Virus record (IMG/VR): IMGVR_UViG_3300034190_001683
Span: 1 to 60,243 of that record
Reading direction: 5' to 3' (one strand)
Source of the DNA: a virus
Length of the DNA: 60,243 nt
In this document: piece by piece, positions 1 to 60,243 of the stretch
How the letters are laid out: the number at the start of each line of letters is the position of its first letter
Position numbering within the stretch: the first letter of the stretch is position 1
The notes under the pieces: generated by a model
The model's database searches: none
Seen by the model: the letters and a program-made list of their open reading frames with translations, nothing else
Told to the model about the DNA's origin: nothing
Translations under genes and position numbers: made by a program

Positions 1-137
1 AAAAATCTCTTGCAGAGATTCACAAAGTATTATCAGAGGCTAGGGGTGGTTGGAAAACATTGATGTGGGCAGCAGGAGCAGGAAGTGCCGTGACTGCTTT
101 TATTATTGCAGTACAACAGATTTTTTGGGGAAAGTAA
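1..137 (+). CDS. C-terminal part of coiled-coil/membrane-anchored small protein (partial)
   Basis: The reading frame is open from base 3 and ends at TAA 135-137. It is cut by the window edge. The product matches the C-terminal 44 residues of the complete gene at 59538-59801, with A-to-V as the only change near the end (AVQQ versus AIQQ). It carries one hydrophobic segment (LMWAAGAGSAVTAFIIAVQQ) preceded by a charged helix. The stop overlaps the next start as TAATG, so the two genes are translationally coupled. Function is unknown. A membrane-anchored accessory protein is an inference from the single hydrophobic helix only. Confidence 0.8.
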   Translation, partial: KSLAEIHKVLSEARGGWKTLMWAAGAGSAVTAFIIAVQQIFWGK

Positions 138-667
138 TGACTAAAAAAATAAAAGGTAAAAAAGGCACACAGTCTGGTGAAGCAGGTGTAGAGAGAATAG
201 AGGCGTATGCAAGACCACAGGTTGATAAAAGAACTGAGGGAGAAAAACGTAGAGATGCTCGTAGAGAAAAAGTCAAAAATATCCCTAAAGACAAACTTTA
301 CTCTACAGGAGAAACAACTTCTGAAAAAATAGGGGATTTTGCTAACAAAATGTTTGACAAATTCGGTGCCATGACAGGGATGTCTCCTAAAGATATAGAA
401 TCTCGTGCAAGAAGAAGGTTAAACATGAGAGAAATGTTTAAGCAAATGGATGAGGCGCAAGCTTTAAGAGACGAAAGAATGGCTGACAAACGTTACCAAC
501 GAGAGCAAAGAAGAGAAGCAGAAGAAGGTGTGAGAAAGAAAGAGCTAAAAAATTTGGGTCTTAAAAAAGGCGGTAAAGTAAAAGCAAAAACTAAACCAAA
601 AACAACTAGAAAATTTAGAGGTGATGGTATTGCTAAAAAAGGTAAGACTAAATGTAAGATGAGATAA
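137..667 (+). CDS. lysine/arginine-rich small virion-type protein, long allele
   Basis: This is a 176-residue, strongly basic and largely helical protein. ATG at 137 overlaps the upstream stop. A longer reading from TTG at 50 would run over the coding end of the upstream gene and is rejected. The last 32 residues, ending RKFRGDGIAKKGKTKCKMR, are nearly identical to the end of the gene at 59801-60190, while the first two thirds differ completely. The same tail type closes the KGG-repeat protein at 1347-1832. No enzyme motif is seen. The composition suggests nucleic-acid contact or virion interior, which is inference. Confidence 0.75.
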   Translation: MTKKIKGKKGTQSGEAGVERIEAYARPQVDKRTEGEKRRDARREKVKNIPKDKLYSTGETTSEKIGDFANKMFDKFGAMTGMSPKDIESRARRRLNMREMFKQMDEAQALRDERMADKRYQREQRREAEEGVRKKELKNLGLKKGGKVKAKTKPKTTRKFRGDGIAKKGKTKCKMR

Positions 668-679
668 AGGAGGTTTAGG

Positions 680-1354
680 GTGGCATATTTAATTAGTAAC
701 ATTCCGTATACAAAGGTTTGGATTAGAAAAGAATTTACACATGGACATCAAAAATATCACGGGGAGTTCATACATGGCTTGGCAGTCGCAGTCACAACAA
801 TGCCAGACCGATGCCTCAGTTTCCAAATCATCTTTACTGGGTGTGAGGAAGACGGAGAAGAAGTCGGACCTCATGGCGGAGCAATGTGGGCAAGGATGCC
901 AATCACAGCCTTATGTGGCGACATCCCATTGGATGAGTGGCCGGAAAGAATGGAAACCCACCTCGCACAGCCGTGGGACTGTCCATCGCATTACCACTCC
1001 ATTGTGTCCTTTGACAGGTGTAAGCCTAGCCCATGGTTATGTAAGATCGCCGGGGAGTTTCATACATCGAGATATTTATTTACAGTTGACTACACCAGAA
1101 GTGAAATCGCAGACTGTCCAGCCCAACATAAGCAGAGTCACGTTATGGTGTTAACAGACGGACCTTGGAAGGGCAACATGGTTGCATTACCCAACAATAG
1201 AGTTAGAGTTACAAGCCCTGCTCTTTGGGTTACAGGTGAAGGCGCACCTGATTTCAGACCCAGCCAACATACGCATTGTGCGGAGCAAGATGATTCGTAC
1301 ATGGATCCAGAAATAACATTTAATAATTTATACAAAGGAGATGAAGATGGCTAA
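680..1354 (+). CDS. conserved phage protein of unknown function
   Basis: GTG start with an AGGAGG Shine-Dalgarno at 669-674; 224 residues. It is rich in His, Cys, Trp and Pro, unlike its lysine-rich neighbours. The N-terminus (VWIRKEFTHGHQKYHGEFIHG) is followed by a beta-rich region with several Cys (CRDC-less, scattered). The 3' end overlaps the next gene by 8 bases. It resembles unannotated proteins of marine phages in style, but I cannot name a domain. Its place between late structural genes suggests a virion or assembly role (inference). Confidence 0.7.
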   Translation: MAYLISNIPYTKVWIRKEFTHGHQKYHGEFIHGLAVAVTTMPDRCLSFQIIFTGCEEDGEEVGPHGGAMWARMPITALCGDIPLDEWPERMETHLAQPWDCPSHYHSIVSFDRCKPSPWLCKIAGEFHTSRYLFTVDYTRSEIADCPAQHKQSHVMVLTDGPWKGNMVALPNNRVRVTSPALWVTGEGAPDFRPSQHTHCAEQDDSYMDPEITFNNLYKGDEDG

Positions 1355-1832
1355 AATGCCTATGATTAGAGATCCAAAAACAGGTAAAATGGTCCCAAGT
1401 TTCGCTATGGATGGTAAGGGAGCGGGAGATTTAAAAAAAGCAGCTAAAGGTGGCGCTATTAAAATGGCTAAAGGTGGTATGGCAGCTAAAGGAATGGCTA
1501 AAGGCGGTGCAGTAATGGCTAAAGGTGGTATGGCAGCTAAAGGAATGGCTAAAGGCGGCGCAATAATGGCTAAAGGCGGTTCTGTTAAGATGGCAAAAGG
1601 CGGTGCAGTAATGGCTAAGGGCGCCGAACCTATGAAGGGTATGAAGGGTATGAAAATGGCTGGTGGTGGTATGGCTAAAGGTTATAAAGCTGGTGGTATG
1701 ATGGCTAAAGGCTATAAAGCTGGTGGTGTTGCAACCAAAGGTGGTACAAAGGGTGGCGTTAGCGGTGGTACAAAAGTAACCAGAGCTGATGGTATTGCGA
1801 AAAGAGGTAAGACAAGAGGAAGAAAAGTATAA
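1347..1832 (+). CDS. KGG-repeat low-complexity basic protein
   Basis: 161 residues. The ATG at 1347 sits six bases after AGGAG; the ATG at 1341 touches the Shine-Dalgarno and is unlikely. After a short unique start (MAKMPMIRDPKTGKMVPSF) the protein is made of repeats of MAKGG, MAAKG and YKAGG, and it closes with RADGIAKRGKTRGRKV. Composition is dominated by Lys, Gly, Ala and Met. Such proteins are frequent in marine podovirus late regions and probably sit in the capsid interior or bind DNA, but no function is established. TAATG couples it to the next gene. Confidence 0.75.
   Translation: MAKMPMIRDPKTGKMVPSFAMDGKGAGDLKKAAKGGAIKMAKGGMAAKGMAKGGAVMAKGGMAAKGMAKGGAIMAKGGSVKMAKGGAVMAKGAEPMKGMKGMKMAGGGMAKGYKAGGMMAKGYKAGGVATKGGTKGGVSGGTKVTRADGIAKRGKTRGRKV
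1464..1565 (+). repeat. 51-bp in-frame tandem repeat (two near-identical copies)
   Basis: Copies at 1464-1514 and 1515-1565 each encode MAKGGMAAKGMAKGGAV/I. Shorter degenerate units continue to about 1740. The unit is a multiple of three, so expansion or loss keeps the reading frame. Confidence 0.8.
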
Positions 1833-2008
1833 TGGCTGTTAAAAAGAAAAAAACTACTAAAAAGAAATCAGGGGCTAAACCCACAAACCCATCTTTATAC
1901 GCTCGTGTAAAAGCTGAAGCAAAAAGAAAATTTAAGGTTTTTCCAAGCGCTTATGCTTCAGGGTACATAGTACGTGAGTACAAGAAAAGGGGTGGAGGGT
2001 ATAGATAA
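1832..2008 (+). CDS. small basic protein with SAYASG-motif (DUF5872-like N half)
   Basis: 58 residues, with ATG overlapping the previous stop and its own stop overlapping the next ATG (TAATG at both ends). After a polylysine start it reads PSLYARVKAEAKRKFKVFPS, then AYASGYIVREYKKRGGGY. From memory this resembles the start of the DUF5872 family found in giant viruses and phages; I could not verify this. The neighbour at 2008-2298 resembles the second half of that family. Function is unknown. Confidence 0.7.
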   Translation: MAVKKKKTTKKKSGAKPTNPSLYARVKAEAKRKFKVFPSAYASGYIVREYKKRGGGYR

Positions 2009-2298
2009 TGTCTCTAAAAGAATGGTTTGGTAAAGGTAAAAAAGGCGACTGGGTTGATATAGGTGCGCCTAAAAAGAAAGGTAAATACCAAGCCTGTGGA
2101 CGCAAGTCTGCAAAAGGAGATAGTAAGCGAGCATATCCAAAATGTGTACCTAGGTCAAAAGCTAAATCCATGACTGCGGCACAACGCAAGTCTGCTGTTC
2201 AAAGAAAAAGGGCAGCAGGTAATCCGGGTGGAAAACCCACAAACGTAAAAACTATTTTGAAAAAAAAGAAAGGGACTAAGGGTGGAAGGAAAGTTTAG
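2008..2298 (+). CDS. small Cys-containing basic protein (CGRKSAKG...YPKCVP)
   Basis: 96 residues. The core reads WFGKGKKGDWVDIGAPKKKG, then a CGRK element, a YPKCVP element and a Ser/Arg/Lys-rich tail ending KGTKGGRKV. The two cysteines are the only plausible metal or disulfide residues. It is coupled by TAATG to the preceding gene, with which it may form one functional unit. It resembles the distal part of DUF5872-type proteins (recollection, unverified). The very basic character suggests nucleic-acid binding (inference). Confidence 0.7.
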   Translation: MSLKEWFGKGKKGDWVDIGAPKKKGKYQACGRKSAKGDSKRAYPKCVPRSKAKSMTAAQRKSAVQRKRAAGNPGGKPTNVKTILKKKKGTKGGRKV

Positions 2299-2527
2299 TT
2301 TTATACAAAAGCAGCTTGAAGCGTCTGAAAGATTATATGAAATAATGAAAAACGATCTTCGTGATCGAACTCAGCATCAGCTAAAGTATTTTGAATTAAT
2401 GACTGAAACAACACACAGTTTAATTTTAAAACTAGATGGTCGAGACAAAGAAATAAAAGAATTAAAAAATAGGATAGAAGAGTTAGAAAAAGAAAGAAAC
2501 AAAACTTTACTATATGATAAATCTTAA
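2282..2527 (+). CDS. short coiled-coil protein
   Basis: 81 residues from a GTG that overlaps the preceding gene by 17 bases. A long heptad-like charged helix covers roughly residues 45-75 (KEIKELKNRIEELEKER). Start choice is uncertain; the internal ATG at 2345 would give about 60 residues. No domain is recognised. It precedes a strong AAGGAGA ribosome site for the next gene. Confidence 0.6.
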   Translation: MEGKFSFIQKQLEASERLYEIMKNDLRDRTQHQLKYFELMTETTHSLILKLDGRDKEIKELKNRIEELEKERNKTLLYDKS

Positions 2528-2542
2528 TTAAAGGAGACTACT

Positions 2543-2704
2543 ATGGAAGTTATTTTTAATACATTACAACAAGCTCAGAAATACGGTATTGAGCAAGCAA
2601 AAAGCGCTATAGATTTTAATTCTCGTGCTGCTAAAGCAGTTATAGACCACTGTGCAACAAGTTTAGATTGGTGGAAAGATATACTATCTAAAAAAGATAA
2701 GTAG
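2543..2704 (+). CDS. 53-residue hypothetical protein
   Basis: ATG 2543 lies seven bases downstream of AAGGAGA; the reading frame ends at TAG 2702-2704, which overlaps the GTG of the next gene. The product starts MEVIFNTLQQAQKYGIEQ and has a Trp-Trp pair near the end (DWWKDILSKKDK). It is probably one or two amphipathic helices. Function unknown, but a good ribosome site and coupling to neighbours support it as a real gene. Confidence 0.65.
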   Translation: MEVIFNTLQQAQKYGIEQAKSAIDFNSRAAKAVIDHCATSLDWWKDILSKKDK

Positions 2705-2847
2705 TGTGGAGTAAAAAGTACAAGCGCTCTATTGACTGTAAAAATCCAAAAGGGTTTAGTCAAAGGGCGCATTGCCAAGGAAGAAAGAAACGTGCGGAAA
2801 TCAAATCCAAGAATACCAAGAAAACCCGGTCAACCCGCAAGGTCTAA
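2704..2847 (+). CDS. 47-residue basic protein, RAHCQGRKKR motif
   Basis: GTG 2704 overlaps the upstream stop as TAGTG. It reads VWSKKYKRSIDCKNPKGFSQ, then RAHCQGRKKR, then a Lys/Arg-rich tail. The IDCKNPKGFSQRAHC stretch has a Cys-x11-Cys spacing and looks conserved-type. I recall similar short proteins in uncultured marine phages, with no known role. Its 3' half overlaps the next gene in another frame, so 2792-2847 would be dual-coding. Confidence 0.6.
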   Translation: MWSKKYKRSIDCKNPKGFSQRAHCQGRKKRAEIKSKNTKKTRSTRKV

Positions 2848-3082
2848 GAAACATTCTGATTTATATACGGATGAGAACCCCAAGGGTACGATAAAAGGAT
2901 TAAAGTTTGCCACACGAGAGGATGCAGTAAAAAGTGTAAGTAAGATTAGAAATAGCGGTAGATCAAAGGCACATAAGATACAAGCTGCTATCGCTATGGA
3001 GCAAAGAGCCAGAGTTATGGGTAAAAAAGATGCTGCTGGTGTTTACAGAAAATATATAAATAGCGTGAAAGCAAAGAAATAA
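2792..3082 (+). CDS. conserved small phage protein (HSDLYTDENPKGTIKGLKF)
   Basis: The frame is open from TTG 2732, but GTG 2792 has an AAGGAAG ribosome site at normal spacing and gives 96 residues. The recognisable core is KKHSDLYTDENPKGTIKGLK, followed by GRSKAHKIQAAIAMEQRAR and VYRKYINSVKAKK. This arrangement is common in marine phage late regions but has no known function. The stop overlaps the ATG of the connector gene (TAATG). Confidence 0.7.
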   Translation: MRKSNPRIPRKPGQPARSKKHSDLYTDENPKGTIKGLKFATREDAVKSVSKIRNSGRSKAHKIQAAIAMEQRARVMGKKDAAGVYRKYINSVKAKK

Positions 3083-3792
3083 TGGCTACTACAGACACAA
3101 CAAGTTTTAATTTAGATCTTAATGAATTAGCGGAAGAAGCGTTTTCACGATGTGGAACCGAGATGCGTACTGGATATGACCTTAAAACAGCCAGACGTTC
3201 TTTAAATTTATTAACTATTGATTGGGCTAACCGAGGTATAAACTTGTGGACAATAGAAGAGGGAACTATACCTTTGACTCAAGGCACTATTACGTATGAC
3301 CTCCCCGTAGACACTATAGATTTATTAGAGCATCAGGTAAGAACAGGTTCAGGTACAAATCAACAAGACCTAACAATTAGCCGTATATCTGTAAGTACAT
3401 ATGCAACAATACCGAATAAAAATGCGACAGGCCGACCCATACAGATATTTATTGACAGAAAGTCTGGGGCTACTAATTCTTCCGGTGTTGTTCAAACCCC
3501 TCAAGTAAAAGTATGGCCGACTCCAGATCAAAGTAATTTTTATACTCTTGTGTACTTTAGAATGAGAAGAATACAAGATGCAGGTAATGGTGTTAACACA
3601 CCAGACATACCGTTTAGAATGTTGCCTTGCTTGGTATCAGGATTAGCGTATTATCTTTCTTTAAAAATACCAGAAGCAACTGACAGAATACAGATGTTAA
3701 AACAAGACTATGAAGAGCAGTGGATGATAGCTTCTAGTGAAGATAGAGAGAAGGCTCCTTTGCGATTAGCACCGAGAGAGTTTTTATATTGA
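3082..3792 (+). CDS. head-tail connector / tail tubular A-like protein
   Basis: 236 residues. It opens with a helical part (DLNELAEEAFSRCGTEMRTG) and DWANRGINLWTIEEG, followed by a beta-rich middle with YDLPVDTIDLLEH and a helical C-terminus. This is the usual pattern of podovirus adaptor proteins that dock below the portal (P22 gp4 / T7 gp11 type). The call rests on that pattern and on context; sequence identity to named members cannot be judged here. A second adaptor-type protein lies at 4422-5099. Confidence 0.55.
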   Translation: MATTDTTSFNLDLNELAEEAFSRCGTEMRTGYDLKTARRSLNLLTIDWANRGINLWTIEEGTIPLTQGTITYDLPVDTIDLLEHQVRTGSGTNQQDLTISRISVSTYATIPNKNATGRPIQIFIDRKSGATNSSGVVQTPQVKVWPTPDQSNFYTLVYFRMRRIQDAGNGVNTPDIPFRMLPCLVSGLAYYLSLKIPEATDRIQMLKQDYEEQWMIASSEDREKAPLRLAPREFLY

Positions 3793-3793
3793 T

Positions 3794-4252
3794 ATGGGAT
3801 CTAACTATGCAAGAGGCAAAAGAGCTATCGCAGAGTGCGATAGATGTGGATTTAGGTATAAATTAAAGGAATTAAAACAGCTTACAATAAAGACAAAAAG
3901 TGTTAATATTCTGGTATGCCCAGAGTGTTTTGAGCAGGATCAGCCACAATTACAACTCGGCATGTTTCCTGTAAACGACCCTCAAGCTCTGAGGAACCCA
4001 CGACCAGATTTAACACGATTTGCAGAATCAGATTCCAGAAGTTATCAGTATGGGTTTGACCCTGTAGGTTTTAGCAATCCTTTTAATTTGGATCTAATAA
4101 ATAATTTGTTAATATCTGGAAGTGTAGGCACAATTACTATAGGAGGAGATGCGGTTTCTAGCACCGAATCTAGTAGTGATAGTAGTGATAGTAGTGATAG
4201 CGGAGACAGTGGTGATAGCGGAGACAGTGGTGATAGCGGAGGTGGGTATTAA
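3794..4252 (+). CDS. zinc-ribbon protein with Ser/Asp/Gly repeat tail
   Basis: 152 residues, ATG one base after the previous stop. The N-terminus has two CxxC pairs (CDRCG near residue 16 and CPEC near 45), a likely zinc ribbon. The middle has DPQALRNPRPD, seen in other phage proteins. The C-terminal 30 residues are SSDSSDSGDSGDSG repeats encoded by 9- and 18-base direct repeats (4170-4245). It is probably a virion-associated protein; function unknown. Confidence 0.65.
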   Translation: MGSNYARGKRAIAECDRCGFRYKLKELKQLTIKTKSVNILVCPECFEQDQPQLQLGMFPVNDPQALRNPRPDLTRFAESDSRSYQYGFDPVGFSNPFNLDLINNLLISGSVGTITIGGDAVSSTESSSDSSDSSDSGDSGDSGDSGDSGGGY

Positions 4253-4269
4253 ATAAATCAGGAGAACTT

Positions 4270-4422
4270 ATGAAAGACACCGGAAAATTTAAACAACCTA
4301 TGGATATGCCTGTACCAAAGCAAGATGGGTATCCAAACAATGTAGCAAACACTCAAACAGTTAAAACAAGAGGGACAGGTGCTGCTACAAAAGGTACAAA
4401 CTCTTCTAAGAAACTTGGATAA
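4270..4422 (+). CDS. 50-residue protein with RGTGAATKG motif
   Basis: ATG 4270 follows AGGAGAA. The product MKDTGKFKQPMDMPVPKQDG... ends RGTGAATKGTNSSKKLG. Short proteins ending in RGxGAATKG occur widely near phage connector genes; their role is unknown. The stop overlaps the next start (TAATG). It has no predicted membrane segment and is basic and probably disordered. Confidence 0.65.
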   Translation: MKDTGKFKQPMDMPVPKQDGYPNNVANTQTVKTRGTGAATKGTNSSKKLG

Positions 4423-5099
4423 TGAACTATAGTCAATTATTTGAAACTATAAAAGGTTATTGTGAGAATGACTTTCCTGATACTTCTTTTACAGATAGTG
4501 GTGGAAATACAATTACTCTTACAAGCACCGAGCAGATTAATACATTTATAGACCAAGCAGAACAAAAAGTTTTTAACTCTGTTCAGATATTAGATCTTAG
4601 GAAAAATGTGACAGGGGGTATGACTACAGGTAATCAGTATCTTACAGTTCCAACGGATTGGCTTGCTAACTTTTCTTTAGCGGTTATTGATTCTTCTGGA
4701 AACTATAGTTATTTGTTGAATAAAGATGTTAATTTTATTCGTGAGGCTTTCCCGAACCCTTCTACCACAGGGCAACCTACGCACTATGCGTTGTTTGACC
4801 AAAATTCTTATATATTGGGACCGACTCCAGACGCAAATTATTCTACTGAACTTCACTATTTTTATTATCCACCATCTATTGTTACAAGCAGTACTTCTTG
4901 GTTGGGTGATAACTTTGATTCTGTTTTACTTTATGGCGCTTTGATAGAAGCACACATATTTATGAAAGGTGAGGCAGACAGTTACCAAAGCTATGTGCAG
5001 AGGTATAATGAGTCTATGGCGTTACTGAAACAATTAAGTGAAGGTAAGAATCGTCAAGATATGTATAGAACTAAACAAGTTAGGTTGGGGGTACAATGA
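4422..5099 (+). CDS. phage adaptor-type structural protein
   Basis: 225 residues. It starts with MNYSQLFETIKGYCENDFPD and STEQINTFIDQAEQKVFNSV. The middle is beta-rich (NQYLTVPTDWLANFSLAV), and a helical C-terminus includes VLLYGALIEAHIFMKGE. This architecture is common among phage head-tail adaptor proteins next to connector genes. The precise neck layer is not assignable from sequence alone. The ATG overlaps the next gene's start region by four bases (ATGA). Confidence 0.55.
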   Translation: MNYSQLFETIKGYCENDFPDTSFTDSGGNTITLTSTEQINTFIDQAEQKVFNSVQILDLRKNVTGGMTTGNQYLTVPTDWLANFSLAVIDSSGNYSYLLNKDVNFIREAFPNPSTTGQPTHYALFDQNSYILGPTPDANYSTELHYFYYPPSIVTSSTSWLGDNFDSVLLYGALIEAHIFMKGEADSYQSYVQRYNESMALLKQLSEGKNRQDMYRTKQVRLGVQ

Positions 5100-5386
5100 T
5101 TGGTAATAGCACATCAGTATTGTTAGGTGGTGGAGTAAAAGTTATGACAACTTCTCGTAGAGGTTTTAATACTGAGGAAGTTGCTGAAAGAGCATTAAAT
5201 AAGATAATAGCTGTCGGTAGTGATTCACACCCTGCAGTTAGAGCGCAAGCTGAAGCTTTTAAAAAAGATATACGAAAAGTTTTAGTGCAATATATGAAAG
5301 AAATGGTCAGGAGCCATAATACAACCTTAGCTCATAGGTTTAGAGAGATGGGATATCCTGAACTAATTAAATTACTAGAGGAGTAA
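5096..5386 (+). CDS. small helical phage protein
   Basis: 96 residues, with ATG overlapping the upstream TGA. Mostly helical and basic (EVAERALNKIIAVGSDSHPA, then RAQAEAFKKDIRKVLVQYMK). Proteins of this style recur between connector and tail genes of marine podoviruses. No domain is recognised and the role is unknown. Confidence 0.6.
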   Translation: MIGNSTSVLLGGGVKVMTTSRRGFNTEEVAERALNKIIAVGSDSHPAVRAQAEAFKKDIRKVLVQYMKEMVRSHNTTLAHRFREMGYPELIKLLEE

Positions 5387-5389
5387 AAA

Positions 5390-5851
5390 ATGGCTATTAC
5401 ACAAGCAATGTGTACATCTTTTAAAGCAGAAGTATTATTGGGTGTTCACGATTTTAGACCTGACGCATCTGCTACATCGGACGTTTTTAAATTAGCGTTG
5501 TATTCTGCAGCAGCTACTTTAAGTGCTGGCACTACATCTTTTACAACAAGTAGTGAATCCACTGGAACTACTTCAGGTGGTTCTGCTCTTGTAAATTTAG
5601 GTGTTACTATAGGGGATTCTACGGGGTTTGTAGATTTCTCTGATTTAACATTTACTAACGTCACTATAAATGCGGCGGGGTGTTTAATTTATAACAGTAC
5701 GCCTTCTACAAATTCAAACACTGGAGCTTCTTTAACTAACCCTGCCGTATGTGTGTTAGATTTTGGAGGTACAAAAACATCCACTTCAGGTGATTTTAGT
5801 GTAATATTTCCAGCGAATACGAGTGCTGCAGCTATAATTAGAATAGCTTAA
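5390..5851 (+). CDS. beta-rich virion surface/tail-associated protein
   Basis: 153 residues rich in Ser, Thr, Gly and Ala. A short N-terminal helix (FKAEVLLGVHDFRPD) leads to beta strands with low charge. The segment TINAAGCLIYNST and the C-terminal FSVIFPANTSAAAIIRIA fit a small all-beta domain as found in phage fibre-base or decoration proteins. It begins a run of fibre-like genes. The assignment is by composition and neighbourhood. Confidence 0.5.
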   Translation: MAITQAMCTSFKAEVLLGVHDFRPDASATSDVFKLALYSAAATLSAGTTSFTTSSESTGTTSGGSALVNLGVTIGDSTGFVDFSDLTFTNVTINAAGCLIYNSTPSTNSNTGASLTNPAVCVLDFGGTKTSTSGDFSVIFPANTSAAAIIRIA

Positions 5852-5852
5852 A

Positions 5853-6320
5853 ATGGCTGATGTAAATGTTAATGTAGCAAGACAAGCCGTTGCAAACGGG
5901 TGGGGTAGAGCGGCTTGGGGTGACGGTGGTTGGAACGCATCAATAACTGAACCTGACATTAGCATGACAGGAGCTGTGGGGTCTACGTTTGTTAACGCAG
6001 ATGCAAATGTAAGTGGTCTATCCGGTGTCATAGGATTAAAGTTTGTAGGTGAAGAAGAAGTAGTCAGTAATAATAATCTAAGCGTTACTGGTTTTAGCGC
6101 AACAGTTGGTTTAGGTTCAATATCTGTAGCTTTAAATAATATAGTCTCTGCAACCGGGCTATCTGCAACGAGTAGTTTAGGTAGTGTATCAGCAGAAGCT
6201 AACGCTACTACAAATGTAACTGGAGTATCCTCTGCTATGAGTTTAGGTAATAATTTAGTATGGGGGCAAATAGACACAACACAAACACCCGATTGGGGAG
6301 AAATTAAAGAAGCAGCATAG
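5853..6320 (+). CDS. fibre-type protein with VTGxSATxxLGSxS repeats
   Basis: 155 residues. The N-terminal region (NGWGRAAWGDGGWN) is followed by four or five imperfect repeats of the type VTGFSATVGLGSISV and ATGLSATSSLGSVSA. The same repeat type ends the 99-residue protein at 14836-15135. This suggests a beta-solenoid or trimeric fibre element. It lies directly upstream of the main tail fibre and probably contributes to the same appendage (inference). Confidence 0.55.
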   Translation: MADVNVNVARQAVANGWGRAAWGDGGWNASITEPDISMTGAVGSTFVNADANVSGLSGVIGLKFVGEEEVVSNNNLSVTGFSATVGLGSISVALNNIVSATGLSATSSLGSVSAEANATTNVTGVSSAMSLGNNLVWGQIDTTQTPDWGEIKEAA

Positions 6321-6329
6321 GAGAATAAA

Positions 6330-7490
6330 ATGGCTTCATCATATTCAAATTTAAAAATACAACTCATGGGAACCGGAGATAACTCTGGAACTTGGGGTAC
6401 AATTACGAATACAAACTTAGGCACTGCCATAGAAGAAGCTATTTGTGAATCCGCAGATGTTGCTTTTTCTCAGGATAGCCTCACTCTTTCTTTGACAGAC
6501 AGTAATGCCACTCAAGTGGCTAGGCATTTACGCCTCAATCTAACTGGTACAGGATCTGCAGGGATAACTCTTACCGTTCCTGATATAGAAAAAAACTACA
6601 TAATTAATAATACTTTAGCCACTGATGTAGGAATAAAAAACTCTTCAGGATCACAAGTCACCGTCCCTAATGGTAGATCAGCGATAGTGTATAGCACAGG
6701 GTCTGGCGTAGTAGATGCGATTACAGGTTTAAATACTGCAGAAGTAACGGATTTAACAGTTACTACTAAGTTATCTGCTAACGGTACGTTAGATGTATCA
6801 GGTAACGGTTCTGTGGGAGGCACGTTTAATGTAGAAGGCGATTTAAAAAACGCTTCGGGTAATTTAACAGTAGACCCTGCTACACAAATTGTAGAAATTA
6901 GAGGTAATGGTTCAGATACAGAAGGGCAGATAAAATTAAACTGTCATGCTAATAGTCACGGACAAACTTTAAAAGCGCAACCACACTCTCTTAATATAAC
7001 TAATACTAATTTATTACCAAAAGGCGGTAACTCAACATTAGTTTCTGAAAGTGCCAGTGCGACTATTACTAATAAAATTTTTAACGCCAGTCTTAGAGAA
7101 AAAATAAATGTTTCTACAACCTCTGCTACGGGCGTAATTAATTTTAGTGTATTAGAACAAAATGCTGAATTAAGAACAAATGATGCGGCGGCAGACTTTG
7201 AGTTAAATTTTAGAGGTAGTGCAGGAGCAACATTCGCTTCCATTATGCCTACTGGCGAATCAGTATCGCTTGCATTTGAGTCAAAAATGGGTGCAACTGC
7301 GTATTATTTAGAAGCAATACAAATAGACGGTGCTACAGCCAACCCAGTGTATTGGCAAGGAGGCACTGCGCCATCTCAGGGTAATGTTAGTGGTGTGGAT
7401 AGTTATTTAATAAACATTACTAGGACTACGGGAACGGCTAATTACACTTGTTTAGCATCTCAAACACAGTTCGGGAAGGTTGATTACTAA
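6330..7490 (+). CDS. tail fibre protein
   Basis: 386 residues, with AGGAG ribosome site. The N-terminal segment LMGTGDNSGTWGTITNTNLG is a frequent start of phage tail fibre and baseplate-wedge-type proteins. Next come beta-rich stretches and DLTVTTKLSANGTLDVSGNG, a shaft-like region of short strands. The C-terminus (YWQGGTAPSQGNVSGVDSYL) looks like a small beta tip domain. The stop overlaps the next ATG. It probably forms a side or central fibre that positions the LamG protein encoded next. Confidence 0.65.
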   Translation: MASSYSNLKIQLMGTGDNSGTWGTITNTNLGTAIEEAICESADVAFSQDSLTLSLTDSNATQVARHLRLNLTGTGSAGITLTVPDIEKNYIINNTLATDVGIKNSSGSQVTVPNGRSAIVYSTGSGVVDAITGLNTAEVTDLTVTTKLSANGTLDVSGNGSVGGTFNVEGDLKNASGNLTVDPATQIVEIRGNGSDTEGQIKLNCHANSHGQTLKAQPHSLNITNTNLLPKGGNSTLVSESASATITNKIFNASLREKINVSTTSATGVINFSVLEQNAELRTNDAAADFELNFRGSAGATFASIMPTGESVSLAFESKMGATAYYLEAIQIDGATANPVYWQGGTAPSQGNVSGVDSYLINITRTTGTANYTCLASQTQFGKVDY

Positions 7491-10400
7491 TGCCAGTTAA
7501 AAGTCTAAAAGGCGGTATAGGAGTAAGACCTCTTGGTTTTGGTCTTGGAGCTGCTGAAGAAGAAACAGAGCCTAACTTTAATCAAACTGTATTACTTCTT
7601 CATGCAGATGGTTCTGAAGGTGCAGGAGATACATCAAATTTAGGAGATCCAAACTACAAAGCATTTAAAGATAACTCTACATCAGCTCATGCTCTTGCTG
7701 TAGCAGGTGATGCTTATGGTAATGACTTTAGCCCATATTATTATGCTGATGGGTATTGGAGTAATTTGTTTACTGTGAATAATACTACTATGAGTCTTAC
7801 ATCTACGGCTGCTTTACAATTAAGTGGAGTATTTACAGTAGAATGTTGGATTAATTTAAAGACTTTAGCAACTGATGGTGGGCCTCATCCAAGTATTCTT
7901 ACTTTTCCTACTAATGGAAGTTATCAAACACAACTTTACTTAAATTCTAGTAATGATTATGTTGGTTGGTATTATAATGGAGATATAGTTAAAACAACTA
8001 ATAATAGTATTTCATTAAACACATGGCATCATATTGCTGTTGCCAGAGATGCTTCAAATCAAATAGCTTTGTGGTTAGATGGAACTAGAATAAGTGCTTT
8101 AGCTACAGGGCAATCAACATCGTATGGAAATACAAGTGGTACTTTTTATATTGGTTCTTTTAGTACGACTGGAGAATTAGATGGCTATATATCAAATGTT
8201 AGAATAGTAAAAGGTTATGATGTTTATGGAACTACTAATACATCTATAACAGTACCTACTACTCCTCTTACAGCAATAACAGGAACTAGTTTATTAACTT
8301 GTCAATCAAATAGATTTATAGATAATGCCTCTAGCCCTCATGCTCTTACAGTGGGAAGTGGTCAATCAATATCTACCAACACACCATTCACAGTTACAAA
8401 AACTGCAAATGTAGGCGCAGGATTTTTTGATGGTAATACTGATAATTTAACAACATCAGGAAGTTCTGATTTTGCTTTTGGTACAGGAGACTTTACTGCT
8501 GAAGCTTGGGTATACCCTAGTAGTTTACCTTCAACTGCTGTTGTTTTAGACCTAAGATATAACAATAATGCTAATACAGATAATATATCCGCACTAACTT
8601 TGTTTGGTTCAACATTAGGATCTTTTATTGGAGCTAATAAAACAGCCGGATCTGATATACCGGTTGTAATAGGACAGTGGAATCATATTGTTGTTCAAAG
8701 AATAAGTAGCACTTTGTATTTTGCTGTTAATGGGAAAGTAAGTTCAACAACTGTTGCCTCATCAGACAATCTTAATAATACTAACCAAAGAGCAACAGTA
8801 GGTGGTAATGTAGACCAAACAACTGTGTCTATGTATACAGGTTATATAGCAGACCTTCGTGTAGTTAATGGAACAGGAGTATATGGAACAAGTAATTTCG
8901 ATGTACCAACAACATCATTAACAGCAGTAACAAATACTAAATTTCTTACATGTCAATACTCAGGAGCAGTTCGTAATGTAGGCTTCTTAGATGACTCTAA
9001 ATATAATCATCGTATAACTCGTAATGGTGATGTAAGCATAGGTACATTCAGCCCATTTAGTTTAGAAGATGGGTATTGGAGTTATTATGGAGGTAATACA
9101 GGAGGTTATTACTTTGCAGATTCTGCTGATCTTGAAATAGGTACTTCAGATTTTACAATCGAATTTTGGATGAATTTAGATACAATTAGTGGAGGTGACT
9201 ATCTTACTGGTAAAGTGCCTTCTAGTGGAGCAGGAGGTGATACAGCTTTTCAAATATATATGAGTGGTAGTGGAGGAGTAATAAATTTCTGGCTACAAGA
9301 CACATCAGGTACTACGACTATTTCAACTCCTTCTTCTACTATATCTGCACATACATGGCATTTTATTTCTTGTGTTCGACAGAGTGGAACAATGAGACTA
9401 TATGTAGATGGAGTTCAAAAAGCTACAGGAACTAGATCAGGTTCGGTAAAAGATGTTGCAGGAGGTGTTGGAATAGGCATGACTGGTGAATATGCTGATT
9501 ATCTTGCAGGATACATGAGTAACTATAGATTTGTAATTGGTACTTGTTTGCGAAACGATGGTACTACATTTAGTGTTCCAACAACGCCTTTAACTTCAAC
9601 TGGTTCAGAAACAAAAATACTTACGGCACAATCAAATAAATTTGTTGATAATTCTTCTACAGGAAGAACTCCTGTTCTTTCAGGTACAGCACCTAAAATA
9701 TTACCATTCTCACCTCTTGCGCCATCTAGGTCATATAGTAAAGATGCAGTAGGTGGTAGTGTTTACTATGATGGTACTGGAGATTATTTAACTTACACAA
9801 CAGATAATGCAACTCCTAGACTTAGTACAAACTGGAGCATAGAGTTTTGGATGTATTTAACTGCTCGTGGCTCTCATGGTTTTCTTCAGCAACATGGTGG
9901 AAGTGCAGGTGATTTTAACACCACAAATGGTATGTCATTTCAATTCTATGAGGTTAGTAGTACTATGTATTGGCAACCTGCAAATGGTTCAGGGGGTTCT
10001 GTAGCATTATCAACAGCAACCTTACCCCCATTATTTGCTTGGACTCACATGGTAATTAGTAATGATGGTACACAGACTTCAGTATTTATGAATGGAGTTA
10101 GGGTGTTAAATGGAACAACTGGTTATGAAGATATGCACAATGCAACAACATCTAATAAAATTCAATTAGGATATTTAGCAGGTTCTGACTATCCAACTGA
10201 TGGTTATTTTACTGGACTGCAATATCATAACACAGAAGTTTATGATGCTAGTTCTACAACAATAACAGTTCCAACTGCTCCTAAGTCTGCCGATGCTAAT
10301 ACTTTATTATTATCAAACTTTACTAATGCAGGTATCATTGACCACACAATGAAAAACAACCTTGAGACAGAAAATAATACAAGAGTCTCGGGACAACAAG

Positions 10401-10918
10401 TTAAGTTTGGTACTGGTAGTATGTATCTTGATGGTACTGGTGATTATTTATTTTTACCATCTAATGACAATTTAGTAATGGGGACTGGTGATTTTACTTT
10501 TGAAATGTTCTTTTATTATGATGCAGCTAGTTATGCTGATGGATATTTAATTGACCAAAGAAATACTGCTTCACAAGCTGCAATTGCAGTATATATTCAA
10601 GCAAGTACAGGAAAATTTATTTATTATGTAAGTGGTTCTGCACGAATTAATGATGCAACTCCTGCATCCGTTAGAGCATGGCAACATTTTGCATTGGTGC
10701 GATACAATGGAACAACAACAATTTATGTTAACGGAACTGCATCAGGTTCGACATACTCTGATTCAAATAATTATGTTGCACCTAATACATACATTGGTGC
10801 TAGATTTAATGCAACAAGTCCTTTTAATGGATATATGGACGATATTAGAATGACTAAAGGTGTTGCTAGATATACTTCAAACTTTACAGCCCCAACAAAA
10901 GCCTTTGCTAACAGATAG
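7490..10918 (+). CDS. receptor-binding/adhesin protein with five LamG-like domains
   Basis: 1142 residues. Five repeats of a concanavalin A/LamG-type sandwich can be read from their hallmarks: FTVECWINLK with WHHIAVARD (about 115-240), FTAEAWVYPS with WNHIVVQRI (330-475), FTIEFWMNLD with WHFISCVRQ (555-700), WSIEFWMYLT with WTHMVISND (780-925), and FTFEMFFYYD with WQHFALVRY (990-1135). Each repeat ends with a GY...R(I/V)xxG strand. Such domains bind glycans or proteins, so a host-surface binding role is likely. Codon use here looks more A/T-rich than in the neighbours, consistent with module exchange. Confidence 0.75.
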   Translation: MPVKSLKGGIGVRPLGFGLGAAEEETEPNFNQTVLLLHADGSEGAGDTSNLGDPNYKAFKDNSTSAHALAVAGDAYGNDFSPYYYADGYWSNLFTVNNTTMSLTSTAALQLSGVFTVECWINLKTLATDGGPHPSILTFPTNGSYQTQLYLNSSNDYVGWYYNGDIVKTTNNSISLNTWHHIAVARDASNQIALWLDGTRISALATGQSTSYGNTSGTFYIGSFSTTGELDGYISNVRIVKGYDVYGTTNTSITVPTTPLTAITGTSLLTCQSNRFIDNASSPHALTVGSGQSISTNTPFTVTKTANVGAGFFDGNTDNLTTSGSSDFAFGTGDFTAEAWVYPSSLPSTAVVLDLRYNNNANTDNISALTLFGSTLGSFIGANKTAGSDIPVVIGQWNHIVVQRISSTLYFAVNGKVSSTTVASSDNLNNTNQRATVGGNVDQTTVSMYTGYIADLRVVNGTGVYGTSNFDVPTTSLTAVTNTKFLTCQYSGAVRNVGFLDDSKYNHRITRNGDVSIGTFSPFSLEDGYWSYYGGNTGGYYFADSADLEIGTSDFTIEFWMNLDTISGGDYLTGKVPSSGAGGDTAFQIYMSGSGGVINFWLQDTSGTTTISTPSSTISAHTWHFISCVRQSGTMRLYVDGVQKATGTRSGSVKDVAGGVGIGMTGEYADYLAGYMSNYRFVIGTCLRNDGTTFSVPTTPLTSTGSETKILTAQSNKFVDNSSTGRTPVLSGTAPKILPFSPLAPSRSYSKDAVGGSVYYDGTGDYLTYTTDNATPRLSTNWSIEFWMYLTARGSHGFLQQHGGSAGDFNTTNGMSFQFYEVSSTMYWQPANGSGGSVALSTATLPPLFAWTHMVISNDGTQTSVFMNGVRVLNGTTGYEDMHNATTSNKIQLGYLAGSDYPTDGYFTGLQYHNTEVYDASSTTITVPTAPKSADANTLLLSNFTNAGIIDHTMKNNLETENNTRVSGQQVKFGTGSMYLDGTGDYLFLPSNDNLVMGTGDFTFEMFFYYDAASYADGYLIDQRNTASQAAIAVYIQASTGKFIYYVSGSARINDATPASVRAWQHFALVRYNGTTTIYVNGTASGSTYSDSNNYVAPNTYIGARFNATSPFNGYMDDIRMTKGVARYTSNFTAPTKAFANR

Positions 10919-10926
10919 GAGACAAA

Positions 10927-11391
10927 ATGTATATTGCAAAAGTAGATGGAAATGTTGTCGGTGAAATAGTACATTACACAAAAGTGTTTCGTACTGTGCC
11001 TACTGATGACCAATTAACGAAAAGAGGTTATAAAAAGATTAACAAGTTTAAGCCTCACGATAATCTAACAGAAGCACTAACTGGAACAACTCCATACGTA
11101 TCTGGTTCTTACGTATTCACTGTAGAAAAAACTGATTTAACTTCTGATGAAATAACAGATAGAAAAAACTCAGCCATGAATAAAATAAGAGCCACTAGGG
11201 ATGAAATGTTAAAAGCTACAGACTGGGCTGCAATTAAAAAAGCCGAAACCGGAGAGGCTATGCCTAGCGCTATGGCTTCATATAGACAGGCTTTGCGTAA
11301 TGTCCCTGCTACAATCGGTAATGCAGATCCTAGAACATGGAGTGATTGGCCTACAATAAGTTTAGATGGTAGTTCTGCTACTGGGGTATAA
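10927..11391 (+). CDS. tail fibre assembly/chaperone-like protein
   Basis: 154 residues. The C-terminal half has RATRDEMLKATDWAAIKKAE, then MASYRQALRNVPATI, the pattern seen in phage tail-fibre assembly and XkdW/DUF4376-type proteins (RDxxLxxTDW ... YRQALRDxP). It lies just downstream of the receptor-binding gene, the usual place for a folding helper. Whether it acts as a chaperone or as a structural tip is not decidable from sequence. Confidence 0.6.
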   Translation: MYIAKVDGNVVGEIVHYTKVFRTVPTDDQLTKRGYKKINKFKPHDNLTEALTGTTPYVSGSYVFTVEKTDLTSDEITDRKNSAMNKIRATRDEMLKATDWAAIKKAETGEAMPSAMASYRQALRNVPATIGNADPRTWSDWPTISLDGSSATGV

Positions 11392-11419
11392 ATAGGGTGG
11401 AGAAAAGAGCCAATGTTAG

Positions 11420-11938
11420 ATGATAGATCCCATCACTGCATTGACTGCAGCAAATTTAGCCTTCAATGGTGTCAAGAAAGCCATTCAGGTAGGCAGAGAC
11501 CTAGAAGATATTTTTAGTCAATTATCGACTTGGAGCGGACATGTTTCTGATTTACAAGAATGGATGGGTCAGGAAAGGAAGTTCAAAAAACCGACTTTAT
11601 GGCAAAAACTAACATGGGATAAAAGCGAAACGGCAGAGGCATTTGATGAACTTATCGCAAAAAAGAAGATTAAAGAGATGGAAGATGCAATCAAACATGA
11701 ATTTACATGGGGAAAGCTTCACCATCTTGGAATGGATGGGCCTTATGGCTACCGAGCCTTTATTAAGATACGTCGGGAAATCAAAGAAAAACGGAAGAAA
11801 CAAATATACAATCAGATGCGAAGGCGGAAAGCTTTTATATATAACACAAAGATGGGAGTGGCAATTGGAACCCTTGTATTGATTTTGATATGGCTACTAC
11901 ATTTTGGATGGACAGCAATTATGGAAGCAAGTAAATGA
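11420..11938 (+). CDS. helical protein with C-terminal membrane segment
   Basis: 172 residues. An amphipathic helical N-terminus (MIDPITALTAANLAFNGVKK) is followed by charged helices and one strong hydrophobic helix near 145-165 (GVAIGTLVLILIWLLHFGW). It sits immediately upstream of the lysis genes. A role at the host membrane, in lysis or DNA entry, is possible but unproven. The stop overlaps the next ATG (ATGA). Confidence 0.6.
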   Translation: MIDPITALTAANLAFNGVKKAIQVGRDLEDIFSQLSTWSGHVSDLQEWMGQERKFKKPTLWQKLTWDKSETAEAFDELIAKKKIKEMEDAIKHEFTWGKLHHLGMDGPYGYRAFIKIRREIKEKRKKQIYNQMRRRKAFIYNTKMGVAIGTLVLILIWLLHFGWTAIMEASK

Positions 11939-12141
11939 TTAGCGTGGCGTTTTGGGTGGCTACCATGGTTCCACATGTAGACCAGTACTATTGTAAGTTG
12001 CAATGGGTGGAAAGAGATTTATGTTATTACTGGTGTGCTAATACTAAAAGAGGATTTAATTGGTTTGAACCAAGAGCAGTAAAAGGATGTAAGCTAGAAA
12101 AGTTGTTTTATAAAGTAGAAAAGGAAAAATCGAGTGCTTAA
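11935..12141 (+). CDS. small Cys/Trp-rich protein
   Basis: 68 residues, with ATG overlapping the preceding TGA and end overlapping the holin start by 8 bases. Several Cys and aromatic residues follow a short hydrophobic start (MISVAFWVATMVPHVDQYYC). It could be exported or membrane-attached (inference from the hydrophobic N-terminus). It may belong to the lysis cassette by position; no family is recognised. Confidence 0.5.
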   Translation: MISVAFWVATMVPHVDQYYCKLQWVERDLCYYWCANTKRGFNWFEPRAVKGCKLEKLFYKVEKEKSSA

Positions 12142-12571
12142 TTTAATATCAGGGTTATTACCAATAGGAGAGAAGCTTGTAGATAAGTTAATTCCCGACC
12201 CGCAAGCTAAACAAAAGGCTCTTCAGCAACTAAAGAAGATGGAGCAAGACGGAAGTCTCAAACGCATGGAAGCTGAATTTGCTGATAAAGATAGCGCCAG
12301 AAAACGTGAGATGGCTATCTCTACCAGTGAACATAGCCCGTGGCTAAATAAAATCATTACCAGTCTACTCGCACTCGGCATTGTGGGGTTAGCTTTTGCT
12401 TTATTTGCTGTTATATTATTCTTAGAAGTCACACCTGCAAACAAGGATATACTTATTTTTTTACTCGGTAATTTGACAACATTGGTAGGTTTGGTGTGTT
12501 CATATTATTTTGGTAGTTCAGTAGGTAGTAAAGATAAAACAGAAGAGATAAAGGGGTTAATGAAGAAATGA
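12134..12571 (+). CDS. holin (two- to three-TM type)
   Basis: 145 residues from a GTG within the preceding gene. A charged N-terminal half (PDPQAKQKALQQLKKMEQDG) is followed by two hydrophobic segments, about 78-97 (IITSLLALGIVGLAFALFAV) and 106-126 (ILIFLLGNLTTLVGLVCSYY). A YFGSSVGSKDKTE motif closes it, typical of a widespread phage holin family. It would form membrane lesions that release the endolysin encoded next (overlap ATGA). Confidence 0.7.
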   Translation: MLNLISGLLPIGEKLVDKLIPDPQAKQKALQQLKKMEQDGSLKRMEAEFADKDSARKREMAISTSEHSPWLNKIITSLLALGIVGLAFALFAVILFLEVTPANKDILIFLLGNLTTLVGLVCSYYFGSSVGSKDKTEEIKGLMKK

Positions 12572-12954
12572 AAATGGATTGGAATACAAGCGCATATTTT
12601 TCTCAACATGAGTTTAAATGTTCACACACAGGTCAATGTGACATGAACCCAGAGTTTATAGATAAGTTAAATGATTTACGTTTAGCTTTTGGGAAACCTA
12701 TGAAAATAACTTCTGGATACAGACACGTTAGTCATCCCATTGAAAGAAAGAAAGAAACTCCGGGAGCGCACACTACAGGGCAAGCTGCAGATATAGCAGT
12801 ATCAAGAGAGGATGCGTTTCATTTATTATCATTAGCGTTAAGCAAAGGTTTTACAGGCATAGGCATACAACAAAAAGGTTCAGGTAGGTTTATACATTTA
12901 GATACATTAGAAAATTCACCGGAAAGACCAAGGCCAACAATCTGGTCTTATTAA
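12568..12954 (+). CDS. endolysin, peptidase M15-type (DD-/L,D-carboxypeptidase fold)
   Basis: 128 residues. Zinc-site motifs of the M15 family are visible: SGYR at 49-52, H68-TTGQAA-D75 and H110-x-D112 in GRFIHLD. No signal peptide is present, which fits holin-dependent release. The enzyme would cut peptide cross-links in peptidoglycan during lysis. It follows the holin with a 4-base overlap. Length is normal for a minimal single-domain M15 endolysin. Confidence 0.8.
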   Translation: MKMDWNTSAYFSQHEFKCSHTGQCDMNPEFIDKLNDLRLAFGKPMKITSGYRHVSHPIERKKETPGAHTTGQAADIAVSREDAFHLLSLALSKGFTGIGIQQKGSGRFIHLDTLENSPERPRPTIWSY

Positions 12955-12955
12955 T

Positions 12956-14836
12956 ATGACTTTACAGAAACTACAATTTAGACCCGGTATAAATAGAGAT
13001 GTAACTAACTACTCTAATGAGGGCGGTTGGTTTGAGTGCGATAAGGTGCGGTTTTTAAATGGCTATCCAGAAAAATTAAATGGGTGGGCCACGTATGCGC
13101 CATCTTCTATACTAGGTACTTGTAGGGCTTTGTTTGGGTGGATAACATCTTTTGAAGATAATTTTTTAGCCATAGGCACAAACTCTAAAGTATATGTAGA
13201 GGTTGGAACCAACTTAAACGATGTGACACCTTTGCGTTCTGCTAGTCCAACTTTGGCAGTTCATGCTTTCTCTGCTACAAACACTTCTGCAACAATAGCT
13301 GTAGAAGCCACAGCACATGGGACAAATACAGGAGATTTTGTAACTTTCTCTGGAGCATCCTCTTTGGGTGGAAACATAACCGCTGATGTATTAAACCAGA
13401 ACTATGAGATAACTGAAATAGATGCTGATAACTACAGCATATCCGCAGCGGTAACTGCTAATGCTTCTGATACAGGAGATGGTGGGGCAAGTGCCGAAGG
13501 ATCATATGAAATACCAACAGGTAATGGAACTGTTTCTTATGGTTACGGTTGGGGTGTAAGCACGTGGGGTAGACTAGGCTGGGGTTCTGGCGCATTACAA
13601 CCTTTGTTATTACCTTTAACTGTTTGGTTTTTTGATAACTTTGACAACGACTTAGTTATGAACGTGAATACTGGAGGTAAGGGTGCTGTATTTTATTGGG
13701 ATAGAGGAGCTTTAGATGACCCCGGTTCTTCTCTTGGAACTAGAGCTGTCAAATTATCTACGAGAGATGGAGCTAAAAACGTACCTGCAGAAGTAGGACA
13801 AATCATGGTGTCTCAAAACGACAGGCACTTGTTAGCTTTCGGAGCATCCCCGTTTTCAGGATTAGATACAACAGAGGATACAGGCACATTTGATCCGTTG
13901 TTAATTCGTTTTGCTGATCAAGATAATCCAGAAGATTTTAAGCCTACAACCACTAATAGTGCGGGGTTTTTAAGAGTCAGTAGTGGTTCAAGAATCGTTA
14001 CTGCATTTAGAACAAGACAAGAAACTCTAGTATTTACAGATATGTCTGTTCATTCACTACAGTTTTTAGGGACTACTGAAGTATTTAGTTTACAAGAATT
14101 AGAAACCAATATATCTATATCTAGTCCACGTTGTATAGCAGCAGCTAGTAATGTGTTGTTTTGGATGGGGACAGATAAGTTTTATTTATACAACGGACGT
14201 GTAGACACGTTACCGTGTACTTTAAGAGACCACGTATTTAATGATTTAAACTTTGATGCGTTGCCTTACATATACGCAGGTACTGTAGAGTCACACAATG
14301 AAGTGTGGTGGTTTTACCCATCTAAAGATAGCCAAACAAATGATTCTTACGTAACTTACAACTATAAAGACAACTTGTGGTTCTATGGAAAGCTAAACCG
14401 ATCTGCTTGGTTGGATGCTAATTTAAGGCAGTTCCCACAGGCTGTAGGGGAAAACACTTTATTTGACCACGAAAGTGGTATGGATGCTGATGGCTCGGCT
14501 ATGGAGTCGTTTATTACAAGCTCTGACTTTGATATAGGTGATGGAGAGAAATTTACTTTGGTTAGACGGATAATACCCGATGTAGATTTTACGGGTTCCA
14601 ATGCAGCAGAACCTCATGTTAAAATGACGGTGAAACCTAGAGACTTTCCCGGTAGTGCATACCGGATAGAAGATAATAAAAATGTTATTGAAACATCTGT
14701 AGGTGTCTACACCGATCAAGTATATTTAAGAGCAAGGGCAAGACAGATAGGTTTTAAAATAACATCCGATAGTCTAGGTACAATGTGGAAGTTAGGCTCT
14801 CCAAGATTAGATGGTAGACCTGATGGGAGAAGATAA
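12956..14836 (+). CDS. tail hub / P22 gp10-like stabilisation protein
   Basis: 626 residues, with ATG two bases after the endolysin stop. It opens with LQKLQFRPGINRDVTNYSNE and KVRFLNGYPEKLNGWATYAP, a hallmark start of podovirus tail hub proteins (Phage_stabilise type). It continues as repeated beta blades (FGWITSFEDNFLAIGTNSKV; WVFDNFDNDLVM-like strands). The middle insert 100-190 is Ser/Thr/Ala-rich. It probably closes the tail below the adaptor ring. The ATG of the next gene overlaps its stop. Confidence 0.65.
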   Translation: MTLQKLQFRPGINRDVTNYSNEGGWFECDKVRFLNGYPEKLNGWATYAPSSILGTCRALFGWITSFEDNFLAIGTNSKVYVEVGTNLNDVTPLRSASPTLAVHAFSATNTSATIAVEATAHGTNTGDFVTFSGASSLGGNITADVLNQNYEITEIDADNYSISAAVTANASDTGDGGASAEGSYEIPTGNGTVSYGYGWGVSTWGRLGWGSGALQPLLLPLTVWFFDNFDNDLVMNVNTGGKGAVFYWDRGALDDPGSSLGTRAVKLSTRDGAKNVPAEVGQIMVSQNDRHLLAFGASPFSGLDTTEDTGTFDPLLIRFADQDNPEDFKPTTTNSAGFLRVSSGSRIVTAFRTRQETLVFTDMSVHSLQFLGTTEVFSLQELETNISISSPRCIAAASNVLFWMGTDKFYLYNGRVDTLPCTLRDHVFNDLNFDALPYIYAGTVESHNEVWWFYPSKDSQTNDSYVTYNYKDNLWFYGKLNRSAWLDANLRQFPQAVGENTLFDHESGMDADGSAMESFITSSDFDIGDGEKFTLVRRIIPDVDFTGSNAAEPHVKMTVKPRDFPGSAYRIEDNKNVIETSVGVYTDQVYLRARARQIGFKITSDSLGTMWKLGSPRLDGRPDGRR

Positions 14837-15135
14837 TGGCGATGCGAAACTTTCGGTCTCCACCGTTGCCTTTGCCTCAAAACGAGTACGATCAGCAATA
14901 TTTCAATCAGTTAATAAAAGTTCTTCAGACATATTTCAGACAGTTGGATTCACAGAATCCATTACATTTAGATGGGCTTGTATTAACTGATTTAACAGAG
15001 AGTCCAGTAGGATTCCCTAATTATAGCTTATATAGAGAAGGTAGAGATGTTAAGATATTATTACCCGGTGATGCGGTGGTGGCAGGGAGTTCGGCAACAA
15101 CAGGTTTAGGATCAGTAACGGTGACAATAACATGA
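14836..15135 (+). CDS. small tail-associated protein
   Basis: 99 residues. A Pro-rich start (FRSPPLPLPQNEYDQQYFNQ) is followed by a helix (LIKVLQTYFRQLDS) and a beta-type end, SSATTGLGSVTVTIT. The end is the same repeat type as in the fibre-like protein at 5853-6320. It is coupled to the hub gene and probably attaches to the tail. Function otherwise unknown. Confidence 0.6.
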   Translation: MAMRNFRSPPLPLPQNEYDQQYFNQLIKVLQTYFRQLDSQNPLHLDGLVLTDLTESPVGFPNYSLYREGRDVKILLPGDAVVAGSSATTGLGSVTVTIT

Positions 15136-15224
15136 ATATAGTTTTAACCTGCAGAAACAACCTCCTCGGTGGCATCACCACCCTACCTCTCCGCCTTGGG
15201 GGTTGGCAGGTCTTTACAGTATGA
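15132..15224 (+). CDS. 30-residue micro-ORF (tentative)
   Basis: ATG overlaps the preceding TGA (ATGA) and reads MNIVLTCRNNLLGGITTLPL, then RLGGWQVFTV. Translational coupling is possible, but there is no own ribosome site and no recognisable family. It occupies most of the 104-base gap before the next gene, so it may be a real micro-gene or chance. Confidence 0.3.
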   Translation: MNIVLTCRNNLLGGITTLPLRLGGWQVFTV

Positions 15225-15239
15225 TTAGGAACTAATAAT

Positions 15240-17201
15240 ATGGCTACAATTCAAAATGTAACAAGCGTTCCCGGAGGGTACGTAATAAGACGGGTAATAC
15301 CGGATCCAAATAACCCTGCATTTGGAGCATCAACTACTGTAGAAGATTTTATTCCCGCAGAAGACGTAATTAGTTCTTCGCAAAACTTTAGAAATTTTGG
15401 GCTGCAAACCGATATTCAGTTACCCGATGATTATGTTGTTGGGGCAACCTACACTCCCCCAGTAATTGGACAATCGTTAAATCAACCTGCAAAAGTAACT
15501 AATATAAACACGGGGGAATCAGCTCCAATTGATCGAGCCTCAGAAGTCATAAATAAAGGAGGCGACGCTCCAGTCAATGACAAAGATTTAGCTCGTGATG
15601 CAAATACAACTACGACCGCACCTACAACTGATATGGATGCTGAGAAATTTGATAAGCTCACTGACGCTGAACAAGATGATTACATGGCTCAGGTTTTAGG
15701 GTACGATGATTATGCTGATATGCAATCAGTTATACCTGATACACCTACAACTACGCCTACACCTGTTACACCATTTAATAGAGACACACTAAAAGAAAGA
15801 CTAGGGATACCTACATTAAGTTTTGCTGACTTTAATAAAGCTCCTGTAACAACAGGACCAACAGCAACAGCAGGTATTGAAAGATTAAGACCTACAGATA
15901 CAACAGGAACAATGGCTGGTGTATTTGCAAGCCCTCAGTTTACATCACCTTATTCTGTTCAAACTGAACAACAACAATTACCTGACACTTTTACACAACT
16001 TGGAGATTTGTTTAGTGAACAATTTAAAGAAGAGATAAGAGGTCCATTAGAAGAACAAATAAGAGCAGAAGTAGCCGAAGAAGCGGCAGGTAATAGAGCA
16101 GGTGGTCTTGCTAGCTTAGGATATAGACGTGGTGGTGTGGTGGATGAAAATGGTATACCTCGTTTGTTTATTGGAGGTTTGTTTAAAGGTATAGGTAGAG
16201 CGTTGAGTGGGGCAGTTAAAGGAATAACTAAGATAGCTCCGTTTGTATTACCATTTATACCGGGGTTTCAAGCTTTAACACCTTTTAAACAAGCTCTTGT
16301 GGCAGGAGGTATTGGTGGTTTTAGAGATGGTAAATTTGATCCAACCAGAGCTTTAACTGCTGGTGTTACTACTTACGGATTAGGAAAACTGGCTGAAGCT
16401 GCGGGAGCATCTGGGCAGGTAAGTGAAGGGATGGGTGGTGTTGATGCAAGTGTTGCAGAGCCAATGGTTAGGACAACTCCCGGAACAACTACAAGCTTTC
16501 CAGAAACACCTCTACCTGACGTTAAGACAGGTGCGTATAGACCAAATATTTCTTCAGGAATGGAAAACATAGCGCAAGGTAGTGTAACAGTTCCCACTGA
16601 AACGGCTTCATACGTAGATGTTTTTAGAACGCCAGCAACAACCTCTTCAGGGGTTGGTTTGGATTCACTAAAAGGGCAAGTAGTTGGCACAGGACAAAAC
16701 ATTCTTAGAACTGGAGAAGAATTAATATCTGGTAATATACCCATGAAAAAATTAATTACTCCTGCTATCTCTACTTTAGGCGGTATAACAGCTACAAAAG
16801 CTGGCGATGAAATTGCTAAACAAGAAGCAGAATACAAAGCTTTAACAGCGGCAGATGCAGCGGAAAAAGAAAGAAAACGTAGACTAGCTTTAGAAGCTAT
16901 GAGAAGAAACCCCTTTGGTTATAACAAAGGTGGTGAAACATCACTTCCTCCTAGATATTTAGATGGTGCGGGTGATGGTATGAGCGATTCAATACGAGCC
17001 AATATAGGTGGTATGCAAGAAGCAAGATTAGCTGATGGAGAATTTGTCGTCCCTGCCGATGTAGTGGCAGACCTTGGTAACGGTTCCTCAAATGCAGGAG
17101 CTGAAAGATTATACTCCATGATGGATAGAATTAGACAGGCACGTCATGGAACAACAAAACAACCGCCTGAAGTAAATGTAAACAAAACATTACCAGCGTA
17201 G
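15240..17201 (+). CDS. virion internal/ejection-type protein with EFVVPADVV C-terminal domain
   Basis: 653 residues. A long Thr/Pro-rich disordered part (about 90-260) leads to a hydrophobic helical stretch near 330-385 (APFVLPFIPGFQALTPFKQA). The C-terminal domain reads LPPRYLDGAGDGMSDSIRAN, then ARLADGEFVVPADVVADLGN and AERLYSMMDRIRQAR. That C-terminal set recurs in marine phage genomes beside ejection proteins. A capsid-internal protein delivered with the DNA is the likely role (inference from context and membrane-like segment). Confidence 0.6.
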   Translation: MATIQNVTSVPGGYVIRRVIPDPNNPAFGASTTVEDFIPAEDVISSSQNFRNFGLQTDIQLPDDYVVGATYTPPVIGQSLNQPAKVTNINTGESAPIDRASEVINKGGDAPVNDKDLARDANTTTTAPTTDMDAEKFDKLTDAEQDDYMAQVLGYDDYADMQSVIPDTPTTTPTPVTPFNRDTLKERLGIPTLSFADFNKAPVTTGPTATAGIERLRPTDTTGTMAGVFASPQFTSPYSVQTEQQQLPDTFTQLGDLFSEQFKEEIRGPLEEQIRAEVAEEAAGNRAGGLASLGYRRGGVVDENGIPRLFIGGLFKGIGRALSGAVKGITKIAPFVLPFIPGFQALTPFKQALVAGGIGGFRDGKFDPTRALTAGVTTYGLGKLAEAAGASGQVSEGMGGVDASVAEPMVRTTPGTTTSFPETPLPDVKTGAYRPNISSGMENIAQGSVTVPTETASYVDVFRTPATTSSGVGLDSLKGQVVGTGQNILRTGEELISGNIPMKKLITPAISTLGGITATKAGDEIAKQEAEYKALTAADAAEKERKRRLALEAMRRNPFGYNKGGETSLPPRYLDGAGDGMSDSIRANIGGMQEARLADGEFVVPADVVADLGNGSSNAGAERLYSMMDRIRQARHGTTKQPPEVNVNKTLPA

Positions 17202-17211
17202 AGGAAAAGAT

Positions 17212-18132
17212 ATGGTACAACAAGTAACCCAAGTAACGAGTGAAATACCTGAGGTATTAGAACCTTATTTTATAGGCGATCCCGGTGCAGGTATAACAGG
17301 CATAATGCCGAAAGCCCAAGAACTATTTGGGAAAGGTTTTGATCAAGTATACGGAGCAGGAGCGCAATCTCTTATGGGACTTGGTGGCGTTGCACCTATG
17401 TCAGCCGCACAGCAAGAACTTGGTACGCAAATAGCAGGGCTACAAGCTCCAGAAGCATTTACTACAGCACAACAAGCTCAAGAAGCAGGTATTCAAGGAT
17501 TATTAGCAGCGCCCGGAAGATTTGATTCAGCGGCAGCTCAAGCTTATATGTCACCATATCAGCAAAGCGTAGTAGACATAGCGCAAAGAAAAGCGATAGA
17601 CGCTGCAAAAAAAGCTCAGTTGGATGCCAACTTAGCGTCAGCTAGACAAGGTACATATGGTGGTGCAAGACAAGCTCTTTTAACAGGAGCTAGAGAATCA
17701 GGACTTAGAACTCAACTCGGCGATATACAGTCTAGAGGGCTACAAGCGGCTTTTGAGAATGCACAAGCACAGTTTGAGAGAGACCGTGCCGCACAGATGG
17801 CAGCAGCTTCTGGATTAGGTACACTAGGACAACAACAAGGAGCATTAGGAGTTCAGCAACAAGCAGCAGAACTAGACCGACTCAAGACACTCGGTGCGTT
17901 TGGAGACTTAGAAAGAGCTATAATGCAAGAAGGTCTAAGCGCAGAAGGCGCATACCAAAGACGTAGAGACGAGTTTGGACAACAGCAACTAGGTAATCTT
18001 GCAAACATCTTGCGTGGTGTACCAACAACAGACACAACACAAACAACTGCTACACCTCCACCAAGCTTCGCATCACAACTAACAGGTCTTGGTATTACAG
18101 GTCTAAGTTTAGCTAAATTATTAGGGGGTTAA
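17212..18132 (+). CDS. internal virion (ejection) protein, Gln/Ala-rich
   Basis: 306 residues. The central block AYMSPYQQSVVDIAQRKAID and ARQGTYGGARQALLTGARES is typical of a podovirus internal virion protein family. Alpha-helical, Ala/Gln-rich throughout, with a hydrophobic C-terminal end (GLGITGLSLAKLLGG). It is encoded between two other ejection-type proteins, as in P22- and T7-like genomes where three internal proteins form the trans-envelope channel. Confidence 0.6.
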   Translation: MVQQVTQVTSEIPEVLEPYFIGDPGAGITGIMPKAQELFGKGFDQVYGAGAQSLMGLGGVAPMSAAQQELGTQIAGLQAPEAFTTAQQAQEAGIQGLLAAPGRFDSAAAQAYMSPYQQSVVDIAQRKAIDAAKKAQLDANLASARQGTYGGARQALLTGARESGLRTQLGDIQSRGLQAAFENAQAQFERDRAAQMAAASGLGTLGQQQGALGVQQQAAELDRLKTLGAFGDLERAIMQEGLSAEGAYQRRRDEFGQQQLGNLANILRGVPTTDTTQTTATPPPSFASQLTGLGITGLSLAKLLGG

Positions 18133-18134
18133 AA

Positions 18135-19916
18135 ATGATTCCGCAACAAGGTCTAACTACTATATTAAAAGATAAAATGGCTAATATAGAAGCCAAGGCT
18201 AGAGCTTTTTTAATGTCAGATGACAAAATAGGTTTTATAGCAAAACTTATGCAAGACAGCCCTACCGAAGTCGCTCCTATTGTGAACGCAGGAAGAAGAA
18301 TAGCAGGTGAACAAAAAGCTATGATGATGGCGCAAGCTCAAGACACACAACCTTCAGTTACACAAAACAATCTAAAAGCAATTACAGAGCCTGTAACTGC
18401 CGCTAGAAGTGGTGGAGCTATTTCATCTTTACCAATAAAAGATAGTATGTTTAGAGCAGCAGGTGGTGGTATCGTTGCGTTTGCAAATGGTGGTGGTATA
18501 CAACCAAATTTTTATCCGGGACTACCGGGTGTAAATAGGGCGCAAGCAATAGAAAATGAAAAAAGAAAAAGAATTATGGAGGCTGAAAGAGAAGCTAATA
18601 AACAAGGTAAAACTCTATTTACGCCTAGAAGAAGTCCGGGCTTTGTAGATTTCCTTGGAGGCGACAGCCCGATAACCACACCTTCATTACCTCCCGGACA
18701 ATCATACACGCCGGGTATATTTGGTTTAATGCGGGGACAGTCAGCAAATCAAAAAGCTGCTGAAGCTGTAGATGCGCCTCAGACTCAGGTGTCGAGAGCA
18801 GATATCGAAGCGTTAGCTGCAGGTGATAAAAAAATAGAAGATGTAGATTTAACAAGAGCTAGAAGTGATACTTCACTGGTTCCTAGATTCTCTGACGACG
18901 ATTTAAAAACAGCTTTAGAAGCAGATGATGTGTTAAAAACAAAACTTGATTTTGAAGACGCTGCGTTAAAACAAGATGGTACTCCGACAATGGAGGACAC
19001 GGGTCTTATGGGTCAAGCTGTAGATGATAAGAGAAAAGAAACACCTGACAGAATACAGTTTGAGTTTACAGATGCGGACACATTATTAAAAGAAGCTCAA
19101 GAAACAGCCGATAGTATATTTAAAAAAGTAGAAGGTTCAGATGACTTTGCAAATCCAGAAAAAGCGGTTGCAGATACAAGAGCATTTTTTGAGAAGTCTG
19201 GTGTAGATTTAACTAACGCAGCACAAAAAGCAGCTTTGGATAAGCAAGAAGCATTATTAGCCAAGGATAAAAAAGAAGGTGCTATGTATGCGTTACTTGA
19301 GTTTGGTTTTGGTTTAATGGCAGGTAAAAGCCCAAATGCTTTAACTAATGTGGGAGAAGCAGGTAAAGCAGTAGCGCCAAGACTATTCCAGTTACAAAAA
19401 GATATAAGAAAAGGTAACGAGCGTTTAACAGATGCTAGACTTAAATTAGCAGAATTAGAAAATACTCAAAAAATGGGTATAGCTAAAGTCTCTATGGACA
19501 GAATAGAAAAAGAGAAAGAAAGAATAGCTAGAGCAAACGACAGATTAATGCAAACTAAAGCTTCATTTATAAACTCTTTCATGCAAAACAGAAGAATGTT
19601 AGAAACTTCTAAACTTAGCGCAATGACAAATCTACGAACTGCTGAGATGAGAGTTGAGGCGCAAGATAGAGCAACGCAAGCTCAACTTGATAAGGTCACC
19701 AGAGATAAATTGATAGCGGAAGCGCTTAATATGCCAGAAGGTCCAGAAAGAACAAAACGTTTAGAAGAAATTAACAAGGTGTACTTTAGACCAGATCCTT
19801 TTGCGAGTCTTGGTGAGCGACTTAGGACGGCTGGTAAGGGAGCAGGACTAGAAGATAAAGAAATTACTGCTTTAGAAAATAGGTTAGGACTAACACAAAT
19901 AAAACAAATACCATGA
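18135..19916 (+). CDS. internal virion protein with GGGIVAFANGG motif
   Basis: 593 residues. An N-terminal helical region is followed by AAGGGIVAFANGGGIQ near residues 112-127, a small glycine-rich motif common in phage internal proteins. The C-terminal two thirds is coiled-coil-like (LKLAELENTQ, DRIEKEKERIARANDRLMQT). A hydrophobic patch sits near 385-400 (MYALLEFGFGLMAGKSP). The stop overlaps the start of the giant gene by four bases. Likely part of the DNA-ejection apparatus. Confidence 0.55.
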   Translation: MIPQQGLTTILKDKMANIEAKARAFLMSDDKIGFIAKLMQDSPTEVAPIVNAGRRIAGEQKAMMMAQAQDTQPSVTQNNLKAITEPVTAARSGGAISSLPIKDSMFRAAGGGIVAFANGGGIQPNFYPGLPGVNRAQAIENEKRKRIMEAEREANKQGKTLFTPRRSPGFVDFLGGDSPITTPSLPPGQSYTPGIFGLMRGQSANQKAAEAVDAPQTQVSRADIEALAAGDKKIEDVDLTRARSDTSLVPRFSDDDLKTALEADDVLKTKLDFEDAALKQDGTPTMEDTGLMGQAVDDKRKETPDRIQFEFTDADTLLKEAQETADSIFKKVEGSDDFANPEKAVADTRAFFEKSGVDLTNAAQKAALDKQEALLAKDKKEGAMYALLEFGFGLMAGKSPNALTNVGEAGKAVAPRLFQLQKDIRKGNERLTDARLKLAELENTQKMGIAKVSMDRIEKEKERIARANDRLMQTKASFINSFMQNRRMLETSKLSAMTNLRTAEMRVEAQDRATQAQLDKVTRDKLIAEALNMPEGPERTKRLEEINKVYFRPDPFASLGERLRTAGKGAGLEDKEITALENRLGLTQIKQIP

Positions 19917-22900
19917 CCCCAAAAGAAAAATACAGAGCTTTAGGAGAGAATTTCTTAAAAATATACCGCTCTCCAGAATATGGACCTGAAGTTGCTCAAC
20001 AGTATTTGGCTTCTTACAACTTAGACTTTGAAAGCCTTAATAAAGCCATAGATGCTACAGATGATGAGACTACTTTTAGTGAGTTTATAGATCAGGTTCA
20101 AGAAGGGTTTAAAGGTATTATCCCCGGTGCGGCAGGTACAATAGAGACTGGGGTTGTTGGTGCTTCTGCATTAGCACCTGACGAGGGGTTTATAACAGAA
20201 AAAGGTATCCGTGATACAGCATCAGATGTATTAAGACCATTACAAGAGTTTGCAGCTCCAGAAGCAGGATTTGAAGAATCTACTGGTAGAAAGATTGGTG
20301 AAGGTCTAGGTTCGTTTTTATCTTTTGTAGGTTTAGGGTTAATACCCGGATTTGGTAAAGCGGGGTTAGCAGGGTTTGCCGCAGCTACAGGAGCGGGTGA
20401 GGCACGTTTACGTGCAGAAGCAGAAAATGCTACTCCAGAACAAATTAGTGATGCGACATTCCGTGGAACTTTTGTTGGTCTATCAGAAGCGCTTGCTCCT
20501 GCTAAAGTTTTAGGCCGTATTAAACGAACTAAAGAGGGAGCTACAGCAGTAAATAAAGCTGTTGATAGAATCTCCAGTGCTGCTATAACGGGAGGAATAG
20601 AAGGCGCACAAGAAGCTGCCGCAGGTATAGCTCAAAACTTTATAGCTCAAGACATATATAAACCGGAACAAGAATTAGTAGAAGGTCTTGGGGAAAACTT
20701 TACGATTGGAGCCACAGTTGGTGTAATAGCACAAGGATTATTTGATTTAGCCATACCACGTGCAACAAAAACTGCAAAAGCTACCACAGAAGAAAAACCT
20801 GCTACTCAAGAAGATACAGAACCTGCAAAGATGCCTACAGTACAGGAAGAGTTATTTCCTGATGATAAAAAACCTAGTAGAGCTGAATTGTCAAAACTAT
20901 CAGATAAACAAAAAGAAATAAATAAATTCAAACGTGCAGACTTCAGAGACCTTGAAAAAGAACAGACAGATCAATTCATCATAAAAGAAATTAAAAATAC
21001 AAGAGATGAGTTTGATATGTTCCAGCGTGAGAACCAAAGGCTTGAGGCTGCTTTTAATAAATCAAAAGATACAGCGGAACGAAACAGGTTAGGAAAACTA
21101 GGCCAAGAGAATTTTGCTACTATGGCTACATTAGAGCAAAAGATAAACACGTTAAAAGAACAGGCCGCTAAACGCAGGATTGCTAAATCTAAGTATGAAA
21201 GACCGACAACTCCAAAAGGACAAGCAGAGCTTGATTTCTCTGGCACTTTAGAAGACACAAGAGACCCAGTTAAAGCCCCACTACCCAAAGCCACAGCACT
21301 AGGTGGATTAGACCCAAATGTAAAATTAACTCCTGAACAGGAAGATTTTTTTATACAAGAAAGAACTAAAGCAGCCGTAGGGAAAAAAACAAAGGGAGAG
21401 GTTTTATCTGCCGAAGAAAAAGTATTAACAGATGCAAGAGATAGAGAAATAAGACAGACAGAAGTTGACTTACAACAAACAGGGGTGCAAAAAAGAGTAC
21501 CACCCTTAGTATTAAAGTCTCCTGAAGATGTTGTGTTAGGCACTCGTCAACAAGAGCAAGAATTATTGGAAGATTTAGAAGGTATAAAAAGTATTAGACA
21601 AAAGCAGTTAGATGAATTAGAGCAAGAAATAGCTAATACCACTGATAGAAATGCAAAAAGAAGGCTACAGAGAAGATTTAACAGAGTTGCTGAAGATATA
21701 AAAGGTATAAATGAAAGATTACCTCAACAACTTTTTGATGTAAGTAGAGCTAAAGATGAGGCAGTGCCGACACCAGAAGCACCCCAAAAAATAACTGAAG
21801 CAGATTTTAAAGAAATGGGTATAGGTCCTACAAACAAAAGTCTGCGTAAAAAAATACTTGGTAAAGATTTAGATAACCCAAATGAAAGAGCTGAAGTACG
21901 TGATGCTTTAAACACATACGTGCAAACTGGCAATAAAAGTGAGGGTTTACGAAACCGAGTAGAAAGTTATTTATCTAAGCCTGTATTTGCAGAACAACTA
22001 TCCTTGGGTTTACCACAACCAGTAAAGGAGACAATAGATGATAGAAGAAGAGAAATTACCCCTGACAGCGAAAGAGCTGTCCTTGGCGATGCAGCATCTG
22101 TGGCTCCCGGACCCAGTCCCGAAACAATTACAGCACCTGTCGGAGAAAGAGTGGATACAGGTAGGACTGATACTAGACAGGCTGATGTCAGAAAGAGACA
22201 GGTCGACCCTACATTAGAAGGAGAAGGAGATCTTCCTATAGGAGAAGTTTCTCGCCCTGTTCCATTAGAAGTTACAGAAGATTTCAAAAAAGCTTTTCCT
22301 AAAACGACCACAGAAACAGAAGCTGTGAGTGAATCAATGGAGGGGTTAGGAAAGTCTTTAGAGAAGTTTATTAAAAGAATACGTAAAGCAAGAGAAGAAA
22401 AGAAAGAGAAAGAAGCTAAGAAAAAACCTACAAAACAAGAACAACAAGAGTCTTTACAGACGGCTATAGTTGCAACTCCTCTAAACGAATATATACAAAG
22501 ACAACACAAAACAAAAACCCTAAATGAAGATAGAGAGTTAGAATATTTTGCAGCAGATTTGTACGTAGAGGGAAGAGCTAAGTTAGGTAAGATAAACCTA
22601 ACTGACGTTGAGACTGGTCCAAAAAGAAGAGTAAATACAATAAAATACTCTGGTTTAACTAAAACCGAAAGAACCGTTTTAGAAAGTTTAAATGAAGAAC
22701 AAAAAGCAAAAGTAGATAATAAAGTTCTTGAACTAATAGCTACCGAAGAAAAAGCAAATAAATATCAGGCTAGGTTAGATCAAGAAAAAGAAACAAAAGT
22801 AGCTGAACTAAAAGAAGGTAATACACACGTAAAAGCTATCGTAAAAATAAAAAATGAAATCATAAAAGATTGGAAAAATGCTCCTAGGATAGATGTTGTA

Positions 22901-25900
22901 CCAAATGAAAACAGACTTCCTGCAAAAATACAAACTTACTTAGAAAACAAGCGTAACGAAGATCTTCTTGATGATGATAAAAGAGTAAGAGGTGTATTTG
23001 ATGCAGAAACTAATACTGTTTACTTAGTAGCCAACGCACTTAAAGCTAATAACCAACAAGTTGCAGAAACTATATTACATGAGTCCATAGGACACTTTGG
23101 TTTACGTGCTGTGCTAGGTGATAAATATTCAGAAACGATGCAAAACATCTATAAAAATGGTAATAAAGAATTACAACAAATAGTAAATACCATGATGCAG
23201 ACAGAAGGTTTGTCAAAAGAATCTGCTGTAGAAGAATTAATAGCCGATAGCGCTGAAAAGTTAGCTAGTGGGAAGAACATAATATCTACTCTAAAATCAC
23301 TTGTTAACAAGACAGTTGCTTTTATTAAAAAATTCTTGAGAGACAACTTAGGTATTAAGATATCTGACAATAAGACTGTAGAAGACTTAGTAGCTAAATC
23401 CCTAAACTTTGTTATAAATGGTAGAAAGAAAAAATTGAAAAGAAACCCATATGCGGCAGAAATAATGCTACAAAGTGTGGCGTTAGATGCACCGGGTACT
23501 CTTGCTATAGAGAATTTGCTTTCTAAAAATATTTCTAACAAAGGTAATAATGAAGTATTTAAAGAGTTCGTAGAAAAAAATTCTTCTGTCACTGCTATGA
23601 AAGGGTTTTTCTCTAGGGCAGCGGCTAGGATAGAAGTAGAAGTAGGCTTTAAAGGCGCTTCAGTAGAACGTAAATTAAAGAAACTATATAACGGAGCAAT
23701 TAGAAACGTATTAGGTGATATAAGACCTGACTTGTTTTTAACAATGGCTGAACACTCAGATACATTAGGAACGGCTGTTATGAAGCAAGGTAAGTTGATG
23801 TTCTCAAAAGAGACTGGATGGCAAGCCGTTAAAGATAAAGATTCTTTGTTTGAAGCATACCAACAAATCGCTGATTTTGGACAGCAAATACGTGACCCAC
23901 AAAAAGCTATGGATGTGGTTAGTGATGTGTTAGTCGCAGTAAGAGCAAGTGAACTTAAAAAATACAGAAAAGACATACCTGAAGAATTGTTACCTTCTCA
24001 AGATGCTATTAACGCAGGATTAAAAGTACGAGAAATGTATCCTCAGATACAAAAAATAGAAAACACATTAAAAAATTACAGATTTAATTTAATAGATGCT
24101 TTAGTAGAAGCAGGAAGCTTGTCAAAAGATAAAGCTGATTTATGGAAAAAGGCTTCAGGGTATATACCTTGGAATCGTATAAAAGATGAAGACATTAGTA
24201 GGTTTGAAAGAGAGCCTAAAAAAGTTATAAGAGAATTAGCAACCAGAACTGAAACACGTGCATTAAAAGGTAGTAAGTCAGAAATAAATAACGTGATGAG
24301 TAATATGGTTGGATTGTCTTTTTGGATGGTTAATAGCGCAGTGCGTAATCACGCCGCACTTAGTTTAGTTGATACATTTGCAAAACCACAAAAAGATGGT
24401 GGACTAGCTACGTACGAAAAAGGTGTTTTAGTTGAAGGCGCTAAGAAAGTTAAAGGTATAGCAGAAAGTGCGTCTCAAGATCAAAAAGATAGAACGGTGC
24501 AAGTATATAGAAATGGTAAAAGAGAGTTTTATGAATTTGCTGATGTATTAGACGTATATGCCTTTAAAGGTCTGGAAGTACCCACTTCAAAAATTATTGA
24601 CGGATTTACTCTTGCATCTAATGCTCTAAGAAAAGGTGTTACAGCTATGCCTGAATTTGCGTTTAGTCAGCTATTTCAAGACGCATCACGTGCATATGTA
24701 TTGTCTGGAACTCAAAATCCTTTTAGAACAGCAAGTGGTGTAGTTAACCCATTAGCATATTTTTCTTCTAGGTTTTTAAAAGACCCAACGATTGAAAAAT
24801 TACGTAGTTTTGGGATAACTGGATCTTACGATTTGATGCACGGTAAAGCGCAAAAAGAAATAATGAAAGAGTTTAACTTAAATGAGAAAAAACCTTATGA
24901 TGCTTTACTAAACCCTCTTTCTAAAACATTTGATTTCTTAGAAAATTTCTCAATAGCATCGGATGCTAACTTACGAAAAGCTATATATGAACAAACATTA
25001 AGAGAGACTAAGTCTGAAAGATTTCCTGACGGTGATATATTGGAAGCTAGATACAGGGCGCAAGAGATAATTAATTTTAAACGACAAGGCGCCAATAAAA
25101 CCGTAGCTGTTGCAAGACAGATAGTGCCATTTTTAAATGCGTATATACAAGGTATGAGTGTCTACTATAGAACAATGATGGGAGAAGGAATTACTAACCA
25201 AGAAAAACGTGCGGCATTTAATTTATTCCTAAGTTCAGCAGCTAAACTAACGGCTTTAAGTTTTTTATATGCCACATTAGTTGCAGGAGATGAAGAATAT
25301 GAAGCACAAGAAGATTATATAAAAAACAAAAATTTCTTTATACCGGGTACACCGTTAAAAATCCCTGTTGCTCCAGAAATAGGTTTTTTATTTAAAGTTT
25401 TACCCGAAAGAACATACAGTTACATAGCTAGTCAAGGAACAGAAAGGCCACAGGACGCAACTAAATTTCTTGAGGCTATGAGAACAGCTCTTGTTGATAG
25501 TTTTAGTGGCCCAAACTTAACTCCTCAATTACTTAAAACCCCTGTCGAGTTACTCGTAAATTATTCTTTTTTTAGAGATGCTCCTATCGTACCTACACGA
25601 TTAAAAAATTTAGAAGAAGAGCTTCAATTTACTTCATCTACGTCAGAGTTTTCTAAATTTATAGCGCCATATATGCTGGGTAATCCCATACAAATAGATT
25701 ATTTTATAAAAGGTATGTTTGGCATATTAGGAGGAAACGTATTATACGCAACTAACTTAATAACTGCGCCAAATAGAAGAGATTTTAACTATTATGAAAT
25801 ACCGATTGTAAAAACATTCACTCGTGATGCAATACCATCTGGTCTTAAATCAGAGTTTTATGCTCTTAGAGATGATATGGACAGAGTAGCAGATTCAATT

Positions 25901-26170
25901 CGTCAATTATCTTTAAACCCTGCCGATGCCGATAATTTAATAGAATATTTAAGTAAGGATAATAACTACGATAAGCTTTACATATCTAAAATATTAGATA
26001 GCGTACAAAGACAATTATCTATGTCCAGAAGAGCAAAGCGAGATATTGAAGCAAGTAAAGATTTATCCAGTGAGGAAAAACAAGAACTTGTTAACAGAAT
26101 AGACGAGCATGACAATATGCTTATAAGGTCTATAAACATACCTAAAATTAGAAAATTCCTAGGATATTAA
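19913..26170 (+). CDS. giant (2085-aa) internal/ejection protein with metallopeptidase-like motif
   Basis: Largest gene of the window. Residues 50-290 are hydrophobic/Gly-rich with membrane-like stretches (SFLSFVGLGLIPGFGKAGLA). Residues 300-960 are highly charged and probably disordered or coiled coil. Around 1056 lies HESIGHFGLRAVLG, which resembles the metallopeptidase-like domains of large polyvalent phage proteins; the histidines are spaced HE-x3-H, one longer than HExxH. The C-terminal third is helical. It is the last late gene, as for giant ejection proteins of other podoviruses. Peptidoglycan or protein processing during DNA entry is an inference. Confidence 0.65.
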   Translation: MTPKEKYRALGENFLKIYRSPEYGPEVAQQYLASYNLDFESLNKAIDATDDETTFSEFIDQVQEGFKGIIPGAAGTIETGVVGASALAPDEGFITEKGIRDTASDVLRPLQEFAAPEAGFEESTGRKIGEGLGSFLSFVGLGLIPGFGKAGLAGFAAATGAGEARLRAEAENATPEQISDATFRGTFVGLSEALAPAKVLGRIKRTKEGATAVNKAVDRISSAAITGGIEGAQEAAAGIAQNFIAQDIYKPEQELVEGLGENFTIGATVGVIAQGLFDLAIPRATKTAKATTEEKPATQEDTEPAKMPTVQEELFPDDKKPSRAELSKLSDKQKEINKFKRADFRDLEKEQTDQFIIKEIKNTRDEFDMFQRENQRLEAAFNKSKDTAERNRLGKLGQENFATMATLEQKINTLKEQAAKRRIAKSKYERPTTPKGQAELDFSGTLEDTRDPVKAPLPKATALGGLDPNVKLTPEQEDFFIQERTKAAVGKKTKGEVLSAEEKVLTDARDREIRQTEVDLQQTGVQKRVPPLVLKSPEDVVLGTRQQEQELLEDLEGIKSIRQKQLDELEQEIANTTDRNAKRRLQRRFNRVAEDIKGINERLPQQLFDVSRAKDEAVPTPEAPQKITEADFKEMGIGPTNKSLRKKILGKDLDNPNERAEVRDALNTYVQTGNKSEGLRNRVESYLSKPVFAEQLSLGLPQPVKETIDDRRREITPDSERAVLGDAASVAPGPSPETITAPVGERVDTGRTDTRQADVRKRQVDPTLEGEGDLPIGEVSRPVPLEVTEDFKKAFPKTTTETEAVSESMEGLGKSLEKFIKRIRKAREEKKEKEAKKKPTKQEQQESLQTAIVATPLNEYIQRQHKTKTLNEDRELEYFAADLYVEGRAKLGKINLTDVETGPKRRVNTIKYSGLTKTERTVLESLNEEQKAKVDNKVLELIATEEKANKYQARLDQEKETKVAELKEGNTHVKAIVKIKNEIIKDWKNAPRIDVVPNENRLPAKIQTYLENKRNEDLLDDDKRVRGVFDAETNTVYLVANALKANNQQVAETILHESIGHFGLRAVLGDKYSETMQNIYKNGNKELQQIVNTMMQTEGLSKESAVEELIADSAEKLASGKNIISTLKSLVNKTVAFIKKFLRDNLGIKISDNKTVEDLVAKSLNFVINGRKKKLKRNPYAAEIMLQSVALDAPGTLAIENLLSKNISNKGNNEVFKEFVEKNSSVTAMKGFFSRAAARIEVEVGFKGASVERKLKKLYNGAIRNVLGDIRPDLFLTMAEHSDTLGTAVMKQGKLMFSKETGWQAVKDKDSLFEAYQQIADFGQQIRDPQKAMDVVSDVLVAVRASELKKYRKDIPEELLPSQDAINAGLKVREMYPQIQKIENTLKNYRFNLIDALVEAGSLSKDKADLWKKASGYIPWNRIKDEDISRFEREPKKVIRELATRTETRALKGSKSEINNVMSNMVGLSFWMVNSAVRNHAALSLVDTFAKPQKDGGLATYEKGVLVEGAKKVKGIAESASQDQKDRTVQVYRNGKREFYEFADVLDVYAFKGLEVPTSKIIDGFTLASNALRKGVTAMPEFAFSQLFQDASRAYVLSGTQNPFRTASGVVNPLAYFSSRFLKDPTIEKLRSFGITGSYDLMHGKAQKEIMKEFNLNEKKPYDALLNPLSKTFDFLENFSIASDANLRKAIYEQTLRETKSERFPDGDILEARYRAQEIINFKRQGANKTVAVARQIVPFLNAYIQGMSVYYRTMMGEGITNQEKRAAFNLFLSSAAKLTALSFLYATLVAGDEEYEAQEDYIKNKNFFIPGTPLKIPVAPEIGFLFKVLPERTYSYIASQGTERPQDATKFLEAMRTALVDSFSGPNLTPQLLKTPVELLVNYSFFRDAPIVPTRLKNLEEELQFTSSTSEFSKFIAPYMLGNPIQIDYFIKGMFGILGGNVLYATNLITAPNRRDFNYYEIPIVKTFTRDAIPSGLKSEFYALRDDMDRVADSIRQLSLNPADADNLIEYLSKDNNYDKLYISKILDSVQRQLSMSRRAKRDIEASKDLSSEEKQELVNRIDEHDNMLIRSINIPKIRKFLGY

Positions 26171-26209
26171 AAAAATCCCCCAGTAAAGTGTCCGCTCTCT
26201 ACTAGGGGA
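26169..26209 (-). terminator. intrinsic terminator of the leftward unit
   Basis: Read on the minus strand, TCCCCTAGTA pairs with TACTGGGGGA (one G-U wobble, 14-base loop) and is followed by seven Ts. It stands just beyond the last leftward gene and before the end of the late unit, so it separates the two converging units. Confidence 0.8.
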
Positions 26210-26214
26210 AAATG

Positions 26215-26257
26215 CCTTTCTAACTTTCGGTGAAGGAGAGCCAAAAACCTAGAAAGG
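26215..26257. other. 8-bp inverted repeat in convergent region
   Basis: CCTTTCTA at 26215-26222 is complementary to TAGAAAGG at 26250-26257. A short T-stretch follows on the plus strand (CTTTT), so it might end late transcription weakly. The next bases carry AAAGGA and an ATG with only five codons. No clear role. Confidence 0.4.
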
Positions 26258-26287
26258 ACTTTTAAAATGAACGAATGTGAGTAAATT

Positions 26288-26491
26288 CTACCATTCTATT
26301 CTCCAACATCGCAACCCATATCTATTCTTATCTATAACTTGTTTGCATATTACGTTATATTTACGCCTATTTGCCTCCGCTAAGACATATTCTTTTACTG
26401 GTTTGACGTCCAAACAAGGGATAAAAACAGACGTACCAACCTCAAATTCATTCCAAGATATCCTCACTGGCAGACCCATTATCCGTATCAC
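26288..26491 (-). CDS. small conserved-type protein (GTSVFIPCLDVKPVKEY)
   Basis: About 67 residues. GTG at 26491 lies seven bases after GAGGGG; ATG 26479 and TTG 26497 are alternatives. The frame reads VRISWNEFEVGTSVFIPCLD, VKPVKEYVLAEANRRKYNV and KNRYGLRCWRIEW, an alternating strand-helix-strand pattern found in short phage proteins near replication genes. It overlaps the end of the primase gene by about 45 bases and is the last leftward gene. Possibly DNA-binding (inference). Confidence 0.6.
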   Translation of the reverse strand: MIRIMGLPVRISWNEFEVGTSVFIPCLDVKPVKEYVLAEANRRKYNVICKQVIDKNRYGLRCWRIEW

Positions 26492-29312
26492 TTGCAAACC
26501 CCTCTAAATCAAAACTATCTAACTTTTTAGTATTGAACTCAAGACATCTAACACTATTTGTTGCGCTAGATAAAGACGTACCTGCTAATAATCTTTTCTT
26601 CTTTATGCCTAGATAAGACCCACTCTTCTTGTAATCTAACAAAGAGTCTTCAAAACTGATGTAGTTTCTACTGCAATACTGCTGATACATACTTTTAGAT
26701 ACATACAGTCTTTCCTCATCTTTCTCTAATCTAGCTACACAAGAGGTTCTAGGTTCTTTTATTGCGCCCATATCTAACCCTGTGCGTTTATCTTTACCCA
26801 CGTTAACAACTGTAATACCTAATGGGTGCGAGTTTAGGAACGCTCCTAGTATCTCTCCATATTCCGTCAAAGAATCTTTGTTACTCTTTCTACTGTGGTT
26901 AATTAAGTTAACGCAATAATCAAATACAGGTTTTATAGGTATATCGTGCAGTCCTAAATCTTTTGCTATCATCCCACCTGTTAGTGCAACTGCCGCACCT
27001 GCTGACCAAAACCTTTCAGTATTTTTAATGTTAGCGGCTCTATCCATTATCTGGTTTGTTTCGTTTAACTTAGCAATTACATCTGGTAAGTTGTTTACAC
27101 AGTATTGAATATACGGTTTTATTGCGTGTCCGTAGTGTTTACTTATCCTACCAAAGTGAGCCTTTGACCACGTTGGGTCATTAAATTTATCTACTGGTAA
27201 CTTGTCTTCCAGTATACGCATTAATTCGGCGTCGGGAAAAGCCTTAATAGATAATAATTTATCTCGTATTCTAGTATTAGAAGTAGATACCACAGGAATA
27301 GACCAAGTAGTTTTGTTTAATCTTTCTTTATTTGCTTTGGCATCCATTCTATTTTTGCCACGACCTGATGTAATGTCATAGATGAGGTTACTCATCATCT
27401 TTGGTTCCATGTTTGTTATTTCATCAATAGTCGGTGTTAAACTTTGCATAGAACCTAATCTTTGCATCCTAGAGTTGTGCGTATCATCCCACTTTAAAAC
27501 TAATGCTTTTGGGTTTCCATAAATACTATTTAACAAATGTAGCACCGAGGATTTACCTGCCCCACTTCCGGGAGATATCAAATTATATAACAACCCATCT
27601 AACATACCGTCTCCCACAAACTTCATGAGAGGACCACCAAAACCTAGAAAAAATGCAAAAGCTTTACCGATTCTATCTTCGTGTGCATAGGCATTGATAA
27701 TATCTTTCCACGTGTGGAAGTCTCCTCTTTCATGAAACATAGGTGTTAGTATTAGTGTGGGTGTTGTTGGAGGGCTGTATGATGGTTCTGCCTGTCCAAC
27801 TCTTATCTCTTTATCTCCATACACAAATAAACTATCTTCGTCATGCCAACCAAACTGTCTCCTAGCTATTTCTGCTTTCTTTTCATTCTGTAATTTTTCT
27901 ACTGATTTGTTTATGTATTGCATCAAATAATCCTGTCTTTTTCCTAAAGCTGTTACACCATGAAATGCCACCGCCGCTAAAAATTTATCTTTAGCCAGAG
28001 TAGAACTCAAAGGTACTATGAACTCTCTAACTCCATCCTTAGGTAAATGTAACCTAATTAAAAGACTTTCGCCATCTTCTGGGTCATGTATTCTCTTTAC
28101 TACATATAAATCGTATGGATAAACACATACATTTTCGGGCGGTTCTTCTTCACTCTTTTTAATTTCTATGTATACACCACCTGTAGGCGGTCTGTTAAAT
28201 CCACGTGGCGGTAATGGTATTTCATATGTTTGTTTTTCTTTTGTGACAGCATTTTCTTCTTTGACTACATAGTCTTCTACTTTAGATTTTATAAACTCTT
28301 TACCTAACACAACAGGAGAAGTTATCTTGTGTTGACATCCTTCACATCCACCCGGATTCAAAGTTTTAAATGTCTCACATTTATATGGTCCTTTAGTTTT
28401 CGATGCTTTATAAAATGCTTCTTCTTCATTGTAGTGTGGATGCTTGTTAGACATTATCCGAATAGCTTTTGACCTATCTGTACATACTTCTGCTATAGAT
28501 AAAACTGCTCTCCACATAGGTTCTTCTAAAGATTCTTGATTACCATATGCGTATACTATTTGGGCGCAACCAACACCCCCCATAGATTTCTTGAATATTG
28601 TTTTAAATTCAGTTTTAAAGTTGCCTTGTAGTTTCTTTGTTAGAGGGTCGGTGTAATCTCTAAAATCTTTTTTCCGTAGTTGGTCAAATAAAGATGCCGA
28701 ACTATATCCACTTACTGCATTTTCTATTTGTTCTAACTCTACAGGCTCACCCTTACTACGCACAACTACTGGTTTTGGTTCATCTCCCTTGAAGTTAAAT
28801 GTATCTGGTACACGTAAAATCCTAGCATTGTCAGCCGTGACGTTTGCATCAGCAGAGAAGTTTTTATCTGAACATAAGGCTTTTAAACTCTCAGCAATAG
28901 GCTTCCACGTCTCTTTTGATATCGACGTAGTTAAAACCCAGTAAACGTGTATACCGTTACCAGAATCTACTAACAAAGATGGTTTAGGTAAACCTGCTTC
29001 TCTACGAAAAGCTTTGAAGGCTTTTAAACCATCGGACTTTGTTTCATAGTCTTTATTAGGCCCACAGTCCACATCCATAAAAAAACATTTAAGTTCTTTA
29101 GAATTTTCTTGCGACCTACTACTATCATCAGTAAATGATGCCAAAGCGACGTACGCATCGCTCTTTCTTTCAACTATTCCTTCTGTATCTTTAACTAATT
29201 CATCAACAGTTCTATAAAATTTATCTTTATTATTTTTTCTTTTTATATCTGTAGAACAATATAGACCGTTAGTCGGTAATACAAAAGAAAGAAACTCTTT
29301 CTTTGTAAGCAT
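26448..29312 (-). CDS. primase-helicase: AEP primase domain fused to DUF927-like ATPase
   Basis: 954 residues. The N-terminus carries archaeo-eukaryotic primase hallmarks: FFMDVDCG with D80/D82, SGNGIHVYW with H122, and NARILRVP (162-169). A Cys cluster CETFK...GGCEGCQH (about 310-330) may bind zinc. A second half holds a Walker A (SPGSGAGKSS, about 580-590), then an acidic LTPTIDEITNME, as in phage/plasmid DUF927 and D5-like helicases. It would make primers and unwind DNA for the phage polymerase. It is the only replicative helicase candidate of this type here. Confidence 0.8.
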   Translation of the reverse strand: MLTKKEFLSFVLPTNGLYCSTDIKRKNNKDKFYRTVDELVKDTEGIVERKSDAYVALASFTDDSSRSQENSKELKCFFMDVDCGPNKDYETKSDGLKAFKAFRREAGLPKPSLLVDSGNGIHVYWVLTTSISKETWKPIAESLKALCSDKNFSADANVTADNARILRVPDTFNFKGDEPKPVVVRSKGEPVELEQIENAVSGYSSASLFDQLRKKDFRDYTDPLTKKLQGNFKTEFKTIFKKSMGGVGCAQIVYAYGNQESLEEPMWRAVLSIAEVCTDRSKAIRIMSNKHPHYNEEEAFYKASKTKGPYKCETFKTLNPGGCEGCQHKITSPVVLGKEFIKSKVEDYVVKEENAVTKEKQTYEIPLPPRGFNRPPTGGVYIEIKKSEEEPPENVCVYPYDLYVVKRIHDPEDGESLLIRLHLPKDGVREFIVPLSSTLAKDKFLAAVAFHGVTALGKRQDYLMQYINKSVEKLQNEKKAEIARRQFGWHDEDSLFVYGDKEIRVGQAEPSYSPPTTPTLILTPMFHERGDFHTWKDIINAYAHEDRIGKAFAFFLGFGGPLMKFVGDGMLDGLLYNLISPGSGAGKSSVLHLLNSIYGNPKALVLKWDDTHNSRMQRLGSMQSLTPTIDEITNMEPKMMSNLIYDITSGRGKNRMDAKANKERLNKTTWSIPVVSTSNTRIRDKLLSIKAFPDAELMRILEDKLPVDKFNDPTWSKAHFGRISKHYGHAIKPYIQYCVNNLPDVIAKLNETNQIMDRAANIKNTERFWSAGAAVALTGGMIAKDLGLHDIPIKPVFDYCVNLINHSRKSNKDSLTEYGEILGAFLNSHPLGITVVNVGKDKRTGLDMGAIKEPRTSCVARLEKDEERLYVSKSMYQQYCSRNYISFEDSLLDYKKSGSYLGIKKKRLLAGTSLSSATNSVRCLEFNTKKLDSFDLEGFASDTDNGSASEDILE

Positions 29313-29327
29313 AATAATCCCCTAGGG

Positions 29328-29353
29328 TAGGGGGAATTACCCCCTAGTTTTTT
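29328..29353. promoter_or_regulatory. hairpin between HTH gene and primase gene
   Basis: TAGGGGG and CCCCCTA form a perfect 7-bp stem with a 5-base loop. On the plus strand it is followed by GTTTTTT, so it would terminate antisense transcription. On the minus strand its first three bases are the stop codon of the HTH gene. The ribosome site of the primase gene (CTAGGGGA) can pair with the same CCCCTA arm, giving two exclusive structures. Confidence 0.55.
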
Positions 29354-29577
29354 AATTTAGCAACTAACTTTTCTACCTGTTTGATATGCGTGTCTTGAAT
29401 TGTAGTAATACCTTTGAACCAATTGTAGACAGTCATCCGAGTAACATTAAGATACTCAGCCACATCATTTACAGGTATATCGTTTTGTACACAAATTAAC
29501 CCTAGTTTTACACCTAACAAGTCTGAGTCCGCTTCGTTAACCGCATTAACAAATTGCACGGAGTAACCTTTTGACAT
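29344..29577 (-). CDS. HTH (XRE/Cro-like) DNA-binding protein
   Basis: 77 residues. A helix-turn-helix can be read in residues 30-55: DIPVNDVAEYLNVTRMTVYN, then WFKGITTIQ. This is the size and layout of Cro/Xre-type phage regulators, although the DNA-recognition helix is closest to single-domain invertase-like HTH. It sits between the ssDNA-binding-like and primase genes in one operon, so it could regulate the replication genes. Targets are unknown; the 18-bp palindrome family is a candidate (inference). Confidence 0.7.
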   Translation of the reverse strand: MSKGYSVQFVNAVNEADSDLLGVKLGLICVQNDIPVNDVAEYLNVTRMTVYNWFKGITTIQDTHIKQVEKLVAKLKN

Positions 29578-29580
29578 ATA

Positions 29581-30450
29581 TCACTCCTCGTCGTCGTCCC
29601 ACTCGTCAATAACTTTCTCTACATCAACCTTAGACGGAGCCTCTTTTTCTTTCTTATTGGCTACCTTTTTAGGTTCAGCAGACTCGGCAGGTTCCTCTAT
29701 CTTAGCAGGTGCTTCCTTATGCTCTATCTGTTTGGCAGTTTGATTAACCGACATAGTAACTAACCTTTTTACCTCATCAGATTCAGACTTCTCAAGTGCT
29801 ACATCAAACTCGTCATTCTCTAATAAACGTACAGGCTTGAAAGTTATCTTACCAATACCAGAAGTATCAAAACGCATCTCTGTTACTACAGACATGATAG
29901 GTGCGCCCTGTGTAGCAATACGTCTTGCATATGCTTGTAAAGGCCACTTGTTATTTTCACCCTCACCGAAAATAGACTTAGCAGGTACATTCAATTGATA
30001 GACAGGGCCATTAATATCACCTTCCAAAACAACAGCAATACGTTGTTGGAATCTACAAGCACGGCTCTCCCCTTGCCCAGAACCTTTGATATTTTGTGGA
30101 CAGTCTACACAATTTTTAGACTGTGGGTTTTCTACTTTCGGGTCTGGTTTAGAACCATCAGCCGACCAACAATCAGGTGCAGATACTACACCTTTCTTAT
30201 AAGCCCCTGCATAATAAATCCTAGAGACGTGTTCAGATGCGCCAACAATAACTACATTCATGGCACGGTCTTCATTACAAGCAACTTCTTTACCGTCTAC
30301 CATCATGCGCCATACACCACCCTCAATGGAAATACGTCTAATTCCAGAACCACCAGAACCACCCATCAATGACTTCGTTAAATTATCTACACCACCCTTA
30401 TTACGAATGTGGTCAGGTAATCCTTTTTTAAATATTGCGATATCGCTCAT
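29581..30450 (-). CDS. ssDNA-binding-like replication protein with acidic tail
   Basis: 289 residues. The core includes RRISIEGGVWRMMVDGKEVA, then NVVIVGASEHVSRIYYAGAY and a Cys group (DCWS, CVDCPQ, CRFQQ) that may bind zinc. The Lys/Glu-rich C-terminus ends EWDDDEE, the acidic tail typical of ssDNA-binding proteins. Homologue-type proteins stand next to DNA polymerase and helicase genes in many podoviruses. Direct proof of ssDNA binding is lacking. Confidence 0.65.
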   Translation of the reverse strand: MSDIAIFKKGLPDHIRNKGGVDNLTKSLMGGSGGSGIRRISIEGGVWRMMVDGKEVACNEDRAMNVVIVGASEHVSRIYYAGAYKKGVVSAPDCWSADGSKPDPKVENPQSKNCVDCPQNIKGSGQGESRACRFQQRIAVVLEGDINGPVYQLNVPAKSIFGEGENNKWPLQAYARRIATQGAPIMSVVTEMRFDTSGIGKITFKPVRLLENDEFDVALEKSESDEVKRLVTMSVNQTAKQIEHKEAPAKIEEPAESAEPKKVANKKEKEAPSKVDVEKVIDEWDDDEE

Positions 30451-30469
30451 TTCACTCTCCCATAGTTAA

Positions 30470-30856
30470 TTAAGTTTTTCTACGAACTGTTACAGCATAA
30501 CGACTGTCCACATTAAGTCCCGGAGGTAACTTGTCAGGATTCTCCTGTAAAAACTGACTCATGTTGGATTGCGCTATGCGCTTCTCTAGTAACTCTAACG
30601 CATTGTTATCTTTTATAAACTCATACATAGATTGCCAATCAGCCGTATGGTATCTCTTCGATATACGTCTTGTTACCGTGCCATAATCTGTGCGTAAACT
30701 TTCCGCACCTGTATCTTTACAAACTTCAAGAAGTTCGTTTTCTATCACACGTAAAGCTTCTTTCAACTCTTCGTCTTTCTTTTCAAACTCGCTTTTAAGA
30801 TCAGCACGTTTGTCCCGAATCTTTACGTAGACTTTTACTAGCTTATCTACTTTCAT
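30470..30856 (-). CDS. conserved early protein (unknown), coiled coil plus RYHTADWQSMYEF
   Basis: 128 residues. An N-terminal coiled coil (DLKSEFEKKDEELKEALRVI) is followed by LRTDYGTVTRRISKRYHTAD and a C-terminal block LPPGLNVDSRYAVTVRRK. This set is often encoded next to the ssDNA-binding-like protein in marine and enteric podoviruses; its function is not known. It is the first gene after the promoter at 30888-30916 and follows a GGAGGAGG ribosome site. Confidence 0.65.
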   Translation of the reverse strand: MKVDKLVKVYVKIRDKRADLKSEFEKKDEELKEALRVIENELLEVCKDTGAESLRTDYGTVTRRISKRYHTADWQSMYEFIKDNNALELLEKRIAQSNMSQFLQENPDKLPPGLNVDSRYAVTVRRKT

Positions 30857-30887
30857 TTACCCTCCTCCATTTAAAACACGTATATAA

Positions 30888-30916
30888 ATACTACAACCTA
30901 CTTTATACATTGTCAA
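30888..30916 (-). promoter_or_regulatory. sigma70-type promoter for replication genes
   Basis: Minus strand: TTGACA, 17-base spacer, TAGTAT. It overlaps the end of the helicase gene and stands about 30 bases before the ATG at 30856. The -35 and -10 hexamers are identical to those of the promoter at 46216-46244. Confidence 0.7.
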
Positions 30917-32460
30917 TCATCTTCTAAAATATTTTTATATAAATCGACAAGTTTATTATGTACATCAATTTTTGACTGTAGCATTTTGTACATTTTCTTT
31001 TCTGCATGAGACCCTTGTAAGTGTACGACAGTACATGGATTCTTTTGACCTGCCCTGTGTACTCTTGCGTTTGCTTGTAAATACGTTTCTACAGACATGA
31101 CAGCAGACCAATACACCACCACGTTTGCGGCGTGGAGCGTTACTCCATGCGATGCGGCTTGTGGTTGTATGACTAATATTCTTGGGTCTTTTGTTGTTTG
31201 GAATCTATTAAATATATCTGTTCTATTGTTTACAGATACTCCCCCATGTATCACATCACACGTATACTTGTTTTTAAGTAGATAGTCTTCTATTAAATTT
31301 ATTGCATGACGGTAGGGTGCAAACACAATAACTTTGTGACTTGCTTCATCAATAACTTCGGTCAACACTTGTAGTCTATTAGATACATCAAACTCTACTG
31401 TATCTCCATTATCCGTGTATACCGCACCACAAGATAATTGTAGGAGTTTGTTTAAGTTTGCAGCGGCATTAACAGAAGTTATTTCTTCTCCGGCTGCGAT
31501 AGTCATCATATCTTTTCTCATGCGTTCATAATACTTAGACTGTTGTTTTGTAAGAGGAATTTTCCTAGTTGTGTAGGTCATGTCTGGTAAATCCAAACAA
31601 TCTTTTTTTGTAAATCGTATCGCAGGTTGTAAAGCCTTGTGAACTACATCCTCTGCTTTTTCTTTTGGTAGCCATATAAATTGAGATACTTTATACATGA
31701 CAAGATCTTTGAACGTACCGAAATATTTAGGTACATTAGCGGGGTTTATAATTCTAGCCAAACCATACGCATCTGTGGGAGATTGCGATGCAGGTGTACC
31801 TGTCAGCATCCATACCCATGTATGTGGTTTTATTATCGAGTTTAGTATCTTCCATCTTTTTGTAGTAACCGTTTTATATGCGTTTGCTTCGTCTACTACT
31901 ATAAGGTCAAACTCATTGTTATTTACTGCATCTCGTATAATCTGCAATCCATCATAGTTACATATTACAAACTCAGCATCAGAGTTTACGACCTCTATCC
32001 TTTTTTCTCGTGAATAGCTATGGGCTATCGCTACCGACCTATGGATAGCAAATTTAAATAAGTCTCCACCCCACGCAGATTGCATGATAGATAGAGGACA
32101 TAGCACTAAAACTCTTTTGATAAACCCTAGTTTCATTAAATAATCAGCCGCCCATATTACACTAGCTGTTTTGCCCGTACCTTGTTCGTTAAAAACAAAC
32201 GCACGACGATTTAATGTTAGGAATGAGGATGTTTCTTTTTGATGTTCAAATGGTTTGTATTTACCACCCCATTTATAATTTCTACATATGGGACTGGGGA
32301 CGTTTTTTATTTTTAGATTTTTTAAAACTTGTGCTTCTTCTAAACCCCAATTTACTAATACTTCGTTAGAAGAAAGTGATTTGCTTTTTGGTATTACCTC
32401 TGTGATCTTATTAGGCTGTCGTACTTTTAGTAGCAAAGCCTTGTTGTCTATGATCTCCAT
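30913..32460 (-). CDS. SNF2/DEAD-like superfamily 2 helicase
   Basis: 515 residues from ATG 32460, which has AAGGAGAG six bases upstream; an upstream in-frame extension lacks a ribosome site. Motif I NEQGTGKT (91-98), motif II DEAN (190-193), motif III LTGTPAS, motif V-type HGGVSVNN and motif VI ANARVHRAGQ identify a SNF2-type translocase/helicase. In phages these act in DNA replication or recombination restart. It shares the operon with family A polymerase and two nucleases. Confidence 0.85.
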   Translation of the reverse strand: MEIIDNKALLLKVRQPNKITEVIPKSKSLSSNEVLVNWGLEEAQVLKNLKIKNVPSPICRNYKWGGKYKPFEHQKETSSFLTLNRRAFVFNEQGTGKTASVIWAADYLMKLGFIKRVLVLCPLSIMQSAWGGDLFKFAIHRSVAIAHSYSREKRIEVVNSDAEFVICNYDGLQIIRDAVNNNEFDLIVVDEANAYKTVTTKRWKILNSIIKPHTWVWMLTGTPASQSPTDAYGLARIINPANVPKYFGTFKDLVMYKVSQFIWLPKEKAEDVVHKALQPAIRFTKKDCLDLPDMTYTTRKIPLTKQQSKYYERMRKDMMTIAAGEEITSVNAAANLNKLLQLSCGAVYTDNGDTVEFDVSNRLQVLTEVIDEASHKVIVFAPYRHAINLIEDYLLKNKYTCDVIHGGVSVNNRTDIFNRFQTTKDPRILVIQPQAASHGVTLHAANVVVYWSAVMSVETYLQANARVHRAGQKNPCTVVHLQGSHAEKKMYKMLQSKIDVHNKLVDLYKNILEDD

Positions 32461-32520
32461 CGTACTCTCCTTTCTATACACGTACAGACCAAAGTAACAT
32501 TTTTACTTAGTCAGAGGACA

Positions 32521-32796
32521 TTATACCTTTTTCTTTTTATAATTACGAGATCTATTTTTCTTTTTGGATTCTATTTTATATCCGTCTTTGTTTGTGCCAC
32601 CTTTACTCAACGGTTTACTGTGGGATATATCTTTACCCTCACGTTTGTCTGCTTTTCCGTTTTTGTTTCTGTCAGGATATTTTTTATCCATAGCACGTCT
32701 AGCACGTTGACGTTCCATTCGATCTTTGTGTTCGCCACGTTTCTTCTGCATCTTGTATTCGTGCTTGTATGGTCTTTGCTTCTTTGTATAAGGCAT
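32521..32796 (-). CDS. basic HNH-like or DNA-binding protein
   Basis: 91 residues, extremely Lys/Arg-rich. The C-terminal half reads EGKDISHSKPLSKGGTNKDG and KKKNRSRNYKKK, the pattern of HNH-type folds (DxxHxxPLSKGGxN ... NRSxxx) but with few metal ligands. It may be a degenerate HNH nuclease or a DNA-binding protein. Its start overlaps a tentative gene in another frame. Function is uncertain. Confidence 0.6.
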   Translation of the reverse strand: MPYTKKQRPYKHEYKMQKKRGEHKDRMERQRARRAMDKKYPDRNKNGKADKREGKDISHSKPLSKGGTNKDGYKIESKKKNRSRNYKKKKV

Positions 32797-33010
32797 AATA
32801 TTTATTCTTCTCTAGTTTATGTTTTCTACTCATTAAATGAAAATAGTGAACAACTTTGTGGTTAGGAAAATCATTCATAAAAAACAACATAGCAAAATTA
32901 CTCTTAGGGACTAAATACCTACTTACCTTAATTTTTTCATCCCCAAATTTGTGGAATATAACTATGTTATGTAACCACCTTTCAACCACCGTCGTATATT
33001 TTTTCCCCAC
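32699..33010 (-). CDS. tentative gene, IVIFHKFGDEKIKVSRYLVP
   Basis: Open frame of about 103 residues from GTG 33010, a few bases after the stop of the Cas4-like gene, with a GGAAGAG 11 bases upstream. Residues 20-75 look like a folded protein (IVIFHKFGDEKIKVSRYLVP, FAMLFFMNDFPNHKVVHYFH). It would otherwise leave a 216-base gap. It overlaps the next gene by 98 bases, which lowers confidence; a start further inside either gene is possible. Confidence 0.45.
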   Translation of the reverse strand: MGKKYTTVVERWLHNIVIFHKFGDEKIKVSRYLVPKSNFAMLFFMNDFPNHKVVHYFHLMSRKHKLEKNKYYALYKEAKTIQARIQDAEETWRTQRSNGTSTC

Positions 33011-33012
33011 TT

Positions 33013-33690
33013 TTAATCTGCTCTTCCATTGTGAGGACAACTTAATACAGCGCAATAATTTTTACAAGTGAAGTTTGGTTTAGCGTTCCACGTGTTTGAT
33101 TTAAAAGAGTCTTCTAAATTATCTGTATTCTCAAACCAATACGACCAACTTTCGTCCTGATCTTCTGCCTTGTAATTGGCTTTTATAAACTCTTTGGATA
33201 TGACAAACAGTAAACCTGCCTTCACTTTCTTTATTTTAGGGAAATGTTTAAAGATTGCCAAGGATAATATTTCTAATTGTTTAATATCCGCATACTTACT
33301 GCTTTTTCCTGTTTTATAATCAATGAGATACGCTTTATCGTCTCCTAAAACTATTAGGTCTGCGATACCTCTCCACCACACGTTTTTATCAAAAAACCCA
33401 CAAGGTTCAAGATCTCTGGTCAAACCCATGCGATATTCGCACAATCTGTCTCCCTGTATTTCTTTTAGTTTAGCCAACATACCACCCAAGTAGCTTAGTT
33501 CTTCTGGTAGTGATACATTTTCTTTTAGATGGTCTTCGGCTACTTTGTGTACCCTGTTACCAAATGTAAGTGCCTCTGTCTGTGGTTCTTCGACATCTTT
33601 TACAACTTTCAAATGATAGTATTTCTTAGGACACATTTTGTACATACTCAATGCCGAGTATGACCACGAATATTTTTTAGGTGTCTCCAT
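33013..33690 (-). CDS. Cas4/RecB-like PD-(D/E)XK exonuclease, likely Fe-S
   Basis: 225 residues. SYSALSMYKMCPKKYYH at the start, GNRVHKVAE with H48, GIADLIV with D111, LIDYKTGK with D124 and K126, and Q138 form the nuclease core. C20 with C209, C213 and C218 is the four-cysteine set that holds a 4Fe-4S cluster in Cas4 and AddB nucleases. It overlaps the polymerase gene by 14 bases. It likely processes DNA ends in phage replication or recombination. Confidence 0.8.
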   Translation of the reverse strand: METPKKYSWSYSALSMYKMCPKKYYHLKVVKDVEEPQTEALTFGNRVHKVAEDHLKENVSLPEELSYLGGMLAKLKEIQGDRLCEYRMGLTRDLEPCGFFDKNVWWRGIADLIVLGDDKAYLIDYKTGKSSKYADIKQLEILSLAIFKHFPKIKKVKAGLLFVISKEFIKANYKAEDQDESWSYWFENTDNLEDSFKSNTWNAKPNFTCKNYCAVLSCPHNGRAD

Positions 33691-35497
33691 AACTTTTACC
33701 TGAGCCTAGTTCACAATCGAGAGGTAGATCTTTGCACCAACTAGGGCGCCACTTCATACATTCTTCAACATATGCTAATCCCTCATCTACCTCTTCTTCT
33801 TTTACGATACAGGCAACAGCATCGTGTACTGTCAACACTACTTTATACCTATTAGATATTCTAGCCATTTGTTGAGCAACAACACACCGTGCCAAAGCCT
33901 GACATACATTCTCTATAAGTTTACCACCATATATACTTGTTGTGGTATCTTTCGTCTTATAAGAATATTGAGCTAGTCCATTCTTATTTGTTGTGATATG
34001 AAGTCCTTTGTATCTTTGCCATAGTTTATTCGGTAATTGAAATCCTTCTTCGGTTGGGTCAAATAGTAATGCGCCCTCTCTACCTAAAGTGTTTCCTGTT
34101 CTATCCAAGATACTTTGTAAACACCTGTCAGCTTGTCTCCACAACTCTGATATTTTGTCATATTTGGATCTGTAAACCTCAACGATATAACGACACTCAT
34201 CCTGAGATACATCTACACCAAATGTTTTTAATTGGTCTCTAAAACGCACCGCACCCATACCATAACCACAGCCAAGAATCGTAGTCTTACCTACAAACCG
34301 TTCTTCTTTTTTTATTTCTTCGACTGGTTTACCATAGATAGACTTCGCCATAATTTTATATACATCTTCTCCATTTTCAAAAGCTTCTACTAAATCATCT
34401 TGTTCAGCTAACCACGCTAATATCCTAGCTTCTATCTGAGAAGAGTCTGCATCTATAATTGTGTAACCTTCCATCGGAATAATTGACTTCTTTAACTTGT
34501 TTGCGTTTTCTCCACGTGAGGGTAAGTTTTGTAAATTTATTTTGTCGTCTCCTCCCCACCTGCCTGTATGCGCCGCATAGTATCTCAAGGGAACTGGCAT
34601 CAAGCCTCTGTTTGCTATATCAATAAATCTCTGTGTTCTGGTTTCTTCAAGAGTAGTCTTGTTAGCTAAACGTGCGCTAACTAAATCACGTACATTCTCA
34701 TTCTCATGTTCTGCTAACTTTTTAAACTCTTCGTCAGTTTTCGCAAATGCCCATGCTTCCTTACCAGTACGTGCAGATATCTTTTTGGGAGGTTCTACAT
34801 ATTTACCCAGCAGAACTGCAAATTTATCATTACTCATGAGATCTTCTTTTGATACATTTGCTTTTTCCAGCAGCGAAAGCTTTTTCTTTGATATCTCTTG
34901 TAGATGACTTGTCAGGAGTTCAACATTAAGCCTTAATCCCGGTTCAGTAAACATCTTCAATGTTATGTCTATAATCTTGAGTTCTTTTGTCGGGAATCCA
35001 GTATGTAGATGGGTGAATAAATCATAAGTAAGTTGTACGTCGTTGCGACAATACTGAGCATACTGTTCTAATTCAGATGGAGTAAAATCTAGTCTGCGTT
35101 TACCTAGCGCTTCGTGTACTTCCAAACCTTTTTCGCCAAGGTTATATTTCTTAGCCAAGTTCGCAAGACTAGCAGATTCAAATACACCGTTTACAGCACG
35201 TGCCATACACAATGTATCTAGCAGTTTGTATGGGTGTATATCAAAATACCAAGACAGAATCGCCCCATCAAACATAGTGTTGTGTGCCAACACCATAGCG
35301 TTATCCCAATCAAATTGAGACAACCATTCTTTTGTTTCTTCTTTAGTTCCAGAAAACCATTGAGTGTTTTCTTCATCAACTTTTAACGCAACACCAACTA
35401 CCTCAAACCTCTCGTCACGTATGTATTCTTCTGTGGTTAATTTAACTAAACTAAATTTTTTATCGTAATAAGTTTCAAAGTCTATTGTTATCAGCAT
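33677..35497 (-). CDS. polA: DNA polymerase, family A, with 3'-5' exonuclease
   Basis: 606 residues from ATG 35497 (a TTG three codons upstream is less likely). Exonuclease residues: D6, E8, D77 (AHNTMFD) and Y149...D153 (YCRND). Polymerase motif A is DADSSQIEAR (349-358), motif B R400...K404TTILGCGYG, and motif C LTVHDA (555-560). The residue equal to E. coli F762 is L408. It is shorter than E. coli Pol I because it has no 5' nuclease domain. It should be the replicative polymerase of the phage. Confidence 0.9.
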   Translation of the reverse strand: MLITIDFETYYDKKFSLVKLTTEEYIRDERFEVVGVALKVDEENTQWFSGTKEETKEWLSQFDWDNAMVLAHNTMFDGAILSWYFDIHPYKLLDTLCMARAVNGVFESASLANLAKKYNLGEKGLEVHEALGKRRLDFTPSELEQYAQYCRNDVQLTYDLFTHLHTGFPTKELKIIDITLKMFTEPGLRLNVELLTSHLQEISKKKLSLLEKANVSKEDLMSNDKFAVLLGKYVEPPKKISARTGKEAWAFAKTDEEFKKLAEHENENVRDLVSARLANKTTLEETRTQRFIDIANRGLMPVPLRYYAAHTGRWGGDDKINLQNLPSRGENANKLKKSIIPMEGYTIIDADSSQIEARILAWLAEQDDLVEAFENGEDVYKIMAKSIYGKPVEEIKKEERFVGKTTILGCGYGMGAVRFRDQLKTFGVDVSQDECRYIVEVYRSKYDKISELWRQADRCLQSILDRTGNTLGREGALLFDPTEEGFQLPNKLWQRYKGLHITTNKNGLAQYSYKTKDTTTSIYGGKLIENVCQALARCVVAQQMARISNRYKVVLTVHDAVACIVKEEEVDEGLAYVEECMKWRPSWCKDLPLDCELGSGKSYGDT

Positions 35498-35717
35498 CTC
35501 GGACAATCGAATAAAAATTGGTTGGTTTTTTAGACTCCCCCATCATGTGGGTATACCGAACATAGATAATATTATGTTCAAGCAAGATAGGCAAGTATCG
35601 TCTTATACTTCTCACACTCAGTTTTAATCTTTGTGCTAACTGCTTTACAGACAATGCGTAGTTCCTTTCCAAACATCGAAACACTTGCAACTGTCTACTC
35701 GTATGAGGTCTCCTCAT
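35475..35717 (-). CDS. winged-helix HTH regulator
   Basis: 80 residues from ATG 35717 with AGGAG nine bases upstream. Residues 15-48 read FRCLERNYALSVKQLAQRLK then LSVRSIRRYLPILLEHNIIY, a winged-helix DNA-binding fold similar to MarR/HxlR or IclR-type N-terminal domains. It overlaps both neighbours (polymerase and VRR-NUC genes), so it is co-transcribed. Possible regulator of early genes; target unknown. Confidence 0.7.
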   Translation of the reverse strand: MRRPHTSRQLQVFRCLERNYALSVKQLAQRLKLSVRSIRRYLPILLEHNIIYVRYTHMMGESKKPTNFYSIVRDADNNRL

Positions 35718-36003
35718 CACGTATACTCCTTAACATATATTCTACATCACTTATGTTGTTTTCGTTAATTATCATAGCCATACCACCTGCACTCATGATG
35801 TCAGATAAGTTCTTGTTTTGTAGAGCAGTAGGTTTGTTTCCTTTTGCTTTACACTCGATACCAAAAAATATACCACGATAACAACCAACGATATCAGGCA
35901 CACCACTTCTACCATAACCACCTGTCATAGGATAGAAATAGTATGCCTTGTGTTCTTTCAGTATCGCTACTACTTTGTTTTTAACTTTCTTCTCAGGTGT
36001 CAT
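35695..36003 (-). CDS. VRR-NUC nuclease
   Basis: 102 residues. The VRR-NUC core is clear: YYFYPMTGGYGRSGVPDIVG with D37, FFGIECKAKG with E50 and K52, and the downstream Q62 (TALQ). These stand-alone domains are putative structure-specific or Holliday-junction-type nucleases found in many phages. The start overlaps the DUF3310 gene end by four bases. Role in recombination or end processing is inferred from family. Confidence 0.8.
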   Translation of the reverse strand: MTPEKKVKNKVVAILKEHKAYYFYPMTGGYGRSGVPDIVGCYRGIFFGIECKAKGNKPTALQNKNLSDIMSAGGMAMIINENNISDVEYMLRSIRDEETSYE

Positions 36004-36257
36004 TTTTCTAAGTGTTCAATTAAATACGACAACACGTGATGCGCTTTCTTAATGTCTTGTAGTCCACCCTTACCTTCGATGTCTTTAACATTGACTCGTG
36101 ATAAATAATGAATCGTTGTACCGAGTAGGTAGCCTTTGAACTGCGCCGGGGAAAGCCAAGACTTCAACACCTCCCAAGGTGTTATTGTAAGGTTGGTATA
36201 GTGCGAACCACCAATCTGCTTGTCTCCTGCTTTTTCTTCTTTGTCTTTAAATATCAT
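36000..36257 (-). CDS. DUF3310 protein (T7 gp1.7-related)
   Basis: 85 residues from ATG 36257 with GGAGG five bases upstream. The DUF3310 pattern is visible: KQIGGSHYTNLTITPWEVLK, GYLLGTTIHYLSR and GGLQDIKKAHHVLSYLIEHL. T7 gp1.7, which contains this domain, has nucleotide-kinase activity; whether this short version does is unknown. It overlaps both neighbours and belongs to the replication operon. Confidence 0.75.
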   Translation of the reverse strand: MIFKDKEEKAGDKQIGGSHYTNLTITPWEVLKSWLSPAQFKGYLLGTTIHYLSRVNVKDIEGKGGLQDIKKAHHVLSYLIEHLEK

Positions 36258-36429
36258 CACCACCTCCTTCTAGTTTTTCAAATTTACTAACTACAACTTT
36301 TTTGATTAAATCATTTAGCACGTACTCGTACCCCAAGTCTTTTAGATACTCTGCAAACTCTTCAACAGACATTTCCAAAACCTCATCATGTAAAGACTCA
36401 ATGATATTCTGATTCACATCGTTACTCAT
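36247..36429 (-). CDS. 60-residue acidic helical protein
   Basis: ATG 36429 follows AGGAGG at good spacing; an earlier in-frame methionine lacks one. The product (MSNDVNQNIIESLHDEVLEM SVEEF...) is acidic and helical and ends FEKLEGGGDDI. It overlaps the DUF3310 gene by 11 bases. No family is recognised. Confidence 0.6.
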   Translation of the reverse strand: MSNDVNQNIIESLHDEVLEMSVEEFAEYLKDLGYEYVLNDLIKKVVVSKFEKLEGGGDDI

Positions 36430-36439
36430 ACACCCTCCT

Positions 36440-36592
36440 CTAAAATAAACAATCGTCAAGTTCGCTCATCAACTTCTTAATACGTTCACGTTCTTTTTTG
36501 TTCTCTTCACGTTTTTGTTTTTGTTCTAACTTACTAACATACTCAGGGTCGATTTCTTTTAGCAATTTTATTTCTTCTTCATCTATCTGCAT
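36440..36592 (-). CDS. 50-residue coiled-coil protein
   Basis: ATG 36592 to TAG 36440-36442. The product starts MQIDEEEIKLLKEIDPEYVS and continues as a Lys/Glu-rich helix (QKQKREENKKERERIKKLMS) ending ELDDCLF. There is no strong ribosome site, so support is mainly frame, length and position filling an otherwise empty gap. Function unknown. Confidence 0.5.
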   Translation of the reverse strand: MQIDEEEIKLLKEIDPEYVSKLEQKQKREENKKERERIKKLMSELDDCLF

Positions 36593-36616
36593 GTTGGTTT
36601 ATATGTATACGTTTTT

Positions 36617-37441
36617 TCATTGTCCCATGTTCCTCACAGTAGTTAAGTCTCCCTCAAAAGCATGAGTGCCAATATGTTTCAAATGAATACTAAGGTCTAC
36701 AAAAACCTTACCACCATGCTTTGCCCACAACTCACAGAAGTGATAGTCCTCAGATAGTAACGCTCCTGTATCATCTATACTCGTGTCAAAATATTGTCGT
36801 ACGAGTGGTTTTATATATTTACCTGTTGGGTCTTGAAGTGTTGATGACCTGTATTCTGGCACGTGTTGTTCTAACTTCTCAAACACTTCTCGTTTAATCA
36901 TCATAAACCCTGTACCTGCATGGCGTACTTCTAATAAACCCTTGCTGTCTAGTTCTACTTTTGTTTTACCATGAGGTAGGTTGAGTACGAATTGCGATGC
37001 GTAGTAACTTAAATCTTTTCTGTTCATCTGAACAGCTTGTCTAACTCTATCCCAGTCAATCTCTTTTTTAGGATACAAAGCACAAACGATATCTCTGTCA
37101 GCATCAAGTAATCTACTCACAGCATCAGCTTCAAAATACATATCCGCATCAATAAACATCAGGTGTGTGCAGTCGGTGTTCTTTAGGAACATACGTACCA
37201 ACTCGTTTCTGGCTCTTGTAATTAAAGACTCATTCATCAAGTTAGCAAGAAACGCTTCAACTTTTCGTTCTCGTAAATTATTTATGGTGTTTATTGTTGC
37301 GATTGTGTAGTGCCCTGTACACATACCACCATACATAGGTGTAGCTATGAGGATTGATTTTTCTTTTGTTTGTTCTCCTACATTCAAACCCATTTCAGAA
37401 ACATAATCCCCAATCGTAAATGGCTTATCTTCTACTTGCAT
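36617..37441 (-). CDS. glycosyltransferase, GT-A type
   Basis: 274 residues from ATG 37441, preceded by AAGGAGAGAG. SILIATPMYGGMCTGHYTIA begins the nucleotide-sugar fold, HLMFIDADMYF carries the DxD motif (98-100), and a later acidic GALLSEDYHFCELWAKHGG fits the acceptor-side motif. Phage enzymes of this kind modify DNA, host surface glycans or proteins; the acceptor cannot be read from sequence. Placement among replication genes is compatible with DNA modification but no modified-base synthesis gene is seen. Confidence 0.75.
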   Translation of the reverse strand: MQVEDKPFTIGDYVSEMGLNVGEQTKEKSILIATPMYGGMCTGHYTIATINTINNLRERKVEAFLANLMNESLITRARNELVRMFLKNTDCTHLMFIDADMYFEADAVSRLLDADRDIVCALYPKKEIDWDRVRQAVQMNRKDLSYYASQFVLNLPHGKTKVELDSKGLLEVRHAGTGFMMIKREVFEKLEQHVPEYRSSTLQDPTGKYIKPLVRQYFDTSIDDTGALLSEDYHFCELWAKHGGKVFVDLSIHLKHIGTHAFEGDLTTVRNMGQ

Positions 37442-37641
37442 TATCTCTCTCCTTGGTCTAATCCTTCCCAATCCATACGAATCCTATCCAACAACAAAAT
37501 CATATCGCTTTTTGTTTTTATGTCGTGCTTTTCAACACGCCCTGTGTCGGGACAAAATTCCTTCATACATTTTTCAGCTTCACGCTTTGAACTAAATGCC
37601 TGAAAAATACCGCTACCTGCATCGCAAACATAAATAATCAT
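37441..37641 (-). CDS. 66-residue hypothetical protein
   Basis: ATG 37641 with a GGGGTAGGG upstream; the stop overlaps the glycosyltransferase start (TAATG). The product reads MIIYVCDAGSGIFQAFSSKR and ends MDWEGLDQGER; strand-helix pattern of a small alpha/beta fold. No function is recognised. Confidence 0.6.
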   Translation of the reverse strand: MIIYVCDAGSGIFQAFSSKREAEKCMKEFCPDTGRVEKHDIKTKSDMILLLDRIRMDWEGLDQGER

Positions 37642-37656
37642 ACCCTACCCCTTCCA

Positions 37657-37875
37657 TTAATGGTCTTTATATAAAAACATACACATATGCTCTTTCATCA
37701 GCCACGGATAATCATTTATGTCACGCTCTGCATGACCGAGTCTGTAGCCATCGTCTTTACCAACTGTGTAAGCTTCTGTCCATAAGTCAAACGTATCGCC
37801 ATTGTATTTATCCATGAACACCCAACAAATAAATACACCCAAAACAAACGTAATGCTAGGTAATAACTTTGCCAT
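37657..37875 (-). CDS. small single-TM or secreted protein
   Basis: 72 residues. A hydrophobic N-terminus (LLPSITFVLGVFICWVF) after MAK would be a signal anchor; the rest is charged and Tyr-rich (DGYRLGHAERDINDYPW). It overlaps the 3' end of the next gene upstream by 20 bases. A membrane accessory protein is inferred. Confidence 0.6.
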   Translation of the reverse strand: MAKLLPSITFVLGVFICWVFMDKYNGDTFDLWTEAYTVGKDDGYRLGHAERDINDYPWLMKEHMCMFLYKDH

Positions 37876-38152
37876 AATACCTCCCCTTTCTCATTGGCGG
37901 TCTCGATACAATAGATGGGTCTATGTCTTGTTTCTTTTTCAATTTAAAATAGTACTTATTTTTGTGTCCCCTATCTTCTTGTACACAAATTAAAAACCCA
38001 TCATCAACTAACTCTTTCATAACAGACCTAGTATGTCCTACGTTTACACCAAGACCTTGTGACACATCAGTAGGATGGTATACGGTATCCTCTGGTCTTC
38101 TTTTTATGTAATCTATTACTCTTTGTTTTACCGACTTCACAAGTTTCTTCAT
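37856..38152 (-). CDS. winged-helix HTH protein
   Basis: 98 residues from ATG 38152 with GGAGG seven bases upstream. RVIDYIKRRPEDTVYHPTDV then LGVNVGHTRSVMKELVDDGF and LICVQEDRGHKNKYYFKL form a winged-helix DNA-binding pattern. It overlaps its neighbours, so it is part of the leftward operon. It may regulate phage or host promoters; no target known. Confidence 0.65.
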   Translation of the reverse strand: MKKLVKSVKQRVIDYIKRRPEDTVYHPTDVSQGLGVNVGHTRSVMKELVDDGFLICVQEDRGHKNKYYFKLKKKQDIDPSIVSRPPMRKGRYYGKVIT

Positions 38153-38423
38153 CAAGTTCCTCCGTTTGTTTTTCAATTACACGAACTTCTTGTGGTGTGA
38201 GATACACCCAGTATATTTTGTCCGTTAGTTTCCTACCCCATCCTTCTATCTCATCACCCCTATCTATCATATGTAACATACACATTTTAGACCAAAGTAA
38301 ATCAGGAAAAGGAGGGGTGCTTATTTTAAGATTATGGTCTAAGCAAAAGAAAGTACCTGTCTTGTAGGCATCATCAAGATACTCAAACCGGAATCTATAT
38401 TTAAAATAATCTGAACCGTTCAT
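38067..38423 (-). CDS. 118-residue hypothetical protein
   Basis: ATG 38423 follows GAGGTAATC. The frame continues through YRFRFEYLDDAYKTGTFFCL, LWSKMCMLHMIDRGDEIEG and a C-terminal Lys-rich tail (NRLHKKKTRGYRIPSY). The 3' half overlaps the HTH gene by 86 bases in another frame, which is long but both have good ribosome sites. Function unknown. Confidence 0.55.
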   Translation of the reverse strand: MNGSDYFKYRFRFEYLDDAYKTGTFFCLDHNLKISTPPFPDLLWSKMCMLHMIDRGDEIEGWGRKLTDKIYWVYLTPQEVRVIEKQTEELDEETCEVGKTKSNRLHKKKTRGYRIPSY

Positions 38424-38430
38424 GATTACC

Positions 38431-39627
38431 TCACACAATCTTTTCAGTTAATACCCAAGAGTTTAGTATATCAATACGCTTACCAAAACCTGCCACAAAG
38501 TCTTCGCCAGACACATCAATCATAGACATACACTTTCTCACACCTTCTGGTAAGTCATCGTATGATTTGTATATATCAGATACAAACTTTGAATCGTCGT
38601 ATCTGTATCCGGCGCAGTTCTTATCGCTATCCCAATGCACACAATTCTTGTACTCATTGTCATAACCACCATAGCCTTTAACTTGTTTTGTATTTTCTAA
38701 GAAAGAATATACCTTGTAAGATTCATCAGACAGTTTCGTAACCCAATACACGTTAAATGGTCTGTTACCGTGTTTAACATACTTCTGATATTTAGGTAAA
38801 CTTTTCTCCAAAACAGATTTTAGTGAGTTAGAAACAAAAGCATCTCTAGGTACGTTGTGATTTGTCATAAGATTTGTAACCTCTTTACACATATCCATAG
38901 TCACACCACAACTCAATCCATCTGCTTCAAAAGACTCAAGTAATTTCTTTTCATAGTCATTTACAGATGATTTAACAGTATTCAAGTTCAGTCCTATAAT
39001 CTCTTCATAGCTGTAGGGGCGTAGATGTTCTGTAACTTCTTTGATAATTTTATTTTTTGTAACAGACCTAGTGTAGTCTTGCCCTCTTTTTTTACGAGGA
39101 CGTAAGTGTGTATAAAGATAATAACTTAGAAATACTTTCCCACTAGATCGAACCTCGTGATTGCTAATTGCTAACTGCATCAATGGTCGTATTGCATTAT
39201 CGTTTGGATGACGTCGCATTGTATCTTCATCAGAAAAATTAGCAATGTACACATCACACCCAGAAGCAGTTGTTAATTTTTTTACAGCATCAGGATTGAA
39301 AAACTTACGGTCAAAAATCCACAGACGAACAGCGGAGTTTATATTGTGTTGGACAAACACATAGTCGTTAATGTTATGGTCAGGTGACCGTTCGATGGTA
39401 TACAACACATCATCTATAAAGTTTTTAACAAGCTTCTTACAGTCAGCTTCGTCTAAGTCTTTGTCACGCTCTGCGTTTGCATACGTAGAGAAACCGTTAT
39501 ATTTTGGGTCTTGTAATACAACCCACCCATCATCATGCGCTATCGTGTCTACAAAACCTAACTCAGATTCTTCGATACAAAAATTAGAAAGACCTGTAGC
39601 TTTATAAGTGTTTTTACGCTCGTTCAT
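38431..39627 (-). CDS. 398-residue hypothetical early protein
   Basis: A strong AAGGAGAGC ribosome site precedes ATG 39627. The protein is mixed alpha/beta with no recognised catalytic motif. Notable stretches are DDGWVVLQDPKYNGFSTYAN, NHEVRSSGKVFLSYYLYTHL and PFNVYWVTKLSDESYKVYSF. Aromatic-rich C-terminal region. It neighbours another large unknown (39648-40703) and may work with it. Confidence 0.7.
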   Translation of the reverse strand: MNERKNTYKATGLSNFCIEESELGFVDTIAHDDGWVVLQDPKYNGFSTYANAERDKDLDEADCKKLVKNFIDDVLYTIERSPDHNINDYVFVQHNINSAVRLWIFDRKFFNPDAVKKLTTASGCDVYIANFSDEDTMRRHPNDNAIRPLMQLAISNHEVRSSGKVFLSYYLYTHLRPRKKRGQDYTRSVTKNKIIKEVTEHLRPYSYEEIIGLNLNTVKSSVNDYEKKLLESFEADGLSCGVTMDMCKEVTNLMTNHNVPRDAFVSNSLKSVLEKSLPKYQKYVKHGNRPFNVYWVTKLSDESYKVYSFLENTKQVKGYGGYDNEYKNCVHWDSDKNCAGYRYDDSKFVSDIYKSYDDLPEGVRKCMSMIDVSGEDFVAGFGKRIDILNSWVLTEKIV

Positions 39628-39647
39628 ATTTGCTCTCCTTTTTAAAA

Positions 39648-40703
39648 TTATTCGTAACTTACGCTATTAACTTTCGTATAATATTTACGACTAGGTTCAA
39701 ATAATACACTCTTCTTATACCCACCATCGGACAACACTTTTACAGTATAATCTGCAACATCCTCAAAAGTAAAGTGTTCACGTTTATGAATACTAAACAA
39801 AGAAAAATAACCACCTTGAGAATCTCTAGCCTGATTAAATAGATGACATAACAATGCAATCAACCTGTTATAGTTCGTTGGGTTGTCTTTAATCTTATCT
39901 ATGTAATCGTAGAAACCTACAGAAGCAAGGTACGCTCCTTCATCTCCGATATCATTATCAAAGTTTTTGGTGTATCCGTCTAAGCCCCAGTAGCGTTGCA
40001 TGGAAAGTTGTATAGCTTCAAGTGGGGGATTACTATTACGCACATACTTACCTGCATACTTCTCATAAAACTTCTCAGAGACAGGTGCGCCACCAGACAT
40101 CTTGTGCATAGACCTGAGATACGTGAGAAGAGGTTTTAGTCTGTCACGTAGCTGTCTCATTCTACCTTGGTCAACCGTATCACGATATATTTTCACAGGT
40201 GCATCTGTAAAGTAAGTGCCTTTGTAATCACTTCCATCATCGCTCTCTGCTCTGTCTGGACTCCAATAGTCATTAGTTTTTACAGGATTACCACGATACA
40301 AATAAAGTGTGTCATCCCCTTCAAGTGGATACTTGATATCCCCTGCGCCTGTTATCCACAACCTATTGTGACGTTTAACACACTCCATGTTAGTGTAGGA
40401 ATTTATAAATTCGGCAGTACAAAGAGTATCCCACCGACCCATGTTAATCTCTACGATACCATCATCACGATAGGTCACAACTTCTGTACTACCAAGACAC
40501 AAGCCAACACAATTTATTGTCTCGTGTGGTGCGCCTTTTCGTTTAAAACTATACGCATTAAAGTAATGGTCATCACGTCTTCTAAGACCGATAGGTCTCA
40601 CGTCTTCTTTTCTACCCCTGATAGGTTTTGTTGTTTCATATAATCTTTTCGCACAATCAAAGCTATCAATTATTTCTCTTGCCGTGTGTCCGTTCCCAAA
40701 CAT
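39648..40703 (-). CDS. 351-residue hypothetical early protein
   Basis: ATG 40703 with AGGAGAG upstream. It starts MFGNGHTAREIIDSFDCAKR, then has beta strands with INCVGLCLGSTEVVTYRDDG and GRWDTLCTAEFINSYTNMEC. Trp and Tyr are frequent. No domain is recognised. Related large unknowns occur in the early regions of marine phages in my recollection, without function. Confidence 0.7.
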   Translation of the reverse strand: MFGNGHTAREIIDSFDCAKRLYETTKPIRGRKEDVRPIGLRRRDDHYFNAYSFKRKGAPHETINCVGLCLGSTEVVTYRDDGIVEINMGRWDTLCTAEFINSYTNMECVKRHNRLWITGAGDIKYPLEGDDTLYLYRGNPVKTNDYWSPDRAESDDGSDYKGTYFTDAPVKIYRDTVDQGRMRQLRDRLKPLLTYLRSMHKMSGGAPVSEKFYEKYAGKYVRNSNPPLEAIQLSMQRYWGLDGYTKNFDNDIGDEGAYLASVGFYDYIDKIKDNPTNYNRLIALLCHLFNQARDSQGGYFSLFSIHKREHFTFEDVADYTVKVLSDGGYKKSVLFEPSRKYYTKVNSVSYE

Positions 40704-40706
40704 ATA

Positions 40707-40880
40707 TCACTCTCCTTTATCTTTTTTGATTTTAGCTAACTCAGACAATAACGTAGCGAGCGCATCTATTGTTCCATGCACCATCATTCTAACTTGCACT
40801 ATCTTTTTGTAGATAGTCATATGCAGATAGATAATGTACGTCACTAACAAACTAATAATAATCGCCACTTCATCACTCAT
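40707..40880 (-). CDS. 57-residue membrane protein
   Basis: ATG 40880 overlaps the preceding stop (ATGA). One N-terminal hydrophobic helix (VAIIISLLVTYIIYLHM) is followed by a basic helix and a Lys-rich tail. It is too small for function assignment; a small inner-membrane accessory protein is likely. Confidence 0.6.
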   Translation of the reverse strand: MSDEVAIIISLLVTYIIYLHMTIYKKIVQVRMMVHGTIDALATLLSELAKIKKDKGE

Positions 40881-41047
40881 ATTTTCTCCTTAATTTGTTT
40901 ACTCCAAACCCACAACTGCAAACAAAAGCCATCTTCTTGGTCTTCCCATTCATACTCAAATTGATGGTTCTTTCCAAAATGTTTATCTAATAAACAGTAA
41001 AAGTCTTTATCAAAGTCCTCTGATACCTCAGGTTTATTTTCACTCAT
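40877..41047 (-). CDS. 56-residue acidic protein
   Basis: ATG 41047, coupled on both sides by ATGA overlaps. The sequence MSENKPEVSEDFDKDFYCLL ... FGKNHQFEYEWEDQEDGFCL is acidic with several Trp. Function unknown. Confidence 0.55.
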   Translation of the reverse strand: MSENKPEVSEDFDKDFYCLLDKHFGKNHQFEYEWEDQEDGFCLQLWVWSKQIKEKI

Positions 41048-41238
41048 TCAGTCCCTCCAATCTTTGAATCAGGTTTAATAATCTCAGACATCAAGACACG
41101 TTTACACAAGAGGGTAACAGTTTGGCTGTAATTTAACTTCATACCTAAGTGACTCTCTAGTTGCTTTTTTGCTTTATCAATAAGATTTCGTGCATCTTTG
41201 TGTATTAATAAAGCTTTGTAGTTTTTAGACATTGGCAT
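41044..41238 (-). CDS. 64-residue basic helical protein
   Basis: ATG 41238 overlaps the preceding TAA (TAATG) and has AAGGA seven bases upstream. It reads MSKNYKALLIHKDARNLIDK, then KKQLESHLGMKLNYSQTVTL LCKRV. Ribbon-helix-helix or small DNA-binding character is possible from the pattern NYSQTVTLLCKR, but not proven. Confidence 0.55.
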   Translation of the reverse strand: MPMSKNYKALLIHKDARNLIDKAKKQLESHLGMKLNYSQTVTLLCKRVLMSEIIKPDSKIGGTE

Positions 41239-41396
41239 TACCATTTCCTTTCTTTAATTTTTTGTACAAGATATACTTCTTCGTTAATCTTAATCAGAGG
41301 AAGCTTACGCTTCTCGGTTTCCGTTGGTTTTTTATTCCAAAGTGTAACCTTGTAGCCTTTAGTTTCTAGTTCCTTGATTTGCTCAGATGTTGTCAT
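41238..41396 (-). CDS. 52-residue hypothetical protein
   Basis: ATG 41396 follows AGGAGATAC. The product starts MTTSEQIKELETKGYKVTLW. The Shine-Dalgarno, start codon and first codons are an exact copy of those of the next upstream gene. Function unknown. Confidence 0.6.
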   Translation of the reverse strand: MTTSEQIKELETKGYKVTLWNKKPTETEKRKLPLIKINEEVYLVQKIKERKW

Positions 41397-41563
41397 GTAT
41401 CTCCTTTAGTTTCGTTATTAATTTTTTCAACGTATAGCCGTATATCAGCTAGCACTGGACATCTGTCGCATGGTGTGTCGGTCAGTAGGAAGCTTCCACA
41501 GCACCCTACCTCATAACACTTCTCTAACATTTCCTCAGTCTCAGATGTTGTCATGTATCTCCT
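41382..41563. repeat. 24-bp direct repeat at two gene starts
   Basis: Identical 24-base copies at 41382-41405 and 41540-41563 each contain AGGAGATAC, ATG and codons for MTTSE. They lie 158 bases apart at the 5' ends of two consecutive genes whose bodies differ. Confidence 0.8.
41393..41554 (-). CDS. 53-residue Cys-rich protein
   Basis: ATG 41554 with GGAGGAGATAC. Two pairs of Cys (CCGSF and CDRCPVLAD) suggest a small metal site. It begins MTTSETEEM, like the following gene, and overlaps both neighbours. No function recognised. Confidence 0.6.
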   Translation of the reverse strand: MTTSETEEMLEKCYEVGCCGSFLLTDTPCDRCPVLADIRLYVEKINNETKGDT

Positions 41564-41801
41564 CCAAGTCTTTTTCCTCTGGTTTATCATCTCTTGTCTT
41601 TAGATACACGACATCGGATATATGTTTAAGTACCCACATAGTACCTACACCACCAAAGCCAAAGATTATGGCAGATGATTCTAGGACATCATACAAACCA
41701 TAGTTTGCTATACCCTCAAACATCATACCTGCGGTAAAAAATACAAGACCCCAAATTAAAAACAACCCTGCCACATCAAAAATTATTTTAAGCTTCTTCA
41801 T
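41541..41801 (-). CDS. two-TM membrane protein
   Basis: 86 residues from ATG 41801 after GGAGGTGTAA. Two hydrophobic helices, about 8-27 (FDVAGLFLIWGLVFFTAGMM) and 42-58 (SSAIIFGFGGVGTMWVL), are followed by an acidic cytoplasmic tail. A small inner-membrane protein of unknown role. Confidence 0.65.
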   Translation of the reverse strand: MKKLKIIFDVAGLFLIWGLVFFTAGMMFEGIANYGLYDVLESSAIIFGFGGVGTMWVLKHISDVVYLKTRDDKPEEKDLEEIHDNI

Positions 41802-41993
41802 TTACACCTCCTCTTTTTGTTTAATTAAATCTAACAACTCATGAGCCAAATCCAACCTACCTCTCAACATATCGTAGTGTGATGAGTGTAAACGGACGTC
41901 AGACTTAGCTTTCTCTATTGCCCTCATAACATCTTGGTTCATGACAACTTCTCTCTCTAACAACTTCACTATCACTTCGAGTAATTTAACCAT
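41802..41993 (-). CDS. 63-residue helical protein
   Basis: ATG 41993 overlaps the preceding TGA and follows AAGGAAA. Amphipathic helices (VKLLEVIVKLLEREV, MNQDVMRAIEKAKSDVRL). Internal ATG at 41942 could be the true start, giving a 46-residue product. Function unknown. Confidence 0.55.
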   Translation of the reverse strand: MVKLLEVIVKLLEREVVMNQDVMRAIEKAKSDVRLHSSHYDMLRGRLDLAHELLDLIKQKEEV

Positions 41994-42466
41994 CAGTATT
42001 TCCTTTCAGGTAAAGTGTCCTCATCAACTTCTTTAAGACTAGGTTTGTTTAAATCAAAGTCAAAATACTCACCCTCATCTTCATCGTAGTAATACTCATC
42101 GCCATTCTCATCGCATGGAGTCATCTTTGGTGCGAGGTTACGGAAACTACCCCACCCATCATCAGGGACTTCTATTCTGTAATCATAGAATTGTTCTTCT
42201 ATGTATTCGGGTATGACTCTTTCAAAAAACTGTCGAGCAGAATCATAACAGTCTCTAACGAACCAACCATTTAATTGGTCTAAATCTCTAACCTTTACGA
42301 TGGTGTCTAACGGAACAGTTACATCCCCAAAGTCTTCTGTATTAAGATGGATTGTCCCAGTTATACGAACAAGTATGTACTTGTTCTCTTTAGAGTAATT
42401 ACCAAACGTAACGACCGATTTTGGGTTATCTAAACACTCCTCAATGTGTTGTTGTATCTTACTCAT
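41993..42466 (-). CDS. acidic hypothetical protein
   Basis: 157 residues, ATG 42466 with AAAGGAGAGC. It contains a beta-rich part (KYILVRITGTIHLNTEDFGD) and a very acidic Tyr-rich C-terminus (DEYYYDEDEGEYFDFDL). The negative charge suggests a DNA mimic or protein-binding role, but this is speculation. Confidence 0.65.
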   Translation of the reverse strand: MSKIQQHIEECLDNPKSVVTFGNYSKENKYILVRITGTIHLNTEDFGDVTVPLDTIVKVRDLDQLNGWFVRDCYDSARQFFERVIPEYIEEQFYDYRIEVPDDGWGSFRNLAPKMTPCDENGDEYYYDEDEGEYFDFDLNKPSLKEVDEDTLPERKY

Positions 42467-42476
42467 TTGCTCTCCT

Positions 42477-42758
42477 TTAGTTAATTATTGAATCAATCTT
42501 AGCTTTGGCATTTGCGAGATAAACTTCTTCATCTGTGTTGGGGTTTGGACTATACAATCTCTCATCAACAACATTTCCGTTTTTATCCACAACTTGGTAA
42601 GTATATTTTTTTAATCCTGATACCATGTTGCAACTTTCAAAAGGAAAATTCATAATTGCTGATATAAGTATGTCATAACCTCTATACTCAACAAGTTCCC
42701 CTGAATTTATCTTGAGGTTTCGTATGTGGTTTGTTACAGAGTCTTTATCTTTACTCAT
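42477..42758 (-). CDS. 93-residue hypothetical protein
   Basis: ATG 42758 with AAAGGAGAGCAAA. It reads SGELVEYRGYDILISAIMNF, GLKKYTYQVVDKNGNVVDER, a small beta-sheet-type pattern. No family recognised. Confidence 0.6.
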   Translation of the reverse strand: MSKDKDSVTNHIRNLKINSGELVEYRGYDILISAIMNFPFESCNMVSGLKKYTYQVVDKNGNVVDERLYSPNPNTDEEVYLANAKAKIDSIIN

Positions 42759-42778
42759 TTTGCTCTCCTTTAGTTAAA

Positions 42779-44038
42779 TTAAACTTCTACATCTACGTGA
42801 ACACTCGTGCCATTGTCTGCTTGGATATGCTTGTCGGTAATACCCCAGAAGACAGGACAGTTCCAACCACTACCCCAGTTCGGTACATAACCATCTGTGA
42901 ACATGATGACTGACTGTGGTCTCATCTTGTTGTCGTTTATATATCTGGACACACACGATGGGTCAGTACCACCACCACCTGCGACTTTTGTAGATGCGAT
43001 TAGATTTTCTAGTTCGCTTTGTTGATACGTTTCGACAGGCGTGTAGACTTCTCCGTCCCAGTACATCAAGTCAATTTTCTCTGGTGCGATGTCCTTACAG
43101 ATAGCGGATATCTCTCCGAGGAACGCAGATATTTGTTTCTGACTGACTGAGCCTGATGTATCCACACCAATCACAATCGGCCCTGCGTTTTCACTAACAA
43201 GAGATGGCATGATGATATCCTGTGAAACCCACCTACGGTTTGGTCTGCGCCACGAGGAAACGTCTTTACGTGAGTTGTAATTACTGATGAATGACCGGAG
43301 CATATCTCGCCAGTTAATCTTAGGCTCAAGTATCTCTGTCACACCTCTCGCTACCTTAGCCGACACCATCTCCGCATATGCTTTACCCTGTCGCAATGCT
43401 TCTTCGATGCGTTGGTCTAGTGCTTCCTGTGCGTTGGGGTCATCAGACCTTGCTTTCGCTTCTTCCCACATATGGTCATCAAGTGTCTGTCCTTTACTGC
43501 TATCGCTTTGGTCTTGGTCACCCTGTTCAGAGTCACCACTAGTGGCTTCTCCATTTCCTCCTCCTTGTTTAGATTTACTGCCGTTGAAGATATCATCGAA
43601 TATCTTTTTAGTATCCAACACTCGACCATCTTGGTAATACTTGTCGTCACATATCCCACCCTCGATAGGCTCTAAGAACTTCTCCGATGGGTCAATCTCA
43701 TACTTCATTGTGAGATTAATGACGTTATCAGTAGCCAGATTGGTAGACATAGCGCACTTAAGAAACAAGGCTCTCCATACTGTCATATGCTTGAACGCCA
43801 CGTGCATGACCTCGTGCATAATCAAGTACCGCAACTGTGCATCAGTAAGTTTGCGTATGAACTCGATGTTGAGATAAACATTCAAACCATCAGTCGCACC
43901 TGTTTTTATCTTGTGGTCTTTGTCTACTACATGAAACAGACACATCATAATCACAGCGGAAAACATGACCGTACGTGGGTCATTCATCAATACGACTTTC
44001 TGTTTGGTTACTCTCCTAATAGCTTGTTGCTTTGTCAT
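42779..44038 (-). CDS. VWA-domain protein with HExxH metallopeptidase-like domain (DUF2201-type)
   Basis: 419 residues. N-terminal H75-EVM-H79 (plus H84) is a zinc-peptidase-type motif in a helical domain. An acidic Gly/Ser/Asp linker (155-185) leads to a C-terminal VWA domain with MIDAS D293TSGS, T358 and TDG at 381-383. This is the layout of VWA-like DUF2201 proteins (COG3864 type). With the MoxR ATPase at 45028-46146 it forms a bipartite AAA+/VWA system such as RavA-ViaA or CobS-CobT, in which the pair remodels or inserts metal in protein targets. Confidence 0.75.
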   Translation of the reverse strand: MTKQQAIRRVTKQKVVLMNDPRTVMFSAVIMMCLFHVVDKDHKIKTGATDGLNVYLNIEFIRKLTDAQLRYLIMHEVMHVAFKHMTVWRALFLKCAMSTNLATDNVINLTMKYEIDPSEKFLEPIEGGICDDKYYQDGRVLDTKKIFDDIFNGSKSKQGGGNGEATSGDSEQGDQDQSDSSKGQTLDDHMWEEAKARSDDPNAQEALDQRIEEALRQGKAYAEMVSAKVARGVTEILEPKINWRDMLRSFISNYNSRKDVSSWRRPNRRWVSQDIIMPSLVSENAGPIVIGVDTSGSVSQKQISAFLGEISAICKDIAPEKIDLMYWDGEVYTPVETYQQSELENLIASTKVAGGGGTDPSCVSRYINDNKMRPQSVIMFTDGYVPNWGSGWNCPVFWGITDKHIQADNGTSVHVDVEV

Positions 44039-44051
44039 AACTTCTCCTTTC

Positions 44052-44975
44052 TTATTGACCTAGACCATACTTACTTACAACATCTTCAAGTGAACGCTTT
44101 GTAGCATGACGGACACTATCACTATCACGACACATCTTCGCATCACGCCCATTAACAGCTTGTCGTAAGTCAGATATTAACTTCGTAATATTCGGGTCAT
44201 CAGTTAGATTCAAAGAGTCACCGATATCACAGATGTCATGTATATTACCCAACAACGTGGCTCTAAATATCTTATGATTCTTGAGTCCTTGCTTAGTCTT
44301 AATAGGCACAGGTTCATCTTCAAGACCCTTGATTGCATTTTTAACTACCTCTTGGATTCTACCTACCACATCTTCCATTGACGCTGTCAACTTTTCTGTC
44401 ATGGTAGCTATCATATCGGACTCTAACTTCTGTCTGACTTCCTCAGTAGCTTGGACATGAAACGAACCACTAGGAACAGGACACTCCTCTAGTCTGTATC
44501 TAAACTTGCGCTTGATTTCTTGTGCGCTTGGATACTCTCCACGTGTGACAAGATTATTCAGTAAGAATATAGAAGACGTCACGGACTCCTCGTAGTTTGT
44601 CTCATCTGTAAAGTCCTCAATAAGTTTCTCAAGCTTATCTAGCATGGGGTTTATCTGCTCACAAAATGGTATGTAATTACTAAACTTCATGATTCTCCAA
44701 CCACCCTTCTCAAACACGTTTGTATTCGTGTTAACAAAGTCACGAACCACATTGATTTGCTTACCTATTGCCTTAAACCTTTCGCATTGGGGGAATAATA
44801 TCTTGTTGTAATTACCACCTTTGGTCTTGGTTTGTTTCTGCTCATCAATCTCTGCGGATACATTCTTGTCTAGCTTTCTACCTGTGTATGCGGACACATT
44901 TAGTTTCACAAGAATACAACGCTTGAAAAGATTAGATGTAGCTTGGGGTGTTACGGTATCAAATATCTTTGACAT
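44052..44975 (-). CDS. helical partner of the MoxR/VWA module (DUF3150-like)
   Basis: 307 residues, ATG 44975 with AAGGAGAGC. Mainly helical, with SSIFLLNNLVTRGEYPSAQE and KFRYRLEECPVPSGSFHVQA among Cys-poor charged helices. Proteins of this size stand between MoxR and VWA genes in several phages (DUF3150-type by recollection). It may bridge the ATPase and the VWA protein. No catalytic motif is seen. Confidence 0.6.
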   Translation of the reverse strand: MSKIFDTVTPQATSNLFKRCILVKLNVSAYTGRKLDKNVSAEIDEQKQTKTKGGNYNKILFPQCERFKAIGKQINVVRDFVNTNTNVFEKGGWRIMKFSNYIPFCEQINPMLDKLEKLIEDFTDETNYEESVTSSIFLLNNLVTRGEYPSAQEIKRKFRYRLEECPVPSGSFHVQATEEVRQKLESDMIATMTEKLTASMEDVVGRIQEVVKNAIKGLEDEPVPIKTKQGLKNHKIFRATLLGNIHDICDIGDSLNLTDDPNITKLISDLRQAVNGRDAKMCRDSDSVRHATKRSLEDVVSKYGLGQ

Positions 44976-45004
44976 AATGCTCTCCTTAGTTAAGTTAAAA
45001 AATT

Positions 45005-45022
45005 GTAGGAGTCGACTCCTAC
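45005..45022 (-). terminator. palindrome copy 1, terminator-like between two genes
   Basis: GTAGGAGTCGACTCCTAC, a perfect 18-bp palindrome, stands just after the stop codon of the MoxR gene. On the minus strand it is followed by two As and six Ts (AATTTTTT), so it has the form of an intrinsic terminator. Confidence 0.65.
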
Positions 45023-45027
45023 GTGAA

Positions 45028-46146
45028 CTACTTAGTGAAAATCCAATTCATCTCCATCGCACGTTTCTGGAACGTGTCGTTGTCGATTGCGATTTCCTGC
45101 TTCTTACTACTCATGATTGACCGATAAAATACAGCTTCCCATTCGTCCTTGAACTTGTCACGCATCATGTACTGACACAATGCTGTGAGTGTATCCTCTG
45201 CTGTTGTGACAATAGCTTTAGTCATCAACATACATTGAACCATCGTGTCTTCAGGGATAGGTGCGGTCTTAGGATTAGATAACAGATTACCCCAGTCTGG
45301 TAACTTGTAACCCATCTTGACCTCGGTCATCAGGTCTATACCACTAAGCGTACCAATTGCGCCACACAAAGATGCGGTCAACTCTTCCTCATCTAGTTCG
45401 TCTTTGGCTTTAATCATGTCACTAGCCGCTTCAAGTGAATACGGACACACAAACATATCTGTGCTAGGTTCTCTGCTTGGGTTGAAAATACGCTTACTGT
45501 CAGACCCATCTAGGTATGACTCCAAACAGTCGGGATGATTACGCACAAACATAATGACCTCTGGTGCAATATCATTATCCAACGCATACTCCATCCAACT
45601 ATCAGGCTCGACAAACTCCTTGCCATTCTCATCTACACCAATACCTGCGTGTGGCTTACGTACCAATACCTTTACAGTACGTCTACGTTGATGAGCCTTG
45701 AGTGTATCCATCAACCCATCACTCGCACAGTTTGTAGTGGCAAACACTAGCGAACCCTCTGGCAGATAATTCATACCTTGTCTACGTTCTTGAAGAATAG
45801 GTAATATACTATTGAGTGTACTCTGTGGTGCTTTACCCAACTCATCAAACATAATTATCTGTGGCTTGTTGTCCTGAAAACCTAACAAATGGTTCGGTGC
45901 AAATACTGTGACGTGCATACCATTCATTTCGACAACACGTGGCATTTGAATGTCACCTGTATCTAGCGTAGTACAGTCAACAATGTTGTACCCATACTTA
46001 TCGCCAAATTCCTCAATAAACGAATACAGAATATAAGACTTACCAATACCTGTCTCGCCCTCAAACAAATACGTACGCTTACGACCCAATACTTTGACTA
46101 GGTTCTTCGCACCACGCAAACTTACAGAATGATTGTATCCAATCAT
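45028..46146 (-). CDS. MoxR/CobS-like AAA+ ATPase
   Basis: 372 residues, ATG 46146 with AAGGAGAGTC. Walker A GETGIGKS (30-37), Walker B IIMFDE (97-102) followed by LGKAP, sensor 1 ATTN (136-139) and arginine-finger region near HQRRR identify a MoxR-family AAA+ ATPase. It would remodel protein complexes with the VWA partner. Its gene has its own promoter (46216-46244) and a hairpin with T-run in its leader. Confidence 0.85.
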   Translation of the reverse strand: MIGYNHSVSLRGAKNLVKVLGRKRTYLFEGETGIGKSYILYSFIEEFGDKYGYNIVDCTTLDTGDIQMPRVVEMNGMHVTVFAPNHLLGFQDNKPQIIMFDELGKAPQSTLNSILPILQERRQGMNYLPEGSLVFATTNCASDGLMDTLKAHQRRRTVKVLVRKPHAGIGVDENGKEFVEPDSWMEYALDNDIAPEVIMFVRNHPDCLESYLDGSDSKRIFNPSREPSTDMFVCPYSLEAASDMIKAKDELDEEELTASLCGAIGTLSGIDLMTEVKMGYKLPDWGNLLSNPKTAPIPEDTMVQCMLMTKAIVTTAEDTLTALCQYMMRDKFKDEWEAVFYRSIMSSKKQEIAIDNDTFQKRAMEMNWIFTK

Positions 46147-46177
46147 TTGACTCTCCTTAATTTAAGATTAAAAAAAC

Positions 46178-46195
46178 GTAGGAGTCGACTCCTAC
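46178..46195 (-). promoter_or_regulatory. palindrome copy 2, attenuator-like in the MoxR leader
   Basis: Same 18-bp palindrome, located about 14 bases after the predicted transcription start. On the minus strand it is followed by a G and seven Ts, the form of an intrinsic terminator in front of the ATPase gene. It may act as operator, attenuator or both. Confidence 0.6.
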
Positions 46196-46215
46196 ACACC
46201 ACACTACATACACAT

Positions 46216-46244
46216 ATACTATATGTATACATTTACAATGTCAA
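46216..46244 (-). promoter_or_regulatory. sigma70-type promoter of the MoxR operon
   Basis: Minus strand TTGACA, 17-base spacer, TAGTAT. Same hexamers as the promoter at 30888-30916. The palindrome copy 2 begins a few bases downstream of the expected start site. Confidence 0.7.
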
Positions 46245-46251
46245 TATCCAA

Positions 46252-46428
46252 TCATTTTTCCTCCTTTCTTATTTTTTCTATTTCAGGGTTTACAGCAAAA
46301 TCACGAACGATTCTCTTAAGTTCTTCTCTTCTTTTGAATCTCGCTTCCGCTTCTCGGTGTCTGCGTTCATGCTCAAACATAAACGCTAGGTGTTTAAGAC
46401 CAAACTCACAACTCCACTTTTTTCTCAT
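46252..46428 (-). CDS. 58-residue basic helical protein
   Basis: ATG 46428 follows GGGAGTACGAG and overlaps the preceding stop. The product starts MRKKWSCEFGLKHLAFMFEH and continues as a charged helix (ERRHREAEARFKRREELKRI). Its 3' end lies on top of the promoter region for the next operon. Possible RNA/DNA binding; function unknown. Confidence 0.55.
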   Translation of the reverse strand: MRKKWSCEFGLKHLAFMFEHERRHREAEARFKRREELKRIVRDFAVNPEIEKIRKEEK

Positions 46429-46637
46429 CTCGTACTCCCATATAAATCTCTGTATGCTTCAATGACTTGCTTTGCAGACAAATCAAGTTTAGCCATTACT
46501 TCTCTCACTTGTTGTTTGGATATAGTATCCATTTCAATTTGGTCAAATACCTCTTCAACATCCTCAGGACTAATTCCAAATCGCTGTGCTACTTTTAACG
46601 CTACATCTACTGCTACATGACTGTGTGATAAATTCAT
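46425..46637 (-). CDS. 70-residue helical protein (UBA-like pattern)
   Basis: ATG 46637 with AAGGAGAGC; ATGA overlap with the next gene. Sequence VALKVAQRFGISPEDVEEVF, then VREVMAKLDLSAKQVIEAYR shows two helix-turn repeats rich in Val and Ala. No known family is certain. Confidence 0.55.
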   Translation of the reverse strand: MNLSHSHVAVDVALKVAQRFGISPEDVEEVFDQIEMDTISKQQVREVMAKLDLSAKQVIEAYRDLYGSTR

Positions 46638-46647
46638 TACGCTCTCC

Positions 46648-46833
46648 TTATTTTTTGTGAACAGTTTTTAAATCATCGGTGTTTGTGATTAGTTGTGGTG
46701 CGCCCTTGTTGTAGGCACACGCCACTGTGCGTGTAGGTGCGACGAAACAAGCAGGGCAATACTGATACCCTGCTTTCCATCTGCGTTTCGTTACTCGGAC
46801 ACCACACCTACACGTGTATTTACGCATGGGCAT
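46648..46833 (-). CDS. zinc-ribbon protein
   Basis: 61 residues. CRCGVRV and CPACFVAP give a four-cysteine zinc site; the rest is basic (RKYT, KRRWKAGYQY). A small nucleic-acid- or protein-binding zinc ribbon is likely. It overlaps the upstream gene by 14 bases. Confidence 0.6.
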   Translation of the reverse strand: MPMRKYTCRCGVRVTKRRWKAGYQYCPACFVAPTRTVACAYNKGAPQLITNTDDLKTVHKK

Positions 46834-47056
46834 AGTTTCTCCTCTTGGTAGGTTTCAGCGGTATCACTCTTTTCACACCCTTGTCATTCAGAAACACATC
46901 ACGCTCGGACATGACGAATGGTACGTTGCCATCGTGCGTAGTCGTTCCTCTACGTTCGATTACTTTCACTTTATCAAGTGCTTCTACCGTTTTGGCAATG
47001 GCTTTCATTTGAAGCAACTGTTCAGGGGTTACTACTGATTTGACTTTGAATGTCAT
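46820..47056 (-). CDS. 78-residue basic protein, first gene after the regulatory leader
   Basis: ATG 47056 with AAAGGAGAGC; an in-frame extension to 47173 runs through the palindrome and is not used. Reads MTFKVKSVVTPEQLLQMKAI, then RRGTTTHDGNVPFVMSERDV and a Lys/Arg end (KPTKRRNYAHA). First gene downstream of the leader with boxA and hairpins, thus a candidate early regulator. No family recognised. Confidence 0.6.
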   Translation of the reverse strand: MTFKVKSVVTPEQLLQMKAIAKTVEALDKVKVIERRGTTTHDGNVPFVMSERDVFLNDKGVKRVIPLKPTKRRNYAHA

Positions 47057-47127
47057 AATGCTCTCCTTTAAATAAAAATAAATAAAAACAAATTGACACA
47101 AACAGAGTGTCGATGAACACTTAGGTC

Positions 47128-47145
47128 GTAGGAGTCGACTCCTAC
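47128..47145 (-). promoter_or_regulatory. palindrome copy 3 in the early leader
   Basis: Perfect 18-bp palindrome 72 bases before the ATG at 47056. No T-run follows at once, unlike copies 1 and 2. Confidence 0.6.
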
Positions 47146-47532
47146 ACGTGGACACGTAAATGCTCATCGCCACCCTGTTTTCAAAATGGCTAGTTCCTCT
47201 GCTACTTCTCCGCAGTTCATGGTATTGAGGTTAGGAACAAAAGACGTCAAGATGCTGTAGTGCCAACACGACAAACTCGACACAACAAATCGTGCTACAA
47301 CAAAGTGACGTACGGAGGTACTCACAACGAACTACAAACAAAGGGAGGATAACCAGAAAGAAAGCTTACTCCGGCAAACAAGAGACAGAGGACTAAACCA
47401 CCCGAAACACAAAATGTCAAAGTCTTGAAACGTGGTTGCCAATGGAGAGCGGATATCGAAAGAGTCCGCATATAACTAAAGAACCAGTCATAGCCTGTAT
47501 GAATGTAGAAGCGATGCCCCTACTCCGTACCC
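47146..47532 (-). other. about 390-base transcribed leader without a clear gene
   Basis: This stretch follows the promoter at 47622-47650 on the minus strand. It holds no ORF of normal quality; one 49-codon frame (47322-47471, MRTLSISALHWQPRFK with a hydrophobic middle LVLCLLFAGVSFLSG) lacks a ribosome site. Short inverted elements occur (CACGA/TCGTG near 47268-47296). It may be a long regulatory leader or a noncoding RNA. Confidence 0.45.
47322..47471 (-). CDS. 49-residue hydrophobic micro-ORF (tentative)
   Basis: ATG 47471 to TGA 47322-47324, product with one possible membrane helix near residues 22-40. No Shine-Dalgarno is visible and no family is recognised, so it may be chance. Confidence 0.2.
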   Translation of the reverse strand: MRTLSISALHWQPRFKTLTFCVSGGLVLCLLFAGVSFLSGYPPFVCSSL

Positions 47533-47557
47533 GACGTAGGAGTCAGACTCCTACGTC
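47533..47557 (-). promoter_or_regulatory. palindrome copy 4, extended 12-bp-arm hairpin after boxA
   Basis: GACGTAGGAGTC and GACTCCTACGTC flank a single central base, making a near-perfect 25-base inverted repeat. It begins 13 bases after the boxA-like element and lies about 60 bases from the predicted start site, the position of boxB hairpins in lambda-type nut sites. Confidence 0.65.
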
Positions 47558-47570
47558 AATGGCGTTTCCG

Positions 47571-47585
47571 AATTGTTAAAGAACA
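47571..47585 (-). promoter_or_regulatory. boxA-like antitermination element
   Basis: Minus strand TGTTCTTTAACAATT. From memory the E. coli rrn boxA is TGCTCTTTAACAATT, so 14 of 15 bases agree. It lies about 30 bases after the predicted start of a leftward transcript. Confidence 0.65.
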
Positions 47586-47591
47586 AACAAC

Positions 47592-47602
47592 TTGCGTTGC
47601 AA
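47592..47602 (-). promoter_or_regulatory. short hairpin upstream of boxA
   Basis: TTGC-AAC-GCAA on the minus strand, 6 bases upstream of the boxA-like element. In rrn leaders a small boxB hairpin also precedes boxA. Confidence 0.45.
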
Positions 47603-47621
47603 TCCCAAATGGACTTCGTCC

Positions 47622-47650
47622 ATTGTATCATATTTATATGAGATTGTCAA
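47622..47650 (-). promoter_or_regulatory. strong sigma70-type leftward promoter
   Basis: Minus strand TTGACA, 17-base spacer, TACAAT. Start site expected near 47615. Palindrome copy 5 lies 29 bases upstream of the -35. Confidence 0.75.
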
Positions 47651-47678
47651 TAGGTAACCACTTTGGAATTTTCGTGAT

Positions 47679-47697
47679 GTAGGAGTCAGACTCCTAC
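47679..47697. promoter_or_regulatory. palindrome copy 5, upstream of leftward promoter
   Basis: 19-base version with one central base (GTAGGAGTC, A, GACTCCTAC). It is 29 bases upstream of the -35 at 47645-47650, like copy 7 relative to its promoter. Confidence 0.65.
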
Positions 47698-47701
47698 GTT
47701 T

Positions 47702-48056
47702 GTTCCAAGCGTTCCACGTTTGTTCCACCCTGCGGAACGATAGTTTTGTCAAATATATCATGAGGTTACGTGCGATAGTGTCAGCCTGTTCCGCTGTTCC
47801 ACCCTAATACAAACACCTGCCGAGAGGGTCGAATGAAGAGTTTCAACCACGACATCTTTGATACCAGTTATGGGAGGTCGTTCGTATATGTTACCTTTTA
47901 CAATAATAATAATAATAATAATAATAATATCCTTTAGAATCAAAAACTTAGGTGCAAAAAAGTCTGTTCCACCTCTGGAACGCACGTAAACTTTCTTCAA
48001 TAATATCAAGTGCTTAGAGTGTTCCACAATCTGGAACAGGCTGGAACAGCCGGAAC
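47702..48056. repeat. GTTCC/GGAAC iteron-like repeat cluster
   Basis: Twelve copies of GTTCC(A) or (T)GGAAC: forward at 47702, 47711, 47722, 47788, 47796, 47966, 48021; reverse at 47734, 47977, 48033, 48043, 48052. Several form inverted pairs (GTTCCA-4-TGGAAC at 47966-47981; TGTTCCA-5-TGGAACA at 48020-48038). The cluster contains no gene and surrounds an AT-rich (AAT)9 tract. Candidate replication origin or operator array. Confidence 0.65.
47902..47928. repeat. (AAT)9 microsatellite
   Basis: Nine AAT units in the middle of the GTTCC cluster. An easily melted tract here fits a DNA-unwinding element, but could also be a neutral repeat. Confidence 0.8.
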
Positions 48057-48062
48057 AACGAC

Positions 48063-48091
48063 ATTATATGTATATTAGATGTAGGAGTCGA
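48063..48091 (-). promoter_or_regulatory. promoter with -35 inside palindrome copy 6
   Basis: Minus strand TCGACT, 17-base spacer, TATAAT. The -35 (48086-48091) lies inside the palindrome at 48081-48098, so a protein bound there would cover it. Confidence 0.5.
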
Positions 48092-48098
48092 CTCCTAC
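48081..48098. promoter_or_regulatory. palindrome copy 6, overlaps a -35 element
   Basis: Perfect 18-bp GTAGGAGTCGACTCCTAC. See the promoter entry for its overlap with a -35 hexamer. Confidence 0.7.
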
Positions 48099-48209
48099 GC
48101 CACTTTAGTATGATGTTATGTATTTGTAATCTAGTATTTGTATGATGTAATTTATTTTTTACGATGTGGATTTGGTTCGTAGCTTGACTGAACTTGACAA
48201 CTCTTGATG

Positions 48210-48296
48210 GAACTGGCTTCGAAGAAGCCCGCCGTCCTTCAGACGGCGAAGCGGGGCGGCGCTGCCTTTGCGACGCCCCGCTTTTGACACCAGTTC
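48210..48296. other. GC-rich multi-hairpin element (RNA or DNA structure)
   Basis: An 87-base element, far more GC-rich than the genome. GAACTGG and CCAGTTC close it; inside are GGCTT/AAGCC, a 7-bp stem CGCCGTC/GACGGCG with 5-base loop, and a 9-bp stem AGCGGGGCG/CGCCCCGCT. The fold is cloverleaf-like, but no anticodon arm or standard TTCRA loop is present, so it is not a tRNA I can support. It lies beyond the terminator of the gene at 48364. Confidence 0.5.
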
Positions 48297-48316
48297 TCTG
48301 CGAGAAATTTTAGGCG

Positions 48317-48344
48317 AAAAAAAACCCCGACCGGAGTCGGGGTT
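48317..48344 (-). terminator. intrinsic terminator of the gene at 48364-49011
   Basis: Minus strand: AACCCCGAC, four-base loop TCCG, GTCGGGGTT, followed by a run of Ts. It stands 20 bases after the stop codon and would stop leftward transcription. Confidence 0.85.
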
Positions 48345-48363
48345 TGTGAGGAGTGTTGCAAGG

Positions 48364-49011
48364 TTAGGCTTTCTTTTCGTCAGCCTGTTGAGCGTTTGTG
48401 AGAGCATCTCTGACGTAGGACAACACGTCTAGCATTGGAGCGTGATTCTCAGCATCAGCCTTTTCTTGTAGTTTGATAATGGATTTTGAAAAGTCTTCGA
48501 CTATTTCACTTTTGTTTTTATCAGCCTTAATTCTAACCTGATAGAAAACATCGCCATTGCTATTGCTAGAGCCAGACTGTCTCGCAGGGTTGAAACTGAA
48601 TTTCTCTTTATTGTTGACAACATTGCGGAGAATCTTCAAATACGTTTGAACAGTTTGAGCCGTATAGAATGGCTCGCCATCTTCATCGACTAGGTCGTAA
48701 AGATATTGTGCAATCGCATTGGCGTTAGGGCAAGACCTAGCGGTATCTTGCGTTTGCCTAGTCTCAAAACCCTTCTGACCATTTTCGCCTTTAGCGTAAC
48801 CAGCCTTTCCAATCGTGACGCCAGCCTTTCGTAGTTCCTTGGCTTTGTCATCGAATTGTTTTTGCTTATCCTTAACGCCAGCCTTAGCGTTTATAAGAGC
48901 GTCTTGAGCGATATCCAAATCCGCCTTTGCGCCAGTACCTTCTAAGAAAGCCTTAGTAAGACCGATGGATAAAGCAACAGTATTAACAACAACGTTTGTT
49001 TTGGTAGTCAT
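48364..49011 (-). CDS. 215-residue hypothetical early protein
   Basis: ATG 49011 with AAGGAGAAA; an upstream in-frame methionine at 49080 lies inside the promoter and is not used. Helical, Ala/Lys-rich: LDIAQDALINAKAGVKDKQK, then FETRQTQDTARSCPNANAIA and VQTYLKILRNVVNNKEKFSF. It is the first gene of a monocistronic leftward unit with its own promoter and terminator. Function unknown; possibly a regulator or DNA-binding protein, given its early, insulated position. Confidence 0.75.
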   Translation of the reverse strand: MTTKTNVVVNTVALSIGLTKAFLEGTGAKADLDIAQDALINAKAGVKDKQKQFDDKAKELRKAGVTIGKAGYAKGENGQKGFETRQTQDTARSCPNANAIAQYLYDLVDEDGEPFYTAQTVQTYLKILRNVVNNKEKFSFNPARQSGSSNSNGDVFYQVRIKADKNKSEIVEDFSKSIIKLQEKADAENHAPMLDVLSYVRDALTNAQQADEKKA

Positions 49012-49070
49012 AATTTTCTCCTTCAAAATGACTGTTAATGAAATATGGCAATTACCGCAACCACAACTAT

Positions 49071-49099
49071 ATAGTCTCACAACCCTGTTACACTGTCAA
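49071..49099 (-). promoter_or_regulatory. leftward promoter for the gene at 48364
   Basis: Minus strand TTGACA, 17-base spacer, GACTAT (3/6 to consensus -10), with a TATATA nearby. Palindrome copy 7 is 34 bases upstream of its -35. Confidence 0.6.
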
Positions 49100-49132
49100 A
49101 TAATACGTGGTAATTAATTGTCGTGTGTTGTC

Positions 49133-49150
49133 GTAGGAGTCGACTCCTAC
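49133..49150. promoter_or_regulatory. palindrome copy 7 at the divergent boundary
   Basis: Perfect 18-bp copy between the leftward and rightward units. Flanked by GC-rich poly-C/G sequence to the right (49180-49200). Confidence 0.7.
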
Positions 49151-49296
49151 GCCACCCCTTTTCGAGTTATAGCCTAGAGAACTGGTCTCCCCCACCCCCC
49201 TGTGTGTGTCAGATGGGACCCGGCTGTCTGTACTGTGTGTTTTGCTCGTTAGATTTCAAATTTTTTGAAAATAGACCCACCCCCTATTGACTTTTT
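49151..49296. other. divergent intergenic region
   Basis: 146 bases between the two transcription units. It holds a C-run (CCCCCACCCCCC), a short inverted TTTCAAATTTTTTGAAA, and TTGACT just before the terminase gene that may serve as a -35. I see no gene and no confident rightward promoter. Confidence 0.5.
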
Positions 49297-49950
49297 ATGA
49301 GACCCGTGGTAGGTTCAAAATCTAACAAGTACCCCCTAACGAAAAAAGGAGTCCCGTTTCCTCTCATGCCACTAACAATTACACCAGACGTAGGAATACC
49401 ACTACCATTTGATGTAACACCAGAAGAGGTAAAGGATTTTAGAAAGAAGGCAAAAGCAGCCTTTAACACTATCAAATCTCTACTAGATGCTGGCGCTCAG
49501 ATGCCAGAATTAGACGAGGGTACATCCACACAAGCACACGAATTAATGGCACGGGAAAAACTCCCGGTTGCTAAGACACCGCCCGGTGTAATAATAAAAC
49601 TAGAAGCCTTGCTGACTCATTATGATCATGAGTTTCTAAATGCAAATGACAGGCTCGCAAATTATGTAACGAATAGATTATTGGAAGAAACTGAGAATGA
49701 AGATGCACGTTTTCGATTAAAGGCATTGGAGTTGCTTGGAAAGCGCAGAGGGGTAAACTTATTCTCAGAGCAACACGATGTCACAATAAGACAGAAACCT
49801 ACCGAAGATATAGAAAACAGATTGAATCAGATATTGGGTAGGTATGTAACAGATGTAGAAACAGTGGAGGAGAACACTAATGAACTTTTAGAGAATGAAT
49901 CAGATCACACCTCTACAGATTATCAAGAAAAACCCGCATCTACTAAGTAA
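49297..49950 (+). CDS. terminase small subunit-like protein
   Basis: 217 residues if ATG 49297 is used; ATG 49366 (with AAGGAG 14 bases upstream) would give 194 residues starting MPLTITPDVGIPLPFDVTPE. The centre is helical (VKDFRKKAKAAFNTIKSLLD; AHELMAREKLPVAKTPPGVI) and the tail is acidic. It precedes and overlaps the large terminase gene, the usual place of the DNA-recognition subunit, so the call is mainly contextual. Confidence 0.6.
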   Translation: MRPVVGSKSNKYPLTKKGVPFPLMPLTITPDVGIPLPFDVTPEEVKDFRKKAKAAFNTIKSLLDAGAQMPELDEGTSTQAHELMAREKLPVAKTPPGVIIKLEALLTHYDHEFLNANDRLANYVTNRLLEETENEDARFRLKALELLGKRRGVNLFSEQHDVTIRQKPTEDIENRLNQILGRYVTDVETVEENTNELLENESDHTSTDYQEKPASTK

Positions 49951-51421
49951 GTTACCTGCTGAAGTAAAAGCAGAAGTAGCAGATTATTTAGAAGAGCTTG
50001 CAGATAGAGAACGGTCTGAAAAGGCTAAGAGTTCTTTCATGGAGTTTGTTACACAGGTCTGGCCTAGCTTTATTCATGGCGCACACCACAAGAGGATGGC
50101 AGGGGCGTTTGAAGAAGTGATGAGTGGACAATGTAAAAGACTTATCGTAAATATGCCTCCACGGCATACGAAGTCAGAATTTGCTAGTTATTTGTTGCCA
50201 GCATGGTTTTTAGGGAAGTATCCTGATAAAAAAGTAATCCAAACCTCGCATACGGCAGAACTTGCGGTTGGTTTTGGTAGAAAGGTACGAAATCTTGTCG
50301 ATTCTGAAACGTATAAAAACATATTTCCAGACGTTGGACTTCAGGCTGACTCAAAGGCGGCTGGGCGTTGGGCTACCAACAAGGGAGGAGACTACTTTGC
50401 TATCGGTGTTGGAGGCGCTGTTACGGGTAAAGGTGCGGATGTCCTCATCATTGATGACCCTCATTCGGAGCAAGAAGCAGCGCAAGCCGAAATAAACCCT
50501 GAAATCTACGATAAAACCTACGAATGGTACACATCTGGTCCTCGACAGCGTCTACAACCGGGCGGAGCGATCATAATTGTTATGACAAGGTGGTCAAAAA
50601 GGGACTTAACAGGTCAAGTTATGCGTGCTGCAGCGCAAAGAGGTGGTGAAGATTGGAAAGTTATAGAATTTCCTGCGATTTTACCGAGTGGTAACCCACT
50701 TTGGCCTCAATTTTGGCCTCTAATCGAGCTAAATGCACTAAAAGAAGAGCTACCTAACTCAAAATGGATGGCTCAGTACCAACAAAACCCCACATCTGAG
50801 GGTTCAGCCATTGTAAAACGAGAATGGTGGCAGATTTGGGAGAAAGAAGACCCACCTGCTTGTGAATTTGTCCTACAATCTTGGGATACAGCGTTTGAAA
50901 AGAACAATCGAGCAGACTATTCAGCCTGTACTACATGGGGTGTGTTTTATAAAGAGGATGATACAGGTGTGCCACAGGCTCAGATTATGTTATTAAATGC
51001 GTTTCGCAGAAGAATGGAGTTTCCAGAGCTAAAAAAAGTTGCTTTAGAAGAGTATACGGATTGGGAACCAGATTCTATAATAATAGAGAAGAAAGCATCG
51101 GGCGCTCCGCTAATTTATGAGATGAGAGCGATGGGAGTGCCTGTGCAGGAGTTTACTCCTAGTAAAGGTAACGACAAAATATCACGATTAAACGCAGTTT
51201 CAGATTTATTCGCTTCGGGCAGAGTATGGATACCCAACACAAACTGGGCAGAAGAGGTTGTAGATGAAGTAGCAAGTTTTCCTGCAGGAGAGCATGATGA
51301 CTATGTGGACTCAACTTCTTTAGCAATGATGAGATTTAGAAAAGGTGGGTTTATACGCACTCTTCTTGATGAAGAAGATGAAGCACCAAATTATAGAAGG
51401 CACAGAGAGCCTTACTACTAA
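49895..51421 (+). CDS. terL: terminase large subunit
   Basis: 508 residues. ATPase motif MPPRHTKSE (87-95), Walker B LIIDDPH (184-190), QRLQPGGAIIIVMTRWS (about 218-233) and a nuclease domain with SWDTAFE (D331) and EHDDYVDST near 475-480 identify a P22/T4-type packaging motor. Start overlaps the small subunit gene by 56 bases in another frame. It pumps DNA into the head and cuts it. Confidence 0.9.
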   Translation: MNQITPLQIIKKNPHLLSKLPAEVKAEVADYLEELADRERSEKAKSSFMEFVTQVWPSFIHGAHHKRMAGAFEEVMSGQCKRLIVNMPPRHTKSEFASYLLPAWFLGKYPDKKVIQTSHTAELAVGFGRKVRNLVDSETYKNIFPDVGLQADSKAAGRWATNKGGDYFAIGVGGAVTGKGADVLIIDDPHSEQEAAQAEINPEIYDKTYEWYTSGPRQRLQPGGAIIIVMTRWSKRDLTGQVMRAAAQRGGEDWKVIEFPAILPSGNPLWPQFWPLIELNALKEELPNSKWMAQYQQNPTSEGSAIVKREWWQIWEKEDPPACEFVLQSWDTAFEKNNRADYSACTTWGVFYKEDDTGVPQAQIMLLNAFRRRMEFPELKKVALEEYTDWEPDSIIIEKKASGAPLIYEMRAMGVPVQEFTPSKGNDKISRLNAVSDLFASGRVWIPNTNWAEEVVDEVASFPAGEHDDYVDSTSLAMMRFRKGGFIRTLLDEEDEAPNYRRHREPYY

Positions 51422-51430
51422 GGATAAAAT

Positions 51431-53953
51431 ATGGCAATTAATAATATGGAAAAACCAATGGAACCCACAGACTTAACTCAAGTTATGGGAGAGCCTGATA
51501 TAGAGATAGAAATCGAAGATCCAGAAAAAGTTACAGTTGGTATCGGGGATATGGAGATCGTTATAGATCCAGATGCAGAAAGCGATGATGATTTCAACGC
51601 AAACTTAGCAGAGGATATGAGTGACGAAGAATTACAGACTATATCCACAGATCTTCTTAATGATTTTGAAGAGGACTTATCTAGTCGGAAAGACTGGATG
51701 CAAACATATGTAGATGGTCTTGATTTACTGGGTCTGAAGCTAGAAGAAAGAACCGAGCCTTGGCCCGGAGCTTGTGGTGTACATCACCCACTGTTGACAG
51801 AAGCACTTGTAAAGTTTCAATCAGAAACAATTATGGAGACATTTCCTGCACAAGGACCTGTTAAAACACAGATTATTGGAGAGCAAACCAGAGAAAAGAA
51901 AGAAGCAGCTAACAGAGTAAAAGCTGATATGAACTATCAGTTAACTGAGAAGATGGTTGAGTACAGACCAGAACATGAAAGAATGTTGTGGGGTCTTGGT
52001 TTATCTGGTAATGCGTTTAAAAAAGTTTATTACGATCCTAGCTTAGAAAGACAAGTTTCTATATTTATACCAGCAGAAGATATTGTTGTACCGTACGGTG
52101 CATCTGACTTAGAGACAGCAGAGCGGGTAACTCACGTGATGCGTAAGACACCAAATGACTTAAAAAAATTACAGGTATCTGGATTTTATAGAGACATCGA
52201 GTTAGAAGAACCAACAGATTATTTAGATGAAGTAGAGAAAAAAATCGCAGAAAAAATGGGATTCTCTGCTTCTCATGATGACCGATACAAAATCTTAGAG
52301 ATGCACGTAGATTTAGACTTGCCGGGATATGAAGACAAAGACAAAGATGGAAAAACAACAGGCATAGCTCTACCATATGTTGTGACCCTTGAAAAAGGCA
52401 CTGGCACGATTCTTGCAATTCGTAGAAATTACCAACCAGACGATTCTGCTAAGAAAAAGCGTAACCATTTTGTTCATTATGGGTATGTCCCAGGGTTTGG
52501 TTTTTATCATTTTGGTTTAATACATCTAGTAGGAGCTTTTGCTAAATCAGGCACTTCACTCATACGACAACTTGTTGACGCAGGTACGTTATCTAACTTA
52601 CCCGGTGGATTTAAAACTAAAGGTCTACGAGTAAAAGGTGATGATACACCAATTAGTCCAGCAGAGTTTAGAGATGTGGATGTACCAAGTGGTTCAATAA
52701 AAGACAATATTATGCCGCTCCCATACAAAGAGCCAAGTCAGGTGTTATATAGTCTATTGGGTACGATTGTTGATGAGGGCAGAAGATTCGCCAGCGCAGC
52801 AGATTTAAAGATATCTGATATGTCAGCGCAAAGTCCTGTAGGGACAACCCTAGCTATATTGGAGAGAGCGTTAAAAGTTATGTCTGCCGTACAGGCTAGA
52901 GTTCACTACTCTATGCGTCAGGAGTTTAAATTACTCAAAGAGATAATTAGAGACTACACACCGGATAAATATAATTACAAACCTGAGACTGCTTCACCTG
53001 TAGTAAAGAGGTCAGACTATGACATGGTAGAGGTGTTACCTATATCTGATCCTAATTCTTCTACAATGGCTCAAAAAGTAGTGCAGTATCAGGCTGTTAT
53101 GCAAATGGCACAGGCTGCGCCGCAGATTTATGATTTACCCCGTCTCCATAGACAGATGTTAGATGTATTAGGGATTAAAGATGCTGCAAAGCTTGTGCCT
53201 CTTGAAGATGATCAAAAACCAAAAGATCCTTTGACAGAGAATATGAACGCATTGAAAGTTAAGCCTATGAAGGCATTTATGTATCAGGATCATGACGCAC
53301 ATATATTGTCACACATGAATTTTTTAAACGATCCTATCGTAGGACAACTTCTTGCTCAGAACCCTAAGGCTAAACTCATAGCAACAAATATACAGGCGCA
53401 TGTAGCAGAACATCTTGGATTTAAATATAGGATGGATATTGAGAAGCGAGTGGGCGCTCCTTTACCAAAACCAGACTCAGATTTACCAGAGGATATGGAA
53501 TTAGAGGTATCAAGACTTATAGCTCAGGCTTCCAGTCAGTTGTCTCAAAACAACATGGCACAGGTTGCTCAACAAAAAGCACAGCAACAGGCACAAGATC
53601 CTATTATCCAGATGCAACAGCAAGAGCTACAACTTAAAGCTCAAGATGCTATGCGTAAGGCTCAGAAAGATCAGGCAGATATTGCTCTTAAACAAGCTCA
53701 GATTGCTGTGGAGCAAGAAAGAATTGCTTCTCAAGAACGACAAGCCCAGCTTAATACACTGGCAAAGGCAGCTACAGATGACGCTAAACTAGAGGAAAAA
53801 CAATCTAGTCAGGTAGTGAAAGCATTGGTGGAAGAGCAAAAGATTGAGAATCAGGCTGATAATGCGATAGCACAAACATTATTACAACAGGCCTTAAATC
53901 AACAGCCTACAGAGCAACCTACAGAACCCCCACCACCTGAGGAGAAACAATAA
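51431..53953 (+). CDS. portal protein
   Basis: 840 residues, in the size class of P22-like portals. A core includes RTEPWPGACGVHHPLLTEAL, then RVKADMNYQLTEKMVEYRPE and FVHYGYVPGFGFYHFGLIHL. The C-terminus (700-835) is a Gln/Ala-rich helical region as in the long barrel of P22 portals. It forms the dodecameric DNA gateway. Follows TerL directly; TAATG couples it to the next gene. Confidence 0.85.
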   Translation: MAINNMEKPMEPTDLTQVMGEPDIEIEIEDPEKVTVGIGDMEIVIDPDAESDDDFNANLAEDMSDEELQTISTDLLNDFEEDLSSRKDWMQTYVDGLDLLGLKLEERTEPWPGACGVHHPLLTEALVKFQSETIMETFPAQGPVKTQIIGEQTREKKEAANRVKADMNYQLTEKMVEYRPEHERMLWGLGLSGNAFKKVYYDPSLERQVSIFIPAEDIVVPYGASDLETAERVTHVMRKTPNDLKKLQVSGFYRDIELEEPTDYLDEVEKKIAEKMGFSASHDDRYKILEMHVDLDLPGYEDKDKDGKTTGIALPYVVTLEKGTGTILAIRRNYQPDDSAKKKRNHFVHYGYVPGFGFYHFGLIHLVGAFAKSGTSLIRQLVDAGTLSNLPGGFKTKGLRVKGDDTPISPAEFRDVDVPSGSIKDNIMPLPYKEPSQVLYSLLGTIVDEGRRFASAADLKISDMSAQSPVGTTLAILERALKVMSAVQARVHYSMRQEFKLLKEIIRDYTPDKYNYKPETASPVVKRSDYDMVEVLPISDPNSSTMAQKVVQYQAVMQMAQAAPQIYDLPRLHRQMLDVLGIKDAAKLVPLEDDQKPKDPLTENMNALKVKPMKAFMYQDHDAHILSHMNFLNDPIVGQLLAQNPKAKLIATNIQAHVAEHLGFKYRMDIEKRVGAPLPKPDSDLPEDMELEVSRLIAQASSQLSQNNMAQVAQQKAQQQAQDPIIQMQQQELQLKAQDAMRKAQKDQADIALKQAQIAVEQERIASQERQAQLNTLAKAATDDAKLEEKQSSQVVKALVEEQKIENQADNAIAQTLLQQALNQQPTEQPTEPPPPEEKQ

Positions 53954-54153
53954 TGGATGGGTTGGAGTTATTACTAGAGAAGTTTGAAAACGAAATATCA
54001 GAGATAAAAGATAATATGGCTGACGGATCAGCTAAGTCTTATGAAGAATATCAAAAGTTTTGCGGTATGGTTAAAGGTCTTGCCATCGCAATTAATCACG
54101 TAATAGACCTGCAAGAAGCAAATAGAGAGGGTGAATACGAGGATGACGACTGA
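53953..54153 (+). CDS. 66-residue helical protein
   Basis: ATG overlaps the portal stop. Acidic and helical: MDGLELLLEKFENEISEIKD, then GMVKGLAIAINHVIDLQEAN. Small proteins of this kind follow portals in marine podoviruses; role unknown. Confidence 0.6.
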   Translation: MDGLELLLEKFENEISEIKDNMADGSAKSYEEYQKFCGMVKGLAIAINHVIDLQEANREGEYEDDD

Positions 54154-54499
54154 AAATGAAGAAAAAGCTAAACAATTACCAGAACCTTCTGGGTATCACA
54201 TTTTATGTACAGTACCTGATGCCGAGGAGAAGTATGATAGTGGTCTATTAAAAGCTGACACTACGAAGCATTTTGAAGAAGTTCTTAGCACTGTATTTTT
54301 CGTAATTAAACTTGGACCTGATTGTTATCAAGACAAAGATAGGTTTCCAAGCGGTCCTTGGTGTAAGGAGGGGGATTTTATTTTAGCCCGACCAAACTCA
54401 GGAACCAGAGTGAAAATACATGGCAAAGAGTTTCGATTAATTAACGACGACAGCGTGGAGGCGGTAGTACAAGATCCACGAGGAATATCACGAGCATAG
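54143..54499 (+). CDS. GroES-like co-chaperonin homologue
   Basis: 118 residues from ATG 54143, inside the 3' end of the previous gene. The Cpn10 pattern is PSGYHILCTVP, EKYDSGLLKADTTKHFEEVL, VIKLGPDCYQDKDRFPSGPW and WCKEGDFILARPNSGTRVKI, then EFRLINDDSVEAVVQDPRGI. Phage co-chaperonins such as T4 gp31 replace host GroES for capsid folding. Location between portal and scaffold supports a capsid-folding role. Confidence 0.75.
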   Translation: MTTENEEKAKQLPEPSGYHILCTVPDAEEKYDSGLLKADTTKHFEEVLSTVFFVIKLGPDCYQDKDRFPSGPWCKEGDFILARPNSGTRVKIHGKEFRLINDDSVEAVVQDPRGISRA

Positions 54500-54508
54500 G
54501 AGATGAAA

Positions 54509-55462
54509 ATGGCTGAAGAGCAAAACTTACCTAACGAAGAGGATGTTAAGAAACCTGAAGCTGCTTTAGAGGCAAAGGCGTCTGATGTTGAGATAGAGAT
54601 TGAGGATGATACTCCTGAAGAGGATCAGAACCGGAAAAATCTACCCAAAGAGTTAGTCCATAAATTAGAGTCTGATGAACTTGATGATTACGATGACAAA
54701 GTAAAAGACAAGATTTATCAGCTCAAAAAAGTCTGGCACGATGAGCGTCGTGAAAAAGAGCGGATAGCAAGAGAGAATGCAGAAGCTATAAGAGCAGCTC
54801 AAAAGTTAAGAGAAGAGAATAAGCAACTAAAAGCAAATTCTGAAAATAACCAGACAGAGTACTTGAAAGCTATTGAGTCTGCTGCTGATTATGAATTGTT
54901 AGCTGCGAAACAAGCTTATAAAACTGCTCATGATGATGGCGATACTGACAAGATGACAGAAGCCCAGCAAAAGATAAGCGAAGCTACATATAAAAAAGAA
55001 AAAGTAAATCAATACAAAACTTCTTTACAAAATAAAGAAAATGATGTAAAACAAGAAGATAAAGATACACCCGCTGCTCTACCACCTGACGCAAAGGCTG
55101 TGGAATGGCAGAAACAAAATGACTGGTTCGGACAAGACGAAGAAATGACGAGCCTTGCGTTGGGGTTACATGAAAAGTTGGTAAGACAAAACGGCAGTTC
55201 TTACGCAACAACAGACGAATACTATAAACGAATTGACGAAACCATGAGAAAAAGGTTTCCAGAGCATTTCGACGTTGAAGAAGTAGAAACGAGAGAACCT
55301 ACTAAATCAAAACCTGCGGCAGTAGTTGCTCCAGTAACACGAACAACTTCATCAAAGAAGATACGATTGACAACGTCACAAGTAAATTTAGCGAAAAAGT
55401 TGGGGTTGTCGCCAGAGCAATATGCTAAAGAAATGATTAAATTGGAGAATAGAAATGGCTGA
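54509..55462 (+). CDS. scaffolding protein
   Basis: 317 residues from ATG 54509 with AGGAG upstream (ATG 54503 touches the ribosome site). Very acidic first 60 residues, then coiled coil (LKKVWHDERREKERIARENA, AEAIRAAQKLREENKQLKAN), a helical region and a basic C-terminus (KIRLTTSQVNLAKKLGLSPE). This is a typical scaffold profile, located just before the capsid genes. Overlaps the next gene by 8 bases. Confidence 0.7.
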   Translation: MAEEQNLPNEEDVKKPEAALEAKASDVEIEIEDDTPEEDQNRKNLPKELVHKLESDELDDYDDKVKDKIYQLKKVWHDERREKERIARENAEAIRAAQKLREENKQLKANSENNQTEYLKAIESAADYELLAAKQAYKTAHDDGDTDKMTEAQQKISEATYKKEKVNQYKTSLQNKENDVKQEDKDTPAALPPDAKAVEWQKQNDWFGQDEEMTSLALGLHEKLVRQNGSSYATTDEYYKRIDETMRKRFPEHFDVEEVETREPTKSKPAAVVAPVTRTTSSKKIRLTTSQVNLAKKLGLSPEQYAKEMIKLENRNG

Positions 55463-55904
55463 AAACAGATTATCTCGTGAATTACAAAACAGAGCTTCAA
55501 AGGAAAGACCAAAAACTTGGAAACCTCCTTCTACGTTACCGGAAGTTATTCCGTTACCCGGATTTAACTATCAATGGAAAAGAATAGCTATATTAAACGA
55601 TCCTGATCCTAGAAACATATCTATGGCTCTTAGAGAAGGGTATGAAATGGTTAAAGCAGAAGAGCAACCACATATGAAAATAGTGGCTGACTCTAATTCC
55701 AGATATCCCGGTTGTATAGAAATAGGCGGACTTGTACTTTGTAAAATTCCTACAGAGCTTGCTAAACAGCGTAATGACTATTATTTAGAGAAAGCTGACC
55801 AACAAATGCAGTCTGTAGATAATAATCTTATGCGACAAAGCGACCCAAGAGCGCCGATATTTAAGGAACACAAATCCACGGTGTCTTTTGGAAAAGGTAA
55901 ATAA
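55455..55904 (+). CDS. conserved virion-assembly protein
   Basis: 149 residues. PKTWKPPSTLPEVIPLPGFN, then YQWKRIAILNDPDPRNISMA and a helical C-terminus. Similar small proteins lie between scaffold and capsid genes in marine podoviruses. Function unknown; possibly a minor capsid or maturation factor. Confidence 0.55.
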   Translation: MAENRLSRELQNRASKERPKTWKPPSTLPEVIPLPGFNYQWKRIAILNDPDPRNISMALREGYEMVKAEEQPHMKIVADSNSRYPGCIEIGGLVLCKIPTELAKQRNDYYLEKADQQMQSVDNNLMRQSDPRAPIFKEHKSTVSFGKGK

Positions 55905-55924
55905 TTTTTAATTGGAGAAATTAG

Positions 55925-56584
55925 ATGGCAACCACTGCTGCATATAAAGGGTTAGTACCAGTCAATTTGATTGGTGGCGCACCCTACAATGGCGGAGCTA
56001 TGAGGGAGTATAAAGTTGCTTCCAATAACAGTGCCGCTATGTTCGCTGGTGATCTCATTGCATTAACAACTGCAGGGCAACCTGCTGCTTTAACTGCTAC
56101 TCCTACAGCCGAAGATATTAATGCTGGTGCTGACGCACAAGCTGGTACTATGGGTGTTATGACGGGTTGTAGATATGTTGATGCTAATGGCGTTCAGCAA
56201 TTCGCCCAGTTCCTACCTGTTAATTCTATTACAGGTGGGTTTTCTGATGTCCATATTTTTGTTAATGATGAACCACGTCAGTTGTACAGAGTTGTTGGAA
56301 GTGCTGCTTTAGGTACATTCAACAGTGGTACAGACGGATCAGGGTTTCCGGGAGCGATTGGTAAAAATGCTCAATTAGGTAACTTCTCTTCTGGAAGTAC
56401 AACAACTGGTAATTCAGGAGTGAACCTTCTTGTAGGCACTAATGGTGCTGGTTTACTAACTACTAATACATTCGCAGTGAGAGTTGTTGATGTAGTTAGA
56501 GGTACTGAAAGCGAAGCTTATCCTGAGTTTATCGTTAAGTTCAACGTTGGCGTACACTCGTATGACAACTCATTAGGCATATAA
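55925..56584 (+). CDS. capsid decoration/minor head protein
   Basis: 219 residues, ATG after GGAGAAATTAG. Gly/Ala/Thr-rich beta protein (LIALTTAGQPAALTATPTAE, GTMGVMTGCRYVDANGVQQF). Located just before the major capsid gene, where a decoration or stabilisation protein is usual. No specific family can be named. Confidence 0.55.
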   Translation: MATTAAYKGLVPVNLIGGAPYNGGAMREYKVASNNSAAMFAGDLIALTTAGQPAALTATPTAEDINAGADAQAGTMGVMTGCRYVDANGVQQFAQFLPVNSITGGFSDVHIFVNDEPRQLYRVVGSAALGTFNSGTDGSGFPGAIGKNAQLGNFSSGSTTTGNSGVNLLVGTNGAGLLTTNTFAVRVVDVVRGTESEAYPEFIVKFNVGVHSYDNSLGI

Positions 56585-56596
56585 GGAGATTTTTAA

Positions 56597-57514
56597 ATGG
56601 CGATTTCAAGATCACAATTACTAAAAGAACTCCTTCCCGGCTTAAATGCTTTGTTTGGTTTAGAGTATGCCAAATATGGTGAAGAGCATAAGGAGATCTA
56701 TGAGCAAGAGACTTCTGAGCGTTCGTTTGAAGAAGAGACAAAGCTTTCTGGCTTTGGAGCAGCCCCAGTAAAATCTGAAGGCGCAGCTATCGAATACGAT
56801 AACGCACAAGAAGCATTTACAGCTCGCTATACGCACGAAACTGTTGCTATGGGCTTTGCGATAACCGAAGAGGCTTCTGAAGATAATCTTTATGATAGTC
56901 TTGGCGCTCGTTATACAAAGGCTTTGGCTCGTGCTATGGCTTACACAAAGCAGGTTAAAGCTGCTGCAGTTTTAAACAAAGGCTTTACTGGAACAGGTAA
57001 TCCTACCTATGGTGACGGAAAAGTATTGTTTGCAACTGACCACCCACTAGTTTCTGGTGGAACAAACAGCAACCGTCCTACAACAGGCGCAGACTTAAAT
57101 GAAACATCTCTTGAAGATGCGGTAATTCAAATTGCAGCTTGGACAGACGAGCGTGGTTTGTTAATTGCAGCTAAACCAAGAAAGCTAATTATCCCTCCTG
57201 CACTTCAGTTCGTGGCAACACGTATACTTGAAACACAGCAGAGAGTAGGAACAGCAGATAACGATATTAACGCTATTGTGACAACTGGAGCTATTCCAGA
57301 GGGTTACACAGTTAATCATTATCTAACTGATACTAACGCTTTCTTCTTAACAACTGATGTACCTAATGGATTGAAGCACTTTGTTCGTGCGCCTATGGCG
57401 ACTTCTATGGACGGAGACTTTGATACAGGTAACGTACGTTACAAGGCTCGTGAGCGCTATTCATTTGGCGTATCTGATCCTTTGGGTATGTTTGGTTCTC
57501 CGGGAGCTTCGTAA
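56597..57514 (+). CDS. major capsid protein (Mu gpT-like, HK97 fold)
   Basis: 305 residues. FAITEEASEDNLYDSLGARY, then AYTKQVKAAAVLNKGFTGTG, GDGKVLFATDHPLVSGGTNS and LETQQRVGTADNDINAIVTT form the signature seen in Mu-gpT-type major head subunits. The N-terminal helix (LLKELLPGLNALFGLEYAKY) may be the delta-domain-like part. It forms the icosahedral shell. A strong terminator follows within 20 bases. Confidence 0.8.
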   Translation: MAISRSQLLKELLPGLNALFGLEYAKYGEEHKEIYEQETSERSFEEETKLSGFGAAPVKSEGAAIEYDNAQEAFTARYTHETVAMGFAITEEASEDNLYDSLGARYTKALARAMAYTKQVKAAAVLNKGFTGTGNPTYGDGKVLFATDHPLVSGGTNSNRPTTGADLNETSLEDAVIQIAAWTDERGLLIAAKPRKLIIPPALQFVATRILETQQRVGTADNDINAIVTTGAIPEGYTVNHYLTDTNAFFLTTDVPNGLKHFVRAPMATSMDGDFDTGNVRYKARERYSFGVSDPLGMFGSPGAS

Positions 57515-57888
57515 GAAGTTTTCACTTGGGAAAGGGAGCGTTTTGCTCCCTTTTTCTTTTTCTTATCTACTCTTTCTTGATGGTGAAGCTTTCTATGACA
57601 GTTAGCGCACAACACCATACACTTTTTTATTTCTTCATAGGCTTCTTTGAAATTGTGATTTGACACTAATTTATTAACTGGCCTATTATCTTTACTTCTT
57701 TTTATATGATGAAAATCTATAGTGGATATGTGTCTTTCTCCACATATTTCACAAGATAAAGATTCTTTAAATTCTAACCACTGTTTTTTCAGTCTTTTTT
57801 TTCTTTCTTTATTTCTCCTAAGATATGTATCTTTATTTTTTAAGTAGTGATCTCTTTTATACTGTTTTCTTTTTTCATCATCTGTCAT
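57457..57888 (-). CDS. HNH endonuclease, antisense to the capsid gene end
   Basis: 143 residues. Zn-type CEIC (46-49) and CANCH (94-98), DFHH (58-61) and H102 define an HNH/ICEBs-type nuclease. The N-terminus is basic. The last 20 or so codons overlap the end of the major capsid gene on the opposite strand and the capsid terminator lies within it. It is coupled (ATGA) to the acetyltransferase gene. Free-standing HNH genes in phages are often mobile. Confidence 0.75.
   Translation of the reverse strand: MTDDEKRKQYKRDHYLKNKDTYLRRNKERKKRLKKQWLEFKESLSCEICGERHISTIDFHHIKRSKDNRPVNKLVSNHNFKEAYEEIKKCMVLCANCHRKLHHQERVDKKKKKGAKRSLSQVKTSYEAPGEPNIPKGSDTPNE
57531..57560 (+). terminator. intrinsic terminator after the major capsid gene
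   Basis: AAAGGGAGC, loop GTTTT, GCTCCCTTT, then a T-rich run (TTCTTTTTC). It lies inside the antisense HNH gene and would limit read-through from the capsid genes. Confidence 0.85.
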
Positions 57889-58313
57889 AGTCTTTTAGCC
57901 CAATAGATTGAATTTTCATTACCCCAAGGGGAGCTTGGATATATTATTTTGTACTTACATCGTATTAAGGAATTACTGGATGCAGGATTGTCAGTTGATG
58001 TATCCGTTATAATCCATGTATGTCCTTTTTTTCTACTAAATCGTTCTCTTCTACGAATTAGTGATTTTTGTATACCCAAACCTCTATTATCTGGATGCAC
58101 ACAGCAGCGAGATAAATATGCTGTATCTAACCATTGTCTTGATGGAGTAATTAAACCAAAAGCTATTAGTATTTTGTTTTCATATACTAAAAACCATTCT
58201 CCTTCTGGTTCTTCAGACGGTGTAACTGGGTCATCAGCAGGTAGAGACAGTTTTTGTAAGAAGATTAGTTGATTTACTTGTTTTTGGTTTAAATCTAAAG
58301 AGTTAACTCTCAT
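57885..58313 (-). CDS. GNAT-family acetyltransferase
   Basis: 142 residues. The GNAT motif A with the CoA-binding loop is RGLGIQKS (77-84), preceded by the beta strand AYLSRCCVHPDN and followed by TWIITDTSTDNPASSNSLIR. Substrate is unknown; it may acetylate host or phage protein or small molecule. It faces against its late-gene neighbours and probably arrived with the HNH gene. Confidence 0.75.
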   Translation of the reverse strand: MRVNSLDLNQKQVNQLIFLQKLSLPADDPVTPSEEPEGEWFLVYENKILIAFGLITPSRQWLDTAYLSRCCVHPDNRGLGIQKSLIRRRERFSRKKGHTWIITDTSTDNPASSNSLIRCKYKIIYPSSPWGNENSIYWAKRL

Positions 58314-58327
58314 GATAATTTGTTGTG

Positions 58328-58356
58328 TTGCATTTGATGTATTTTAATGGTATAAG
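58328..58356 (+). promoter_or_regulatory. sigma70-type rightward promoter
   Basis: TTGCAT, 17-base spacer, TATAAG. It stands in the 135-base gap after the antisense pair and before the gene at 58449, where it would restore late transcription. ACACACTT/AAGTGTGT inverted repeat at about 58379-58420 follows. Confidence 0.6.
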
Positions 58357-58448
58357 AAGTAAATATCTAGGGTTAATCTACACACTTAACTGACCTAGCA
58401 GACATAGTAGAGAAAGTGTGTATATGTGCTACTACACAGGAGAAATAA

Positions 58449-58919
58449 ATGGGTACAACTACCTTTTCTGGTCCAGTTAAGGCCGGAACAATCAAAGACA
58501 CAACAGGCACGACTGTAGGAACTGACGTAAATAACGTTGGTTTTGTACTAATGGCTCAGTCAGCAGTAATTGATATTACTGGCACGACCGCTACAACCAC
58601 AGTTGGTGTTATCCCAGCAAATTCTAAAATTACAGAAGTGATGTTAAACGTTGTGGAAGCTTCAAACTCCCCTTCAGCAGCTACGGTTTCAGTAGGGTTT
58701 TCAGGAGCAACAACAGCTTTATTAAACGGGACAAACGCTAAAGCCGCAGCTTTAACATACAGCACAGGTATGGCTACCGCTTCTATTAATATAGGAACTG
58801 TTGATCGCACGGTAATCGCTACATTTAATCCAATAGCCACGGCAACTGGAACAGAGGGCATTGCTGACGTAACTGTTAAATATTTACAAGATACTAATCT
58901 AGACGTAACCGATTCTTAA
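58449..58919 (+). CDS. virion surface/decoration-type protein
   Basis: 156 residues, AGGAG six bases before ATG. Gly/Thr/Ala-rich beta protein: FSGPVKAGTIKDTTGTTVGT, then ITEVMLNVVEASNSPSAATV and ALTYSTGMATASINIGTVDR. A similar type of protein is common in capsid or fibre regions of marine phages. Role not known in detail. Confidence 0.55.
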   Translation: MGTTTFSGPVKAGTIKDTTGTTVGTDVNNVGFVLMAQSAVIDITGTTATTTVGVIPANSKITEVMLNVVEASNSPSAATVSVGFSGATTALLNGTNAKAAALTYSTGMATASINIGTVDRTVIATFNPIATATGTEGIADVTVKYLQDTNLDVTDS

Positions 58920-58930
58920 AGGAGTAAGAC

Positions 58931-59236
58931 ATGAGTTTTGCATCTGACGTAAAAGCTCTTACTACAAAGGATACGGGTCAAAAGATTAGTGGTAGAACCA
59001 GAATACAAGGTATTCAGTATGTGCATAACGCTAGTGCTGATATAACTCTCAGCAATGGTGATACTGCTACGGGAACTACCTTACTACAATTAACTTCTTC
59101 TAGTGCGATTGGCACGGAAGATGTTTTCATACCTGATAACGGTATATTGTTTGATTCTGGTATGCACTTAACTAACAGCAATACTGCTGCAATAACCAGC
59201 GTAACCGTATTCTATGTAGGTGGCGGCGAGACCTAA
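58931..59236 (+). CDS. small virion-type beta protein
   Basis: 101 residues with AGGAG. LTTKDTGQKISGRTRIQGIQ, then NSNTAAITSVTVFYVGGG: a beta-sheet protein of the kind that decorates phage heads. Directly follows a similar gene. Function unknown. Confidence 0.55.
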   Translation: MSFASDVKALTTKDTGQKISGRTRIQGIQYVHNASADITLSNGDTATGTTLLQLTSSSAIGTEDVFIPDNGILFDSGMHLTNSNTAAITSVTVFYVGGGET

Positions 59237-59238
59237 TA

Positions 59239-59538
59239 ATGGTCGAGAAGAAAAAACGAAAAGGAATGGGGATTAAAACCTCTGTGAAGTCGGGTAATTT
59301 TCGCCCGACTAAACAAGGTGCGGGCATGACTAAAAAAGGTGTGGCTGCATACCGCAGAGCTAATCCCGGTTCTAAATTAAAAACTGCTGTTACAGGTAAA
59401 GTTAAAAAAGGTTCTAAAGACGCAAAAAGGCGTAAGTCATTCTGCGCTCGTTCTGCAGGACAAATGAAACAATTCCCCAAAGCAGCAAAAGACCCTAATA
59501 GCCGTTTACGGCAAGCTAGAAGAAGGTGGAAGTGTTAA
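59239..59538 (+). CDS. basic protein with RKSFCARSAG motif (DUF6321-like)
   Basis: 99 residues. GAGMTKKGVAAYRRANPGSK, then KAKRRKSFCARSAGQMKQFP and RRRWKC at the end. This combination resembles DUF6321-type phage proteins (recollection, unverified). Very basic; DNA contact inside the virion is possible. Stop overlaps the next start (TAATG). Confidence 0.65.
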   Translation: MVEKKKRKGMGIKTSVKSGNFRPTKQGAGMTKKGVAAYRRANPGSKLKTAVTGKVKKGSKDAKRRKSFCARSAGQMKQFPKAAKDPNSRLRQARRRWKC

Positions 59539-59801
59539 TGGAAAAAGAAGAGATACAGAAAATCTTCAGAGGTGATATTAAAAGTGAAGTTGCTGTTCAG
59601 GCAAATGAGATAAAACACCTTCATTCTGACGTAGAGGATATGAAAGCTGATATAGAAGAAATTAAAAAATCTCTTGCAGAGATTCACAAAGTATTATCAG
59701 AGGCTAGGGGTGGTTGGAAAACATTGATGTGGGCAGCAGGCGCAGGAAGCGCTGTAACTGCTTTTATTATTGCAATACAACAAATTTTTTGGGGAAAGTA
59801 A
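59538..59801 (+). CDS. coiled-coil protein with C-terminal membrane segment
   Basis: 87 residues. A heptad region (ANEIKHLHSDVEDMKADIEE IKK...) is followed by one hydrophobic helix (LMWAAGAGSAVTAFIIAIQQ). A longer frame from GTG 59526 is possible but ATG 59538 overlaps the previous stop. It is the complete version of the partial gene at 1-137. Confidence 0.75.
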   Translation: MEKEEIQKIFRGDIKSEVAVQANEIKHLHSDVEDMKADIEEIKKSLAEIHKVLSEARGGWKTLMWAAGAGSAVTAFIIAIQQIFWGK

Positions 59802-60190
59802 TGAATCAAAAAGAAAAAAAACGTCTTTTAAGTGTTGACGCTATACCCGCTGCAGGAAAGATGGATGAGTTTATAGAAAAAAGAATGCAAGCAAAATTCC
59901 CAAAGCTGTACCCTGATGATGAAGCAAAGAAAACAATGTCAAAAAAAGACAAGGCTGAGATTGATGCTTTTATGAAACGTTATGAAAAAGATAAAGATCT
60001 TACAGATGAGTTTAAGAAAAAAATTAGGGGGGAATTAGAAGACGGCTATGCACGGGTTAGAGGTAAATCAAAAGCTCAAAGTGGAGGCATGAAAGCCGGA
60101 GGTAAAGTAAAAGCTAAGAAAAAAACAACCAGAAAATTTAGAGGTGATGGTATTGTTAAAAAAGGCAAGACTAAATGTAAGATGAGATAA
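59801..60190 (+). CDS. lysine/arginine-rich small protein, short allele
   Basis: 129 residues. N-terminus MNQKEKKRLLSVDAIPAAGK and a helical body differ from the gene at 137-667, but the end GGKVKAKKKTTRKFRGDGIV KKGKTKCKMR agrees with it. Same gene order on both sides. Strain-variable or duplicated locus. Function unknown. Confidence 0.75.
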   Translation: MNQKEKKRLLSVDAIPAAGKMDEFIEKRMQAKFPKLYPDDEAKKTMSKKDKAEIDAFMKRYEKDKDLTDEFKKKIRGELEDGYARVRGKSKAQSGGMKAGGKVKAKKKTTRKFRGDGIVKKGKTKCKMR

Positions 60191-60202
60191 AGGAGGTTTA
60201 GG

Positions 60203-60243
60203 GTGGCATATTTAATTAGTAACATTCCGTATACAAAGGTTTG
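60203..60243 (+). CDS. start of the 224-residue conserved phage protein (partial)
   Basis: GTG 60203 with AGGAGG ahead, identical to the start of the complete gene at 680-1354. Cut by the window end after 13 codons. Confidence 0.8.
   Translation, partial: MAYLISNIPYTKV

Follow-up and report, generated by a model that had tools for sequence, protein, structure and literature searches.

A GC-rich hairpin element between paired GANRCCAGTT sites next to a putative iteron-type origin in a podovirus-like phage group

The window analyzed here, a virus record of 60,243 bp, carries at positions 48210-48296 (unstranded; folding and genome scan) a GC-rich element made of three tandem GC hairpins between inverted GANRCCAGTT sites. 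Comparison with related loci suggested that this element is most likely a cis element acting at the DNA level, not a cloverleaf RNA, and that it may be the right-hand GC block of a putative iteron-type origin, or of an origin-like control region, in a podovirus-like phage group, a reading to which we give a probability of about 0.5. The order that recurs in relatives begins with iterons that surround an AT-rich core, continues with a slot at whose end the conserved main site TGACACCAGTTC stands, and closes with the leftward terminator belonging to an early gene.

Position and fold of the element

Leftward genes occupy about 26-49 kb of the window and rightward genes most of the remainder. The element lies at the right-hand end of a gap of 1.3 kb without a convincing gene, located between the first leftward gene (48364-49011, minus strand) and the next leftward gene at about 46820-47056. 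The terminase genes lie to the right of the early gene, with the small subunit starting about 1.1 kb right of the element, and the large terminase (49895-51421) has 52-56% identity with its counterparts in 023Pt_psg01, the Pelagibacter phages HTVC027P/HTVC023P, and DSL-LC04. A terminator scan showed that the early gene is followed by a leftward site resembling an intrinsic terminator (48322-48345, minus strand), which agrees with the sequence-only reading that had placed the element beyond a terminator.

The first leftward gene encodes 215 aa and belongs to an orphan family, assigned as a blastp component to which 31 of the 36 neighbor proteins belong, and its stop codon is 62-104 nt from the main site in 32 of the 36 loci in which the neighbor gene was found. 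No usable match was found for this gene in Pfam, PHROG or PDB. The AlphaFold model of the family member from L006 was all-helical (pLDDT 76, pTM 0.47) and had no Foldseek match in PDB at E<=0.001, while a pattern search for close relatives of the protein returned only L112, which ends inside the gene. In L091, an unrelated gene (4251-4976, minus strand) replaces the early gene, with 93.5% identity to the window in the immediate left flank and 98% in the right one.

The results of folding showed that the structured GC-rich element is real. The RNA minimum free energy (MFE) of 48210-48296 was -49.3 kcal/mol on the plus strand (z -6.2), with none of 200 dinucleotide shuffles as low, and -50.2 on the minus strand (z -5.3); DNA parameters gave -33.0 and -31.0 for the two strands (z -7.2 and -6.0). 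When the genome was scanned in 6016 overlapping 87-nt segments with a step of 10 nt, the four lowest MFEs were all at 48201-48231 (-46.8 to -40.7, the next being -32.5), and the GC peak was also at the element, which has 65.5% GC vs 38.7% for the genome. The fold consists of hairpin 1 (48215-48229, plus strand; GGCTTC-GAA-GAAGCC; folding and stem comparison), hairpin 2 (48230-48248, plus; CGCCGTC-CTTCA-GACGGCG) and hairpin 3 (48249-48283, plus; 10+3 bp), the last two from folding and homologue comparison. Hairpin 3 is followed by a T-run at 48282-48285 in the rightward direction, making it terminator-like on the plus strand.

The three hairpins are bracketed by 7-bp inverted arms, GAACTGG and CCAGTTC, which had been taken as a closing helix around the three stems. 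Such a helix is worth about 2 kcal/mol, with -48.5 for the fold that contains it and has hairpin 1 cut to 4 bp, vs -46.5 for the three hairpins. Two bases are common to the helix and hairpin 1, and the RNA MFE structure gives up hairpin 1 and keeps the helix, while the optimum with DNA parameters on either strand has the three hairpins and lacks the helix.

The element probably does not code for protein, as had been read from the absence of an overlapping gene. Mechanical ORFs traverse it, for example 48159-48407 (minus strand, 82 aa), and were rejected by eye: 1-nt indels between the window and L091 shift the frame in and just after the element, and coding is therefore unlikely. Two of the checks proposed earlier for a structured RNA were negative: ARAGORN gave no match in the window, and Rfam 15 gave no match at gathering score in the window and none at E<=1 in 46500-49500. 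A nucleotide search of phage records with 47600-49400 also gave no match.

Conservation of the hairpins could be followed in the homologous block that, among the sequences found, three contigs carry, the window, L091 and L115, of which the latter two have identical elements. Among 26 stem pairs compared between the window and L091, one, in stem 3, had both bases replaced (G-C to A-T) and none was broken; one A is missing at the end of a stem, and all other differences fall in loops or bulges. The hairpins thus look maintained, but the covariation is thin, because this form occurs in two distinct sequences only, and with these two a shuffle control for covariation (264/500) was uninformative. 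Hairpin-templated repair could also mimic a compensatory change.

GANRCCAGTT sites and the GC-rich slot in relatives

GANRCCAGTT is found five times in the window vs 0.84 expected, and none of 100 shuffles had as many. Four copies, starting at 47860, 48211, 48286 and 49180, lie within 1.33 kb, and one stray copy is at 34592. The left arm of the "closing helix" is an inverted copy, GAAGCCAGTT (48211-48220, minus strand), and the right arm is part of the conserved main site TGACACCAGTTC (48285-48296, plus). The other two clustered copies are GATACCAGTT, inside the iteron-like region (47860-47869, plus), and GAGACCAGTT, which precedes the terminase small subunit gene in the divergent intergenic region (49180-49189, minus). 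Since the motif was partly read from the window, its clustering there is partly post hoc; a sounder test is provided by the relatives, although the motif was shaped with their help as well.

In the viral collection, the TGACACCAGTTC-type motif followed by a terminator start was found in 31 contigs with a strict pattern and in 50 with a looser one; some of the latter, among them those in L117 and L134, seem to be chance matches. When bacterial and archaeal genomes (257 billion bases) were scanned with the looser pattern, 14 matches were obtained vs 14.5 expected with equal base frequencies, and no terminator hairpin was seen by eye among the 14, so that the proposed host-derived origin of the element was not supported by matches above chance level. 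In the 32 of 80 terminase loci that have 2.5 kb to the left, GANRCCAGTT occurred 16 times in the 1.9 kb before terminase (9 of 32 loci) and not once in the other 236.8 kb; among 200 scrambled draws only the motif itself reached 16, the best different pattern giving 5. ACCAGTTC was found 26 times in 60.8 kb of this region (14 of 32 loci) vs once in 236.8 kb elsewhere. It was absent from the region in 18 of the 32 loci, and the site was also absent around the terminase of HTVC027P and DSL-LC04 (stretches of 31.4 and 29.2 kb), indicating that the site is a feature of a subgroup.

The pairing of sites was then counted in relatives. From 58 selected sites in their loci, 35 were non-redundant, and those 28 that have 190 nt on their left side were used. 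A second CCAGTT/AACTGG core was present within 190 nt in 20 of the 28 loci, inverted in 12 and direct in 8, vs a mean of 2.0 of 28 and a maximum of 8 in 1000 shuffles; it was absent from the other 8. Once the two copies are brought into the same orientation, each reads GANRCCAGTTYY in most cases. Within the 12 inverted pairs, the G agrees in 11 and the A in 12, while the next base agrees in 0. The mixture of inverted and direct pairs, together with the mismatched base after GA, suggested that we are dealing with a DNA site and not with a base-paired helix, and the closing arms are very probably a pair of DNA sites that behave as a protein site would. The earlier picture of stems inside a closing helix is thus kept for the three hairpins and given up for the helix.

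Several other observations were made on these sites. A sigma-70-like promoter at the TTGACA in the main site was considered by eye and rejected, with no consistent -10. In L032, L037, L044 and L048, tandem or near-tandem copies of AACTGG/AACTGGT lie about 2.1-2.2 kb before terminase, the closest starts being 10 bp apart, and no TGACACCAGTTC was seen in the region with these copies. Among the matches listed for literature containing GACACCAGTTC, 10 of 16, there was no phage paper.

The 110 nt to the left of the main site, here called the slot, had a mean GC content of 59% over 29 loci. C exceeded G in 27 of them, with means of 43 C and 22 G per 110 nt, the exceptions being the window (33 C, 33 G) and L091 (29 C, 36 G). 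Compared with its own locus, the slot was in the top 5% for GC in 20 of the 29 loci and for strand bias in 15. Of 31 loci tested, the window and L091 only were folded at z<-2 in the slot. These slot statistics indicated that relatives tend to keep the slot GC-rich, mostly C-rich, and open, and that the window lineage fills it with hairpins.

These counts bear directly on the idea that the element encodes a structured noncoding RNA, a small RNA or riboregulator on the plus or minus strand in which the 7-bp arms would form the closing helix. The very stable fold on both strands, the one compensatory pair without a broken stem relative to L091, and a flank (48146-48209) that is near-identical in L091 speak for such an RNA. 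Evidence against it is given by the 29 of 31 loci with z above -2, by closing arms that are direct or single in many relatives, by the base after the conserved GA that matches in none of the inverted pairs, and by the loss of the closing helix under DNA parameters; moreover, no Rfam family was matched, and no promoter-like site on the plus strand was listed just upstream of the element. We therefore consider a structured RNA unlikely.

An equally unlikely explanation is that the element is a rightward terminator only, formed by hairpin 3 and TTTT back to back with the leftward terminator, and that the rest is incidental. The GC-rich stem of 10+3 bp followed by TTTT in the window has similar counterparts in L091 and L115, and L003 has a hairpin with T6 in the equivalent slot. 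Most of the relatives are C-rich and G-poor there, and a C-rich, G-poor strand is a property of Rho sites. On the other side, no rightward gene was seen ending at the element, the T-run is just TTTT where at least 5 T in 8 would be expected of an intrinsic terminator, and a simple scan does not list hairpin 3. A terminator alone would also leave the conserved TGACACCAGTTC and the clustering of sites unexplained.

Iteron-like repeats, palindromes and evidence for a possible origin

To the left of the element, the window has an iteron-like array (47580-48057, unstranded) that contains one AGAACA and six TGTTCC, followed on the right by three GGAACA. The AT-richest stretch, with a TAA repeat, lies inside the array (47897-47935, unstranded) and is a candidate unwinding element. 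The array region is non-coding, as judged in the window only.

Array counts were made for those 23 of the 35 non-redundant sites whose left side extends over 900 nt. GGAACA, TGAACA and AGAACA, taken on both strands, occurred 248 times vs 30.9 expected over the 790 nt that adjoin the slot on its left, and were at least twofold enriched in 23 of 23 loci. With no motif preset, GAACA/TGTTC ranked first of 512 5-mer pairs (261 vs 39.5, at least twofold in 22 of 23). In 21 of 23 loci, the mean position of TGTTC was left of that of GAACA. The AT-richest 40 nt fell within the array in 23 of 23 loci, where the mean span of the array is 56% of the stretch. The distance from the right-most iteron to the site was 137-294 nt in 22 of 23 loci and 459 in one. 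The iteron-like repeats occur in both orientations, with a commonest neighbor spacing of 8-10 bp.

Of the 80 terminase loci, many of which are too short for a decision, two have DnaA boxes at the site. L003 has at 31-105 six exact boxes (TTATCCACA/TGTGGATAA) in about 65 bp directly right of TTTTTTGACACCAGTTCCC, and L001 has two exact boxes near the site; a single box is at -2160 in L066. The two exact boxes of the window are distant (40352 and 42583), with none near the element. The GC-skew minimum near 48 kb coincides with the switch of the coding strand and so gives no independent evidence for an origin. The AAGCGG hexamer, considered as a primosome site, was dropped and is not kept in L091.

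The region also contains palindromes. An 18-bp palindrome, GTAGGAGTCGACTCCTAC (48081-48098, unstranded), lies between the array and the element and is one of seven perfect 18-19 bp copies of GTAGGAGTC(N)GACTCCTAC at 45005, 46178, 47128, 47536, 47679, 48081 and 49133, which sit in or beside the leftward block. Seven copies were found in each of L091 and L115, all of them GTAGAAGTC(N)GACTTCTAC, and the gene swap in L091 accompanies this change of palindrome. Other relatives have multi-copy palindromes of their own with the same GTC(N)GAC center (AATACTGTCTGACAGTATT, AATAATGTCAGACATTATT). From these sequences, the palindromes resemble a set of operators that change their specificity together. Comparable palindromes, 17 bp long, are described for cluster O mycobacteriophages in the part of PMC4351075 available.

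Taken as parts of an origin, these features would work as follows. A predicted initiator would bind the iterons and melt the AT-rich core. A second DNA-binding protein, from phage or host, may bind GANRCCAGTT at 47860, 48211, 48286 and 49180, and the bound protein could connect the origin with the divergent early/late promoter region. Between the paired sites, the GC slot would keep transcription or unwinding that leaves the origin rightward from entering the early gene on its antisense strand; in the window phage, the means of blocking would be hairpin 3 and its T-run as an intrinsic terminator, and in the C-rich relatives perhaps a Rho-type C-rich region. On the base composition and folds at hand, a terminator or barrier role of the slot is plausible, at somewhat less than even odds.

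Packaging, gene exchange and relation to known systems

The sequence-only reading had also allowed for a packaging or recombination site, and neither is favored. As a DNA packaging site (cos or pac), the element would be suitably near the terminase genes, and contig ends do cluster beside it: of 51 contigs, 11 end within 230 nt to the left of the site (L094, L108, L118, L098, L122, L096, L005, L131, L109, L129 and L095; nine of these loci are as long as their contigs, and L118 and L122 are at a contig end) vs one to the right (L115). Yet these ends are scattered from 2 to 229 nt with no single base preferred, and strain variation or GC-rich sequence can break assemblies. One of the 51, the right-hand L115, was included manually, at least two others (L117 and L134) seem to be chance matches of the pattern, and the search pattern hides ends in the first few dozen nt on the right. 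In addition, conservation is higher (82-83% in L001-L003) in the block that immediately precedes the small subunit gene. The ends of the window itself are alike, 1-154 matching 59665-59818 at 93.5% and 581-720 matching 60104-60243 at 94.3% with the middle unaligned, which may perhaps reflect a repeated gene or an assembly running past the full circle with a strain variant; the latter suggests no break at the element. A presumed resemblance of the element's letters to lambda and P2 cos was dropped. Overall, a packaging site seems improbable.

The weakest explanation, that the sites flank an exchangeable early gene as a recombination or cassette boundary, fits the unrelated genes that the window and L091 carry between the element and the divergent promoter region within closely similar flanks, as well as GANRCCAGTT on both sides of the early gene (48286 and 49180), but it is very improbable: one gene family in 31 of 36 loci means that the early gene is not a free cassette, no integrase was seen by eye among the listed ORFs of at least 120 aa, the exact right-hand copy was present only in L001 and L003 among the 80 terminase loci, and ordinary homologous recombination in the flanks suffices.

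With its iteron-like repeats and AT-rich core, the putative origin has the anatomy of known iteron-type origins, as described in the part of PMC5043065 available. The same source, to that extent, describes the phage lambda ori in gene O as short initiator sites arrayed beside some 40 bp of AT-rich sequence, with early control signals nearby, similar to the arrangement here, and the iteron plasmids P1, RK2 and R6K as combining iterons with an AT-rich region and DnaA sites; of the latter, L003 has an array. The lambda iterons, however, are 19-bp inverted repeats inside gene O, while the cores here are 5-6 bp and lie where there is no convincing gene; unlike in lambda, the repeats here are on both sides of the AT-rich core and a GC block with another site at both its borders follows them. 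In plasmids, most iterons are direct repeats in helical phase, in contrast to the two orientations and the 8-10 bp commonest spacing found here. A non-coding phage region has also been proposed as an origin in the mycobacteriophages RedRock, Alma and others (PMC7157519, in part); those origins depend on a transcribed RNA, whereas the putative origin here has iteron-like repeats. Hairpin 3 followed by TTTT resembles intrinsic terminators, from which it differs by its short T-run and its setting among three hairpins and paired sites.

Iteron origins are already known, and no description of the putative one presented here was found in the literature searched, as far as its text was accessible. 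The accessible text of PMC9599517 makes no mention of a replication origin, noncoding or intergenic sequence, GC skew or a terminator, and that of PMC12753301 makes no mention of noncoding, intergenic, promoter, antisense or ncRNA. As a tentative and rather unlikely extension of the origin reading, facing GAACA iterons, an AT-rich core and a one-sided GC block between a GANRCCAGTT pair might together be an undescribed architecture, a polar trap for forks or transcription linked to the early/late promoter switch, in which the block swaps between C-rich single-strand and hairpin forms and the sites stay fixed.

These results also carry a lesson, that a convincing "cloverleaf" in a single sequence can be inverted protein sites around separate hairpins. 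If the reading as the GC block of an iteron-type origin is right, it would place an origin, together with a second shared protein-binding site, in a group of uncultured phages.
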